Under the pieces are notes generated by a model that saw only the letters and a list, made by a program, of their open reading frames with translations, had not been told where the DNA came from and made no database searches. The position numbers were made by a program, and so were the translations under genes. From Polytrichum commune (lineage: Eukaryota > Streptophyta > Polytrichopsida > Polytrichales > Polytrichaceae), in assembly GCA_950295325.1 (NCBI GenBank), contig OX485808.1, positions 35,174,527 to 35,238,526 of the forward strand: a stretch of 64,000 nt of DNA. The letters are read 5' to 3'. This document shows, in pieces, positions 1 through 64,000 of the stretch. Numbering within the stretch: position 1 is the stretch's first letter; every line of letters begins with the position of its first letter.

Positions 1-184
1 CTTGTCTAGTACGAATCCACCACAACCGGTTAGAGTTAACCAATGCTAAGCATTGCTAGGGAGAAGCATTAGCTAAAGTACTATTGTTAACTTTCATGTG
101 TGTGATCGTACTGCCAATTAACTTAACTACATGTTTTTTTTTTGTAGGGACTGCCCCAATTTTACATGGATAACCCCACCTCCT

Positions 185-545
185 TACTTTGGAAACATAA
201 CTACACTAAATATGATATTTAGTGTTAGATACACTAAATACGAACACTACACTAAATATCATTAACCCTATGAAAGTAAGTAACATTAAATGTAAACTCA
301 AACACTAAATATCATCTATGGTAATATGTGAAAGTTACATGCACGAATTTAGTGTTTAGTAGGAAAGAGGTGGCAACAAGAAAAGCGACTAACTGTTTCC
401 AGGAAAGAGATGGCAACAAGGAAGGCGGCGGCGGCGCATTTATGTCTAACACTAATTATCAAATAATTGAAAATTAGTGTTGAGCAAAGTAGGGTGGTAA
501 AACACTAAATCTAATCAAACACTAAATATTATATTTTGTGTAGTC
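185..545. repeat. AT-rich stretch with recurring ACACTAAATAT motif
   Basis: The motif ACACTAAAT or its complement ATTTAGTGT recurs about ten times on both strands within 360 bases. The last part (about 430-545) resembles segments near 16690-16815 and, inverted, 52868-52985. All three share a GTGTTGAGCA..AGTAGGGTGG core, so this is probably the end of a dispersed repeat. No coding potential is seen. Confidence 0.45.
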
Positions 546-625
546 TACTTAGATTCACAAAATTTTGACTTACTTCAACATTTCAAAGTCAAGCACACAA
601 CTAGTTTAACTAAGTGTAACTTCTC

Positions 626-859
626 CTCCCTCCATCCCAAAATGATTGTCTAGTGTATGTGCTTGGCTAGAAATTTGAGGCTCATAGTCAAATATTTTTG
701 TGCCAAACTTTCACAAGAAGTCTTTTGACACTGCAACTTCGGGGGGCGTTCGGAGTAGTTGTTGTTTTTTTATTTTGAAGAGTCATACTTACAACTACTC
801 GGTCAATGGTCGGCGGGCCTTAATCTCACCAACAGACAATCATTTTGGGATGGAGCGAG
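626..859. mobile_element. Stowaway-like MITE
   Basis: The ends form an inverted repeat of about 24 bases. The left end reads CTCCCTCCATCCCAAAATGA and continues TTGTC; the right end is its complement, ending GGATGGAGCGAG followed by TA. The CTCCCTCC terminus is the hallmark of Stowaway/Tc1-mariner MITEs. The element is about 234 bp with no coding capacity. A TA target duplication is visible only at the right edge. Confidence 0.65.
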
Positions 860-3800
860 TAGAAGACAAGCTATTTTATGTTATCCTTAAATAGCGCTTT
901 CTCTAGTTACTTTCCCGATGCAGCCGCAAAACTTACTACTAGACTTAATATAACTCCTGGGGAGGGGGGTAACTCCCATATTTTAGAAAACTATGTGAGA
1001 ACAAATACGGAGTCCACTTTAAAGTTGCGACCTACAAATTATAAAACTTGTACTTGTAACAAAGACCAAGTTATATATTGAACTCTATGGTATAAAAACA
1101 TTAGGGTGTTTAAAAATTGATCATGTTAGAGAAAATTTAAACTAACAAACCATATGGTTCAGTTGCGTGGAGACCAAATCAATATATATTAGGGCCCCAT
1201 ACTATGGTTGAGCACCATTGGATGGCATCTTCTAGATTTATCTTTGTAGTTGGATGCAATATGTCGGGTTAAATGTGGAAAGGGGTCCCAACGTGTGTGG
1301 GAGTTCTCTTTGGCTTTGTGCATTCTCAGTTTGGGTTTGTGGGAGCCCTCCAAGATTTTCACATCTATGCAAACTCTTCCCTTCTTCCGAAGTTGGCAAA
1401 TGTTGATGGTTGATTGATTGAGGTTTAATAGTAAGCACAAGCAAATAGTCGCGCTCCTCAGGTGCATCCATCCCAAGATTCATCATTCCTAAATTATGTT
1501 CTTTTTCACTTGGTAGATGGGTAGAGTTTAGGGTTTTGATTTCGTTGCAAATTCTCACATTTTTTTGGGTTTAGTTGTCGATGCAAAGGAAAAGGGCGAC
1601 ATCAACAGGTGGCATTTGTGTGAGTGACTTGAGGTTTAGGGTTCTTGTGAGCTTGCTAGTCACAAACTAAGTTTGCAATGTCATTGAAGTTGTAATTGTT
1701 CTCACTTGCAAATTCCAATGCTAGTCCAAAACTTATTGGACCTTGCGAGTGTACTGAGGGCAACACATATGCCAAACTCAAACAACTACTTGAAGGTGTT
1801 CATCTTGTAGATTGGCACTTTCAATTCTTCGATGTTGAGAGTAGATGCTTGATTAATTGCAATCTTGAGGGCTCAATAGAGTTTCTTTGGATGTATATGT
1901 CATGCCATTAGCTAAACCCACGGGTAGATCACTCTAAGGCATTTTTGTGCACCACGTGCGGCTAGGGGTTTTTTGTTTTGGGGCTATTTACCTTCAAGGG
2001 CTGAATTAAAGCCTCCCTATAATTACTTAAATTTCAAAAATGGCCCATTTGTTTGCACCCTTCCATTACTTATATTGTCCAAGTCACTGCAATTTTTTGT
2101 ACTCTATATTCCTTTTAAGTAATAAAAGCTAATCTACTTCCTAACACAATTGACGAGTGTTGAGGGAAAGCATGGAAACAAAGAAGGGTGCAAACAGTAA
2201 TACCATTGCAAACAGAGTTTGCCATACCATACTAAACATATCATACTAAACATACCTTCTAGGATCCTTATCTTCGGCCCCTATATTAATTTTACAAAAA
2301 ATAATGGCCCACGTTTTATGTCCATCTAACTTACTTATAATGGGATTGTCTACCTTTAATGGCCCCTTCATTATTTGGAATTCCTTTATAATTTTTTATT
2401 TCAAATGATTTTAATCCTCTATATTATGCCGCACGTCGTTTTTAAAATGCACTAAGTGATCTACCCGTGGCTAAACCCAACCTTGAATCCAAAAAGCACA
2501 TGGGTGTGGTTGATCTAGATTTTGGTTCCGATTCCCAACAAACTCTAGAGTGCTTAGCAAAAGAGGCTAAAATCCGAGATCTTACCCCCTTCATGACCGT
2601 GACCAACCATTGTCTCCACTTTGCTAGTTCTAGAGCTAGTGGTGAGAACACTGACCATGTGTCATCTAACCTAAAGTCCACATTGGTGAGTGTCGAGGTT
2701 ATGGTTGGATACTTAGTGGCCATAGAAAAACTTAGGAAGATCCTCTATACCACCAATAGCACTTGAGGTATTCGGACCAAAATTATGTGGTTGTAGACTT
2801 GAGCATAGAAAGCTAGATGTTGTGTGTTGAGTGGTTTTAACCACTTGAACTTGAACAATGACATAAAGTGCTTCATAATTGAATGTAAAAACCCTAAACA
2901 AACTTTGTGATTGATGTTGGTTGGTTGTGTTCTAATGCTACATGTATGTATGCAATTGTGTTTTTAAACACAAATTTTGAAAGCATGTGCATGTGTTTTT
3001 AACACAAGCATTTTATCGCCATTTCCATGTGTGTATGTTTTGAATGAGTAGAGCCCATACTAGGAAGCTAAATTGTTTATGATCTTGTATGTGTTCGTGG
3101 TAGTTTTTACATGACTTTAGCAAAAATTATACTTTATAACTACTAGATACCCATGTAAAAGAAGAATAAGTACCAAGTTAACCTACCCATAGGGTCCTTA
3201 AAACATTTGAATGTTAGAAAATTACATGATAGTAGGGTCCACAATATTTACCTTCTCCAATATAATATCCCCCTTAAAAGCACCTCGTGTTCTCACATGT
3301 TCCGACTAAATACAAGGGAATGACCCCCCCCCCGGAGCCATAATTACACTGATTATACCAATCAATGATGGAGGGCTAATAGTGAGCATGGGCAATTAGT
3401 GAAGGTGATACTAAATTTCTTTACGCTATGAAATAAGTGTCACCAAAAGATCTAGGAAGCATAGTTCATGCCGGCATTGTCCATTGGAAGTACTATTCAT
3501 TGCAACCTTATTCACCAAAGTATTAGCACTGTGCACTATTCACTAACAAGCATGTGTTTTCATATATAAAAAATTCATGACTCTACAAACACCTTAGAGC
3601 AAGCATTCATTTTCCACGGGGAGGTCACTGGCGAAAATCATAGAAACAACGTGCGATAAAAAATAGGGTCTAATATATTCATTGTAGGCCAATTTTGCAA
3701 AAAAAATGTACATATAATATATGGGGTTTTAAAATAGTGAAACATGTTTACATCTAAAATACCATCACATATAATGGCCTCTTTTATGTAGTCGGTACAT

Positions 3801-6800
3801 GTAAATCAACTTCGAAACAATTACTAGGGGTAGCGGGTCTAGGGTAGGGTTTGTGTTAGTGGATGAAAAGAAATTATTTTCTTGTTGAAAAAACTTGGAT
3901 GGATGACTTTGCAGGCTTGGATAGAGTTAATGTTCTCTACCTAAGTGTCAGGAGGAAAAATTCAGCGCGTTGTTTGAATTGCAATCTTCTTTCCAATTTT
4001 CTTTGATAGTATAAGTAAAAGAGGGTATTTTTAAATGATTCAACCAAAAAATATAATTACTGATAGGGTATATTAAAATACAAGCATTTACCTTTATTTT
4101 GAAAAATACCATAGCTTATAATCTTTTCCGCAAGGTAAATAGCCCCTGATAAATAAGTCATGAGCGCACGTGCATGCATTAATATAAGAGAGAGTGACCT
4201 CCCCGAGTAATTCTCTTGGACTCTATGGTAAATGAGCATGTATTCTTGAATTGAGTGTCACTCAATAAAAATTCCAACCCTTGGTTTCTTTACGATTTAG
4301 CTAAATAGTGTGTGCTTCGGGAATTAGTACCACCCTCACAAATTAGGATAATCCTACACCAACGGTGTGGCCAAGGCTTTAAAATAATAACACTAACTTA
4401 TATAGCGGATGAGAAGTAATAACAACGGCCGCACCCGCATATGTACTACCTAATCCGTATAGTTCAACAACCGTAAGTGAACCCCACTCTAGCCTAGCCT
4501 AAGCTTGGATCCTCGTCACACTCTCTAGTTCTATGGAATTCCTTAACCCTCCAAGAAATCCATCACAAGCAACTTCACTAACATTAACCCGCCATGCTCT
4601 AGCCATGTGGAACGAACTCACTCATGTAGTTTCCAAGAGGATAGAGATGACAATGTCTCAATATTTCCATTCAATTCTCTTTGCTCATACTCCCTGTAGG
4701 ACACCCACAAATAGTGCCACGTATCTACCATTCACATACCATTTGCATTCTTTTTGTGTTTATCCGTTTGAAATGGGGCCCGTGAAGGATTGGCCACAAG
4801 GAGTGTGTATAAGTCTAGGTTGAATTAGATGCGTACATTCGTACCATTTAGTATTAATTTAATGGTGCATTTCGGATGCCATTGTGGGCTTGCTACATCT
4901 AGGAGTGTGGACCACACTATTTTAGTTTAGTTTTCTATTTCTTTTTCCCATTCCAATCCAATTTAATAAAACATAAGGTCACATACTTCATGTGATGAGG
5001 AAGATACCTCATGCAATCCGATTACGTGTTGACATATGACGTGTACTCGGTGACATGTGATTATCATTGGGCGGGGTTGGGAGAACATGTTTACATTCAC
5101 ATCGGTAGAACCATTGATGTTAGGTTCTCTTTTCTTTATGCACGTGCAATATGTTCCCATGATCCCACCACTTTGTCCCATAACCATGTTTTGTAAAACT
5201 GTTTCAGGTTCACATATTTGAGGTTGTGATCAAGATGAAGTCTCTCTCTCTCTCTCTCTCTCTCTCAAACCTAATTTGTGCGAGGATCTTACCAAGTTAG
5301 TAACGAAGGTCTTTCTTCAACACCTTTGAGATGTTCCATCACGGGCTCTACCCCTTGTAAGGTTGAGGCATCTATAACTGGTAAAATAAGAGATTTTGCA
5401 TTTGTCTAGGAGAAGTGACAGCGGAAAATTATTTCCTTGCGAAGAGGAACAAATTCTAAGGAGAATTCAAAAACATTACACTCGTTTGCAAGAATATGAA
5501 AATTGCTCCAAATTTTGAAGCAGTGAAGTTAAGGTAACACATAGTCAATCTATAAGTCAACTCATCACCGCTCATCCAAATTCTAATGCTTGGCTAGGAT
5601 AATTGTCAAAACTCTTATGAGGGTAATCAATCACAAGATGCCGCCGCATAAACCTTAACTCCATTCGCCTAACATATAGATCTCATCCATGTCGGCATTA
5701 CATGACCCCCAGTGAGCAATTAGTGGACCTGGTCGACTATGCATGCCTCGACCTTAATATGTATGTAGTTGTTAGTTGTGATAACTTGCATTTTTTCCAA
5801 CTATAGTAGAGGCTCATGTTCCTGATCATGACCCCATCATCAATCTATAGGGTACTGGAGTTTTGATCAGGGTGGGACTAAATTTCAATCAAGCCGAAAC
5901 CAATAGTGCCATGACACATGTCCTGATTTTGAGTGCTAAAGTGAGGATAAATGAGCAGTTAAAATGAGCGGCTTTGACAAACTCTAGACATTGGTCATAT
6001 GCTCGGGCCAACTCCTGGCTTCAAAAATTCACAGTAATTTCAATCGAGGAAATAAAACTACTGAGAAATTTGCAATCCTCCCGATTTCTATCTTCCTACA
6101 TGGGGAAAAAAAATTAGCACCGCCTTATACTTCTCCAGATCTTGCGCAAAGCAAAACCTCTTAAGTGATCAGTTATGGGCGCCTCTACTCTATGTGATGC
6201 ACATGTTTAAAGTGAGATCCATATTCACAAGATGGAAAGTGTGAGAAATGTGCGGTACTTGAAATCAAAGGGTGAACCTAGCTAGATTAATTAGAAACAC
6301 TGAAGTGGTATGCGGATGGAGTGCATGTGGATTGCTCCTCTAGACCTCAAAATTAACACTATTACGGGGTTGACTTTTTGTACACTAGTCATGACAAGAG
6401 GAAAATCGCACATGCAATAACTCCCAAAATTAAATAAAAATCATCTTCTAGAACCCACTTGAACCGTCAAGAACGAGTGACTAACAATGCTCAAATCCTT
6501 GACATATGTCTAGAGATTTTTGTGAGCTCGATCGTATGCTTAAAATTGAGAAATATGACCGCAACCCTAAGCTCACGTATTGTGTGTTCATGGGGCGACT
6601 GCCAGCGTGTACAAGACAGAGGTCAAGCCAATGTTGCACTCTTAGTTTTTATATGCGGACATTCTCACCATATCCAACAATGATCTCCATTTTGACTTGG
6701 CTTCGGGCTTTGGCCTAACCTTCGAAGCCCATGAATCTTGTTCTCATTGGCTTGGGAGATGATGGAATGACTTCATATTCATAATCTAAGAGAGTAGTGT

Positions 6801-8557
6801 TATCCGTTAATGTGGGCCTTATGTTGTCACTCTTCTAATCTGACACTTATATGGTATGTGGCGTGTGGTTAAGAATGGACATTCAAAAAGACACGTGGCT
6901 ATGGTATTGGCCTCATATGTCCACAATAGAAAGAAAGGGAAAACGGAGCATTGGTGTTTCAACACCTACGTGAATAAGACGTGCATGTTCGCCTTATATT
7001 AATCATGCTATCATTGTGCGACATCAGCGCCTACCTTTTGGGGAGGTGGGGCTTGTACTGTCTAAGTCAATGCTTTAATTAACATGAGTTATGGATGGGG
7101 TGCCACGGGAGCTTGATTATAGTCCAAATTTCCTTGATTTAATACTAGATATGTGAAATATTTAATGGCAGTTTGGTGTATGGGTTTCAAGAGATTTTTT
7201 ATGTTTGGTGTTGGTTAATGGATTCAATGTTTTTTGGTTTTGTTTTGGTTAGGGTGAATATGTATCTTTGGGCTAGCCAAAAAAATTTGGTGGTAAAGTC
7301 TTATGGTGAGGGGTGTAAGAAGTAGGTCATTTTGTGTGAATCTATCCCGTAGCCATTGCATTCTTTTAGTTGTGAAGGTTGCGACATAGTTACCGTTGTG
7401 GTAAAAACAAATTGGGCTTCTAGACCATGGACTTGGATTGTGGGTTTATTTCTAATGATGTCTTCATCCGGGTGACATTCATGTGTGTTCAATGTTAGGC
7501 TAGTGAATTTAAGTGGTCGTCATATAAATATGATGTCTTTGGATTGTGTGTGGTTGAGGCAATCTTTGTGTGCTTGTGGTATTTGGTTTGTGTGGATCTG
7601 GTTGTAGAACTCAATTAGTAATGTTAGATTATGGTTAATCATATATAATTATTGTTTTGGTTAAATAGCTCGATCTCGTCTCTACATTTGCGGATGGTGC
7701 CTTGACACATGGTTTAAGATTGGCATAGGTATTATGTCTGATGCAATGGTGCACCCCATTTGTCTCTTTTTGGGTGGTGACTTTGGTGTGCATAATTGCT
7801 TGGAATTTGTATACCTAGAGTGGCATTCGTGGTATTGGGATTGGTGATGGTTGTGTTTTCGGTAGTTGTTGGGTGATGTGTGTTTGGGGAGTAGGAGGAA
7901 ATACTAGGTTTTCTATTTTCAAGGATTCTTTGATTATTTTGGGGCATGTTCGTATTTTTCTCGGAATTCGTCTATCATTAGTATGGCGGCTCCCTTGGTA
8001 TTTTGTATTTGTGTCAGGGTAGTGATGATGAAAATACAATTGAATCAATGCTTGCGTTCTTGAAATGAGTAGACTACTAGTTTGGGGTTCGGGCATCTAC
8101 TAAAGTCATTCATCATGGATGAAGGGTCTCCAGTTGAAACAAATCTCTAGAAGTCCATGCAAAACCATTAAATGTTTTGCCCACAAGGTTAATACGGAGT
8201 CCTTTCTGTTACTCCCAAAATCAGGTTGTCTTCAAATAGTCATTTCCAAGTTAAATATAATAATTCACTAAGTTTCCACCTTTCCAATGGATGACTTAAC
8301 ATCACACAACTTCATGGCTATGTCCATAGGAACCATGTATCACATGAGCATAATTCAACTTTAATTCTACAAATTCCCGTGTATGGGGAGCACTCATGCG
8401 TTGTGTAGTGTGAGGTTTTCAACAAGCAACTGTAAAGTACCAAAGTTTTTCATCGCCACCTCTTTCTTTGGAAAGAGGACATCACAAACTCATAGTAGTT
8501 GAGACTACTAGGGTCCAAATGATGTAATTTCTTCAACGAGGCCCAAGGAAAGTCCAT
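860..8557. other. Gene-free AT-rich intergenic region
   Basis: No reading frame here has a recognisable domain, credible splice sites or coding-like composition. The longest open frames are about 100 codons and occur at chance level. A pure TC dinucleotide tract lies at 5241-5266. I see nothing else that I can name. Confidence 0.6.
5241..5266. repeat. (TC)13 microsatellite
   Basis: An uninterrupted TC dinucleotide tract of 26 bases in non-coding sequence. Confidence 0.95.
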
Positions 8558-8560
8558 TTA

Positions 8561-9141
8561 GGGTCGCTTCACACTATGGCCAAAGGTCGAGAGGTTGTCA
8601 ACTTCCACCAATCATATTGCAAGAAACCAAGAATTTGGCCTCTCGACCCTTCACACTAGAGGCCAAAGTCCAAAGGCCGTCATCACTCATCAAAATGCCT
8701 ACATGGCAATACTTTTTGACCAAGGCGATGGACTCTCAAAGGAAGTTTGGGTCGGACAGGAATGGAAACCCAAACTATGTATGAGAGACCGTCATAATTT
8801 TCATTTAAAATTAAAAAAGGACACTGATAATATCTTGGCCGTAGGATTGGAAAGGTTGTTTTGGGCAAGGAATAAAGTGGGATGCTCCTTTGGACTTTGG
8901 GGTTAGCCTTTGGAGGCTTCACACTACGACCGTCCAAGTCGAGAGGCCATGGGAGTTCATGGACAAAGGTTTGGACTTTGGGCTTGGCCTTTGGAAGCTT
9001 CACACTGTGCCCGGCCGAAGGCTCCAATCCCTGTACTTTATTGGCTATGTATTTTCAGCCCATTTCTTTGGACTCTCAACAAAGTTTGGCCATTCAACCC
9101 CACGGCCTCTCAACTTGGACGGCCGTAGTGTGAAGCGGTCC
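8561..9141. mobile_element. PIF/Harbinger-like non-autonomous element, TTA target duplication
   Basis: The left end reads GGGTCGCTTCACACTATGGC. The right end, complemented, reads GGACCGCTTCACACTACGGC, so 17 of the first 20 bases pair. Both ends are flanked by TTA (8558-8560 and 9142-9144), the classical 3-bp duplication of Tourist/PIF-Harbinger elements. The 581-bp interior repeats CTTCACACTA several times on both strands and encodes no transposase. Confidence 0.7.
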
Positions 9142-9144
9142 TTA

Positions 9145-12100
9145 CTCTAAGTTACTCACCGCTCCAATTTTGTCACGACTCGCATGTAAGTGGCGATTAA
9201 GTTAAGTAGCCGTAGCAAGTGGCTTGAAGGATTCTTATACTGATTGTTTGATTGTTAGAAACTAGTGCCGACATGTGGCGCCCGCATGGCACTCCAAAAC
9301 GAGAGGTGGACATTTGTTGGTGCTCCCACATACGTAGTCCGACTTTGCAGCTTTGGGTGATTTTCATTTGGGCTTCTGAGCAAGGCTCAAGTACGAGTTA
9401 TGGTATGATAGGTGTAATGGACGTACATGATTGACTTGGCAATGATCCACATGAGGGAACTCATAAGTATCTTAAATTATCCTAGGGTGCCTCTTGGTTC
9501 ATTTTCTAATAAATCTTGAAGTGAGTATGAAGTTCCATGACGTGGGATCTGAGCAAGTCGCCACCAATGCAAGAATGACACGTGGCTAAACGCTCAGGAT
9601 AGTAAATTTTCGGTTTGTTTTTCATCAGCAGATCTTGATGACGCATCATCGAATCGAAGTTCAGACCTTCCATGATTAGTTTTGCTTATCAAAAGTGCAT
9701 GTTTGTTGATTCTTTAATGGAGTACGTAGGTCCTCTCGATTGTGTTCACTAGCTACCGAGTGTAAAGTAGTTCATAAAAAAAATCTAGAAACGTATTCCA
9801 ACATCTTTTACACATGTGTTTTTAGGGTGTTTGACGTTCTTTGGTCCTCACCGTACCACAAACCAATGAAATATAGGTGTCCGATGAGAAAAGTTAGTTG
9901 TTGCATGTCTTGATTGTTTATTTTAAAGTTGAGGCAAACAACACTTCTATAGTAAGAACATAGGTTGAACCAAAGCTCTCATTTCACGACTAGCATACGA
10001 GTCCTACCCAATCGTCCCACGTCAATGAAAGAACAATGCAACTCTACTGTTGTGCTAGATTCGCAAATTCTCTAGTTGCATAGGACAAGTTTCCAGTGAC
10101 ATAAGTCAATTGCCTAAGATGCTTGTAGTGTTTCTAAATGCCCCAATCCCACTTGATTTTAGCTTAGCTTAAAAATTTGTTCTAAAAACACAGCCTTCAC
10201 ACCATCAAAGCTATCTAGTCTTGAACCTAGTTGACAAAGGACATGGCATGGTTTACAAGCGGATGTTTTAAACCCTCAAGCACCGACCCTCCCATCGGTT
10301 CCCAAAGATGAGGCAAGAATGTAGGACCTTTAAAAATGTTGCCTCCGACCATTATGATTGGTTGCTTCTAGTCTTAGCTACGAGGGCACGAGGAGCTTCA
10401 TCAACAAAAACTGATGGTATAACATATGCGTGGCAAGGCATATGGACATGGGACAAAAACTAATCCAACATGTCACTGCTCGACAAATGAAACAATGAAC
10501 ACATATGAGTCAGAGCCACTGAACTCAAAACCTACTCCAGAGCAAGTTCTTGTAGGTGCACCGGTACAGCCAGGTGCCTCCGTCATAACCGAGAGAAGCT
10601 TTACCCGGTTTTTAGAAAAGACTTTGGTTATTTGGTATCAAAGCCAAGTGGGAATGCGCCCTAAGCTAGTTGTACAAAAGTTTGCAAAGTATATGATTAT
10701 AAGATAGACCCTTGAAGTGCGGTGACGCATAAAGTCAGGAGTGGGTGAGGGTAAAGCAAACGCGCTTTCATGTGCTACGGAGCCCTCCCTTACACTTTGT
10801 AGAAGTTTGGGAGGCCTTAAGTCAACACTTGATCAGACTTCTTACATCCTATGCTCGCCCTCTACACTAAGTAGAGTCTCCCTTTCCACACTACCACAAT
10901 TAGTACACTTATATAGTACATCTTACTTATAAGTGGCCCACACCGGTGCTCTTTATTCCAATATTCGTGAAAAGCCGAATGTCGAATTGAATTGTTGAAG
11001 TGATGAGAAAGCCACATGTGAAGGATACTGTATCTCTTCATTCAAATACGGACACGTTCATCCAAAATTTGGCGATTTCATCCCCAAAAATATCATTTAC
11101 GGGGGTGATTTTGGTGGTTTCATCCATGGGGAAAGTGAGGGAATGTTTGGTTATGTTTTTTTTAAGGTTTTGCATTTTGAGTTTTTGTTTTTTTTGTTTT
11201 AAGAAGAGGATTGGTGTGCACTATTCATCACTTGACATCGACTTACGTTATCTAATTGTTTGACAATCACCAGGGTGGCAACTAGAGAGGGTATCACAAG
11301 ATACTTGGTACGTGAAGACCACTATGATCAACATGGTAAAGTTTCATCCCAAGTCTCGAAAATAGGAGAACATATTTAAAAAGCGTTCAACCAGGTGTGG
11401 GCTTTCAAATTATATGACTGAAGCGCAGATTGGTGTTAAAGTTGCAAGATTCGATGGCAAGTGGAAAAAAAACAATATCCTTGGGAGATCACGATTAGAG
11501 AAGGAGGCTCTATTCAACATCGGTTTCAACGCCAATTTGGTAGGATCAATGCATACTTCACTTGTGTCAATTATTTGTGTGGTGGGCTACGCCTAGTCAA
11601 ATGTGATGCCTTAGAATTACATTGCTTCAAGTTTAGACGTAACATGCCAACACATTCCAAACAACATAGTTATATTAAAAATTGCTCAAAGTTTGGATCA
11701 TTTGGCTATCACTTTTCTACTAAGCCATTTAGAACACACCCAAAGAGACTTTGAACTCTTGGCATTCATGACGTCTATCCTCCGGATTGGAAATATGAAA
11801 CTAAATAGTTTAAGGAAGTCGGTACCATCAAAAGGGTCAAGAATGTCCTCATATGCAAGTGTTTGATAAATAGATAACTTTGGTTCTTGAAGTGACACAT
11901 GTTCAACAACCAACTTGACACTTTCCCACCCGAATGAGAAGTCCACCTGAGAAAATAAATAAACAAATAACCAATGTCGGACAATCTGACGTGAATTTGA
12001 GCCCGTTGGCCCTACCCTGCTCAAGAATCCGCTTGGTGCAGGGTGGGGTTTGTTGCCTACCTTGCAATGGGTGGGCTCTCGGCTTCCTACCAACTTAGCT

Positions 12101-12878
12101 ATTTTTTTCCGTCATATAGAGAGAAGATTTCACAACGGAAATCAAACCACTAACCACTTCATTCGAAAATGGATATCTCTCTGCTATCACCCAGTAGTTT
12201 AGGGTAATCTAGGACCTAGTCCATTTGAAGCTATATTTTGTTTTTGCTTTTATGGCCTTATCTTTTCCTAGCCCGTACTTGTTTAGCAAATATAGTCTAC
12301 TATATTATTCTTTCTCAACTAATGTTGCTTCTCAAGATATTTTGAGTGTGACTGGCTATCATTTAGGTTTTCCTTAATCCCTAGAGGCTCTAGCCTTTCT
12401 CACATGACAAAAAACAGTGTTCATCCCTAAACAATAAAGGCTGTAAGGTTAGAAAATGCGAATTCCCTGAAGCACTATTAGAAGAGGAGGGGGGAAACAA
12501 CTATATATGTCTTTGCTTATAACACTGCGAAATAAAACCCACTAAACTAATATTGGAGACGTTGAAATAAAAGTGTCAAAGTTTTCTAACACTACATGCA
12601 ATCTAAGACCTCACATGATATATGAGAGATACGCTTGCATGCAACAATTCCCTCTCGATGTCCATTAGAGTCCAATTAGAATGAATTGGTCTTCATTGGA
12701 CTCGTGAATATACCTAAGCAAACACCATCATGAAATCCAGGTTGCCAAAATGAACATATGACAAGATTAGACTATATGCTCAAAATAGGTTAACTAACTT
12801 AGATACAACAGTTAGAACAACTAAAAAGCACCTATTTGAGAGAGAAAGAAGATCTCCACTTTGTTCTCTCATAGCTTT
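9145..12878. other. Gene-free intergenic region
   Basis: Only short chance open frames are present (under about 130 codons), none with a recognisable motif or consistent splice signals. I see no RNA gene or element boundaries that I can define. Confidence 0.55.
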
Positions 12879-12990
12879 TGCATCTCAACTCCTATTATGA
12901 AACTTGAAATGACAAATCTTTGTGATTTGCGCAATTGCTAACCCAATTTGCCGATTCCCGTGTCAACAACCGAACTTATATATGTGGAGC
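12879..12990 (+). repeat. Dispersed copy of the 34.9/35.2-kb repeat
   Basis: The segment starting TGCATCTCAACTCC and running through ATTATGAAACTTGAAATGAC matches the beginnings of the repeat units at 34878 and 35176. It is diverged and partial. Confidence 0.5.
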
Positions 12991-13059
12991 TAGAAGCACC
13001 CTTTTATAGGACAACTTGGTCCATAACTAGGATTCACGTATGTTTGGGTTTATGCATAA

Positions 13060-13262
13060 AGTTTGGACGATTCCAATCGCCAATACGACATACACCAAAT
13101 AACAGAACTACATGAAAAAGGTGGTTGACGAACATGGAATACAAACATTTGAAGTTGTGGTTGTGGTGTTATTGCTTTTGTTGTTGTCGTTTGATGTATA
13201 TGTCCCCACAAGTGCACATCCCTTATTATTTTCGGACAAGTGGTTTGTCCAAAATATACTTT
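13060..13262 (+). repeat. Dispersed ~210-bp repeat, copy 1
   Basis: Shares long blocks with 22013-22225 (same strand) and 16441-16672 (opposite strand): GAACATGGAATACAAACATT, CCCCACAAGTGCACATCCCT and GACAAGTGGTTTGTCCAA. It is non-coding and no terminal inverted repeat was resolved. Confidence 0.7.
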
Positions 13263-13735
13263 AATGTCACTTCATACCTCAAGTGTACTTTCAAAACCTT
13301 CTTCAAGGCCATGAAGTGATTGATTCAATGATCAAATAAATAAAGTGTTACCTATTAGGGTAGACACATGTTAATCCAACACAACAATAATACGGACACC
13401 TATATTTGAGTTGTAATGTGTGGTTAGTTGTAAATTGTTTCCAAAAAAACACCAAAAAGACAGGTGATTCAAAAGAGATTGGACTTCGTGTTCATCATAT
13501 GTTGCTAACTATTCCAAGCCCAATAGGTAACATGCCTTGAGGGGCGACCTATATGACCATTTAACGAGCATGAGAATCTCGTTTTGAAAACAAATAAGAT
13601 ATTCATATGAGCTCCAAAATGTGTGGGGCAAATGGCTACAGTCATGATTCAGATTTGCTAATCATCTCACACTAACTTAAATGTGTTTGTTTTATATCCT
13701 ACAAGAAGTGGGTGCAGAGAGAAAAGCATCCAGAC

Positions 13736-13971
13736 AATGAACGGGATGAACCGACCGCTAGTTACACATGAACCGGTTGAGTTTGAGATAGAGATAATTG
13801 GTTAAAGTTCAAGGCTTCACGAAAACAACCGATTATTTTTGAAGGAATCTATAGAATACACCTGAACTCCTTAAAGAACAACCAACAGATGTCAGTTCAT
13901 GTAACCGGTTGGACTTTGGAAACACTAGGATCTTGACCGATTATCATACGCCCGAAAATCTTCTCAGACAA
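13736..13971 (+). mobile_element. ACCGGTT-rich MITE, copy A
   Basis: One of a family of 225-265-bp elements. The consensus order is a GGGA-GAACCG end, AACCGGTTGAGTTTGAGA, a central ATTACCGATCATTTTAGAGG, then CATGTAACCGGTTGGA, CACTAGGATCTTGACCGA and a TCTCCC-like end. This copy has diverged ends (ACGGGATGAACC and AATCTTCTCAGA) but all internal blocks. Confidence 0.65.
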
Positions 13972-14404
13972 AAATGTATCCAAATGACACCCATCTACTT
14001 TAAGGGCCACTTCCCACACGAGACTGAGAGCCCGTGCCCATTGCACTTCAACCGCTCTCATTGGTGGAAAGGCGGAGCCGGTCCAAGTTCGCTTCACACT
14101 ATGCTCGAGGGACCAACAGAGTATGTGAATGCAAGATGGATGTAAAAGTCTACATGGCATTGAATGGATCATGGTTCACGGTCACTTGGACTATTTTCAA
14201 AAACCACCTCTTGGAGGTACGCCTACCACAAAACCAGGAGACCATGGCACTCCGAACGCTCACAACCGTTGGTTTATTCCATTCTATCATGTGTGAAGAT
14301 CCGCGTGAACAAAAACTCATTGAAATACCATTGGGTTGAGAGCCCGGTCACAGATGGCTCCACACTACACGAGTTCAAAGGTGTGTTGAGACAACCTTTG
14401 GACC

Positions 14405-14634
14405 ACTGCTCGGGAAGAACCGGCGGTTAGTTACAAATGAACCGGTTGAGTTTGAAAAATAACCGGTTGAAGTTGGAGACTTGAAGAGAATTACCGATCA
14501 TTTAAGAGGCATCTATAAAACATACTTCAAATGAATGAAAGAAAAACCGGAAGATGATGTCAACATGTAACCGGCTAGATTTAGAATCACTAGGATCTTG
14601 ACCGACTATGCCCAAAAACTTCCCGGGCACTGCT
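14405..14634 (+). mobile_element. ACCGGTT-rich MITE, copy B
   Basis: Same block order as copy A. The termini GCTCGGGAAGAACCGG and AAAACTTCCCGGGCA form an imperfect inverted repeat (CGGGAAG/CTTCCCG). It is most similar to the copy at 15548. Confidence 0.75.
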
Positions 14635-15054
14635 TGGGCAGTTTCCTTTTGGGCTGTCACAGTTTCACGGTCACGGCTCTTGGCTCGTGTGTGACGTGGC
14701 CCTAGCTAAGAGGCTAGTAGTAATTAAGTGACAGTGTTGAACATTCTTCCTGCATGGGAGGGCTGCAGTTCCAACAACCTTGGACGCAGCATCTGCTTTC
14801 ATGTAAGTTAGGGTACCAAGTTCCCCATACATGTACAATAACATTTCCAAGCTCCCTCTCCACCAAAACATTCCAAAGTTATCCAACCACAATCGGTTGG
14901 TCGGGAATATACTGGCCACAAAGCTCGCGCCCCCTTTTCACTTGCACACGATGAGAATATTAAGTGCTTCGGGTCCCAGACTGCACACGAGTCAGCTGCA
15001 ACGCTCGAACGCCAATCAACCATCAATCGTGTTGCATTTTTTGATTCTAGAGGT

Positions 15055-15500
15055 CGGAGGCGGCATTCTAAAATAAGATTTTAAAATATTTCGAAACATT
15101 TTTAATGTTCCTTATTGAAACTCATTGAAGACATCAATCCGAGAGGTCCTTGACGGCATATCATTGTCGAAAACGTTTCCTTGTTCCAGAACGAGTTCTT
15201 CGAGCTCGTCTCCGTCCAAGTATTGATCCGAGACTGCGTCTGGATAGTCCCCGATGCAAGATCCGCCTCGTTCAACGGCGTCGTCATTCTCTGGTTAGGG
15301 CTCGGGGTTTAGGGTTCATGCGTTGTTGTTGAGTTGGAATGTACTAATGTTGTACTAATGGCAAGGTTGAACGTGTCTGTATTCGCCCTACTGACCTGGA
15401 CTGATGTAGTAGTGAATTTATAATTAAAAACGTAAAAAAACGCCTCAAAATTTGTCGAGATATTTTGAAATGTGTAGTTTAGAATAAATTTAAAATAGAT
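15055..15500. mobile_element. Possible TIR element, ~0.44 kb
   Basis: Imperfect inverted repeats flank the segment: ATTCTAAAATAAGATTTTAA..TTTCGA near 15066 and TCGAGATATTTTGAAAT..TTAGAAT near 15455. The inside contains no domain I recognise. The boundaries are approximate. Confidence 0.35.
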
Positions 15501-15547
15501 GCACCCTTAGCAATGGTGAAGAGAAAGGAAGTGCACCTTTGTGTGGA

Positions 15548-15775
15548 ACTATGTTCGGGAAGAACCGGCGGTTGGTTGTAGATGAACGGGTTGAGTTCGA
15601 AAAATAACTGGTTGAAGTTGGAGACTTTAGGAAACTTACCGATCATTTTAGAGAAATCTATAGAACAATATACCTCAAATGAACAACACAAAAACCGGAA
15701 GATGTCAACATGTAACCGGTTGGATTTAGAATCACTAGGATCTTGACCGACTATGCCCAAAAACTTCCCGGGAAC
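15548..15775 (+). mobile_element. ACCGGTT-rich MITE, copy C
   Basis: Termini TTCGGGAAGAACCGG and AAACTTCCCGGGAA, with the full set of internal blocks. It lies about 60 bp from a second copy in the opposite orientation (15838-16072), so the pair could fold into a long hairpin. Confidence 0.75.
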
Positions 15776-15837
15776 TGGTGTGGAATACCTCTAACTTACC
15801 ACCAACATTATGTGGAATTCCATTGCTTCACAACAGT

Positions 15838-16072
15838 GTCCTGCAGGGAGGGATTTTGGGCATATTCCATCAAGATTCCTAGTGTTTCCAAGCCCAACCG
15901 GTTTTTCATGTTGACATCTTTCGCTTTTTCCTTTATTGATTTGAGGTGTATTCTATAAACTCTTCTCAAACAATTGGTAATTTCTTTGAAGTCTTGAACT
16001 TTGATCGGTTATTTCTCAAGCTAAACCGGTTCATCTGTAACTAGTGATCGGTTTGCCCTGTTCATTGCTTCA
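15838..16072 (-). mobile_element. ACCGGTT-rich MITE, copy D (inverted)
   Basis: Inverted copy of the family, containing complements of the blocks: GATTCCTAGTGTTTCCAAG, AACCGGTTTTTCATGTTGAC and TAAACCGGTTCATCTGTAAC. It is more diverged than copies B and C. Confidence 0.7.
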
Positions 16073-16440
16073 TGAATAGGTTGCCTCTTCACAGTGCAAA
16101 TTATTGTGGGTTGAAATTAGGTCACAAGTATGTGTAAGTTTGTTCATTCATGTGTATAGCAACCACAATAACAGGATAAGTTTGTAGTTTTTCTGTTATT
16201 GTGACAGTAAATGATGGTGTGAAATGTTGATAAATTTGTGTGGGGCAACTTGGTTACACGTATCATTGTATTTACTACTAGTTCACTTGTGCTTATAATA
16301 TTGGACTCCGTTTAACAACATCCCATAAATATCTAGAGGAATGAAACTAAACCAAGGTTTAGGGTTTAAGACTAAGGACTACATGATCATTGAAGGCAAA
16401 CTGAATGATGCATTGGTTAATGTAATAACTGACTTTTAAG

Positions 16441-16672
16441 TATATTTGGGCAAACCACTTGTTCAAAAGAATAATAAGGGATGTGCATTTGTGGGGACAA
16501 AAAATCAAACTTCAACAACAAATGCAACAACACAACAACGCGACAAACACAATTTCACATGTTTGAAATTCATACTCGCTAACCATCATATTTGTGTAGA
16601 TTTACGATTCAATGTACACCATATTGGCGGTTGGAATTGTCCAAACTTCATGCATAAATCCAAATATACTCA
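16441..16672 (-). repeat. Dispersed ~210-bp repeat, copy 2 (inverted)
   Basis: The complement shares the blocks of 13060-13262: GGACAAACC-like start, AAGGGATGTGCATTTGTGGG and TTCCAACCGCCAATATG. It is followed directly by the segment at 16690-16815 that resembles 430-545. Confidence 0.65.
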
Positions 16673-18099
16673 AATCCTACTTTTGTGCTTCTCATGTTAA
16701 CTAATAATTGTATTACTAATTGTCGAGGAATTGAAAACTAGTGTTGAGCAGAGTAGGGTGGGAACAACATTGAATGTAATCGAACACTAAATATCCTTTT
16801 TAGTGTGGTGAATGCAACGTTTGAGCGTAATGTTCAGCAGCGAAATCGATCGGCTTTGAAGGTGGAGCGGACGTCATCCTTGAAGCTTCCAAGTTGCTCC
16901 AGTCCACATGATTAACTTTCCAAGTTCGCTCGAGGAGGTCACATGGTTCAAATGCACATCTTGCTGTAAAAGTACCTACACAAACTACTACAGTCCCTGC
17001 AGGCGCCAAAAATGCATTCAATGCTTGCTTGCTTGAAAGAACCGTACCCTGGCCTCCATAGTCAGGGGCTCATCAGGGACTCATTAGGGTTTCTGCGGTG
17101 AGTCCCTGCCACATCGTAACTTAGCTTAACGTAACTGAGCTTTTAACTTACGTGCAGTGAAAGGTTGAATTATTTCCACCCAATTGCAGACTGACCCTGG
17201 TTTCTTAACACCTAACTTACCAAGGGGTAATACCATGTATGGGGTCTCTATTCTTGCCACGTGTCATGTCTTCATTCGCTAAGACCCACTTGTATCCCAT
17301 GTGGAAACTACATTCCGACACAAGTAAAGATGGAATAGGGAGTCATGTACGGTAGTGAAAAAACTTGTCCCTTAAGGTTGTATGTTGATTCATCCCAATG
17401 TCTCCTTTAAAAGCCAAATAGAACCTTTTAAAACTTGGTTGAAACAATTCAATCCAATTCAAAGACTTATTATGATAGATTTGACCATATTATAGATGGA
17501 ATCTTTGTAATATTAGTATTGTTCATTCGGACTCTCAACCGTTCACGTGTTCAAAATGACACGACTGTAATAGAAATGTGTATGTTGGTATGGTTGGATG
17601 ATGATGAGTGTCTAAATGAAAATGTCTACCTCATTTTTAGGGAGTCAAGCTGACCACTAAGTTGACCACTAAGTAGAACACCTCATGAACTCTGACTTTG
17701 ACATAACATCCTATGGCTGGGGGGTTAGGTTTGGTGGGGCCAACACCTAGTCCCCCATATTCTTGCATCACTTTCAATTGATTCGAATTATACTTCTCAT
17801 CAGTTTAAATATTCACTACTTAAAATTGATTATGTCGGTTTGTAGGACAAAACTAATGCCAAGTCGTGGTAAAGGTTTTAATAAATGCTATATTGATATC
17901 CCCCCAAAAGTTGAATAGCTTTAAAGCAACAGGAAAGTTGGTGGACCAAAAAGATGGAGGTTAATGTCGACTTGATTGTCTAGTTGAAAGGCTTGAGACT
18001 CCCTAATCCTACATTCTCATCAAAAATCACATTCGATGGTCTCAGCACGGCCTTTCTTGCTAAAGAGTAGAATCCTTTCCCATCTCTTGGGGAAGAGAT

Positions 18100-18460
18100 T
18101 AGATTACATCCACCTCAAGGAGTTCCTCAAATACGAATGTGAATTGTACTTGAGGCAATCATTGGCACCACCCCAACGCATATCATTGCTGCACCTCAAA
18201 CCATAGACGTGCCATTGAAATTGGATGGTGGGTCGACTATCCCTATCTCTGGAGAAAATATTAGATTACACCACTTCTCCTCTTATGATGCACCTGGAAA
18301 TGAGACACACTTTGTGTTGGAGTGTCCCCTATATAGTTTCATTAGAGATAAGATTCGGGAACGTAATATCCATAAGCCTCAAGTCTTTCTTTCAACTGGA
18401 CCATCGAGTCGATATTAGCCTCTATCTCACGGTGGCTTCCACAGCCCACCACTCGTAGAA
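18100..18460 (+). pseudogene. LINE (non-LTR) reverse-transcriptase ORF C-terminal remnant
   Basis: Read with frameshifts, three blocks follow in order: LKEFLKYECELYLRQSLAPP, then a block ending ETHFVLECPLYSFIRD, then SFFQLDHRVDISLYLT. This is the zinc-binding/C-terminal tail found after the reverse transcriptase in plant LINE elements (family knowledge). At least two frameshifts and in-frame stops separate the blocks. No reverse-transcriptase core is seen upstream, so this is a 5'-truncated, dead insertion. Confidence 0.55.
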
Positions 18461-19109
18461 AATAAGCCGGTTCCACACAACCCTAATATACTTTTAAATC
18501 CCGTAAACCGAGTCATTAAAACCAATTTCACCTCATTCTCAAAGAGAGAAAGTTGCAGAATGATAATAATCAAGCCTTCTTGGCCACATGGCACAATGGT
18601 GCAGTTACCTAGCTACTACTGTTTATTTAGTATTATCATAGGTTATCCCACAGCTACGCTTCCATAGATTTCTGTAAACATCTGTCCCCAGATATTGGCC
18701 CCAAATACCAAGGCCCTTATTGCCCAATTCCCCTCCCTCTAGCTCACTCGAGAGCTAGCCTCTTGGGCCTTTGGCTCCCAAAATGATTGAAATTCGGGCC
18801 CACATCTAGTAAGCCACTAAGTTAGGCACCAACACTGTTGAGGAGGCCCAAGGCACGCAACCCAAGGACCAAGAACTGCAAAATTGAAGAGCCCATTACT
18901 TGTAAGGGCCGCCCGCCGTACAACACCCATTATCCCAATTAGTGTGTGTTAATTATTCCGAGTTTCGTAGTGCTATGATCGTTCATTAGAAATGTCATGA
19001 TTTATGAAGCCAAGTCATTTATGTGTTTTAATCCTCGATTTCGTGAGATGGGCGAACTGACCCATACACTCGTTCCTTGGTGGATGCCTAGACCCTTGCC
19101 TCGAAGGCA

Positions 19110-19333
19110 ATGATCGGGGAGAACCGACTGTTAGTTACAGATGAATTGGTTGAGTTTGAGAACTAACTGGTTGAAGTTCAAGACTCCAGGAAAATTACCG
19201 ATCATTTTAGAGGAATTTATGGAATCTACCTCAATTTAATCAAGGAGAACCGGAGGAGATCAACATGTAACCGGTTGGACTTGCAAACACTAGGATTTCA
19301 ACCGAATTTGCTCAAAAATCTCCCTGATCACTG
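19110..19333 (+). mobile_element. ACCGGTT-rich MITE, copy E (best-preserved ends)
   Basis: The ends are TGATCGGGGAGAACCG and AAAAATCTCCCTGATCA, an 11-12-base terminal inverted repeat. All internal blocks are present. I used this copy and the one at 52110 to define the family ends. Confidence 0.8.
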
Positions 19334-22012
19334 CTCCAAGGAACCAATGTACGGGTTCTTTCGCCCTAGCCTAATTTCATGGAGTGTAATTGTGGTTTCA
19401 TTAGATCATGTGAAAAGGAAGTTTTCTTACAGTTTAATTTTTAAGATCACATCACATACGGTAGCAATATTTAGTAGCTCTTATGATTTGTTTGTAATCA
19501 ATTTAGAATGATTGTACTTCATTTTTTTTTGATAAATACATGCAATGATATTATAGTCCAAAATTGCACAATTCTATTAAGAATAGAACGACAACAATAT
19601 TTGTTCACCCACGACAATATTTGTTCACTTATTCATAGGAATTGTCATCCAAAAAGGTACCATAGTGACATAAAATAACATATGACACTAGGTACCATAT
19701 TTAGTGTACTATCAAAGGGAGATGATAGGAATTTTTGAACGGGGGTGAGGAATGTGGGGGATGTATTGGGAGGAGGTATGCAAGGGTTGATTGCAGGGTT
19801 GAATTTCAAATATGTGCTTGGTAAGAATGATGACAGAGAGGGAGCCGATGGCGGTGTTGTGTAGTTGGGTTTGCATTGTTTTGATGTGCATGAACGGGAG
19901 TTTGAAACACTCAATAAGGGCTATATAAGGGTGGGAGTGTGGATTCCTCCTTGTTGGCCAACTGCAAGGACAATGAGTAGTTGAATTTGCTAGCCTCTAA
20001 TGGCAAAGGCGGCAATGAGTGGGGTGTACTTGTCAATTTTTTGTTATTTGATTGTTTCCCAGGGATGGACCTTTCATTGGGAAACCTAAATGACGTGTGT
20101 GCGTGACTATGAAATAAAACCCCCTATATAAACACAAAATTATTCATGAAATAAAAAGGCCTTTATTACATATACAATCTACTTTCAATTTCCGATGAGG
20201 AAATTATTGAAGATTATTTCATTTATAAGATGTAACTCATGATAACTTGACCTTAATTCACCATCATCCGATCAATTAAATCATGAAGTCCATTTTGACC
20301 CAATTTGGAGAAACCTAGAACCCAAATGCAAACCCTACCAAGAATAGAAATGGTAGTCTTCGGGGATGATTACCATATTCCAACAATGGATGAAAATAAA
20401 AATTTCAATGAAACTAACACATCTATTCTTCAAAAATTTCTCTAAACATGAGAGCTCCCTTTTGTAAAATCCACCTTTCTTTCCTAAAAATTAATAGCCT
20501 TTTTACATATGTATACTAGAGAAAAATAATACCTCTCCATTATGTATAGTATGCACACCGATACCTTAAACAATACCCCTTTTCACACTCACGTTAGTTC
20601 GTACGTGGTATGGAGTGTCCACCCCCAGGGACTGTTTATGGGAAACGGTCATGAAAGTAGGTGAACATGTAGGGGCGATGTACTTTGTTTTAATGTTTAT
20701 GATCATATCTTAAAAGTGAGACATAGGTTTGTAGATGTAGAAAAAGGCTAAAGTCATGTAGGCATTGGCTCAAGATTTGAAAATTGGATTTGAAGGATCC
20801 TTATATAGAGGACAAGGATTGGTTGTAAGCTTGTGGTTGTTCAATGAAAGGGAAACTTGTGGTATAAGTTTGGGTTTGAGCATTGTAGGCCTACACAACC
20901 GTATAGATGAAGCCAAAGAACACATTGTACACGCTCTCTTTTTGGTAGGAAATTTTTTGTAAGTAGAAGAGAAAAATGTTGGAGGAGGAGGTTGAGAAGG
21001 AGGAAGTATGATAGATGTGTCTAATTCAATGTCAAATCTTAATTCGCGATCCATGTTTGGATGGTGTATAGTTGGACCCGAATCTAAAAACAAATAGTAT
21101 ACGAACATGTGTTAAAAAAAAGGATTGAACTATGTATTGGAAGTTTATTGAATGTAATAGTCAACATAACTGGGAGGCGGACTTATAAATAATAATATTG
21201 CAATGCAAAGATAGTTGATACCACATAACCTTATTAATTTCGGTATATGATGATTAAAGAGACGATATCACATGTCACGCAATGGTTGGTTGAAACATGC
21301 GAATGTTTTGATGTGCCATTATAAAAGAGTGAATCTCGACAAACAAAATGCTTAAACGGGTTTAAAGGTACTCCAATAGTATATGTGAAAAAGATTTGTA
21401 CGTAGATAATGAAGGTCAATTTCTTTTGGTACAAAGCATGCACAAAGATTGTTGTACTTAGAAAAAGCATGCAAACCTTGGGATTCTTAATCCTCAAAGA
21501 CCATACATCCATTATGAGGACTTGTACAATATGCAATATGCATACCTATACATACTTTTGGACACTACACCCAATGGAGAAATTGATTGATATGTTAGTA
21601 GGTCATACACAAACTCATAGAATTAACTGCCACTAGTAGCCTGATAGATTCCTACATGGTCCATTGAACTAGGTTGCAAGTAACTATGCACTTATGCATA
21701 GGTTTTGGAAAATTTGAATTTGTATACATGGTTTCTATCGGCAAACTTTGTGATCGAAATGGCGGCATGTAGTCTTCGATGTCCAACATGCACCATTTTG
21801 TAAACATGTTTTTGTTGCATGCTCACTTTGCTAAGTCTATATGATAAATACACATATAGAGTGGTTTTTCTTGATCGCAATGCTTTTCAAAGTAGGTAGA
21901 AATTAGGGTTATTGTCATATGTTTTTAGATGTCTTCTTCCAAATTGATGATTTTGCATGGGTATATATTGACAACACAAAGAACATTTTTATAACTAGAA
22001 TTTGTGCATGAA
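19334..22012. other. Gene-free intergenic region
   Basis: Short chance frames only; no domain, splice pattern or element boundary could be defined. A few ATTTAGTGT motifs occur near 19700. Confidence 0.5.
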
Positions 22013-22225
22013 TTTTGGACAATTCCACCTGTCAATATGATATATAATAGATCGCAAAACTACACAAATATGGTGGTTGGCGAACATGGAATACAAACAT
22101 TCACAGTTGTGCTTGTTGTGTTGCATTTTTTTTCTTCTGGCTGTCATTTGATGTTTTGTCCCCACAAGTGCACATCCCTTATTTTTTTTCTTCAGACAAG
22201 TGGTTTGTCCAATTATACTTAAATG
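22013..22225 (+). repeat. Dispersed ~210-bp repeat, copy 3
   Basis: Matches 13060-13262 in the same orientation, including GGCGAACATGGAATACAAAC and CCCCACAAGTGCACATCCCT. It is non-coding. Confidence 0.7.
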
Positions 22226-22551
22226 TTAGTTTTATATTCATTATTTATTTTGGACAAATGTTTGGTCCATATTTTCGTAGATCCCGATTATAAACTTTCG
22301 TCACTCAAGTTCTGTCAAAAGGCCATTTCTTCGTGTCAGATCCAAGACCATTTTGAAATATAAAGTTTGGTTTTTCAAGTATGTTTTAGATATTAAGCAT
22401 GCTTTAAAATTTTAAAACATTGCTAAGCCACTCAGTCATGCTCCCTCACCCTAGGCATGAGAGGGCCCCAAGACTAGGAATAAGCATGTTTTGATTCTCA
22501 AAAAACGATGGCCTAACTCTCCATCTAGTTGCCATATAGTGATTGCAAGAC

Positions 22552-23540
22552 AATTAGTGTGGTTCCCACTAAATTAGATGATGTTTAGTGCAACAACAAA
22601 GGTGAAATTATTGGTCTCGGAGGTGGAAGGATGTAGGAATGTAGACATATTGGAGGTGGAGTGGATGATCAGCGCCACAATCATACGGCAGTCTATCTAT
22701 GTAGTTGCCACCGACTTAGTGCAAGACAATTAGTGTGGGTCGATGATGAATAGTGTGGGCCACACTAAACCGGACGGTTACTAGTTAGTGTAGGAAACTT
22801 AAGGTCTTGGAGTTTATTGGTCTTAGAGGTGCAAAGGAAGGATGTAGGAGCCACAAGTGTAGATCGGAGGCGGTCCGGTGGAAGATTGGGCCACAATCAC
22901 ATGACAAATCTATGAATGTAGTTGCCACCCGGTTACTAGTTAGTGCAAAACAATTGCGTGGGTGAATAGTGTGGGCCACACTAAACCGGACGGTTACTAG
23001 TTAGTGTAGGAAAGGCCTTGGAGTTATTGGTTTTAGAGGTGCAAAGGAAGGATGTAGGAGTCACAAGTGTAGATTGGAGGCGGTCCGGTGGAAGATTTGG
23101 GCCACAATCACATGAAAAATCTATGAATGTAGTTGCCACCCGGTTACTAGTTAGTGCAAAACAATTGCGTGGGTGAATAGTGTGGGCCACACTAAACCGG
23201 ACGGTTACTAGTTAATGTAGGAAAGGCCTTGGAGTTATTGGTCTTATGGGTGCAAAGGAAGGGTGTAGGAGTCACAAGTGTAGATTGGAGGCGGTCCGGT
23301 GGAAGATTTGGGCCACAATCACATGACAATCTATGAATGTAGTTGCCACCCGGTCACTAGTTAGTGCAAGACAATTGCGTGGGTGAATAGTGTGGGCCAC
23401 ACTAAGCCAGATGGTTAGTGTGGCAAAGACCTTGGAGATATTGGTCTCGGAGGTACACGGGAAGGATGTAACAGCGGAGGTAGATATAGAGGCTTCCAGC
23501 AGTAGATTTGGGCCACAATCAGCTGAGCCGCCTGCAGCAA
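22552..23540 (+). repeat. Tandem array of ~200-217-bp units
   Basis: The phrase GTGTGGGCCACACTAA recurs near 22752, 22969, 23179 and 23389, giving periods of about 217, 210 and 210. A more diverged unit precedes it from about 22552. Each unit carries CAAGACAATT..GTGGGTG, GGAAGGATGTAGGAG and GGGCCACAATCACATGA. The last unit runs into GC-richer sequence. Open frames here repeat the same peptide on the minus strand and simply reflect the periodicity. Confidence 0.85.
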
Positions 23541-24235
23541 GCACTAGCCCGGACTGGAGCCGCGAGGAAACTTATCCATGCCTGCCACCGATGGAGATGG
23601 GGATCGGAGCCGCGTAGGAGGAGGAGGAGGAGAAGAAGAAGAAGAAGCAGGAGGTTCAGCCGCCTGAGCGACCGGAGTTCGCATACAAAAGAATCAGACG
23701 GTCCACACAACACCGTAGCTAGGGGAGGGGGGTGGCAGCAGGAGGTCTGGTAGGGGTCTGGTCTGCGAAATTTGTCCAAATTTGGGCCAGCGAGGATGCT
23801 GCAGTACCGAGCACAAGAAACTGTGCAGAAGAAGGTGCCAGGGGAGGTTAGGTGGAGATCGCGGGCGAGGCCAGAGAAGCATATAAGTTGCTTGGTGAGC
23901 TTTAGTTGTCTCACTGGCGGAATGCAAGTCAACTTCACCGGAGCAGTGGTAGCTGCTGCATGCTGCTAATTTGAGCTAGAGCATCACTGTGTGCACTAGA
24001 CCTCGGATTACGAGCTTGAAATATTGCAGCAGAGTCGGGAGAGACAGGGAGAGAAAGAGAGAGGGAGGACTAGAGAGGTGAGATGTGTAAGCATACTGCA
24101 ACTAAATTTTTCTCTTAATGGCTTCGCGTCCTGTATTAACACGGCCATGTCTCCATGCGCGGACAGTATCATATCTATCCGCAATATGTGTTACGAATGT
24201 GTCTTTACAAGTAAGCTCGGTGGTTCATACTTTCG

Positions 24236-25070
24236 GGTGAGAACTATTGGAGGTCCAGTGCTGGAAGACACTCACTAGATTTTCATCGGGTAGCAGTTCT
24301 TAACGATACGGTCGCCGGTGGCGTGATTCTTGTAAGCTTGTAGAGCAAGCATATTCACTGAGAATCGGTTCTTTATGCTGAATCAAACTCTCCTTTGTGT
24401 CGGAGTTCGTTAACGATCGACTTCGACTTTGCATCGATGTTGCCGCATTACTTGACAAGATATCCGATGGATTAAAAAAGTGATCTTGATGTCTCTGCTA
24501 TTTTAAACTATTAATGCTTTCGGGTGAAGATTATTGGAGGTCGAGTAATGGAAGAAACTAACTTGAGTTTTATCAGCAGTGCTTAACGATTCGGTGGCAT
24601 GATTCTTGCAAGCTTGTAGAGCAAGCATATTCAGCGAGCATTGGCTGTCTATGCTGGAAAACTGTCTTTGTCCATTCTTTAGTGTCGTCGTTGGTTATTG
24701 ACTTCGACTTTGCGTGCATCGGTGTTACCGCGTTACTGGACAAGATGTTTGAAGGTTATTGAAGTGATCGTTAGTCTCTGCTAATCTAAATAAATATCCT
24801 GTCAAGTGTCGGGGGTAACAGGATTTCAAGTCTTGTCACGTTGCAATGATGAGAGGTGTCCAACGAGCATATTCAGCGAGCATCGGCTCTATATCCTGGA
24901 AACTCTCTTTGTCCATCCTTTGCGTCGGAGTTAGTTATCGACTTCGACTTTGCATCGATGGTACCGCGCTGACGGCCAACATAGCTGAGGGATATTGAAG
25001 CGATCGTGATGTCTCCGCTAATCTAAATAATTTGTCTTGTCAAGTTTAATCGGGGGCAACATATTCACGT
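24236..25070 (+). repeat. Three degenerate ~260-bp direct repeats upstream of the 5-phosphatase gene
   Basis: Three successive copies carry the same ordered phrases: GCATATTCAGCGAGCAT, CTTTGTCCATC, ATCGACTTCGACTTTGCAT, GATCGTGATGTCTC-like and GCTAATCTAAATAA. They occupy roughly 24236-24510, 24520-24800 and 24850-25070. They lie 0.5-1.4 kb before the proposed start codon, so they fall in the promoter or 5' leader. Confidence 0.7.
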
Positions 25071-25610
25071 TGCAATAATGACAGGTGTTCTATCTCGATA
25101 TTCATTACACGCGCTGCATTGCGACATCGCACAAGCAGAGAGGCTATCTTCTCTCAGCTGGTCGATCGGAGCTGTTGCAGCTCAACTCCATGATTAAAGC
25201 CATTGGTAACCTGGTGATCATCACAACCAGGTCAACAAATTACTGTGTGGTACTGCAGCCATGTGTCAGAGCTTTCCTCGCCTCCTGCTAAGCGGCCGGT
25301 TGTGTACGGGCATTGCACACTCTCCTGAAAACCTGCCAGAATCTGCGACAGTCTGGATTGAGAAGCAATTCCGTATATATCGTCCTGAGATTAGTGAAGT
25401 CGGCACAAGTGTAGCGGAAATCAAAGATTTAAAGGATTTCGTTATAGTTATGCGAGTTCTCTCTCACGTAGTGGCGTTGTGGTGCAGAAAAAATTCTGAT
25501 CGATTTGGTTTCAAGAATCAAAGTGCAGCTGAAAATTCTGACAAAGTCAAATAAGAGCTGAGCGTTTAGAGGACTTACTGCGCCCGACTGTGGTTCGCTG
25601 CAGTATCATC

Positions 25611-28600
25611 ATGGGAACGGCAGTAAGAGTTGCAAACTCTCATGGTCGACAGCAGGTACATTACTTTCCATTTCGTTTGTGCTCATTCCGGACCTTACGA
25701 AGTGTGAAAAACCGAGTGTTCTTTCTCGGAGACTAAGTTTTGGCGACGAGTGCCTCCTCTTCATCACTGACTCGGTTTGCGTGCTTGACCCATTTGCAGT
25801 TCTGGCCACGGCAGCTGGTCAGAAAATGGCTGAGCATGAGGCACAATGGAGACCAGAAGTTCGACCGTGACTTTGAGATGGATGTGGACCACAAATATGT
25901 GGGGGAGAATGGTGAGGCTCTTGAGTAATCAATCAATCTCTCAAGTGTCTCTGGTTGCATTATGTTGCAGCTGTCAGTGGTTTGTGCAGGGGAAGAAGAC
26001 CTGGTCTCATTAGAAGCAAGTGACTAAAGGACCCTGTGCGACAGTGTACTAGACAAAGTGGTGTGTATTTGCATCTTCATCTTGCTCAACAGAAATTCTC
26101 CGTTCTTTTTTTGTGCAGGCTTCTTAGGCTTTGAGGATGAACCTGCGGTGGACATTAATGAACTTCACGAAGGTATCGATTTCAATGCCATCGCCGGTAA
26201 GATATGGCTAAACCCTTCGCAGTTTTGAATCACATGCAATGGAGGTCAACCGAAACCTAAAAAATATGCTCTGACTATGATGTTACCAAAGCTTAATGAT
26301 CCGAAGCTTTCTTTGAATCGGAATTTCTAACATCTAGGGTTTGTGTTTCCAGAAGCCCCAGTGTCGAACATAACTCTTCTGCGGGGGCAATCCGAGACGT
26401 TACGACAACAGTTTGTTGATCAAAATGAAGTTCGGTACACTCCAAACTTTTCTCAGCAACTCTTGAACTAAGGCTGCAAAGTCTCTTGCAATGAGTTACT
26501 CAGAGGAAAGTTTAGAACCAAGAGTTACTCAGAGGAAAGTTTAGAAACAATTTAGAACCAAGAGCTTCAGTTGATCTATTTCGTGCGCCTTGAACAAGTT
26601 TTGGTTGTTCGGGGAATGTATGGTGAACAGAGTAGCAGTGCACACATGGAATGTGGCAGGGAAGCCACCTCCACCGGATTTGAATCTGAAAGATTGGATC
26701 GACACCTCGACACCAGCTGATATCTACGTCTTCGGGTAAGAATATTTATCAGGATAATCATTTTGGCGTAGGCAGAACTCGAAGTATACTCTTGACGAGG
26801 ATGTTTTTGGATTAGCTGTGGCTGATTGTCTTGATATTGTCCTATTTGTCGTGTCCGGTGCAGGTTCCAGGAGGTTGTGCCTTTGAACGCGAACAATGTA
26901 TTGTGTGTGGAAAACGGTGGACCAGCCGTCAAGTGGGAAGCGAAGATCCGAGAAACCCTGAACGACATAATCGGGCAACAAATAGAGGCTGATCCTTTTC
27001 AAAGCCGCAGCGCACCAGCTTCACCGACACGCAATGACTTATCTCCTATTTCAGTCACCGTCAGTGAAGTGGAGAAACTGCTGGAGAGGTGCGTGAGCGG
27101 GAAAAATCTGGAAACAGCCTTTCTAGCTACCGAAGGAAATCTCTTAAACTACGAAAAGAATCTGCCTATTACGGTGGAGGATTGGGCAGAAGACGGTGGC
27201 ACGAATGGTCATTCGACGACGGAAAATGGTGGTGTACCATGGCCATTTGAAAAACAAGTTTCTGAAGTCACTGCAGAGGATCTGCACAAAGCAGCTGTGG
27301 CGGAGGAGTTTCTCTCCGAGACAGCAAACCTTACAGCTCCTCTCTTGTCGTCTTCTGAGATGGCATGCCACCCACCTCCGTGTATCGGCAATCAGTACTC
27401 TAAGGTTGCAAGTAAGCAGATGGTGGGGCTCTTCATAACGGTTTGGGTTCGTTCGAACCTTTGGCGCCATGTGCACAACGTGAAGGTGTCCGCCGTTGGC
27501 TGTGGTCTTATGCATTACCTTGGAAACAAGGTACTTCAAGGACATCACGCCACAATCTCTTGTGTTTAAATTCTTGGTATTGATTGATCAGTATTGGCAT
27601 CCAGTCGCACCGCAGGATGACATAGGGTTAGCGAACCTGAAAGAATCTATTTCGAAGCAAGTCTATTCCTCTGATCATGGCATTGTGCAAGTGTTGTAGG
27701 GATCCATTTCTGTAAGCATGTCTCTCCACCACACGAACTTCTGCTTTGTGTGCTCACACTTGACTTCGGGCCACAACAAAGGGGACGAGTTGCGCCGAAA
27801 TGCCGACATTGCCGAAATTCTACGCAGAACGAAATTCCCCCGTAAAATTAAAGTCTTTGGTATTGAACTGCCAGAGACAATTTTAGCACACGAGTATGTT
27901 GAATTCTTTCGCATCTAACTCCTGAATTTGAACAGTTTTATAGAGACACATGCATTCATTGTCGTTGTGAATAAGTTGGAATATTCTGTAGTTTGAGGTT
28001 GAAGTACTATCGTTCCGTAACAGCAAGATTTGTATCCAAATATTGAAGTTGAGGGTTGTCTGCAGTCGAATAATTTGGCTTGGGGATTTGAACTACCGAA
28101 TTGCTATGCCGGACCAGGAGACGTGGAAACTTGTCAAAAGCAACGACTGGGCAGCCCTTCTGCGTGTGGATCAGGTATTGTGTTGACGAACTTTCAAATA
28201 AGATTATGGGTTGGCAGTCACCAATGGTAGATTCTCAATGATTCAGGGCAGACAAAACCTGCATCCAAAAATGGATATAATGCAGCGAATAAGTGCAGAC
28301 CTTTATTACGATGAGTAATCAGTAGCAGCATTAAAAGCAAAACGCAGCTTCTTGACGTAATTTCGAAGTTACAAGTTTTCTGAGCAGGGAAATGACATTG
28401 ACATGTGTTAAGCAGCTGAAGCTTGAGCAAGACGAGGGGCGAGTCTTCAGAGACTGGAAAGAAGCAGAAGTATGTTTCCCTCCTACTTACAAATTCAAGG
28501 AAGGAACAGACCAATACGCTGGCGAGACAACCAGCAGCGGGGAGAAGAGGCGGTCGCCTGCTTGGTGAGTCATTTCTCTTAACCCCAAATTTTGCAAGCC

Positions 28601-29398
28601 CGTTCTCTTTGATCAGACACAAGTAGCTCCTGCAATACGGATCTGTATGGAATTTACCTTCTGAGACTCGAATATATCCATTTTGAGATCTAGAGATTGG
28701 CAAAGGACACTTTTCCATTCCTCAATTTCGGAGTATTTCTGGCAGTTGATACTCACTATAGATTGCTATGCATGATTTGCAGGTGCGACCGAATATTATG
28801 GTACGGAAAAGGTCTGAAGCAATTGGAATATGTACGTGGCGATATAAAATTGTCTGACCATCGTTCAGTTTCTGCAACTTTCATGGCGGAGGTGGAAGTG
28901 GTCAGCCACAGAAAGCTCAAAAAGGCATGTGTTTACCCAAAGGATTTGAAAGTGGATACTAAGGTATATCTTAAGTTCACGCCTATACTTGCCGTTGACA
29001 GGATGCACTCCAACGAAGTCCCTGGTGGTGTATCGGTCATAAGAGCTATCAACTACAGCTCATATATGGCTCTGGCTCATGTGAATTTTCTGATTGGAAC
29101 ACTTGTAGGAGAACTGGAACGGTTGCACTGTTGAATTTTTCAATGGCTTCGTGCTACTCCAACTCTCGATGCTTTTTAGTTTCCTGTAAAGGGGTTTCCA
29201 TTATGACGAGAGCGTTTTTCTGTTATTCTATTGATTCTTTTCATGTATGTGATGCAGGACACATTGGATGCAAATGCACCAGTGTTTAATCCAACACTCC
29301 GAAAGTCACACAGAATAAGGAAACTGGGAAGATCGAGCAGTTTTGTATATCCAGAATCAGCTATATCTAGTCCTGAAGCATGGAAAGAAATCTACTAA
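25611..29398 (+). CDS. Type I inositol polyphosphate 5-phosphatase (plant IP5P1/2-like), 11 exons
   Basis: Predicted exons are 25611-25655, 25800-25911, 26119-26196, 26353-26434, 26631-26735, 26864-27530, 27700-27893, 28066-28174, 28416-28564, 28783-28963 and 29258-29398. All introns are GT..AG and all phases agree, giving 620 codons. The enzyme removes the 5-phosphate from inositol phosphates or phosphoinositides. Visible family motifs include FWP..VRKWL near the N-terminus, WNVAGK (about 112-117), FQEVVPLN (142-149), KQMVGLFITVWVRS (325-338), YLGNKGS, FVCSHLTSG, WLGDLNYR (432-439), PAWCDR (512-517) and SDHRSV (538-543). The last three belong to the catalytic core. The ~170-residue insert between VKWEAKIRETL and KQMVG is typical of the plant type-I group. 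The start ATG gives a 15-residue first exon; it is the least certain part. No damage is seen. It has no functional link to its neighbours. Confidence 0.9.
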
Positions 29399-32344
29399 GG
29401 TACTTCATTGCTTCTGGAATTTAAGTGGGTATCCCCTTTCAATACAATTTTAAAGTAAACTGCATGACCTCTTTAAGGTCGAAATCTGACTCAGGTTTCC
29501 TGGATCTCGGTACCAGGTGAAGCTGCAGGTGGGGCACAAATGAGGAGAGTTGCTGTTTGGCTACTCGACATGGAACTATTAGCACAACGGTTGTCAATCT
29601 GGACATTTTGTACTGATGTAATCAACCTTGTATAGTTGGCTGTGGATATCCCACAAATCAAGATAGCAGGAGATTAGGGAACTACCATCCCTGTTGAGTG
29701 ACAGACCACGTTTCCACAATCACGGTGAGTATGACTTGCAAAATGGTTGATGTTGTGACTGGCTATATCCATATCCCTTCCTCTGATTAATGTAGAGCTG
29801 CGAGCATGTATCATTCTGAGAGCTACCTAACACACGGTGGTGGTGTGCACAGAGATCCTTGTCAAGATGTAAATTAAAAGAGAAGCAGTGTGAGATATAC
29901 CCTGGACAGTCCTCAACAGGAAACGTTGACAGACTTTACTCTAACAGTTGGAGTATACATTCTTTGTACAAATTTGTAGGTGATGTCTGTACCTTCTCTA
30001 TATACAACAACCAAAACTTGAAGGCTTGGTTTTCGAGAATGTTTGCAGCAGCAGCAGCACCTTGGATATCACTCACAGACAGTAGTGTTACTGGTTTGAT
30101 GGGGGATGGGCTATGACACTCAGACTTACGTGCTTGAGAACTTCAGCGGGGAGGACCATGAGCATTAATTGATGCAGTGTACAGTGAAGTAGTTTGCCCT
30201 GATTTTGCAGAGATGGAAGTTGAACTTCATGAGCTTTGAACATAACTTGATGTAATTAATTTACATTGCTAATACAAGCAGAGTTTGTATATTGAGGCAA
30301 ACTTTTGGCCAAATGTTTTTGATTCGTCAGTGGCACTGGATAAATCTGTACTTTAGACGTCATCAGCACAACTTGAGCAGTCGAGTCTCGACAATCTGAT
30401 GAGTAAGGAAAATGTGTGCCCGTCTTCTTCATTTTTCCGTTGACGTGCCAAAGTGTACTGAAGCGAAGTGAGTATAGGATCGAAGCATTACGATCTCCTT
30501 TTTCCAACTGATCTCCTTCTAAGTAACTTGACTGGCTCATTTGATTTGTTCTTGCTTCTCTTTCAGATCCTCCGGTTAAGCCAGTAACAGTACTGAAGCT
30601 ACTTACCCAGGATCCTGAACGTGAACGTAAGGTAAGTGGGCCACGGGCACTTCTCGCTGTGCAACCACTTCTCCTGAGATATTTAAGAAGCGATTAAAAT
30701 GACACTACTGGAATCCAATGGATTTAATGTCATATTCGTTTGTCAATTTTGTGACATACTAATTTTCCACTGAGAGAATGTGTCATATTTGGGACATTAT
30801 TGTGCTCAATAAGTTGACATTAACACACTCAAAACGCATTACTGTGAAATGATTAGCTATTCCAAATCGATGCTGTATTTATTTTCCTCTTATTCTTTGG
30901 GACTCGTGAGTTTCTTCTTCATCATCAAAGTGATAATTCTCTTCTCAAATGACTTTTCTAATTCCCCGCAATTATGCTGACTATCGAATCTAGAATAGTC
31001 AACAAATCTTGAGCACGTAGTCAGATCTCTTTCAAAAAACATGTCTTTTTGGAGTCCATTCTTAGATCCACACCTTCCCACACACCACTCAATTATAGTT
31101 GTCTGATTAAGATATGTAACCAAATTCGGTCCGCTTACCTTTGAGATCTCAGTGTTACATCTCCTAACAAATGATCTTTTTGCAAGAGGTGTATTCAAGT
31201 ACTTCCATTGAAAACTTGAACCTATACACAAGTTCTGATGCACTGCTTAATAAATTCTCTATTCGTTTGGTTCCAGCTAGGGATAGTAGACCACTCTCGC
31301 ATTCTCTGATCAAAGCAATCTTCTCGAAGAAAGTCCTTTCCTTCTGTAAAGCTCCGACAAGTAATATCCCGATCTCCGGAACAAGCCCACAAACGTGTTG
31401 GAAGACATGTCATATATTGGCACCAAGAACACCTCTTCCTTATGTCCATACCTGCAGAAAGCGCTTGTGAATCAGCAGACAGGTCAGATAATTCTTTACC
31501 TTGTCATCTCACTCTGAGCATGTATGACATCGAGTTGCATATTGACAAATTAACTCAGTGTGTCCACTATCAATAAGCAGATCTTTGTGATGGAAGTAAC
31601 ATGGGAACAACTCATTCATCTGTAGGAGGCATACATTCCACCTGGTATAGTGATGCGGTCTCATCTATTCCGTAGATATATGTAATAAATCGAAGCTACG
31701 GTTCTATATGGTCAACAATTGTGAGATATATATTGATCATTCATTCCCTTAATAGAGAATTTGAAATTCTTCCCCTCCTTATTAGTGCATGTTTTGGAGG
31801 GGTGGAAGAGTTCAAAGGGGGGACTTTTGTGCACACCTAATCAAGTGATAATGAGAACGTGTGGACAGCTACTTTGTTGAATTTCACCTTTAATTTGGTG
31901 ACATGAGGTTAGAGATGTCTGTAATTGCAACATGTGGAGATGCTCTTACAACTTTCTAGAACACCTTGATTTAAACAGATCCTGAAAGTTTCCATACGCA
32001 GTAGTCAAAACAATGTGAGGGTTTCTATATGGGATAATGTGCTGAGGGGAGGGCATTGTGGGGTTTGACTTCACTGCCCCAAGGGAGATGAGAGCCAAAA
32101 ATCCCACAATAACCAGCCCGATATCCACTGTAATGAATAAACACGTGTGGTTTATCTCGTACGGTGGAGATTATGTCATGCACAGAGGGCATTAGATTGG
32201 GTACGAATGGCCATTCCGTGCTGGCGGAATGCCCAGTCTGCTCACGAGTAAGAATAATTTGCCACATAACAACAACACACAAATATCAACACACATGATA
32301 AACCAAAAGTGCTTTACAGCGCGGCTTTTAGTTCACCTCCTGGA
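29399..32344. other. Intergenic region between the 5-phosphatase and rhomboid genes
   Basis: The first few hundred bases are probably 3' UTR of the 5-phosphatase gene. One short segment (30567-30631) looks like an isolated exon, described separately. The rest is AT-rich with no recognisable coding sequence. Confidence 0.5.
30567..30631 (+). other. Possible orphan exon (65 nt)
   Basis: The segment is preceded by CTTCTCTTTCAG and followed by GTAAGTGG, both strong splice signals. Between them one frame reads DPPVKPVTVLKLLTQDPERE and then RK. I do not recognise the peptide, and I found no partner exons upstream or downstream. It could be a relic exon, an alternative 3' exon or chance. Confidence 0.25.
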
Positions 32345-34562
32345 TTAGTCACCTGTGAAGAGTGCGAAGAAGGCCGCCACGTAGCCCGCGACGAGAATGT
32401 TGAGAGAGAGAATCCACAGGATGTTTTGGCATTGGCTGTGCTTGGGCTGAGTTGGCAAATCGTCCACGTCATATATAACGGCCGGGAAGCGCTGATGATG
32501 ATTCACCCACCCAAGCTTGGGTCTCGTCAATAGCACGCTGCCAAGTAGGAGACCGGTGGCGGCGGCAGCGACGTGGGTGAAGTTGTCCACATGTGGCAGC
32601 AATCCAAACACCAGGTTGGTGACGAGAAGCAGGAGGATCGAGATAATGGCCAAATTAAGGTTACGATGCCCATGATCACGAGTCGAGTTACTGCTGTTGC
32701 TGTCCCAGTTGATTACGATTTCCGAAAGCCAGGCAGCAATTAGACCCATCAGCGCCCCCGAAGCTCCCACTGACACACGTCCGTGAACGAACAGGGCCGA
32801 GACCATGGCACCAGCAACACCGGGCAGGAAATACATCAGCCCGACCTGCAGGACATGGGCTTCCAGGCAATTGGGTTCCTCTCATTATCTATAATGCAAG
32901 TAACTTCCTCTCTCTCCTCCTCTTTAGAAATATATAAGGTAAATGGGTCTTAAATGGTTACTGTTTTCAACGAGCCTACTTCACCTAGGATTATATGTAA
33001 CATACGATTAGTACTCGTGAGATGATTTTAGTGACTTTCCTTATAGAATTATTCATTGTGAAAGTGAAGATTCTCGTGCTTTTTAAATGGTCGTATAGGT
33101 CTTTCCCAATTATGTTGACTATTGAGCTTAGAATGATTGACATATTTTGACTATGTAGTTGCATTCTCTTTTAAACACATGTTCTTCTTGGTGTTTGTTT
33201 TTGGATGCCCATTTAACCATGTGCAGTTCAAGTATAAGTGTCCGGTTAAGATAAATATTTGAATAAGGCACATCAACCATAAACAAATGACATGCTTATT
33301 CCAGTCCGAAAACACACACACAAGACTACTTGGCCCCGAAGTAGAGTGCGGAGCAACTTTTAGGGTTCACTCAATGGAAGCAAACAACCCCAAGAAGGGT
33401 GAGACACCTGCTATTAATTAAGCATATTAGATGTTTCTTTCACATGATGTTGATAATTCAAGGCTGCTAATGACCTGCTGATGACCTAATAGTCTACAGA
33501 GTTGGAAACTTTTGTATCACGCACGCTGTGACTTAACCTAAAACATGTGAACATTGTCAGAAGAATGTGTTCATTCAAAATGTCACCTGCTTCAACCCAT
33601 GCTCATTTCACTATCACGCGTGCTAGACTGGGTGATTTATGCTCACTCTCAGATGAAGAATTTGTGTAACGCAGAACTACATATACATCTACACCTGCTT
33701 GTAAGCTGGCAATTAGTCAATTGCCCTAGGTTTCATCTATTCCATGCAAAATACTTTACTAACCCTGAGTACCAACTCGTAAGGGGCTAGCAATCCTGCC
33801 ACACTTGTCGTTTGTACAGATATTCAAGCGAAACTTGACGTTTTGGATATGTCCAAAAATCATCAATGGTGACAATTTGAGTATATATTACAAGACAATG
33901 TCCATCATTGTTCTTGTGAACAAGAGATGTGCAAAGAAGAAGTCAACTAGTATGTATACTTAATTCCCTTGTTACTAATTCCATTGATTGTAAGTTATTG
34001 GTGGCCACAACTATATGGATGAGTTTCAATACTTACTAGTCAACTATACCCAAAAGGGTTAAGGCCTTGAGGTTAAAGCCACACGTTTCATTGTTGAACA
34101 TACCTTGAAAGCACCAAACTTTTTCTCCAATTGCAATCCGATATAACACAAACCAACCAAATTCACTGCCAAATGGAACACACCAGCATGCAACAAAATA
34201 GTGGTCACCAACCGCCACCCTTCGCCTGCCTTTGTCACAAGCTCCGATTCAAGAGCTCCAAACTCAAGCAAGGTGGATGCCGATGGTCCAAGAGAAGGAT
34301 TTTCCTTCAATGGCTGGAATGAGAACCTCTTCAAAATACTAAAAACACACGCGTTGTTACCAATGATGTTAGCCCTCATGTTGCAATTATTGTGTGACAT
34401 GATCAAGATGAAGGCCAACACATGGATCGCGGCAAAGGTCGGGACCATCCATGGCATATGTTGTTGTTGTTGGATTTGAACTGGCTCACTTTTTGGTCCA
34501 AAGTTGCAAAGCTGTGTTTCCAAGTTCAAAACACTTCTTGTGCGATGTCCTGCTCTAACCAT
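32345..34562 (-). CDS. Rhomboid-family intramembrane serine protease (plant RBL type), 2 exons
   Basis: Exon 1 is 34562-34104 and exon 2 is 32845-32345, separated by a 1258-bp GT..AG intron with matching phase; total 319 aa. Rhomboids cut transmembrane substrates inside the bilayer. Membrane segments are visible in order: WMVPTFAAIHVLAFILI; the LLHAGVFHLAVNLVGL loop with the family His and Asn; LMYFLPGVAGAMVSALFV; the active-site GASGALMG (Ser about 182); LAIISILLLLVTNLVFG; NFTHVAAAATGLLLG (His about 244); and a seventh helix, ILSLNILVAGYVAAFFALF. The catalytic dyad and the WR motif (GWRLVTTI) are intact, so it should be active. The length fits plant secretory-pathway RBLs. The start is the first in-frame ATG; a short upstream exon cannot be excluded. 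Confidence 0.85.
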
Positions 34563-34877
34563 AGCCAAAGTCACACAAATGGAGCAAAAGTGAGATTTTT
34601 TTCAAAGCAATGCCAGTATCTCCTGACTTCTGCAACAAATATAGCAATTCCTCTTTGGTGATGGACTTTGATTGATTTCCTTATGTGGTCGTTCTTTTTT
34701 ATTAGTCACTTATATTTGAGTGGTATATGACAAGGCTTGTTGCTAAGAGTGGACACCGATTGTTACAATGAGATTGGACTATGTGCTTGAAAATATATAG
34801 ACAATATACAACACAATTGGGAGTGCGTATGTGATTGCTGAAGAGACAAAGAATCCTTAGTGTGGACTCCTAACTTG

Positions 34878-35430
34878 TGCATCTCAACTCCGATGATTAT
34901 GAAACTTGAGAAGACAATCTTCGTCATTCATCACAATTGTTAACTGGAGGAGGCAATTCCCAATCCGATTCCAATGTCCAAAATTGCATATGAAGTTGGA
35001 GGTGCCCACAATAGGCCACAAACCTTACATCCTTCCACACCGACATAGATACCTGACATAAATTGTAAGATGGAAACGAGGTGCACCAAAGTTTGGTTTT
35101 GGAGGCAAGGCCAAAATGGTTTTAACGCCACTACTAGGAGGGTCTATGTGATTGCTTATGGAATCTTATAACTTATGCATTTCAACTCCGATGATTATGA
35201 AACTTGAAATGGCAATCTTTGTGATTCATTGCAATCGCCTAACTTAACTGGACAAGGCAATTTGCAATCCAATCCAACGCAGCAAATTGTCTGTGAAGCT
35301 GAAAGGGCGTCCACAATATTAATCGGGCCACAAACTCTACATCCTTCCACTGACACAAATGCTTGACAGAAATTGGAGGATGTTGGAAACGAGGTGCACC
35401 AGAGTTTGGCTTTGGAGGGAAGGCCGGAAT
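34878..35430. repeat. Two direct ~250-bp repeat units
   Basis: Unit 1 (34878-35118) and unit 2 (35176-35430) share ordered blocks from TCAACTCCGATGATTATGAA through CTACATCCTTCCAC-like to GAAACGAGGTGCACCA. A third, partial copy lies at 12879. Unit 2 covers the 3' half of the hypothetical ORF at 35239-35754, so unit 1 is a decayed duplicate of that ORF's end. Confidence 0.75.
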
Positions 35431-35754
35431 GACAATAGTGCGACTATTGGCAGCAGTGGCACCAGTTGCAACACAATCGAGAGGCGGACTGGCTGCTGGA
35501 GGTGTATGAAGTGAAGCAGGGCCATGGTAGCTCCTCAAAGGCAGGATCGCAGCCGGCAGGTATAATAATTCGCCAGAACCTCCCATGCTTAATGAGCTCC
35601 TGTAACACTTCTCCAGGTCCCGCCTTGCCCTAATAATTCTCTTCCTCTCCTTGTAGTTATGATCTGTAGTCAGCCCCAACGGTGAGCTGGCAGCTGTGGA
35701 GGGGGAGTTTCTATCTGACTTGGCTGGAGATGGCAATCCCGAAAGCTGCCCCAT
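35239..35754 (-). CDS. Hypothetical protein, 171 aa, lineage-specific
   Basis: The frame opens with MGQLSGLPSPAKS, followed by a basic stretch (KERKRIIRARRDLEK) and a Pro/Ala-rich middle. I recognise no domain. Upstream tandem units at about 35970 and 36205 repeat the same leader plus the MGQLS-like start in decayed form, and the repeat at 34878 duplicates the coding end. This argues for a once-real transcription unit that was locally duplicated. It may equally be a repeat-derived frame. Confidence 0.3.
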   Translation of the reverse strand: MGQLSGLPSPAKSDRNSPSTAASSPLGLTTDHNYKERKRIIRARRDLEKCYRSSLSMGGSGELLYLPAAILPLRSYHGPASLHTPPAASPPLDCVATGATAANSRTIVIPAFPPKPNSGAPRFQHPPISVKHLCQWKDVEFVARLILWTPFQLHRQFAALDWIANCLVQLS

Positions 35755-36360
35755 CTCTTAATTTGCAATCTGAAAACCGACCAATGTTGCTCCACCTTAC
35801 CCTTCCTTGAAGGGAGGTGTTACGGAAGCTATTATATAGATAGATAGATATAAACTCCGGCTTCCTGAGAAAGCAAGCATAAATGAAGAACCTCTTTGTA
35901 TGTGGCATTGGAAGCTCCTATTTAAAATTGTTGGGGCAATATCAACTCTTGGATTTTATATACAATTTTGTGGGAGACGGCAATGCTGAAAGTTGCCCCA
36001 TCTCTTGCAGTTTGATTTTTTTTTTACTCCTCTGGGCAAATGATTTGGAAGTTTGAGATAGATCAATAGATATAAACTTCGGATTTTTGAGGAAGCAAGC
36101 ATAAATGAAGAACCTCTTTGTCCAATGGGCTAGCGGAATTAGCTGCTATCAATAAATCTTGGAGCAGGACCAAGACCTGGAGATCTTGAACGGCTCTCAT
36201 GCGGGAGATGAAATGTTGAAAGCTGCCCGATCTCTTGCAATCTGTGGATCTTGTTGCTCCTCCTTTTTTCCCTTGTAGGAGATTCTATAGAACCTACTTC
36301 ATTGGTAGATACAAACGCCAGCTTCCGGAGGTAGCAATGAAGAACCGCTTCGCCCGTGGG
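35725..36360. repeat. Three tandem ~240-bp units
   Basis: Units begin near 35725, 35970 and 36205. Each carries GAAAGCTGCCCCATCTCTT-like sequence, then a GATAGATATAAACTCCGG-like block, then GAAGCAAGCATAAATGAAGA. The third unit is the most diverged. Confidence 0.7.
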
Positions 36361-36399
36361 ATACCGGAACTACTATCAAATTACTCAGAGCAGAATTAA

Positions 36400-39235
36400 T
36401 GCCTAGCAATGAGCTCGTGGTATATGACACTTCAACTCCTGTGCAATTGTCAAAACCCTCTTTTAGTTTTTTTCTTGATCTTGCAGCTACCTTTTAGGGT
36501 TTTGGCCACCTCGATCCTGACGAAAACACCAAAGGACGAAATTGCGGGCTTTTTTGTTTGTTGCCTGCACTGCAACCATCAAATTGCTGGAGGAATGCTA
36601 ACATTGGGCGGCCTGACTTCAATTCCCCTCCAAAATCTTCTGTCCAACAGGAACTCCTTGTATTGCGAAAATTTGTGATCCATTCAGACTTCTTACTGTC
36701 AAATGATAAACTTTTTTTTTTTTTTTCTTCCAGAGCCAGGTGTGGAGAACAGATGATGTCCTACAACATGTACTGACACTCAAAGATGGAGATCTTACCT
36801 TACCTTTACTATGGCAGATCAAAGCATTTCCTCTGACCTAAATTAAAATGTCAGAATCTGTACTTATTCCATGTGCATACATCCTCATCCCACTTGTAAA
36901 GTAAACACCACAAACTGCACTCTCCCACTGCAACCACTTTGCTCAAGGAACGTCATCCATCAGGCGGCCCTGGCTTACCTTTTTCTCCAGTGTCCCATAC
37001 CTATAAAATTAACAAAATTGCTTGCATTGTGAGGTGATCTATTAGCCTCACCTTCGCAATTACTCTCAAATTGCAGGGTCAGGAAAAAATATATTCAGAA
37101 CAACAATAGTCACCCGAAGATAGAGACTGGATCCTCTTGAATTGTTAGTGAACTCCTCTTCCGGCGTAAGTTGATCAAAATGAAGCAAACAATCGCCCTC
37201 TTTATCCTCCTTGGAGTACATTCAATGCAATGCACCTTCTTTTTCTCGAGTTGCGTGAACAACAGACACACCACTGAAACATAAAATCACGACCTTACAA
37301 CCCGAAGTTGACATGATCATCAACTAAATCTTGATCAAACACTTTTTGGCTTCACCTACTTTCAGTACATCAAATGCAATGCACCTTCTTACAAACTCGC
37401 AAATGTACCCCTTCTCACTCTTCCAGCACTATTAGGATACGTGTCTTGTGTCGGAGGTCATTGCAACTAACCTTGGGCATTGCAACTGAAATTTTTTTCT
37501 GCCCACGAGACAAAGAAAAGGCTTCAGTGATATAGGACAAATCATTGAATGAATGGGATGAAATCAATTGCAGTGGACCCTAGAAGCAGTATTGTACCAG
37601 AAGTGTAGTTGCCCATGCCTGATTTTGGGCAAGAACTAGCGACACATTATGCCATTATATTCATGAAAGAAACGTGACGTCACTGCCCACAAATGCGAAA
37701 ACTGTACGCACATAATGTCTATGCAACCACATCACTTGATGTTCATTATACCGCTTCCCACAAACTTACCAAATTTCACACATGAAGCCGGCTGCATACA
37801 CCTCTTTACACCTCTTTACCCAATCCAATACAAAAATAACTACCACATCTCTTCATGTCCATCAACGAAAGCAACACATATTTCATCACTGCACTTTGCT
37901 TAACACATGTTCGCCTCGAACCGCGTACACAAGATTCACAACTGGATTTACATATCAATCCTGAAATAAGTGAAATAAATAAATAATGTACTCCAGTAGG
38001 GGGAATTAAAGGACACATCATATTTCAACGTAAAGAAATTGCACGCTGATGGCATTGAAGCCCAACTCTGCCCCACCCCGTGCTACACTGAAGGTCCCTA
38101 CAACCCCAATCTTAACCACCCTGCTTTAAAAGGAAGGGTTGAGCACTTCATAATCTATGTACATTCGACTACTCCCACTGGGCCACTTCCCACACACAGA
38201 CGAGGAAACATTCTTCAGTAGTCGTCACGGGGAATGTGAGGTGCACCCCCTTCGACATCCGTATCGCATCCATGGTCGCTTGCACTATTTGACTCCTCGC
38301 ACGACCACAAACCATCCCATGCACTATGCCCTCCAAGGTCTCGCCCCACCCTGGTCTCCGAAGCGAGCACATGAGGGACTACCTCTCGAAAATCGATTGC
38401 ACGCCCCGCCAAGTTGGTATTACCCAACACATGTACGTTTGCATCCAGGTCGTCACTCAACATTGCAACCCCAAGCACCGCACAATCATCTTCATCGACC
38501 ACTCGCGAGCTCCTGCTTTCATTATATTGCAACACTACTTTCCAGCCACGCTCGATCGACAGTGTCATCAGCAATAACTACTTGCTTCACTTGCTCATGA
38601 AAGGCATATGGCTGCACCGTAGCCCGCTGTCGTCTGTTGAAATTCGCCATCCAAAACCCATATTTGTCTCGTTTGATTCACTGGTTCCCATTTCATCAGC
38701 TAGGACCCAACAACTGCCCCTAAACAACACTATAGGCATTGTCGCATGGCATAATCTGTCGATATGACATATGAGTAAATCCACGGCCATCAACCGTTGA
38801 TGGGTTATTTTTTAGGTTCGACTTCTGCTATGGATAAATTGTTGATCATTGTTGTTGAAGGTTGATATCATTACATATTATTGTTGTATGTTGATATGTT
38901 CTTTGGACGTTGTTGTTGAATGGTGTATGTTGTTTGTAGATATAATCTTGCTACATTGGAAAACCGGCTTACTTATCAATGCCCAAGTTTTTGGCCGGTT
39001 GTCATTACAATGAAGAGGAAATTAGCCGGCACTTGAAAAAAATATAGGATATTGGCCGGTCCAAATTAACGACAACAAGTTTGCAAGCGGTCAAATCCTG
39101 AAAAAGCCCGTAGAAGTTGTGAAGGGGTGGATTTTAGCTGGTTGAGCTCAAAAATCTCCTGAACCCTGAAATGGACGTGTGTGGTAGTACCCACAATCCT
39201 AGTAGCAAAATTCTCTCCAAACTCCTGGACCCCTA
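36400..39235. other. Gene-free intergenic region
   Basis: A poly-T tract lies at about 36711-36726. A 120-codon minus-strand frame at 38215-38574 has no recognisable domain and no supporting splice signals. No mobile-element ends could be defined. Confidence 0.45.
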
Positions 39236-39540
39236 GCTCAAAGGTGCCAGGACATTGGTCTTGTGACTTTGATTCAAGGGACAGCATGAAACCCTACAAG
39301 TTAAACAAACACCTAAAACAATCTGCAAAATCCCTATTCTCGAAGGTGCCAGGAGTTTTGATCTTGTGGCTCTGATCCAAGTGACGATGTAAAAACGCTA
39401 AAAGTTGAAACAAATGACTAACTTAAACAATCTGCAAACTCCAGGACCTCAAAGACGGCAGGAGTTTTGATCTTGTGATGGCTTGAATGACAACATGATA
39501 AAACCCTACAATTTGAAACGAATTACTAAACCAATCTCCC
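39236..39540 (+). repeat. Three ~105-bp tandem units
   Basis: The phrase AAGGTGCCAGGAGTTTTGAT or a close variant recurs near 39240, 39343 and 39451. Each is followed by CTTGTG, a gap, AAACCCTACAA-like and ACAATCTGCAAA-like sequence. It is non-coding and decaying. Confidence 0.7.
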
Positions 39541-40027
39541 AACCTAAGTTACTGTACCTCGGTGGACAGCAGGTAGTCCAATGTTTTGGATCTCGCGAAG
39601 TAGTCTGTATGATTTTGTAAGCTGCAAAATGCTTTAACACTATATTCGGTATTTGGAGACTTTTTGTTGATTATGAGACTATATAAGGATGCACCTTTCA
39701 AAATTGGACCAGTAATGACGACTAAAAATTCCATATGTATAATGGTATGCTACTATTATTATACATAAAGGCATGGAAGTGAACAAAAATGTGAGGCATA
39801 CATGAAAATAGTTGCGTATGAAATCACAACTCGTTATGAATGGAAGGGAAGGTGCGAAGAATGAATGGAAATTGAATGAATTAATTGGGATTGAAATACA
39901 ATTATAATGGAAATACCATCAATGTCTTGAGTAACTTGGAATAGCATAGAAAGTAAGCACTTAAATATGTTCTACACCTAAGCCCATTTAGGGAGTCCGT
40001 CCCACTAGTACGCTTCTAGACGTCACA

Positions 40028-41028
40028 CTAGTCCGACCCATTATTTTTTTTGGCGGCTAAGCCCTTTTTTTTGGCGGCCTCCATGGCTCTAAAAATCTCA
40101 GGCCCACGACTGTATCCTTGTGTGTTGCCTGGACAGGAATATGTGTCGTTCTTGCATGTTTCAGGACGCGCTCCCGAATTGTAAGAGGTGGTATTATAAG
40201 TAGAATGCGAGGGTGTTTGCGAAAGGGAACGTCTTGCGCTTCTCCGGAGGGCCAGACAACGATCGGACTCGGAAGATGCGGCCTTGAGGGCGTGCCTATC
40301 CAAGGAGGACGTGGAGGAGGGCCGGGCACCAAGCGAGCGGGTAACCACCTGCGAAACAACGTCATAGGAAGATAAGAATAGGAATGGAGTGGGGAAAATA
40401 ATGAGGGCGGTTTGGGATGGGCGCTCGTAAAGAGAACGGCACGCAAACGGAAGACAAGGAAAGCAAAAGCGAGAAAGGGGTTCAGGGTTGAGGAGGGCAC
40501 CTTGGCTTTGGGGACGTCCATGCGGGGAACGGTGGGAACGAGGGGGGCGTCGACGGGAGCATCCGGAGCCGATGGAACTATTGCAATTATGTTGGATGGC
40601 GGGGGGGAGTCGAGGCGTGGAGGGCCCACGATCGCGGAGGACGTTGCGGGGGGAGGAACGGAGTCGGCGGGGGAGGTGTGGCAACGGGGGCCTTCCATGC
40701 GGAGACGCCGGCTCGGCCCGCGACGAGCGACGGCGTCGTCCCTCGAGGGCGAGAGGTGTCCCAAACGAACGAGCGTCCGTTTCTCCTTGGAGAGGGGGGA
40801 GGGCGACGGGGCGTAGGCGCGGGCGACAAGTGGTGGGGGCGGGCTGTTGACGACGCCGTCGTCGATGCCGACGTCACGGGAGTAATCCACGGCCGAGGCC
40901 GCGTCGACCGCCGAGAACTGGTAGAGGGATGGCATTTGGAAGCCCGTGACGTCGCGGGAAGGGGAGGCAGGGGGCGAGAGGGGACGGGAAGGGCCGTCGA
41001 CCACAGGGGCGTCGCATATGGGGGCAGA
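40028..41028 (-). CDS. Proline-rich hypothetical protein, two predicted exons
   Basis: Exon A is 41028-40501, preceded by TTGCCCATAG. It joins exon B, 40348-40028, across a 152-bp intron (donor AAG|GTGCCC, acceptor TTTCGCAG|GTG) with matching phase; total about 282 codons. Exon A is Pro/Ser/Ala/Asp-rich and very GC- and CpG-rich. Exon B continues VVTRSLGARPSSTSSLDRHA, has an Arg-rich patch (CLALRRSARRSLSQ) and ends in a Lys-rich tail (AAKKKGLAAKKNNGSD). No catalytic domain is recognised; it is probably disordered and possibly nucleic-acid binding (inference). No start codon is assigned, because a 5' exon is missing or this is the tail of the FCP1-like unit 112 bp upstream. Confidence 0.4.
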
Positions 41029-41139
41029 CTATGGGCAAGAACAACAACAACAACAATCACAACAACAAAAGACATCCAAAAACGAAGCAAGCATTAGTAA
41101 ATGTGAACCACATGATACAAGCAAAGACATGGAGGCATT

Positions 41140-41907
41140 TCAAATCAATTTATTGAGTTTGGCGAGCCTCATGATGCTCTTGAATACATTATCGCGGGGG
41201 CTTAGCGCCGCATTGCCGAAGGGGTTGGACCTAACAAAAAATGGGATGCTACCGGCGTGGAGCACGAGCCTTCTAAGGTAGGGGGCTAGCCTATCGACCA
41301 AAAATGTGTCTTGCCTATCGCCGGTCCAAGTGTCCGGGAAGATGACGTTGCCCGGGGGGTTCAAGACACTCTTGGTGGGGCTGTCGTCGATGAGGACGGT
41401 GTTCTCTGGAGTCGGCCACCACCCGTGCGGCGTCCCTTGCAGACGGGGGACGCCTCGCCAGAGTCTCGAGCGGAGGACCTTGAGGAACTGTTGTCCTCCG
41501 CCCCGACCGCCAAACTTGGGCACCGGTTGACCTTTCTCGTCGAGCAGCTCGTCGCAGTCCTCTTGGCCGAGGACGAGGCAAGGGCTCGGGAGATCGCGGA
41601 ACAAGAAGTGCACGATGGGCTCGGTGTTCTCCATGACCATGGAGCTCCACACAATGACGTGAGCGAACTCGACCACCTCGCGAAGGAAGTCACGCAAGCC
41701 GGGACGGGCGCGGACAGCCTTGCGGTTAATGAGGGTGTCGAGCTCGCCGTCGTAGTCCCTTTCGTCGGGGTGACGGAAGGGACGCGTGGGGACCCTTGGG
41801 ATGTGTTGGGTGTGACACAACACCCCGTTGAGGTCAAAAACGATGAAAGGTTTGTTCCGGGTGGGAGGTCCACTGGTAGAGGGGTTGCGACCAATCTCCG
41901 GGGGGTC
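41140..41907 (-). CDS. FCP1/NIF-type HAD phosphatase-like protein
   Basis: One exon of 255 codons plus stop, entered from the acceptor TTCATCACAG at 41908; the 5' exon is not identified. FCP1-homology proteins dephosphorylate Ser/Thr, often on the RNA polymerase II tail. Visible motifs are IVFDLNGVLCH (motif I), RARPGLRDFLREV, VIVWSSMVMENTEPIV (motif II region) and ENTVLIDDSPTKSVLNPPGN (motif III). It ends in a conserved-looking tail, WTGDRQDTFLVDRLAPYL. The canonical DxDxT/V is DLNGV here, so the second Asp, the general acid/base, is Asn and classical activity is doubtful. Four copies of the ACGAACG palindrome lie 130-290 bp upstream. GC content is high, as in the units on either side. Confidence 0.7.
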   Translation of the reverse strand, partial: DPPEIGRNPSTSGPPTRNKPFIVFDLNGVLCHTQHIPRVPTRPFRHPDERDYDGELDTLINRKAVRARPGLRDFLREVVEFAHVIVWSSMVMENTEPIVHFLFRDLPSPCLVLGQEDCDELLDEKGQPVPKFGGRGGGQQFLKVLRSRLWRGVPRLQGTPHGWWPTPENTVLIDDSPTKSVLNPPGNVIFPDTWTGDRQDTFLVDRLAPYLRRLVLHAGSIPFFVRSNPFGNAALSPRDNVFKSIMRLAKLNKLI

Positions 41908-42040
41908 CTGTGATGAACAACTCGACTAGTTTAATTCTATGATCCAATAATGAAATTTTGCGTAGAAAATGAAGACGGTGCATTATGGGGAAAGACGAGG
42001 AAGTGAGGAGAGTGCAAGGAAAATGTGCTCAAGGGCACAC

Positions 42041-42198
42041 TTGCGAACGAGCGTTCGTGAATGAAGGCTGCGGGGGCGGTGCGCATCATTTACGAGCGCT
42101 CGTTCGTGAGCGCGGCTACACGTACATTTACGAGCGGTCGTTCGCGAATGAGGTGGACAGTGGGTCGCAGCCTTTCACGAACGAGCGTTCGCGAATGA
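42041..42198. repeat. Four variant ACGAACG-type palindromes 5' of the FCP1-like unit
   Basis: Copies at about 42041-42060, 42090-42110, 42127-42148 and 42173-42196. They vary (GCGAACGAGCGTTCGT, ACGAGCGCTCGT, ACGAGCGGTCGTTCGC, ACGAACGAGCGTTCGC) and are less perfect than those in the neighbouring gene. Confidence 0.8.
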
Positions 42199-42476
42199 GG
42201 TGGGTATGCAAGAATGAACATAATCTCATCAACATATACAACATACGAGAAGGGGTCGAGGGCAGAGAATTTGAAGCAACGCGATGCAGATAACATAGGC
42301 TCATATATTAATCCGTTGAATATTTACATTTCTCACGTGATAGTCTATCACATTTTCCTAAGGCAAAATGATGCCGTGTCCTACAAAACTGTTCGGCCCT
42401 AAGGGGACCGCTGAAGAGGGCTCTCGCAAGGCCACTGGATGTCGATGAAGAGAAAAACATCGCGATGTTAGAGAGG

Positions 42477-42498
42477 TTACGAACGCGCGTTCGTTAAA
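42477..42498. repeat. ACGAACG palindrome in a predicted intron
   Basis: TTACGAACGCGCGTTCGTTA lies between a GTAACT donor (just below 42525) and an ATCCAG acceptor (near 42436) on the minus strand. Confidence 0.8.
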
Positions 42499-42581
42499 AA
42501 ATGGTATTCTCAGAGGAGAGTTACCTCGTCATCGGGGAGGGGTAGCGGCGCTGGACCGAGCAGCAGGTCCCTCTTCAACGA

Positions 42582-42603
42582 TTAACGAACGCGCGTTCGT
42601 AAC
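42582..42603. repeat. ACGAACG palindrome in coding-like sequence
   Basis: AACGAACGCGCGTTCGTAA. It lies past the TAG at 42664, in the same reading frame, where read-through would give Val-Thr-Asn-Ala-Arg-Ser-Leu. Confidence 0.8.
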
Positions 42604-42663
42604 CTCCACAGCTGCAGCCGCCTCTGTCTCCATGGCCTCTGCCTCACGCTCCGGTTGAGAGGC

Positions 42664-45600
42664 CTATGTTGCCTGGATGCGCAGCGCGTCTTCTTCCTCG
42701 GCGCCCAGGTCGAGCGCGTCCATCCTGACATCCTCCATCCACGCCGCATGGGTTTCTTCCACGTCCATCCCATGCACCCCTGGTGCGTCATTGGGGCTCC
42801 CCTGCGTGTCCTCCACAATGACCATGTCAGTGTGTCGCGCAGAGTCATCACCATGTCTGTCTACTACCCTGGGGACGACGGTGAAAGACGATGCATCGGT
42901 GTATGAGGGCAGTCCTACCCTTGAAGGGGGAGGGGTGAGGACTGGAGGACCTGAAGATTCACGAACGCGCGTTCGTAAATCCTCGTCCTCCTGGATGGCC
43001 GCCGCCACAGCATCGTGGGAGGTGGTCGAGGGAACCTCTGGTGGCGGAGGAGTGCCAACAGGCGTGGGGTGGGGCGCCTGCTGGCGGGAAGGCCCTCCGG
43101 TGAACATGCCCGGTGGAGGGGATTGGGAGGGGTATCCTCCAGTGAAGGGGTAGGCCGGCTGGGGGGGCGCCGAGAAGCTCTGCATACGCTGGAGCATGGC
43201 GAGGATGGCGTCCGTCTTCTCGTTCGACTGCCTCAGCTCCTCCTGAATTGCGAACATTTTCTTGGCATTCTCCTCTGCCGCCTTCGCCATGTCCTCCTTC
43301 ATCTTTTGCTCGAGCTTGGCGTTAAGCTCGGCGACGGACAACGCCTCCTCTTTGACCCTCTTGTTTTTGTCAAAGTCTACCCCCAGCTCGACCATGATCT
43401 CCATGTCGCCCTCGTCCTCATCGGAGACCTCGATGATTGCCCCCGGAGGCAGCTCCACGTAGGGGGTCTTCTTCATCCTCCGCCTCGTGTTGCGGTACTG
43501 GTCCAACGTCGGTCGGGACCGTTGGTCCAGAAGGTCGAGGTTCTCCATCTTGGGAACCACGATCGGCCTGGGCGACACGGATGTCGAGCATCCCCCGGGA
43601 GTGCCGAATGCCTCCGCTCCAGACGTTCTCGCGGGGAGGACATCTTGGGTTGTCCCCGCCGACGACCCCGTGTATCCACCCGGAGTCCCTTGCACGTCGG
43701 ATGGATTTCCCGACGGCGCCAAAATGCGGAGAGGAGTGACGTCCAAGGATCGGAGGATCGCCTCGACGTTGTAGGAGGGCGCGGGCTCGTCGTCGTCCGT
43801 CTCCATGGCGGGCATGCCTTCGTCGACGGGCATGTTGATGTCCGTCCTCGGGAGGGACATGTCCTCCAGGTCCATCGTGGAGGCCTTCGCCCTGTGCACG
43901 TGGAAGTCCTCCTCGTCGATGGCTTCAATGAAGCTATTGACGACCAGCCCCAGCATCTGAGATTCAAGCAAATACGTTAGAAAATACGAACGTGCGTTCG
44001 TAAACATCAACGACGAGAAACAATGTCATCAAACCCAAGACAAGTTGAGGTGAACTTTACGAACGAGCGTTCGTAAATATTAGTTGGAGAGCTTACCATC
44101 GCAGCGTACATGAACTTGCTGCCGCCACAAACGTTGTACACGGTCTCTCCGCTTATTGCCACGCTCTGCAAAACGGAGACGTAGAACTCCAACCTGAGTT
44201 CCATCGCCGGGAAGACAGTGTACAAGGTCTCCTGCAGCAGATCCTTGGGAGGGGGATGGGGGATGCTGTAGATCTTCTTGAACGTAGTGTTCGCCTTGAC
44301 AGGGGCTCGCCCATTCCGCAGCGCGTTGTACGTCAAGAAGACGAGGCTGACCGCCCCCACCTGTTTGTTCCCCCTGGCCTCGTTGATGGCCACGATCCCT
44401 TCCGTCTTGGCGGGCAGGTAAGTGCTGTGGAAGATGCTGTACTCAAATTTGATCGACTTCTCGTACAGGTCGACTACAGCAGAGAGCTTCTCCTGCTCGA
44501 CTATCCACAGCCAAACGTGAGGCTCCCTCATGTCCGGAGACTTGTGCTCCTTGAACTTGGCCATGAAGGGGTCGTAAAAAGGTATGTCCTTCCCCCCCTG
44601 CCTCGACGCACCGGGGATCCCCCTGAAATCGATCAGGGCAAATGGGCACCCCCGTCGATCCTCCCTCACCTCGGCCCTGCTCATGGTCCGGTCCCACTTG
44701 GAAAATGTCACCCTCTCCACTCCTTTTGTCAACAGACAAAATCTGGCCACTCCTTCGAATGTGGCCAACCTCTTCCGCGTCAAAAAGCTTCTGTATTGCT
44801 CCACCTCTTGGGGATCCGTCTCGGTTTTCTTTGTCCTCTTGTTCCCCTTCTGCTTCAAAATGGAGGCGTGCTCCTTGACAAGACAACGCATTGAGGGTCC
44901 GGAGATGTTGTAGTCGACCTTGAACATCTTCCAGCTGGCCCAATTAATGTCCCCGTCGGCTAGGATGAGTGCGTACTCTGGTATTAGGGCGCTCAACTCC
45001 CTCATTGCAGCAGTCTTCAGCTTGCGGTGTTCGCACCATTCCTTGATGGAATACGTGCCGGGCTTGTGTCTTGGCCTCTTCAAAAATATCTTCGGGTATG
45101 GGATGGTTCTTCCCACAGTGTTCCCAAGAAGATGCACCGCGCACCTCTGCAACTCAGACTCTGTTAACCCTTGAAGGGACCTGAAGAACTCCCTCAGTAG
45201 TGGAGGGGCCTCCCCGGTCTTCTCCGCGCTGTACTTCTCCTCGGTGTCGGGGTTGACCAGATCGCCCGAGCTGTGCGCATCAAAAAATTGTGTCCACAAC
45301 TCCCAAGTGTCCCTGTTGCAACAAATGAGGCGGAGTTCACCCTTGAGCTCCAGGACAGACTTGGTTGTTGTAGACTTTATGTCGATGGAGGACAACTTGT
45401 CCACCATCGCGTCGCAGAATGCCTGCAGCAAGAAAAACATCAGTAACGCACAAAATACGAACGCACGTTCGTAAGTTTGAATGTCAAAGAACTTGAAAAT
45501 TTGAATGTCAAAGATATTTACGAACGTTCGTTCGTAAACTCACCTTCCATTGTGGAGACGGCGTCTTCGCGTTCTCCCTTTCTTTAGGGGGGCACCCGTG

Positions 45601-46839
45601 GGCGACCCAGACGTCCCTTGCAGCCACTATGTTGGCTGCCCACGACGCCTCGAAGGCCTTGATTTTGTTGCCGGAGTTGAGGAAGGTGGATATCTTCCGC
45701 AACTTGTCCCAATCGTCCGACCACACCAAGAACGCCTTCCAGTAGCGCAAGTCCTCCTTCAGCTCATGCTGGAAGTTGTCGTCCTTGAGAATTATTTGGG
45801 ACGCCTCCAAGCTGTGTTGGCCGTCTATGATCCAGAACTCTCCATTCTGGATCCGTGGCCAGTCCTTCTCCGTCGGACGGGATGTCAGCCCCTTCGGCAT
45901 GACGCAGACGGTCTGCCTATCCCACTTGACGTTGTTCATTAGATTATTTATCTGCCACTTCACACCACCGCTTTCGCGAGAGCGAACCACCCATTTGTTG
46001 GGGGACATCTCGCACTTGAAGCAGTCCACGTTGAATGTGAAGTGGCGTCCCATGGGCCAGCAATCCTTCGAGTAGTTGTTGAAGTCTCGAAGGATCCTCG
46101 TGGCCTTCACAGCGTCAGGGTTCTCACCCTTTTTCAAGGGGGTGGGCATTACGACAGGCGAGGTCACCTCTGCGGTCTCCGTTACTCCCGATTTCTCCAT
46201 CTCCTCCCTTGTCCTCTTCGATGGCGTGGAGTGTCTACTGGGGCCCTCCGTCGCCCTGCTAGCGGAAGGCACAGGCCTGGGTGCACTTCTAGATCCTCCT
46301 GCCCCTGATGTGGATGGTTTCCTGGGGCTCTTCTTCTTCTTGTTTGCCTCAGTGACCACACTGTTGTATTTGGAGATGTTCAATGCAAGGGCGGTCAATT
46401 TCCTTGCAGTCCAGTATGGGCTCAACGCATATTTGGAGAAGAGGCCGTCCAGGTCGAAGTGCTTGGCATCTTCCGCTACGTTATTGGTGGCGTATTGGTA
46501 GGAGAAGGTATTTTTCTGAAAATGCAACAAGAGGTTGATATGATCCTTCTTGTTCTTCATGTCCAGAATTACATACTCCCCCTGGGCCTCTATGGACTCT
46601 ATCTCCCACGTCTTCATTTGAACCCACTGTTCGGGCTGGTCCGGTCTTGTCTCCAGCTCGTAGGTGAAGCGCATGCAGAAGAGGCCGTCCCCGATCTTCT
46701 CTGGCAGTGCCGTCCACTCCCCCATGAAGTCTTCCTTGGGGACATAGTTGTCGTTGCCGTTATCGTCTAACACCGACTCTGGGAGGCCATCGACCTTCAC
46801 CGCGAACATCTCAATGGCGCTTCTGCTTGATCTTGCCAT
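42664..46839 (-). CDS. ParB-like / degenerate DNA-methylase-like fusion protein, 3 exons
   Basis: Exons are 46839-45544, 45422-44097 and 43956-42664. All junctions are phase 0 with good GTGAGT/GTAAGC donors and TGCAG/CTCAG acceptors; about 1304 aa. The ATG follows directly on TTCTGTTGCAG, so a 5' UTR intron is likely. Exon 1 has a ParB/Srx-like signature, FWIIDGQHSLEASQII (DGQH 339-342). Exon 2 resembles a beta-class N6/N4 methylase in motif order: FALIDFRGIPG (about 694-704) where S/DPPY would be; VWLWIVEQEKLSAVVDLYEK (about 737) like the segment after motif IV; and VYNVCGGSKFMYAAM+MLG (862-877) like motif I. The catalytic PPY is absent, so methylation is doubtful. Exon 3 is mostly disordered with a coiled coil (AELNAKLEQKMKEDMAKAAE onward, about 1080-1130). 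After the TAG the frame stays open for 44 Glu/Ala-rich codons to a TGA at 42529-42531, so the TAG may be a nonsense change. Its real function is unknown. Confidence 0.6.
42958..42979. repeat. ACGAACG palindrome inside the third exon
   Basis: TTCACGAACGCGCGTTCGTA. On the minus strand it is read in frame as Leu-Arg-Thr-Arg-Val-Arg-Glu, in the middle of the open frame. Confidence 0.85.
43983..44004. repeat. ACGAACG palindrome near the 3' end of intron 2
   Basis: ATACGAACGTGCGTTCGTAA, about 27 bp before the CTCAG acceptor of the 140-bp second intron of the ParB-like gene. Confidence 0.9.
44056..44077. repeat. ACGAACG palindrome near the 5' end of intron 2
   Basis: Perfect form with TTT and AAA flanks and centre AG, about 20 bp inside the GTAAGC donor. 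It pairs with the copy at 43983 at the other end of the same intron. Confidence 0.9.
45455..45474. repeat. ACGAACG palindrome near the 3' end of intron 1
   Basis: ATACGAACGCACGTTCGTAA, about 32 bp before the TTGCTGCAG acceptor of the 121-bp first intron of the ParB-like gene. Confidence 0.9.
45517..45538. repeat. ACGAACG palindrome abutting the intron 1 donor
   Basis: On the minus strand the donor GTGAGT runs straight into TTACGAACGAACGTTCGTAA, so the palindrome begins within the first bases of the intron. Confidence 0.9.
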
Positions 46840-46867
46840 CTGCAACAGAATATAAACAATTAATGAC

Positions 46868-47499
46868 TTTACGAACGAACGTTCGTAAGTGACATGCATA
46901 TCCCACAGACTACGCAGTGTTAATGCGTCTTTGCAATTGATGTAATTATATTTACGAACGTTCGCTCGTAAATGAGGGGTTGCAAGATCATATAAATTTT
47001 TAGTATTGAGTTTACGAACGAGCGTTCGTAAAAGATATGAAGATCAAAGAGACTACTCGTCATGAATGTGTTTGTAATATATTTGGTTATTTTTACGAAC
47101 GATCGTTCGTAAAAGATATAGGTTTTATAGGTTTGGATTCATTTACGAACGTGCGTTCGTAAGTATGTCCATTTGGTCTATCTTTTCGGATATTTGGTTG
47201 ATTTATCTTTCGTAAGTACATGTGATTTGTCTTATTGGTGTTCGCAAAATTGTATTTGTTCTTTAGATATTCATAGAGGTTCATATTTAAGTTAAGGTTC
47301 CTTCTGAGTGATATTTTGAGTATATTTACGAACGTGCGTTCGTAAATATAGATCATTTCAAAGAACGTGGAGTGCGTATTTACGAACGCACGTTCGTAAA
47401 TGGAGGTTCGGTATGCAGTATATGTCCATTTACGAACGAGCGTTCGTAAATGGAGGTGGGTATGCAGTGTATGTCCATTTACGAACGAGCGTTCGTATA
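46868..47499. repeat. Cluster of nine ACGAACG palindromes upstream of the ParB-like gene
   Basis: Copies start at 46868, 46951, 47011, 47092, 47142, 47325, 47379, 47429 and 47478. Most are 22 bp: TTT, ACGAACG, a variable dinucleotide (AA, TT, AG, AT, TG, CA), CGTTCGT, AAA. The 47092 copy is perfectly self-complementary. The interval is otherwise AT-rich, so the CpG-rich copies stand out. The last two copies sit in a ~49-bp direct duplication (ATGGAGGT..GTATGCAGT..ATGTCC). This is the promoter or leader side of the minus-strand gene. Confidence 0.9.
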
Positions 47500-47964
47500 T
47501 GTGATGGTTTTGGGATCCCCTGTCCGTACATATATGTATTCGTGTATATACGAATACGTATATGTATATAACTCACTTATTAGCTACTCTGCTTGCAGCC
47601 GTGCCTGCAAAATTTTGGTCAGAATGATGCAATTCTTCAATCATAAAGCAATTGAGATGCAGAATGAAACATGAAGAAAAGAGTGATAGTTCACATTGCA
47701 TGTAACAAAAGAAATTGAATTCAAGAAGCAACATTTTCAGAATGTGAGAGGAGTTGGAAAGGATAACAAATTACATTGAAATGCTGCACACTGCAATCCC
47801 TGCTTCTTCTCTTTCTGAAAATCCCAGAAATCCTCACAACTGCACACTCAATTGCCTTTCAAATGCACACTCAGATAACTCTCTAATGCAGACCTCAAGC
47901 CTTCACAGCTTATATACAAACCCTAGTATACTCCTATGTACACAAAACTCACAACCTTGTAGCT

Positions 47965-48260
47965 CTCAAGCTTCTGAACTCTTAAGCAAACCCTAAACTC
48001 TCAAGCTTCCCTAAACTCTCAAGCTTCACTTCTGAAGCTTCCCTAAACTCTCAAGCTTCACTTCTGAAGCTTCCTTAAACTCTCAAGCTTCAACTCTGAA
48101 GCTTCCTTAAACTCTCAAGCTTCTAAAGATCACCCTCAAGCTCTCAATCCGAAACTCTGAAGCTTTCCTACTCAAGCTCTCAAGCTTTTGAAACTCACAA
48201 ACTCACAAGCTTTCACAATGAAAGCTTTCACAAACTCAAAAGCTTTCACACAAGCTCTCA
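47965..48260 (+). repeat. CAAGCTT minisatellite
   Basis: The phrases CTCTCAAGCTT and CTGAAGCTT alternate many times, with two or three nearly exact 36-bp units around 48000-48120 decaying outwards. Confidence 0.8.
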
Positions 48261-48470
48261 ATCTGAAATCTCTCAAAACTTGCAACAAAACTAATTTAAA
48301 ACTTCAAGACTAAAAAAAGCAAGAGCTTCGCTCTCTAAACGCTCCGCTCCTCCTCTCCTCGAAATGACAAATGAGGAGAAGAGGAAGGGGCGCGGGGAGG
48401 TAGGTGCGCCGCTAGGGTTTCCCAGCACCTGCCACGTGGCACAACTCCACTGGCTAGGGTTGGGAGAGAG

Positions 48471-48542
48471 ATGGGATGGGATGGTATGGGAGGTGATGGG
48501 AAGGGATGGGATGGGATGGGATGCGATGGGAGATGGGAGATG
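48471..48542 (+). repeat. (GGGAT)n microsatellite
   Basis: Impure GATGG/GGGAT pentamer tract of about 70 bases in non-coding DNA. Confidence 0.85.
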
Positions 48543-48978
48543 GTTGTATATTGGAACCCTTCATGTTATTCTCATGCTTTGACATATTTATATGTAATGG
48601 ACGCGTTTAAGGCATTAACTTGACAAGCTTAGTTCAAATACATGAATTTTACTCGTTTTATTTCCTTAGTACCTCTACATTTGGATTCCTTGTAAACATA
48701 TTTTAGGAAAATATGCTCAGTTAATTCGTAATAAACAATGCATGTCACTCCCTAGGTTGTCAATGTAGAATCCACCCCCAAAGATATATATCTGGTGTTT
48801 TAAAATATAGTTTATGTAAGAGCTAGATATCTTTCAATTAATTCGATGGTTCCTCAAATAAATATTACATGCAAAAAAGAATTCATAATAATATGAGATT
48901 GCGCAGAGTTGCTATACGATAGGATGTCAATTCAAGTTCTAATATTAGGTGTTAGCTTAAACTAATGCATTTCTGGAA

Positions 48979-51658
48979 GTGAGTTTGTGGGATCATGAGC
49001 GGCGGCATAAGCAAACACAATTAGCTTTGTTGGCCACAACACGTCCTCGCAAAGGCCTCCGTAGATATGATTCAAACCGTGTGCCTCGCGGAGATAAGGA
49101 GCGTCGACGGGATCGGCTTTTGGGGGACGAATCTATCCGTCTAGTGTCCGGCAAGGATTGTTGCGCGAGGAAATGTTGCCAATTTTTCCCGCGGGAGAAA
49201 ATTAGATCTCTGCGTCAAGAGATGTGGCTTGCGGATTTTCGTATGAGGTCGGCTAAGAAACTCGAGGTCCACAGAAATTTGCACCTTGATACCCATGGGC
49301 ATAAGGTGGTGACACTTGAGAATGTTGATGTGTGTTGTACAGCGTGGTATACCATCCACGCCGTCTCCAAGGCTGACTTTTATAGGTTTCGAAAATATTC
49401 ATCGTTGGGTCGCCGCTCTCGATTTCATGGCAACTCGGGCACAAAGAAACCTAGGGAGGCTACACTGCAAGCGTCCGCGACACTATCCACCATCATAGTG
49501 CCATTGGCCGATGCAATGCCCCACAAGACGAGGACATTGTCGTCAGGGGAGAAGGTTGTTCAAATGGTGTTGCCCACGGGCACAAAATGGAAGAACATCT
49601 TAACGGACATCAATGAAGTGGGTCGCATAGCGGGATGTGGGCCCATTTCTTTGTCCAAGTTGAGTGTGATTAAAAACCAGCAGTTTGCGGAATACATTCT
49701 GAAAAGACCCAGGGACAAGTTCGCTAGATGTACGACGTGTGAAAAATACAAAGGTCTTCGAGACGCCCACCCCATAGGCACTGAATCTCATTCCAGACAC
49801 CAGAAAAAATATATTGAACATGTCAACAATCAAGAGGCACACCGTCAAGATTACTATAAGAATCGTGCTCTATCCATAATGAGGCCCACAGAGGTTCTAA
49901 CAATCATCCATGATAAAATGGACCACGCCAAAACCGCATGCCCTTGTTATGCACGCAAAATAAAGGCCACGGATGGTCTCTTCAAGTTGCCCGTAGCTGT
50001 CACAAGTTTGTATGAAATCACAACTACGTGTTTAAAGTCTATCCAATTTTCTTGGGTGTGTTTGGCAAATGTCCAACTCCATACATCCGTTTAGTGGTTA
50101 TTTGATTATTTTGGTCACGCATCGTTTGTTTTTTCCAGGTATGATTGCCCACGGCCATGGGGACGTAAAGTATGCCCATTATGGTTTGGATTTTTACCCT
50201 GGGGATGCTAACCACACGGTGGGTTCATTTGCAAAACTGTTGCGCGATCTTGAGAAGCCACCGGTACATTCTTCCCGTGCACTTTTTGATGGTTGTGGAA
50301 CCACATCCCTTTATGAGGCAGTGCTTTTGGGGAAGGAGGTTTGTATGTCGTCATTGCCAGAACCACCCGGAGAGCCCATTTGTGCAAAACCATTGCCTCC
50401 AACTCTCCACGTTCAACTTGATAATTGTGCGAAGGACAACAAATGTCGATACGTATTTTGTTTTTGGTCATTGCTCGTGGCGAAAGGAATCTTCAAGGAG
50501 GTGTTTGTGTCTTTCTTGATGGTGGGACATACACACGACGACATTGATGCATCATTCGGACGGTGGAGCATGAAGTTGCATGAAGAAGATTTTCCAACCA
50601 TACCTCTTCTTATGAAATCGTATATGGATTTGGACCATATGCCAGTAATTCCGCACTTGATTGAGGAAGTACCAAATTTCAAGGCCTTCATCAAGCCATA
50701 CATGTTGAAGGGAGGGGACCGTTTGGTGGGGCATACCAAAGCACAACAATTCCGATTTTATATGAGGGACGATGGTCTTCCGGCCATGCAATTCAAGCTT
50801 TTGTGCACATCTCCTAATTGGGGCCCGGATGATGGTATACTCGTATGGCGTCAAGACAATGATGGGAAATGTTTGGTCCCGGATGGGGAACCAAAGCCTT
50901 GCAAACCCGAACCCATGAGGAATGGGCCGGAAATCATCAAAGGCATATCCGGATTCATTGAATATTGGAAAGAGTTGTGCGAGGAGGACATCACAAGACA
51001 TGTTAGAGATACCCATGAACCGTTGATCGCGTATTGGGATCGCATTCGCTCAGCCTTGATGACACTTGGTGGCGACACCCGTACGACTTTGACACAAGGA
51101 TTTTGGCCACAAAGTCGTTTGACGGTTGTCGAGTCCGATACTATGTTTTTCAGCAATGGAGACGTTCGTGAAGAGTTCGCAATGGACGAGCATTACGTTA
51201 GCCCTGCCCGCAATCGACCGGCACCGTCGTTTCGTGTAGGTGTTGATTGCCATGAAGGGTATTTGGTCCTCGTACGAGCTGGGGATGAGGAGCATCCCAA
51301 GCCAATTTGATTGGTAAAAGCATTGTCTTCACCCAATTTTGTTCGAACTAGCCCCAACTTTCGTCAAATTGAGGTGGAATATTGTCGTCCAAGCACTAAA
51401 GACCACAACGTGCTCCGCACTTATTTAGGTTGGGACACCAAAAAGAATTTTAAGTGGACAGTGGACTCAGCGTACACACCGGTTTGGATAAACACGGATA
51501 CTATACTTTGTGCTTGGAAGCCGCGCAAAGGTTCCAACACAGAAGCAATGACCATCCCCCAAAAACATATACATTTTGCCAAAGACAACTTGGCACGTAT
51601 TGCAGCTGCGGAAAATGACGCCGAGAATGGATATGAAGCGGAAGATGGAGATGGGTAA
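48979..51658 (+). pseudogene. DUF7869-type RNase-H-like (DDE) transposase, one nonsense codon
   Basis: Coding pieces are 48979-50005 and 50139-51307, with a phase-matched 133-bp GT..AG intron, then 51311-51655 in the same frame after a single TGA at 51308-51310. The N-terminal part has a Cys-rich block (KDCCARKCCQFF) and REMWLADFRMRS-like sequence. The catalytic core shows HDKMDHAKT (first Asp), HVQLDNCAKDNKCRY (second Asp) and VGHTHDDIDASFGRWS, the signature I associate with the DUF7869 domain of plant and animal transposon-like proteins. It ends in an acidic tail. Reading through the TGA, the context KPI-stop-LVKALSSP fits a Trp codon, so this looks like one recent TGG-to-TGA change. The open frame begins after a stop at 48958 with a GTG rather than ATG, so the true start or 5' exon is missing. 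Terminal inverted repeats were not found. Confidence 0.7.
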
Positions 51659-52109
51659 ACATAACATAGGTGAAAGTTAACGGCGGGAAAAAACATTAGT
51701 ACTTAGTAGTCTTGGTTTTTAATAGACTTAGTAGACTTGTCACACTCCATTGTGGTATACGTTTGGGATGTGCCATCCAAAACCATAAGAACCTTACTTA
51801 TGGGATGCGCACCCCAAACTCTATAATGACATAAACCATTTGTTTTTTATATTCGCTTGTTATTTTCCACATGGAGTTCACGTTTTCATTATAATTGCAA
51901 TTTTCTATTTTTAGTATTAGGAATATTCTTTACGTGCGAATTTTTAAATTGTCATGTTCTTGATGTTCCCAACATTCCATATGCCCACAATATTGGCATC
52001 CCAAACTATGGGCATATTTTATTTTGAGACTTTCAAAAGTCTCCGATTAACGAATATAGTGTTCTTTATAAAAGAAATAACTTTTAATCGTCACCGGAGT
52101 CTCAGACAC
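51659..52109. other. AT-rich flank of the transposase
   Basis: Non-coding. Phrases such as GGGATGCGCACCCCAAACT, GGGATGTGCCATCC and GGCATCCCAAACTATGGGCA recur and may belong to the transposon's 3' end, but I could not find matching inverted copies 5' of the gene. Confidence 0.35.
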
Positions 52110-52376
52110 AGTGATCGGGGAGATTTTTAGGCATACGTGGTTGAGATCCTAGTGTTTGCAAGTCCAACCGGTTACATGTTGACATCCTCCGGTTTGCAAG
52201 TCCAACCGGTTACATGTTGACATCCTCCGGTTTTCCTTTTATTAAATTGGGGTATATTCTAGAAATTCCTCTAAATTGATCGGTAATTTAATTTTCCTGG
52301 AGTCTTGAACTTCAACCGATTATTTTTCAAACTCACCTGGTTCATCTATAACTAACTGCCGGTTCTCCCTGATCAT
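52110..52376 (-). mobile_element. ACCGGTT-rich MITE, copy F (inverted)
   Basis: The ends GTGATCGGGGAGATTTTT and CCGGTTCTCCCTGATCA form the family's terminal inverted repeat. An internal 38-bp block (TTTGCAAGTCCAACCGGTTA onward to CTCCGG) is duplicated in tandem, explaining the longer size. Confidence 0.8.
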
Positions 52377-52485
52377 AGCTCAGACATGCACGACAGGTAG
52401 GCCGAGAGGAGGTTGAAGGAGGCCTAGAGGAGAACTTAATTATGGGGTCAACAGATTCATAAAGTTAACTTATTAGGTACACTAA

Positions 52486-53593
52486 GGGCCGGTTTACACT
52501 ATGGACCATGAAGTCGGACTATGGAAGATGGCCTTTGTCAATGGTCCGACTTCATGGTCCGACTTCATAAAAAAATAGTTTTGAGAGCTTTGGGCCCCTC
52601 ACTAGGTGTAAACCGAATGTGGACCAAGAAGAATGACCACGCACCAAAAAGTGAAGGTGCTGATTTTTTTAATACATGCCCAAAAAGGGCAATTTTGTAA
52701 AAAATCAAGTTTGACCATTCTCTTCTCTTCTCTTTTCTTGGGCTTCACTTGTCTTCACTTCTTGTTAAATGTGTCGAAGATGTGGCTTGCAAATCTTCTC
52801 ACAACAATTTTTACAAAAAGTGAGTGATTTAATTTGTACATATTCAATGTAATTTACATGTGACATGTGTTGTCACTACACTAAATAGGATATTTAGGGT
52901 TTGATTATATTTAATGTTGTTACCACCCTACCTTGCTCAACACTAATTCTCAATTCTTTGATAATTAGTGTTAGAAGATTTCCCATTGCGCTTTTTTTGA
53001 CCACCCTGATGTAGAGTCACTAAACCACTACAGATTTTTCTTTTTCGATTTTCAACTATATTTTTACAAAATAATTGGGGTGTGTAATATACCGTTGGAA
53101 AGGTATTTTCAAGACCTTTCCAACGGTATATTACAAGCCCCCAAATTCCAAATATTGCAGTTGGTAGACCAAAAAACAAATCTGCACTTGAATTCTTGAG
53201 TTCTAGATATCCCACGTTGTTTGGTGAAACACGTGTGAGCCGGTTTAAGGGGTAGGGCAAGGTAGAGTTGGTATGTCTCATGGGCTATCATATAATTAAG
53301 GGACATAAAGGGTAGGTTCATTAAAAATATAATGAATAGCATTTTTCTGACATGGGCCCTTGCCTTTTCCTACCAGACCACCTCTCTTGCCTCCCTCACC
53401 GCAAAACCCGTTGGACCATGTCAGTGCATTTATTAAGCCTTAAAAATTGTATTTTGGGGACCTCAACCTATTTGGTCCCTCTGCCAATCTTTCCTTAGTG
53501 TAAACCGAAGTTGTCCCGGGACAACTTCAACAGCCAATCAGTTGCCTTGCAGAGCCCTGGTCCAACTTCATGGTCCATAGTGTAAACCGGCCC
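52486..53593. mobile_element. PIF/Harbinger-like (Tourist) non-autonomous element, 1.1 kb
   Basis: Left end GGGCCGGTTTACACTATGGA (continuing CCATGAAGT). The right end is its exact complement over about 29 bases apart from one position near the inner edge. TAA flanks both sides (52483-52485 and 53594-53596). The interior holds a perfect 21-bp-arm hairpin (53084-53134) and, at 52868-52985, an inverted copy of the repeat near 430-545 and 16690-16815. No transposase is encoded. Confidence 0.85.
53084..53134. repeat. Perfect 21-bp inverted repeat, 9-nt loop
   Basis: Arms GTAATATACCGTTGGAAAGG(T) and (A)CCTTTCCAACGGTATATTAC around the loop ATTTTCAAG. It lies inside the 52486-53593 element. Confidence 0.9.
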
Positions 53594-54515
53594 TAAATAT
53601 AGTATTTAGTGCCACGTACTACCCATTTGGAGTTACACAATGCCATATCTTCTTACTATTAATGTATTTCTTTTACCAAGTAAAGACAGTCCATAAACAT
53701 TATTCAAATCCATAACAATGTTTTATGGGATTGACAATATTCATAGAATATTCCCACTATTATGAATTTGAATAATGTTATCTCATGTTCTATAATATCA
53801 AATCTGACCTTTGTTGGCAAAAAAAGAGATACTATAGTACCTTACCACTTCGGCTATTTATAATCGACTGATGATAATCAATATTTTATACCGGCATGTT
53901 GATTTTTGGGATTTCAGAATACAATTGTCTAAAACTAGTTTAATCAGTGCCGAAGTGGTAAAGGTATTACAGTATACAATTGAATAGATATAGCATTGTG
54001 TGATTCCAAATAGTAAGTGGCACTATATAGAGTATTAGTGTAGTTCCTGGAAAGTTCGCTAGTCACCGTCTTCTTCGTTGAGATGTGCATCTCTGGGCGC
54101 CTTTCTTAACATAATATTACAAGCTTACTTTAATGCCCTGGCCCGACAACTTACCGGCAGATCCACTGGGGGACAACTGCAATACCTACCCTATGGTGTA
54201 GATCTTCAAGGTACAGACTCATTAATAACTTTCAGTTGGGTTGGGCTGCATCTCGGGCCTTGGAGTCTGGAGAAAGACAAGCCGAGCACGGCTGACATTA
54301 TTCAGAAAAGTTTGCAATTGTTGGTGAAGGGCTCAGAAGGAGATCGATCCTAACTTATTAGAGCATCTGCAATGCACCTGCCAACGGCGTTTGGTGGGCG
54401 TGGCAATTTCAGCGTGCTTCAACGGGTTCGAGAAGACTCCTGTTAGTCTCCCGTGTCTCGTCAAATATCTCCTGGTCTCGGCAAGTTTTGTCCCTTTGCT
54501 GTGAGCTTTTAGGCC

Positions 54516-54585
54516 CCCCACACATACTGGTGGTGGGCAGCAGTGAACGGGCGAACACCGTTCGCTGCCACCAGTATGTGTGGGG
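54516..54585. repeat. 18-bp-arm hairpin
   Basis: CCCCACACATACTGGTGG pairs perfectly with CCACCAGTATGTGTGGGG across a 34-base loop. It lies just inside the left end of the 2.2-kb element. Confidence 0.9.
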
Positions 54586-54621
54586 ATGTTTTCAGATTCT
54601 CAAAATATTACGGATTCCTTG

Positions 54622-55230
54622 TACGAATGAGTTTGAGAAATAACCGGTTGAGCTTTAGGGTACACCATGAGATAATAATATTCACGTGCACATTACGAAT
54701 GAGTTTGAGAAATAACCGGTTGAGATTTAGGGTAAGCTAGGAGACAATTTTATTCCAGTGCACATTATGGATGAGTTTGAGAAATAACCGGTTGAGCTTT
54801 AGGGTACACCATGAGATAATAATATTCAAGTGCACATTACGGATGAGTTTGAGAAATAACCGGTTGAGCTTTAGGGTAAACTAGGAGACAATTTTATTCC
54901 AGTGCACATTACGGATGAGTTTGAGAAATAACCGTTTGAGCTTTAGGGTAAACTAGGAGACAATTTTATTCCAGTGCACATTACGGATGAGTTTGAGAAA
55001 TAACCGGTTGAGCTTTAGGGTAAACTAGGAGACAATTTTATTCCAGTGCACATTACGGATGAGTTTGAGAAATAACCGGTTGAGCTTTAGGGTAAACTAG
55101 GAGACAATTTTATTCCAGTGCACATTACGGATGAGTTTGAGAAATAACCGTTTGAGCTTTAGGGTAAACTAGGAGACAATTTTATTCCAGTGCACATTAC
55201 GGATGAGTTTGAGAAATAACCGGTTGAAAC
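54622..55230 (+). repeat. 72-bp tandem array, eight units plus a partial ninth
   Basis: Unit starts are at 54622, 54694, 54766, 54838, 54910, 54982, 55054, 55126 and 55198, an exact 72-bp period. Each begins TACGGATGAGTTTGAGAAAT, continues AACCGGTTGAG and ends GTGCACAT. The first three units alternate between two sequence types; the later ones are nearly identical. The GAGTTTGAGAAATAACCGGT core matches the inner end of the ACCGGTT MITE family. Confidence 0.95.
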
Positions 55231-56528
55231 CTAATAGTCCAAAAAAAATTATCTTGTGCTAGGTCGACATTCACAGTGAACGGGCGAGCTGGGCGTTCGT
55301 TGCGCCCAGTCGCTGCCGTTACAAAAATTTATGGGAAAAGTGGCCCCCTGCTGGTGGGAGCCTGCGACTGGCCCTCCCACCAGCAGGTGTGGGCGGGCTA
55401 TTTGTTTCTCCCGCTAGACGCAGTCAACACCAAGGATGGTAGTCGTAGAGGCGGGAAGGGCAAGGATTCTTTTTGGTGTTTGTTTCATGTCTTGATGTTG
55501 GCCTGAATTTTTGGTCTTTGTTTTGTGTCTAGATGGTGGCTTAATTTTTTCGTCTCTGTTTTGTGTCTTGAATGCTAGCGTGATTTTTTCTTTTCGTTTT
55601 GTATCTTTATGCTGGGGTTTTTTTCCCCCATCTTCACTCTTAATCACAATGGCATTAGGCACATTAGTGCGACTAATGTGACTAAAATGACTAATGCCCT
55701 CACAAGGCATTAGTCGCATTAGTCACATTAGTGCAGACCTTGGAGAAGTGCCAAAATAACTATAGTTAACTAGATCTTTTTCAATACATTTTAGGGAACA
55801 ACTATAGTTAACTAGAAAAAATTCAAACCAATTTAAAGAATAACTATAGAACTAGAAAACTCCAAATATTATTATATATTCGAAGAACTTTGCCTCTTGA
55901 TTTGCTTCAATTGAGGGTCTTTAATATGCTCAGGCCATTGAGGATCATCAAGAAACGTCTTTATATGATCATTACAATAGATTGGGCTCAATGTTATACA
56001 TCACAATGTTAGGTTCTAGAACAAACTTCATAAACACCACCAACACAAATAACACACTAGTGACACTACAACATTACAATAGAATTCCGTGAACATGTTG
56101 TGCTCAACTTTAGCTAACCAGATATTTAGTTAACTAAATATAACTTTAGTTGACTATAATTTTTGGTAGACTAAATTTAAAACAACTATAGTTAACTACA
56201 TATTTTGGCAAGTCAAATCATGAACAACTATAATTATGAAAGGTGAGTCGTTAAGTAATAGTTGAATTAGTTGGTGAGTTAATATTTAAGGTTTGCATTA
56301 GTTTGACTATTCTATGGGAGCCGGCCCATGCCTCTGTGGCTACGGTCACACCACCGTGGCCCGCGACGCTATCATGGCCGCGGAAATGGGTAACGGGAGT
56401 GCATGGTGGGTGCCGCATTGAGGCTACTGCCCAACACCTCCCTGTGCCACTAGCCCGCAGTGCCCCAGGGGGGCTTCAAATGGCCTTTGACAGGCGTATT
56501 TGATGGGCGCGCATTGGTGATGCTCTTA

Positions 56529-57576
56529 TGCTAGTATTGTTCTCCCTCTTTAGTATGACACGTTTGGGAAACACAAAAAAATAGTTGTATTATCGAGGTT
56601 TCGTCTTCTCGTTAATTAATATGACAAATGGCGTAAAGTTGTCGTGTTGTTGAGGGAATATGAAAACATAAGTAACATGAGCTTGAAAATTATATACAAC
56701 AAGTTTAAGCAATATTGATAGTATGGAATAATAACCTACAACTCCAAACAACTACAAATATTCTCAAGAACTCTTGATATAGGAGTTTAAAGATCTCTGG
56801 TGTTGCCTACTCAAGTTAGTAACTATCACCTTATCCAAATTTTCTACTAGCTTTTGAAAACTAATAATTTCATTAACACCAAAATATAAATAGTTCTCTA
56901 ATAAGAAACTAGACAACAATGATGCATGACGTTTAGCATCAAGATACTGGTGATATAAGGCAACATACTCAGCATGAGGCCACTCCAACCCTATCCATAT
57001 CGGATTCCATTCTACACAAGTAATCCTAATTATCACTAAGTTCCCAAAGGTAAGTGAAATTCTCAAGTAGTTCCCAAGTAAAAATGAATGTGTTTTAGAT
57101 GTACATAAGATAGATGAAAGGAATTTTAGCATTAACTACCTCTATAATATAACAAAATGGAGATTCTAAATGTCACATTATCGAGTGTTGTAGTCATACA
57201 AAAGAGGGAGTTTTGAACTAAAAAGTTTGGTCTTGCAAAAATGTGTTGTAATATCGAGGGTGTCGTATAAACGAGGTTAGGCTGTAGCTGGAGATGATCA
57301 TCTTCATCACGAGTAGAAGAGGAAGAAGGCGGGGAACATATGACGATGATCTTGACGTCAAGATGAAGACGTAGGTGATGTCCAGGGCTGTCGGTACGCG
57401 TGGCCGGGGGCATTGGCATATATGGTGGGGGTGAGAGCGTGGAATTTGGGAGGGTTCTTTCGGGGAAGAAGAGAAGAGAAGAGGAGATGATGCAAGGGTG
57501 AGCGAGAATCTATTTCTGCAGGGGAGCAGAGGATGAAGGCTGGAAGAGGACTTACATCTTTGATGGCAGGCTCGTC
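56529..57576. other. AT-rich region, no gene supported
   Basis: A minus-strand frame of 122 codons (56764-57132) has no recognisable domain. Two phrases, TTGTATTATCGAGGTTTCGT near 56584 and GTTGTAATATCGAGGGTGTC near 57243, recall the ends of pogo/Tigger-type elements. They are in the same orientation rather than inverted, so I do not call an element. Confidence 0.35.
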
Positions 57577-58015
57577 AGGCGTTTCTTACGGTCCATCAGA
57601 GCTCCCAGGTTTTTAATTGTTCTGCAAACATTGATACTAGAGAGTGATTAGAGAGCTTATGGTTTGAAGCAACACGACAGGAAAGAAAGGCAAGAATGTG
57701 GATACAAGATTAGAAGAAGAAGACGACGAAGAAGAAGAAGTGTCAAACCTTCACCCGTCACTTGTGTTTGGCCGAGAATCATCTGCACATGTGCATGTGT
57801 AGGCTCATCAGGAATTAGTTACGGTACGTCGGAGCTGCAATGATATTGGTTGTTCTGCAACAACCATTGATATTAGAGAGTGAATAGAGAGTTTATGGTT
57901 TGAAGCAACAACAATACAGGAATGAAAGGCAAGAATTTAGATACAAGATTAGAAGAAGAAGAAGAAGAAGAAGAAGAAGAAGAAGAAGAGGTGTCAAACC
58001 TTCACCCGCTACTCG
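57577..58015 (+). repeat. Two direct ~200-bp repeats with GAA tracts, upstream of the U-box gene
   Basis: Units at about 57577-57765 and 57812-58015 share TTAGAGAGTG, AGAGAGTTTATGGTTTGAAG-like, GGAAAGAAAGGCAAGAAT-like, GATACAAGATTAGAAGAAGA and GTGTCAAACCTTCACCCG. The second unit carries a GAA microsatellite (57952-57988). They lie 0.4-0.8 kb before the start codon, probably in the promoter or leader. Confidence 0.85.
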
Positions 58016-58402
58016 TGTTACGCTGCAATCTCCACTGGAACTCCAGTAGTCGACGTTATAAGGCATTCTTCATCACCACAAGGCTTGGGTTGCGGGAACA
58101 AGTTATAAGATGGTTAGAGATGTGATGAGGGGGCTTCTTTCATTGTGTCCCTGCACATTGAGGCGTCTTTGAAGCACACCTATTGGGGCTAGGTTACACC
58201 TCGAGAGGGACTACGCTAATCAAGGGTCGACATTCATCACGTTCTGTGAAAGTCTTTGCTCAAGAACCACTGGATGGATTAATATGGCTATACTTCGAAC
58301 CTTGCAATCAGGTTTCGAGTCAGTTTTGTGTCTGTTTGCTTCTTCTAAGCTTCTCTAATTCCTCAGAGTCATATATAGACATCCCAGGAAGAGTTTCTAG
58401 GG

Positions 58403-61400
58403 ATGGAGGCAACCGTAGCTGTTCAGTGTGTGGAGTCTGTCCGGCACAGGGTGGCCATGGTCGCAGTGGACACTCAAAAGTTTGCTCGGGGCCAGGATCA
58501 TCTTGTGCACTTGATCTTCTCGGACTATGCTAAGCGGCTTCGGAGGTTGGCAGGATTGCTCAAGGCTTTGCAGCAGGACCTAGAGGTAACGACGACAAGT
58601 AGAGTTAGCCTTGGATTCAACGGGAGTTGGGCGTTGACGAGAGTTGATCCCTATAATTTTCCAGTGTTTGTTTTGCATACAATACGAATAATTTCTTTCC
58701 ATTCCACTTGTGGTACATGCTTGGAGGTGTTTGAATCTGAATGAAGATGAACGAATTTCGATTCATTGAGGGTCAAACTCATTTAAGCACTCTTTGATAG
58801 CATGTCAACACGAGATTGACCCTCAATGAACCCGCATAGAATTTTCTTCGTTCAAACCTCCCCGCTATCTCCAATCATACAAAACAACCAACTCCCGACC
58901 AAACATCAAGTTGGGTTAGAGGATAACTTTATTGCATCAAAATTTGCATCATAAATTTTCTGTCGGTATACTCAAATTCAAGTTAGGTCCTTTAGGATTT
59001 AAAGCCTGGCATGCATTCAATGAGACCATTCATGCTGATGATATGATCACTTGTGGTTTGAAGGGTTCTAGTTCGATCATTTTTGTTCCATCTTTTGATC
59101 ACAGACGTTGCAATGGGGGTTCTAAACAGGGTCATCACAATAATAATGGACCTGTTGAGGTCGATGCAAGAGAATTTGAAGAAGACGTGAACGCAGCAGA
59201 GAAGATTCTGACTGACTACAGGGATCGCTGCTCCCTGTATCTTCTCTTAATTTGTCCTTTCTTACTAAAGGAAGTACATTCAAGTTGTAGAAAATTCAGT
59301 AGCGCGCTTGACACCCTGATCCCGGAGACATGCTCCTTGTCGTTCAAGCCGCAAGTGTTGCAAGTTCAGCAACTTCTGGAGCAGGCCGGTCCGTCTCTCG
59401 GCATCAAGCAGCAGGCAATCGTTGACACACTTGACAACCAAAATCTTGACACTCTACTTTTGGATCCAGCACTAGGGAACGAGTTTGCACAGCAGATTGC
59501 AGAGTATTTGGCAGTCACTCTTACCAGTGAAGACTTTAAGACAGAAATCTCAAACCTGAAGGCAGAGCAAGAAGATTCGGAGTCATCGAGTCATGAGCAG
59601 CTGAGTTTCCGCGCATCGTATCTGAAGAAATGTCTTCAGATATTCGAAAGAGCAATTGCAACAGCTTCAAGCTGCCAGCTGCTTGCGGAGGAAAAGGGGG
59701 ACTGCAACAGACCTGTGGGTAATACTTCGCAGCATGCGTTTCATCAACCTTTTGAATCATTCAAATGTCCTATCACCAAGGAGGTTATGAGGGATCCTGT
59801 GCAGATCGCTTCAGGGCAGACTTATGAACGCTCTGCAATCGAAAAATGGTTTCTTCAACACAATACATGCCCTACTATGGGCGTAAAACTGAAGGACTTG
59901 AATGTGCATCCTAATTTTGCAATGTCCCAGTCGATTGCGGAATGGAGGGAGCGAAATTGGGCAAGCCGGTTGGATTTCGCCGAACGTGTTTTGGTAAAAA
60001 ACGACTCAATGATGGAGCATTCAGATGAACAGGTTGCAGAAACTCTGAAGGATGTGCGAGCTTTATGCGAGGAAGACGCACTGAACAAGTACGACATCGC
60101 CAGAAAAGGTCTCATCATTCCACTCGTTCATGTGCTCGAGTCAAATGATCTTGAGCTCCGAAAGTTGGCTTGTGCAACACTGCAAATCCTTGCAGCAGAC
60201 AACGTCGACAATCAGGTAGCACTTCCTCAATTTGCGGTAGACTCTGGTTCTTGAAGCTTTAGCAATCACGTTTTCTCGGTCATGTAACACTTTTCTTGGT
60301 GTTTTCTTTGGCAATTCATCATCAGGAGCTTATGGAGGCGGCAGGGGTCGTTGCGCTTGTAGTGACCTGTTTAGCAAGATGTCTACAGCTACAGAACATT
60401 GATGAAGCTCTGCAACTAGTGTTGCTGCTGGAGGAACTGTCCAGCACGCCTCGAATTGCAGATGTCATTAGTCACCAGGACAATGCGGTGTTACTAATCG
60501 CGACGTTGCTTGCATATGATTTGGAAGCCTTGGTGTCGAGCGCAAAGACGATACTGAGGAACTTGCCTATGAATGACTATAATATAATCGTCATGGCCAA
60601 CGTAAACATGCTGACATCGTTGGTTACGCGCCTTGTTACAGGTAAGTCTCGGCACTGTAAGTTGTTGTGATTACTTCCTTATATGCTTCGGAGTTGGGCC
60701 TATTTGGAGACTTTCCAAAGCACGGTGATGTGGAGGAGACATGTTGTGATTTAGCATGCTTTCCCTATCTGCACTTGGTCCTGTGAGGATAACTTCTTCA
60801 CGAAATGATTATGGTTCGATCCTTACGTTAGACCGCCGACATCCAAGATATCCATGGCCAAAGCCTTGGCGGAGCTGAAGATGCCTGAGGCTTCCAAATT
60901 GGAAGTTAGCACTTCCGAGTCAATTGCGACCTTGGTTGACATGATGAACTCGGCGCAGGACGATGAAAGGAATTCAGCTGTCGATGCTTTGAGGAACCTT
61001 TCTGAGGTTGCCTCAGTGTGTCAGATGATTGCTCAGTGCAATGGCCTTGAGGTGAAGTGATCGATAACTGTCACACCTATGTTGTTTCAACTTGTCACTG
61101 TGTTTACCGTTTGTTTCTGTTCTCTCTCCTGAAATATGAAGGCTTCGTAGTACTTTATAGATGTTTCTTTCTCCGGTTCATTTGTCCCTGTTCGAGCAGT
61201 TTGTTCTAACAAGCTTGGGAGTTCCGTGAACCTAACGTACACACTCCACTTCATGTTTGATAGCCATTTCAACACCAATGCAGTTCTTGTCAGTAAGCCT
61301 GCACGAAGTACTCGATGCCTGGTTGTTTGTGAAAATCTTAGCTGCCATGGTGTCCACTCATTTCTGATGGAGTTCACATTGGCACAGGTTTTGATTCGCC

Positions 61401-62644
61401 TATTGACGTCAAGATCGTCGGTAGATGCAAAAGTTTCGGGTGCTAATGTCATTGCAAACATGTCGGTTGCCTTGGGCAACGACTGGCCTCACGACAAAGA
61501 CCAAAACACAGAAATCGGGACTCTCTCCAGCATAATTCTTTCAAATCTGCAATGCATGCCTGCCAAAGTACAAGAACACCTTCTGCAGGGACTCCTGCAA
61601 CTTGCAAAAGGAAAAGAAACTTTTGAGGTGGCGACACTGAAGATGAGAGCGGACGACGCTTTCACAATCTTGATACCTCTGTTCAAAGAAACTACTGCCG
61701 AAAATGTGCGGTTGGCTGCGCTCCAGCTTTTCGCGTCCTTGTCGAAAGGATCTGGCGCTGAAGCCTGGGCGGCCTTGAATCAAAAACCACTGGAGAATTT
61801 TCCTCTGTTATTAGAACTGTTAAAGAACTCTGGTTTTGCTGGAAAGAAAGCGGAGGTTTCAGCCATGACAGTCTTGGCAAGCTTGCCAAAAGATAACCAT
61901 GACATGACTTCCATTCTGGTCCAGGCCAACATCATTCCTGTTCTGGTCAAGTATCTCGGTTCGCCTTCAACCGAGGGGGTAGCTGCAGCAGCCCTTTGCC
62001 GTTTTACGTCCGCCAAAAATCCTGATCTTCAAATGAAACTTGCACAACTTGACGTGATAGAGAAATTTGTCGATCTTCTGGACGCAGGCAGTGATACGAA
62101 GACAAAAGTATGCGCAGCAAGAGCACTTGCCGATTTCTCCACTAGCACTCCCAAGCTTGTGACACCTCTGCAATCACCGAACAACCTCCTCTGGCGTTCT
62201 TGCTGTAGCCCGAAACCCGAGGTCTGCGAAGTGCACGGCGGGATCTGCACAGTGAAGAGCACATTCTGCCTGCTGGAAGCGGATGCCATCCGTCCTCTCC
62301 TTGATGTTCTGAAAGGAGGAGAGCCTCGCTCTTCGGAGGCCGCTCTAATCGCCTTAAACACTTTAGTCTCTTCGGAGAGCGGCTGCCACGCCATAGACAA
62401 AGCCAAAGGAGTCCAACTGATCATCGGTGTCTTGAATAAAGGCCGACCGAAAGCACAGGACATGGCGGTTAACATGTTGGAGAAGTTCTTCACTCTGCAG
62501 AAGTACCTGGATGACTATGGCCAGTCCGCACAAATGGGAATCATCCATGTTCACCAGCACAGTGCGAATCCGAATGCACGGTGTGTTGCTGGCAAGATCT
62601 TGCGTCGGCTGGAGCTTCTTCACACACAATCCGCCACGGCTTAA
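58403..62644 (+). CDS. U-box/ARM-repeat E3 ubiquitin ligase (PUB43/44, SAUL1-like)
   Basis: Exons are 58403-58585, about 59130-60215, 60326-60641, about 60832-61051 and 61388-62644; about 1020 aa if in frame. Such proteins pass ubiquitin from an E2 to substrates, with ARM repeats binding targets or membranes. Exon 2 contains an N-terminal helical region and the U-box, FKCPITKEVMRDPVQIASGQ.. to ..PNFAMSQSIAEWRERN (about 272-335). ARM-type repeats follow to the C-terminus (for example LRKLACATLQILAADN and AALCRFTS). VCEVHGGICTVKSTFCLLEA is a signature I associate with the SAUL1 group. The exon 3 donor (ACAG|GTAAGT) leaves one base. Exon 4 reads correctly as GPPTSKISMAKALAEL only if it starts at 60831, but the AG puts it at 60832, a one-base conflict. 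The exon 2 acceptor (TCTAAACAG) is the best phase-0 choice but uncertain. Confidence 0.85.
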
Positions 62645-62900
62645 TGAATGAGTGATAAACATTTCGGACAACATTCGACAAAGTGTATAGGAATTTCTCC
62701 TGTACTAACAGCCAGTCCCTGTATATCGAAACTTGGAGATTCATTAGCACTAGAGGCCCTCTCTCCTGTGCCAAAAAGAGATTGTGTTATCTCTCGAGCG
62801 AATGTATCACGATGAGAAGGGAATGGCTTTGAAGATAAAGAGACACAAAGAGAGAAACACAATTTGCAATAGAGCAGAAATACCTGAATCAGTATGATTT

Positions 62901-63010
62901 CAACCATGTTCACCAGCAAAGTGCGTATCCAAATGCACGGCGTGTTGCCGGCAAGATCTTAGTCAACGGGAGCTTCTTCATATCCAATCCAACACTGCTT
63001 GATAAGTGAT
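62901..63010 (+). repeat. Partial duplicate of the U-box gene's 3' end
   Basis: This segment repeats 62545-62655 with about 80-85% identity. Shared blocks include CCATGTTCACCAGCA, AATGCACGG(C/T)GTGTTGC, GGCAAGATCTT and GGAGCTTCTTCA. It covers the last coding codons and the stop region, offset by about 356 bp, and is no longer in frame. Confidence 0.85.
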
Positions 63011-64000
63011 GGTTTTGCAAGCGAACCGGGTGGGATCATGGAGGTAGCCGTGTGGCTTTGCATACCATTAATACTTGGGCTTTGATGTAGTTTGGGTCTA
63101 GTACCCAACTATGTTGTGTTAGTTCTAGGCAATGAAGGTGGGGCTCCTCATCATATGTGAGGTTGCCATACACGGGGTCTATGGATTGATTTAAAGGATG
63201 CTAGTAGTTTTGACTTTGAATATTCATTAAATATTCAATTGAGAATAAAAACATTTTCTTTCTTTCTTGATACCTATTTTAAGCCCAAAGGCTAATATGA
63301 ATATATAGTTTTTATATCAACCACATAGCCATATGTATGTGCAATAGCTCAAAGTGTTGGTTTAAGCACCCTCCACCTTACATCAATTGGAAGGGTTGAT
63401 GATGATACCAATATAATAGTCTTCGAAGCGTGAAGGCAGCATTTCCGCCATATCATTAGAGTTATCCTTGAAGTCTCTCAAAGAGGGACGAGACTGTGGG
63501 TTTGGTTCTTTAGTAAGATAACTTTCTATTGAGCTTGTTAGCTCCTTCTGTATAGGGGCCTATTTTGAAAGTTGGGTGGAATTTTTGGGACCTCATTTTT
63601 TCACTTGTCAAACTTTGAGAGAATTTTAGGATCTAAAATAGGATATGCACATGGGACCCACTATCCTAAATTTCATATTAGCATATGCAAGATTAGCTTG
63701 CCCACCCACCCTAGGAAGGACAAGCTAGAAAGTTGGTTTGTAAGAGCCTGACACCACTCTTTGTGTGTGATAATTTAAGCATTAAGAAAACTTGGATCAC
63801 TTTTGTGTTGATTCTCATAAACTCAAGGTTTGAGCCTAAATAATAAAAGTAACGTTGGGGTTAAGTTTATACACCGACGTGAATGGGAGCTTGTTCTTCT
63901 ATATTGTGGTCATGTTTAACCATGTTTGGGACTAACCCATGGATGCATCTATTTAACTTATCGGATAACTTTGTTGATTGACAAGTTGTGTTCCGAATGA
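63011..64000. other. Gene-free intergenic end of the window
   Basis: AT-rich with short chance frames only. No element boundaries or genes were recognised. Confidence 0.5.

Follow-up and report, generated by a model that had tools for sequence, protein, structure and literature searches.

What would cause one CpG-rich palindrome to be repeated some twenty times in and around a single gene of a moss genome? The case in question is a stretch of Polytrichum commune DNA, and the whole of the 64-kb stretch that was analysed is called the window below. In it, the sequence ACGAACGNNCGTTCGT is matched 22 times with at most two mismatches, 15 of these matches being exact, between positions 40765 and 47496, against an expectation of 0.06 from shuffled sequence and a largest shuffle count of 1. 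One of the 22 matches, at 46875, is an off-register overlap. An earlier interpretation made from the letters by themselves (the sequence-only reading) had reported about 20 copies in introns, in the upstream flank and at two coding spots, and both number and placement hold, the coding pair lying inside exon 3. It also saw none elsewhere in the window, which is correct for all but a degenerate site at 40765, outside the interval that it described but inside the element to which the locus belongs.

When the fetched copies were pooled, the consensus widened to TTTACGAACG-NN-CGTTCGTAAA, a 22-bp palindrome of 10-2-10 geometry. Its arms are near-invariant in the pooled copies, as they had appeared to be in the window. 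The central dinucleotide, which was said to vary freely, does vary, but with a bias: among 266 pooled sites (at most two mismatches, taken from fetched copies that are not independent) the first position is C in 55% and the second is G in 42%, and TA occurs once.

The locus is a copy of a DNA transposon

The locus is one copy of a high-copy DNA transposon family (Table 1). It aligns collinearly, at 97.8-99.6%, with copies on C1, C2, C3 and C4. The C3 and C4 copies have a length of about 16 kb. The 29-bp terminal inverted repeat, at about 90%, is present in all three elements compared, and a 4-bp target duplication was found in all four elements read at both ends (those in the window, on C3, on C4 and at C1:639070). 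The internal deletion in the window copy took out part of the DUF7869 gene along with the palindromes arrayed 5' of it. Genome-wide, exon 1 of the gene that bears the remaining palindromes was matched by all 97 scored of 1,089 candidates, and exon 2 by all 95 scored of 1,156 first-look candidates, the latter at 84-100% identity. The left-end pattern, with up to three mismatches, has 1,071 forward and 1,115 reverse matches in the genome; since right ends can also match at three mismatches, this total refers to ends and not to elements. A single host gene locus is ruled out by the copy number of the palindrome, exon 1 and exon 2, and the single, self-recognising host locus that had been suggested gives way to a transposon family in many copies. 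The palindromes can also be retained without the genes. For example, an element of 9.49 kb, whose ends are intact and flanked by a CATA duplication, has only a remnant of the NLI-interacting-factor (NIF) exon left of its genes, and carries 33 palindromes. No description of this element was found in the open-licence literature.

Table 1. Features of the window copy and palindrome clusters on C1 (window positions unless a contig is given)
Feature	Position	Strand	Remarks
Target-site duplication CTTT, left	39632-39635		Ends read
DNA transposon copy, 12,428 bp	39636-52063		Internally deleted relative to ~16.1-kb copies; collinear alignment, ends read
Terminal inverted repeat, 29 bp	39636-39664	+	~90% to other end; ends read
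Degenerate palindrome, one mismatch	40765-40780		
Exon 4	41140-41907	-	NLI-interacting-factor (HAD, CTD-phosphatase-like) domain; PF03031, E 2.9e-16
Intron 3	41908-42524	-	Five palindromes (42043-42494), four degenerate
Exon 3	42525-43956	-	Two palindromes, 42961-42976 and 42585-42600, within the C3 copy's reading frame
Intron 2	43957-44096	-	Two palindromes, 43986-44001 and 44059-44074
Exon 2	44097-45422	-	No protein family found in profile scans
Intron 1	45423-45543	-	Two palindromes, 45457-45472 and 45520-45535
Exon 1	45544-46839	-	IDGQHS motif in 3' part; splice sites, purifying selection, sister-family homologue
Palindrome array upstream of ParB-like gene	46871-47496		Nine in-register copies, at most two mismatches
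Junction of ~3.6-kb internal deletion	48975-48977		C3-copy positions 4748-8360 absent
DUF7869 gene	48961-51310	+	5' side cut off by the internal deletion; PF25273, E 1.9e-40
Terminal inverted repeat, other end	52035-52063	-	Ends read
Target-site duplication CTTT, right	52064-52067		Ends read
Five palindrome clusters, read, element present	C1:640-646k, 2235-2244k, 2286-2289k, 2367k, 2457-2466k		77 sites
Sixth palindrome cluster	2269-2276k		23 sites; placed only by two matches, to the element end and to exon 1, that bracket or overlap it

Genome-wide distribution of the palindrome

The palindrome had been described as confined to one gene locus, but 5,602 exact copies are present in the 408 Mb of the genome, compared with four for the reversed-pattern control. 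An even scatter, named beforehand as the contrary outcome, is not what is seen: among the first 100 listed palindromes, 80 of the 99 gaps are shorter than 500 bases and the median gap is 85 bases; averaged over the genome, there is one site in 73 kb. These first 100 listed sites make up six clusters of the transposon family, 77 of them in stretches that were read directly. One of them, at 2457669 on C1, sits in a 183-bp piece of an element that was split off by an insertion. The expectation that the palindrome would cluster near paralogues of the gene is borne out, the sites forming tight clusters in copies of the transposon family. The distribution was also sampled from the element ends, using 12 samples hand-picked along C1-C3 from 100 listed exact end matches, which do not constitute a random sample. 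With one (L024) left out, nine of the 11 usable samples had at least one exact palindrome within the first 6 kb and two had none.

Genes of the element

In the copy on C3, the DUF7869 gene runs leftward and the ParB-like gene, with its four exons, runs rightward. This copy has 23 palindromes. Nine form an array 5' of the DUF7869 gene (5519-6572), and after about 3.3 kb without sites come seven more, immediately ahead of the ATG of the ParB-like gene (9889-10356); introns 1-3 have five, and exon 3 has the other two. Exons 1-3 are predicted to splice on to exon 4. When the C3 copy is joined in this way in silico, the reading frame stays open for 1,607 residues, and the product contains the IDGQHS segment and has the NIF phosphatase domain at its C terminus. 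In the window copy, an early stop lies in the 3' part of exon 3. DUF7869 is itself high-copy, all 150 scored of 1,491 candidates having matched genome-wide, and several groups carry it. The DUF7869 protein is probably the transposase of the element, and the domain is not named in the open-licence literature searched.

The ParB-like gene is under purifying selection. In comparisons between subfamilies, exons 1-2 have a dN/dS of 0.07-0.12 at a dS of about 0.7-1.2, counting unsaturated comparisons only (for exon 1, two of the three were saturated). The corresponding values are 0.17-0.24 for exon 3 and 0.12-0.18 for the NIF exon. An open frame at 40057-41028 has a dN/dS of 0.43-1.10 at very low divergence, and we claim no gene there.

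The designation ParB-like goes back to the sequence-only reading and is used here with reservation. On its side are a sub-threshold match to GmrSD_N (E 0.043) for one 170-residue piece, and the IDGQHS motif, which is identical across three aligned sequences and whose surrounding stretch is among the best-conserved parts of the protein between subfamilies. This motif resembles the DGQQR/DGQHR motif, which is assigned to the ParB/sulfiredoxin fold in a passage of PMC4619093. On the other side, Pfam, NCBIfam and PHROG scans listed no ParB family, and the GmrSD_N match was not repeated by the equivalent pieces from a second subfamily or from the sister family described below; the analogy with parS that had been drawn from the label is not established. 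No helix-turn-helix family was found in exons 1-3 (Pfam, NCBIfam) or exons 1-2 (PHROGs), where a diverged one could escape. A single-sequence structure model of exon 1 had a pLDDT of 34, too low for use, and searches of solved structures gave nothing convincing, the best match being a Cas1 chain (E 0.04). A methyltransferase-like segment suspected by eye at the junction of exons 2 and 3 had no profile support and was dropped.

Conservation of the sites

The palindromes in the introns are kept by selection. Between subfamilies, the arms in introns 1 and 2 are identical at 56/56 and 54/56 columns, compared with 101/163 and 116/182 (62-64%) for the ungapped remainder of the same introns, in agreement with the earlier suggestion of selection for a site of the dimeric type. 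Across 13 copies, CpG-type changes were found at 22/1560 positions of the palindrome arms and 62/1466 of other noncoding sequence, and changes of other types at 12/1169 and 743/16568, respectively. Both types are rarer in the arms, a difference that we grade as three- to fourfold. The same is true of private non-CpG changes, i.e. those seen in one copy (6/1169 in palindromes vs 321/16568 in noncoding sequence). Private CpG transitions, by comparison, are not significantly rarer in the 13 copies (20/1560 vs 24/1466 in other noncoding sequence, p 0.45), and lasting hypomethylation of old copies is therefore not supported. Five young copies had shown CpG transitions at 1/566 in palindromes vs 20/1706, but this was not confirmed with 13 copies, and CpG decay does not consistently support hypomethylation.

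Changes inside the palindromes favour the kinds that an RNA stem would tolerate (19 vs 7 events, p 0.029, post hoc). This lean is found upstream of the gene (10 vs 3 events) and in the introns (8 vs 3 events), and is absent in other intron sequence. Some of the palindrome arrays are tandem repeats, and in one copy (f17M) an extra intron-2 palindrome was gained by local duplication.

Related families with other palindromes

In a sister family (L040; family 2), parts of the DUF7869 gene are 66-71% identical to those of family 1, and the exon-1 protein is 35% identical. The 9 kb read of this locus contain no exact ACGAACG palindrome. They do contain a palindrome with the shape of the family-1 one but another spelling, TGGGTCG-NN-CGACCCA. 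It has 29 sites when up to two mismatches are allowed, 17 of them exact: 14 are located 5' of the DUF7869 gene, eight are upstream of the ATG of the ParB-like gene, and seven form a set that starts just past the inferred splice donor of exon 1. Genome-wide, this motif occurs 10,055 times and its control once. Another exon copy of this type, at C1:621464-622792, is preceded by the motif and immediately followed by it again. Palindromes of equal geometry are found at the same three kinds of place in the two families, and protein and motif change together, as seen in these two related families. The link between protein and sites, which the sequence-only reading had marked as inference, gains strength from the sister family, in which both differ. 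The presence in a related transposon of a palindrome with this shape but another spelling suggests self-labelling by each family, in a code that its own protein reads.

A third family (L039) has DUF7869-gene parts that are 40-61% identical, and near this gene are six sites of yet another palindrome, ACGGGTG-NN-CACCCGT, which is present 971 times in the genome (control, 3). The 9 kb read at this locus revealed no ParB-like gene. Thirty first-order resamples of each of the two loci contained no palindrome with 7-base arms more than once. The motifs are private to their families: within the fetched elements of family 1 there was no exact family-2 or family-3 motif, and the four family-2 sites at locus L002 are all beyond the end of the element.

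Discussion

The explanation that we consider probable is that the palindromes are family-private sites for a protein encoded by the element, probably the ParB-like one, and serve in self-recognition and activation. The 22-bp, 10-2-10 palindrome would be the label of one DUF7869 DNA transposon family. The trans-acting protein would most likely be the four-exon one, with its DGQH (ParB/sulfiredoxin-like) and CTD-phosphatase-like parts, binding as a dimer to the sites 5' of both genes and in the introns. Binding would turn on the family's own copies, the most probable means being relief from host silencing or the promotion of transcription. With protein and palindrome both altered in related families, each family would activate only itself and its own non-autonomous derivatives. 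A simple anti-silencing picture has against it the private, post-insertion CpG transitions of the palindromes, which are not significantly reduced, and the lean of changes towards those that an RNA stem would tolerate. The two end-anchored samples without a palindrome also count against the explanation.

Another potential binder is the DUF7869 protein, or else a host transcription factor exploited for promoters or intronic enhancers, and we regard both as unlikely. The arrays 5' of both genes would suit some other factor, and transposases of other elements bind subterminal repeats. The sites here, however, are internal, the arrays of the C3 copy starting at distances of 3.9 and 8.2 kb from its left end and others being intronic, so that subterminal transposase-binding repeats in the narrow sense are ruled out. 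Between the sister families, moreover, the DUF7869 protein has remained 66-71% identical, against 35% for the ParB-like protein, and the motif is wholly changed. A host factor is difficult to reconcile with the first 100 listed sites, all of which belong to six clusters of the family (77 sites being in stretches that were read).

The palindromes might also act as RNA hairpins in introns and leaders, as an aid to splicing, in transcript stability or in the evasion of small-RNA silencing. This we think quite improbable, even though introns 1 and 2 bear palindromes towards both splice sites and the changes in the sites lean to wobble-tolerant kinds, with no such lean in other intron sequence. The lean is equally strong upstream and in the introns, with few events in each, and the 33 sites of the element without genes persist in dense arrays. 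The fixed 2-base spacer with its variable centre, common to three families, would also suit a DNA-bound dimer better than a hairpin loop. The spread of a tiny fold-back parasite, which the sequence-only reading had offered, or a neutral by-product of tandem duplication inside the transposon, has very little probability left. Tandem arrays and the locally duplicated copy could be read in this way, but among the first 100 listed of the 5,602 sites none is outside the clusters of the family, the arms are conserved at fixed intron positions over the 62-64% background, and the sister family bears a different palindrome at equivalent places. A mobile mini-palindrome was rejected on the clustering and on this conservation of the arms.

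How a transposon escapes silencing without waking all other transposons is an open question, to which VANC is one well-studied plant answer. The VANDALs are Mutator-type elements, and the VANC protein is a member of the DUF1985 family; exons 1-3 gave no Pfam match to DUF1985 at E up to 0.1. VANC already exemplifies the working principle of self-recognition by a family-private protein; in the moss element, the components are unrelated to those of VANC and the palindrome has a different geometry. For VANC/VANDAL21 (Hiun) of Arabidopsis, PMC5735166 likewise describes a short motif clustered in the non-coding sequence of its family (intronic, intergenic and terminal), rare in related families and multiplying as tandem repeats. 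VANC proteins of related families differ in the targets on which they act, and both binding and the loss of DNA methylation are shown for VANC (PMC5735166, PMC10398659); for the moss element, we infer such steps from sequence. Here, too, the family-private motif is mostly in the non-coding parts of the element, with two sites in exon 3. The VANC motif has nine bases and an orientation, whereas the moss site is a 22-bp palindrome with a variable 2-base centre, and the moss element, unlike a VANDAL, has a DUF7869 gene, a 4-bp duplication and a protein with a DGQH segment and a NIF phosphatase domain.

In maize, the TnpA protein of Spm/En is likewise encoded by the element, has repeated short CpG-containing subterminal sites and plays a role in demethylation. 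The moss sites differ from these in being internal, 5' of genes and in introns, and the element is of another type. Bacterial ParB-parS is similar in having clustered palindromes near the gene of what may here be a ParB-fold protein; it differs in that the scans found no ParB family, and the DGQH segment points at most to the DGQHR/GmrSD branch.

The moss family looks like a second plant answer to the silencing question, made from unrelated proteins. Two of the families differ in protein and site and the third in site, and together they have more than 16,000 sites. If the explanation is right, this material would let the code between protein and site be worked out and would demonstrate more than one origin of family-private addressing. 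A broader view, which is possible but which we hold only tentatively, is that of a self-addressing system of a new kind: a superfamily of plant transposons would use family-private 10-2-10 codes, each read by the family's own protein, and this protein would diverge faster between families than the transposase. It would combine a ParB-fold DGQH domain with a phosphatase of the RNA-polymerase-II CTD type, acting on the transcription machinery at the element's own copies only, and the system would have an origin independent of VANC.

A viral origin was also considered and rejected. For exon 1, 12 stretches of viral contigs matched a pattern but none was confirmed as a relative, and the 22-bp palindrome pattern had no match in these contigs; two single matches were observed in prokaryote genomes.

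Right end of the element and rearranged copies

Between subfamilies of family-1, one of the DUF7869 DNA transposon families, dS is 0.02–0.05 at the right end of the element (an open frame in the window copy, together with its orthologous parts), whereas exons 1–2 compared between the same subfamilies give values of ~ 0.7–1.2 or are saturated. Synonymous divergence this much lower at the right end suggests that the subfamilies have exchanged this part of the element or that it has become homogenised among them.

Separately, one family-1 copy carries the DUF7869 gene in two parts, in opposite orientations, at the element ends, which could have originated by aberrant or hybrid transposition. In two other copies (L018 and L020), an inverted right-end segment follows immediately on element position 5433, near 5.5 kb in each of these two sequences.

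NIF phosphatase-like domain

The usual nucleophile motif of such phosphatase domains is DxDx(T/V). The domain of the window copy has DLNGV at this place, and its catalytic activity is therefore uncertain.

Other repeats and palindrome matches

The window also holds a tandem repeat (unit 211 bp, 3.4 copies) containing the short palindrome AGTGTGG-N-CCACACT. The 22-bp palindrome of family-1 has one exact match in a genome from Omnitrophota and one in a genome from Dyadobacter.

Coordinates of the features described
Feature	Sequence	Position
Right-end open frame	window	40057-41028
NIF phosphatase domain	window	41140-41907
211-bp tandem repeat	window	22747-23470
Copy with split DUF7869 gene (L014/L015)	contig C2	17168501-17188500
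Palindrome match, Omnitrophota	L037	near 7960
Palindrome match, Dyadobacter	L038	near 745
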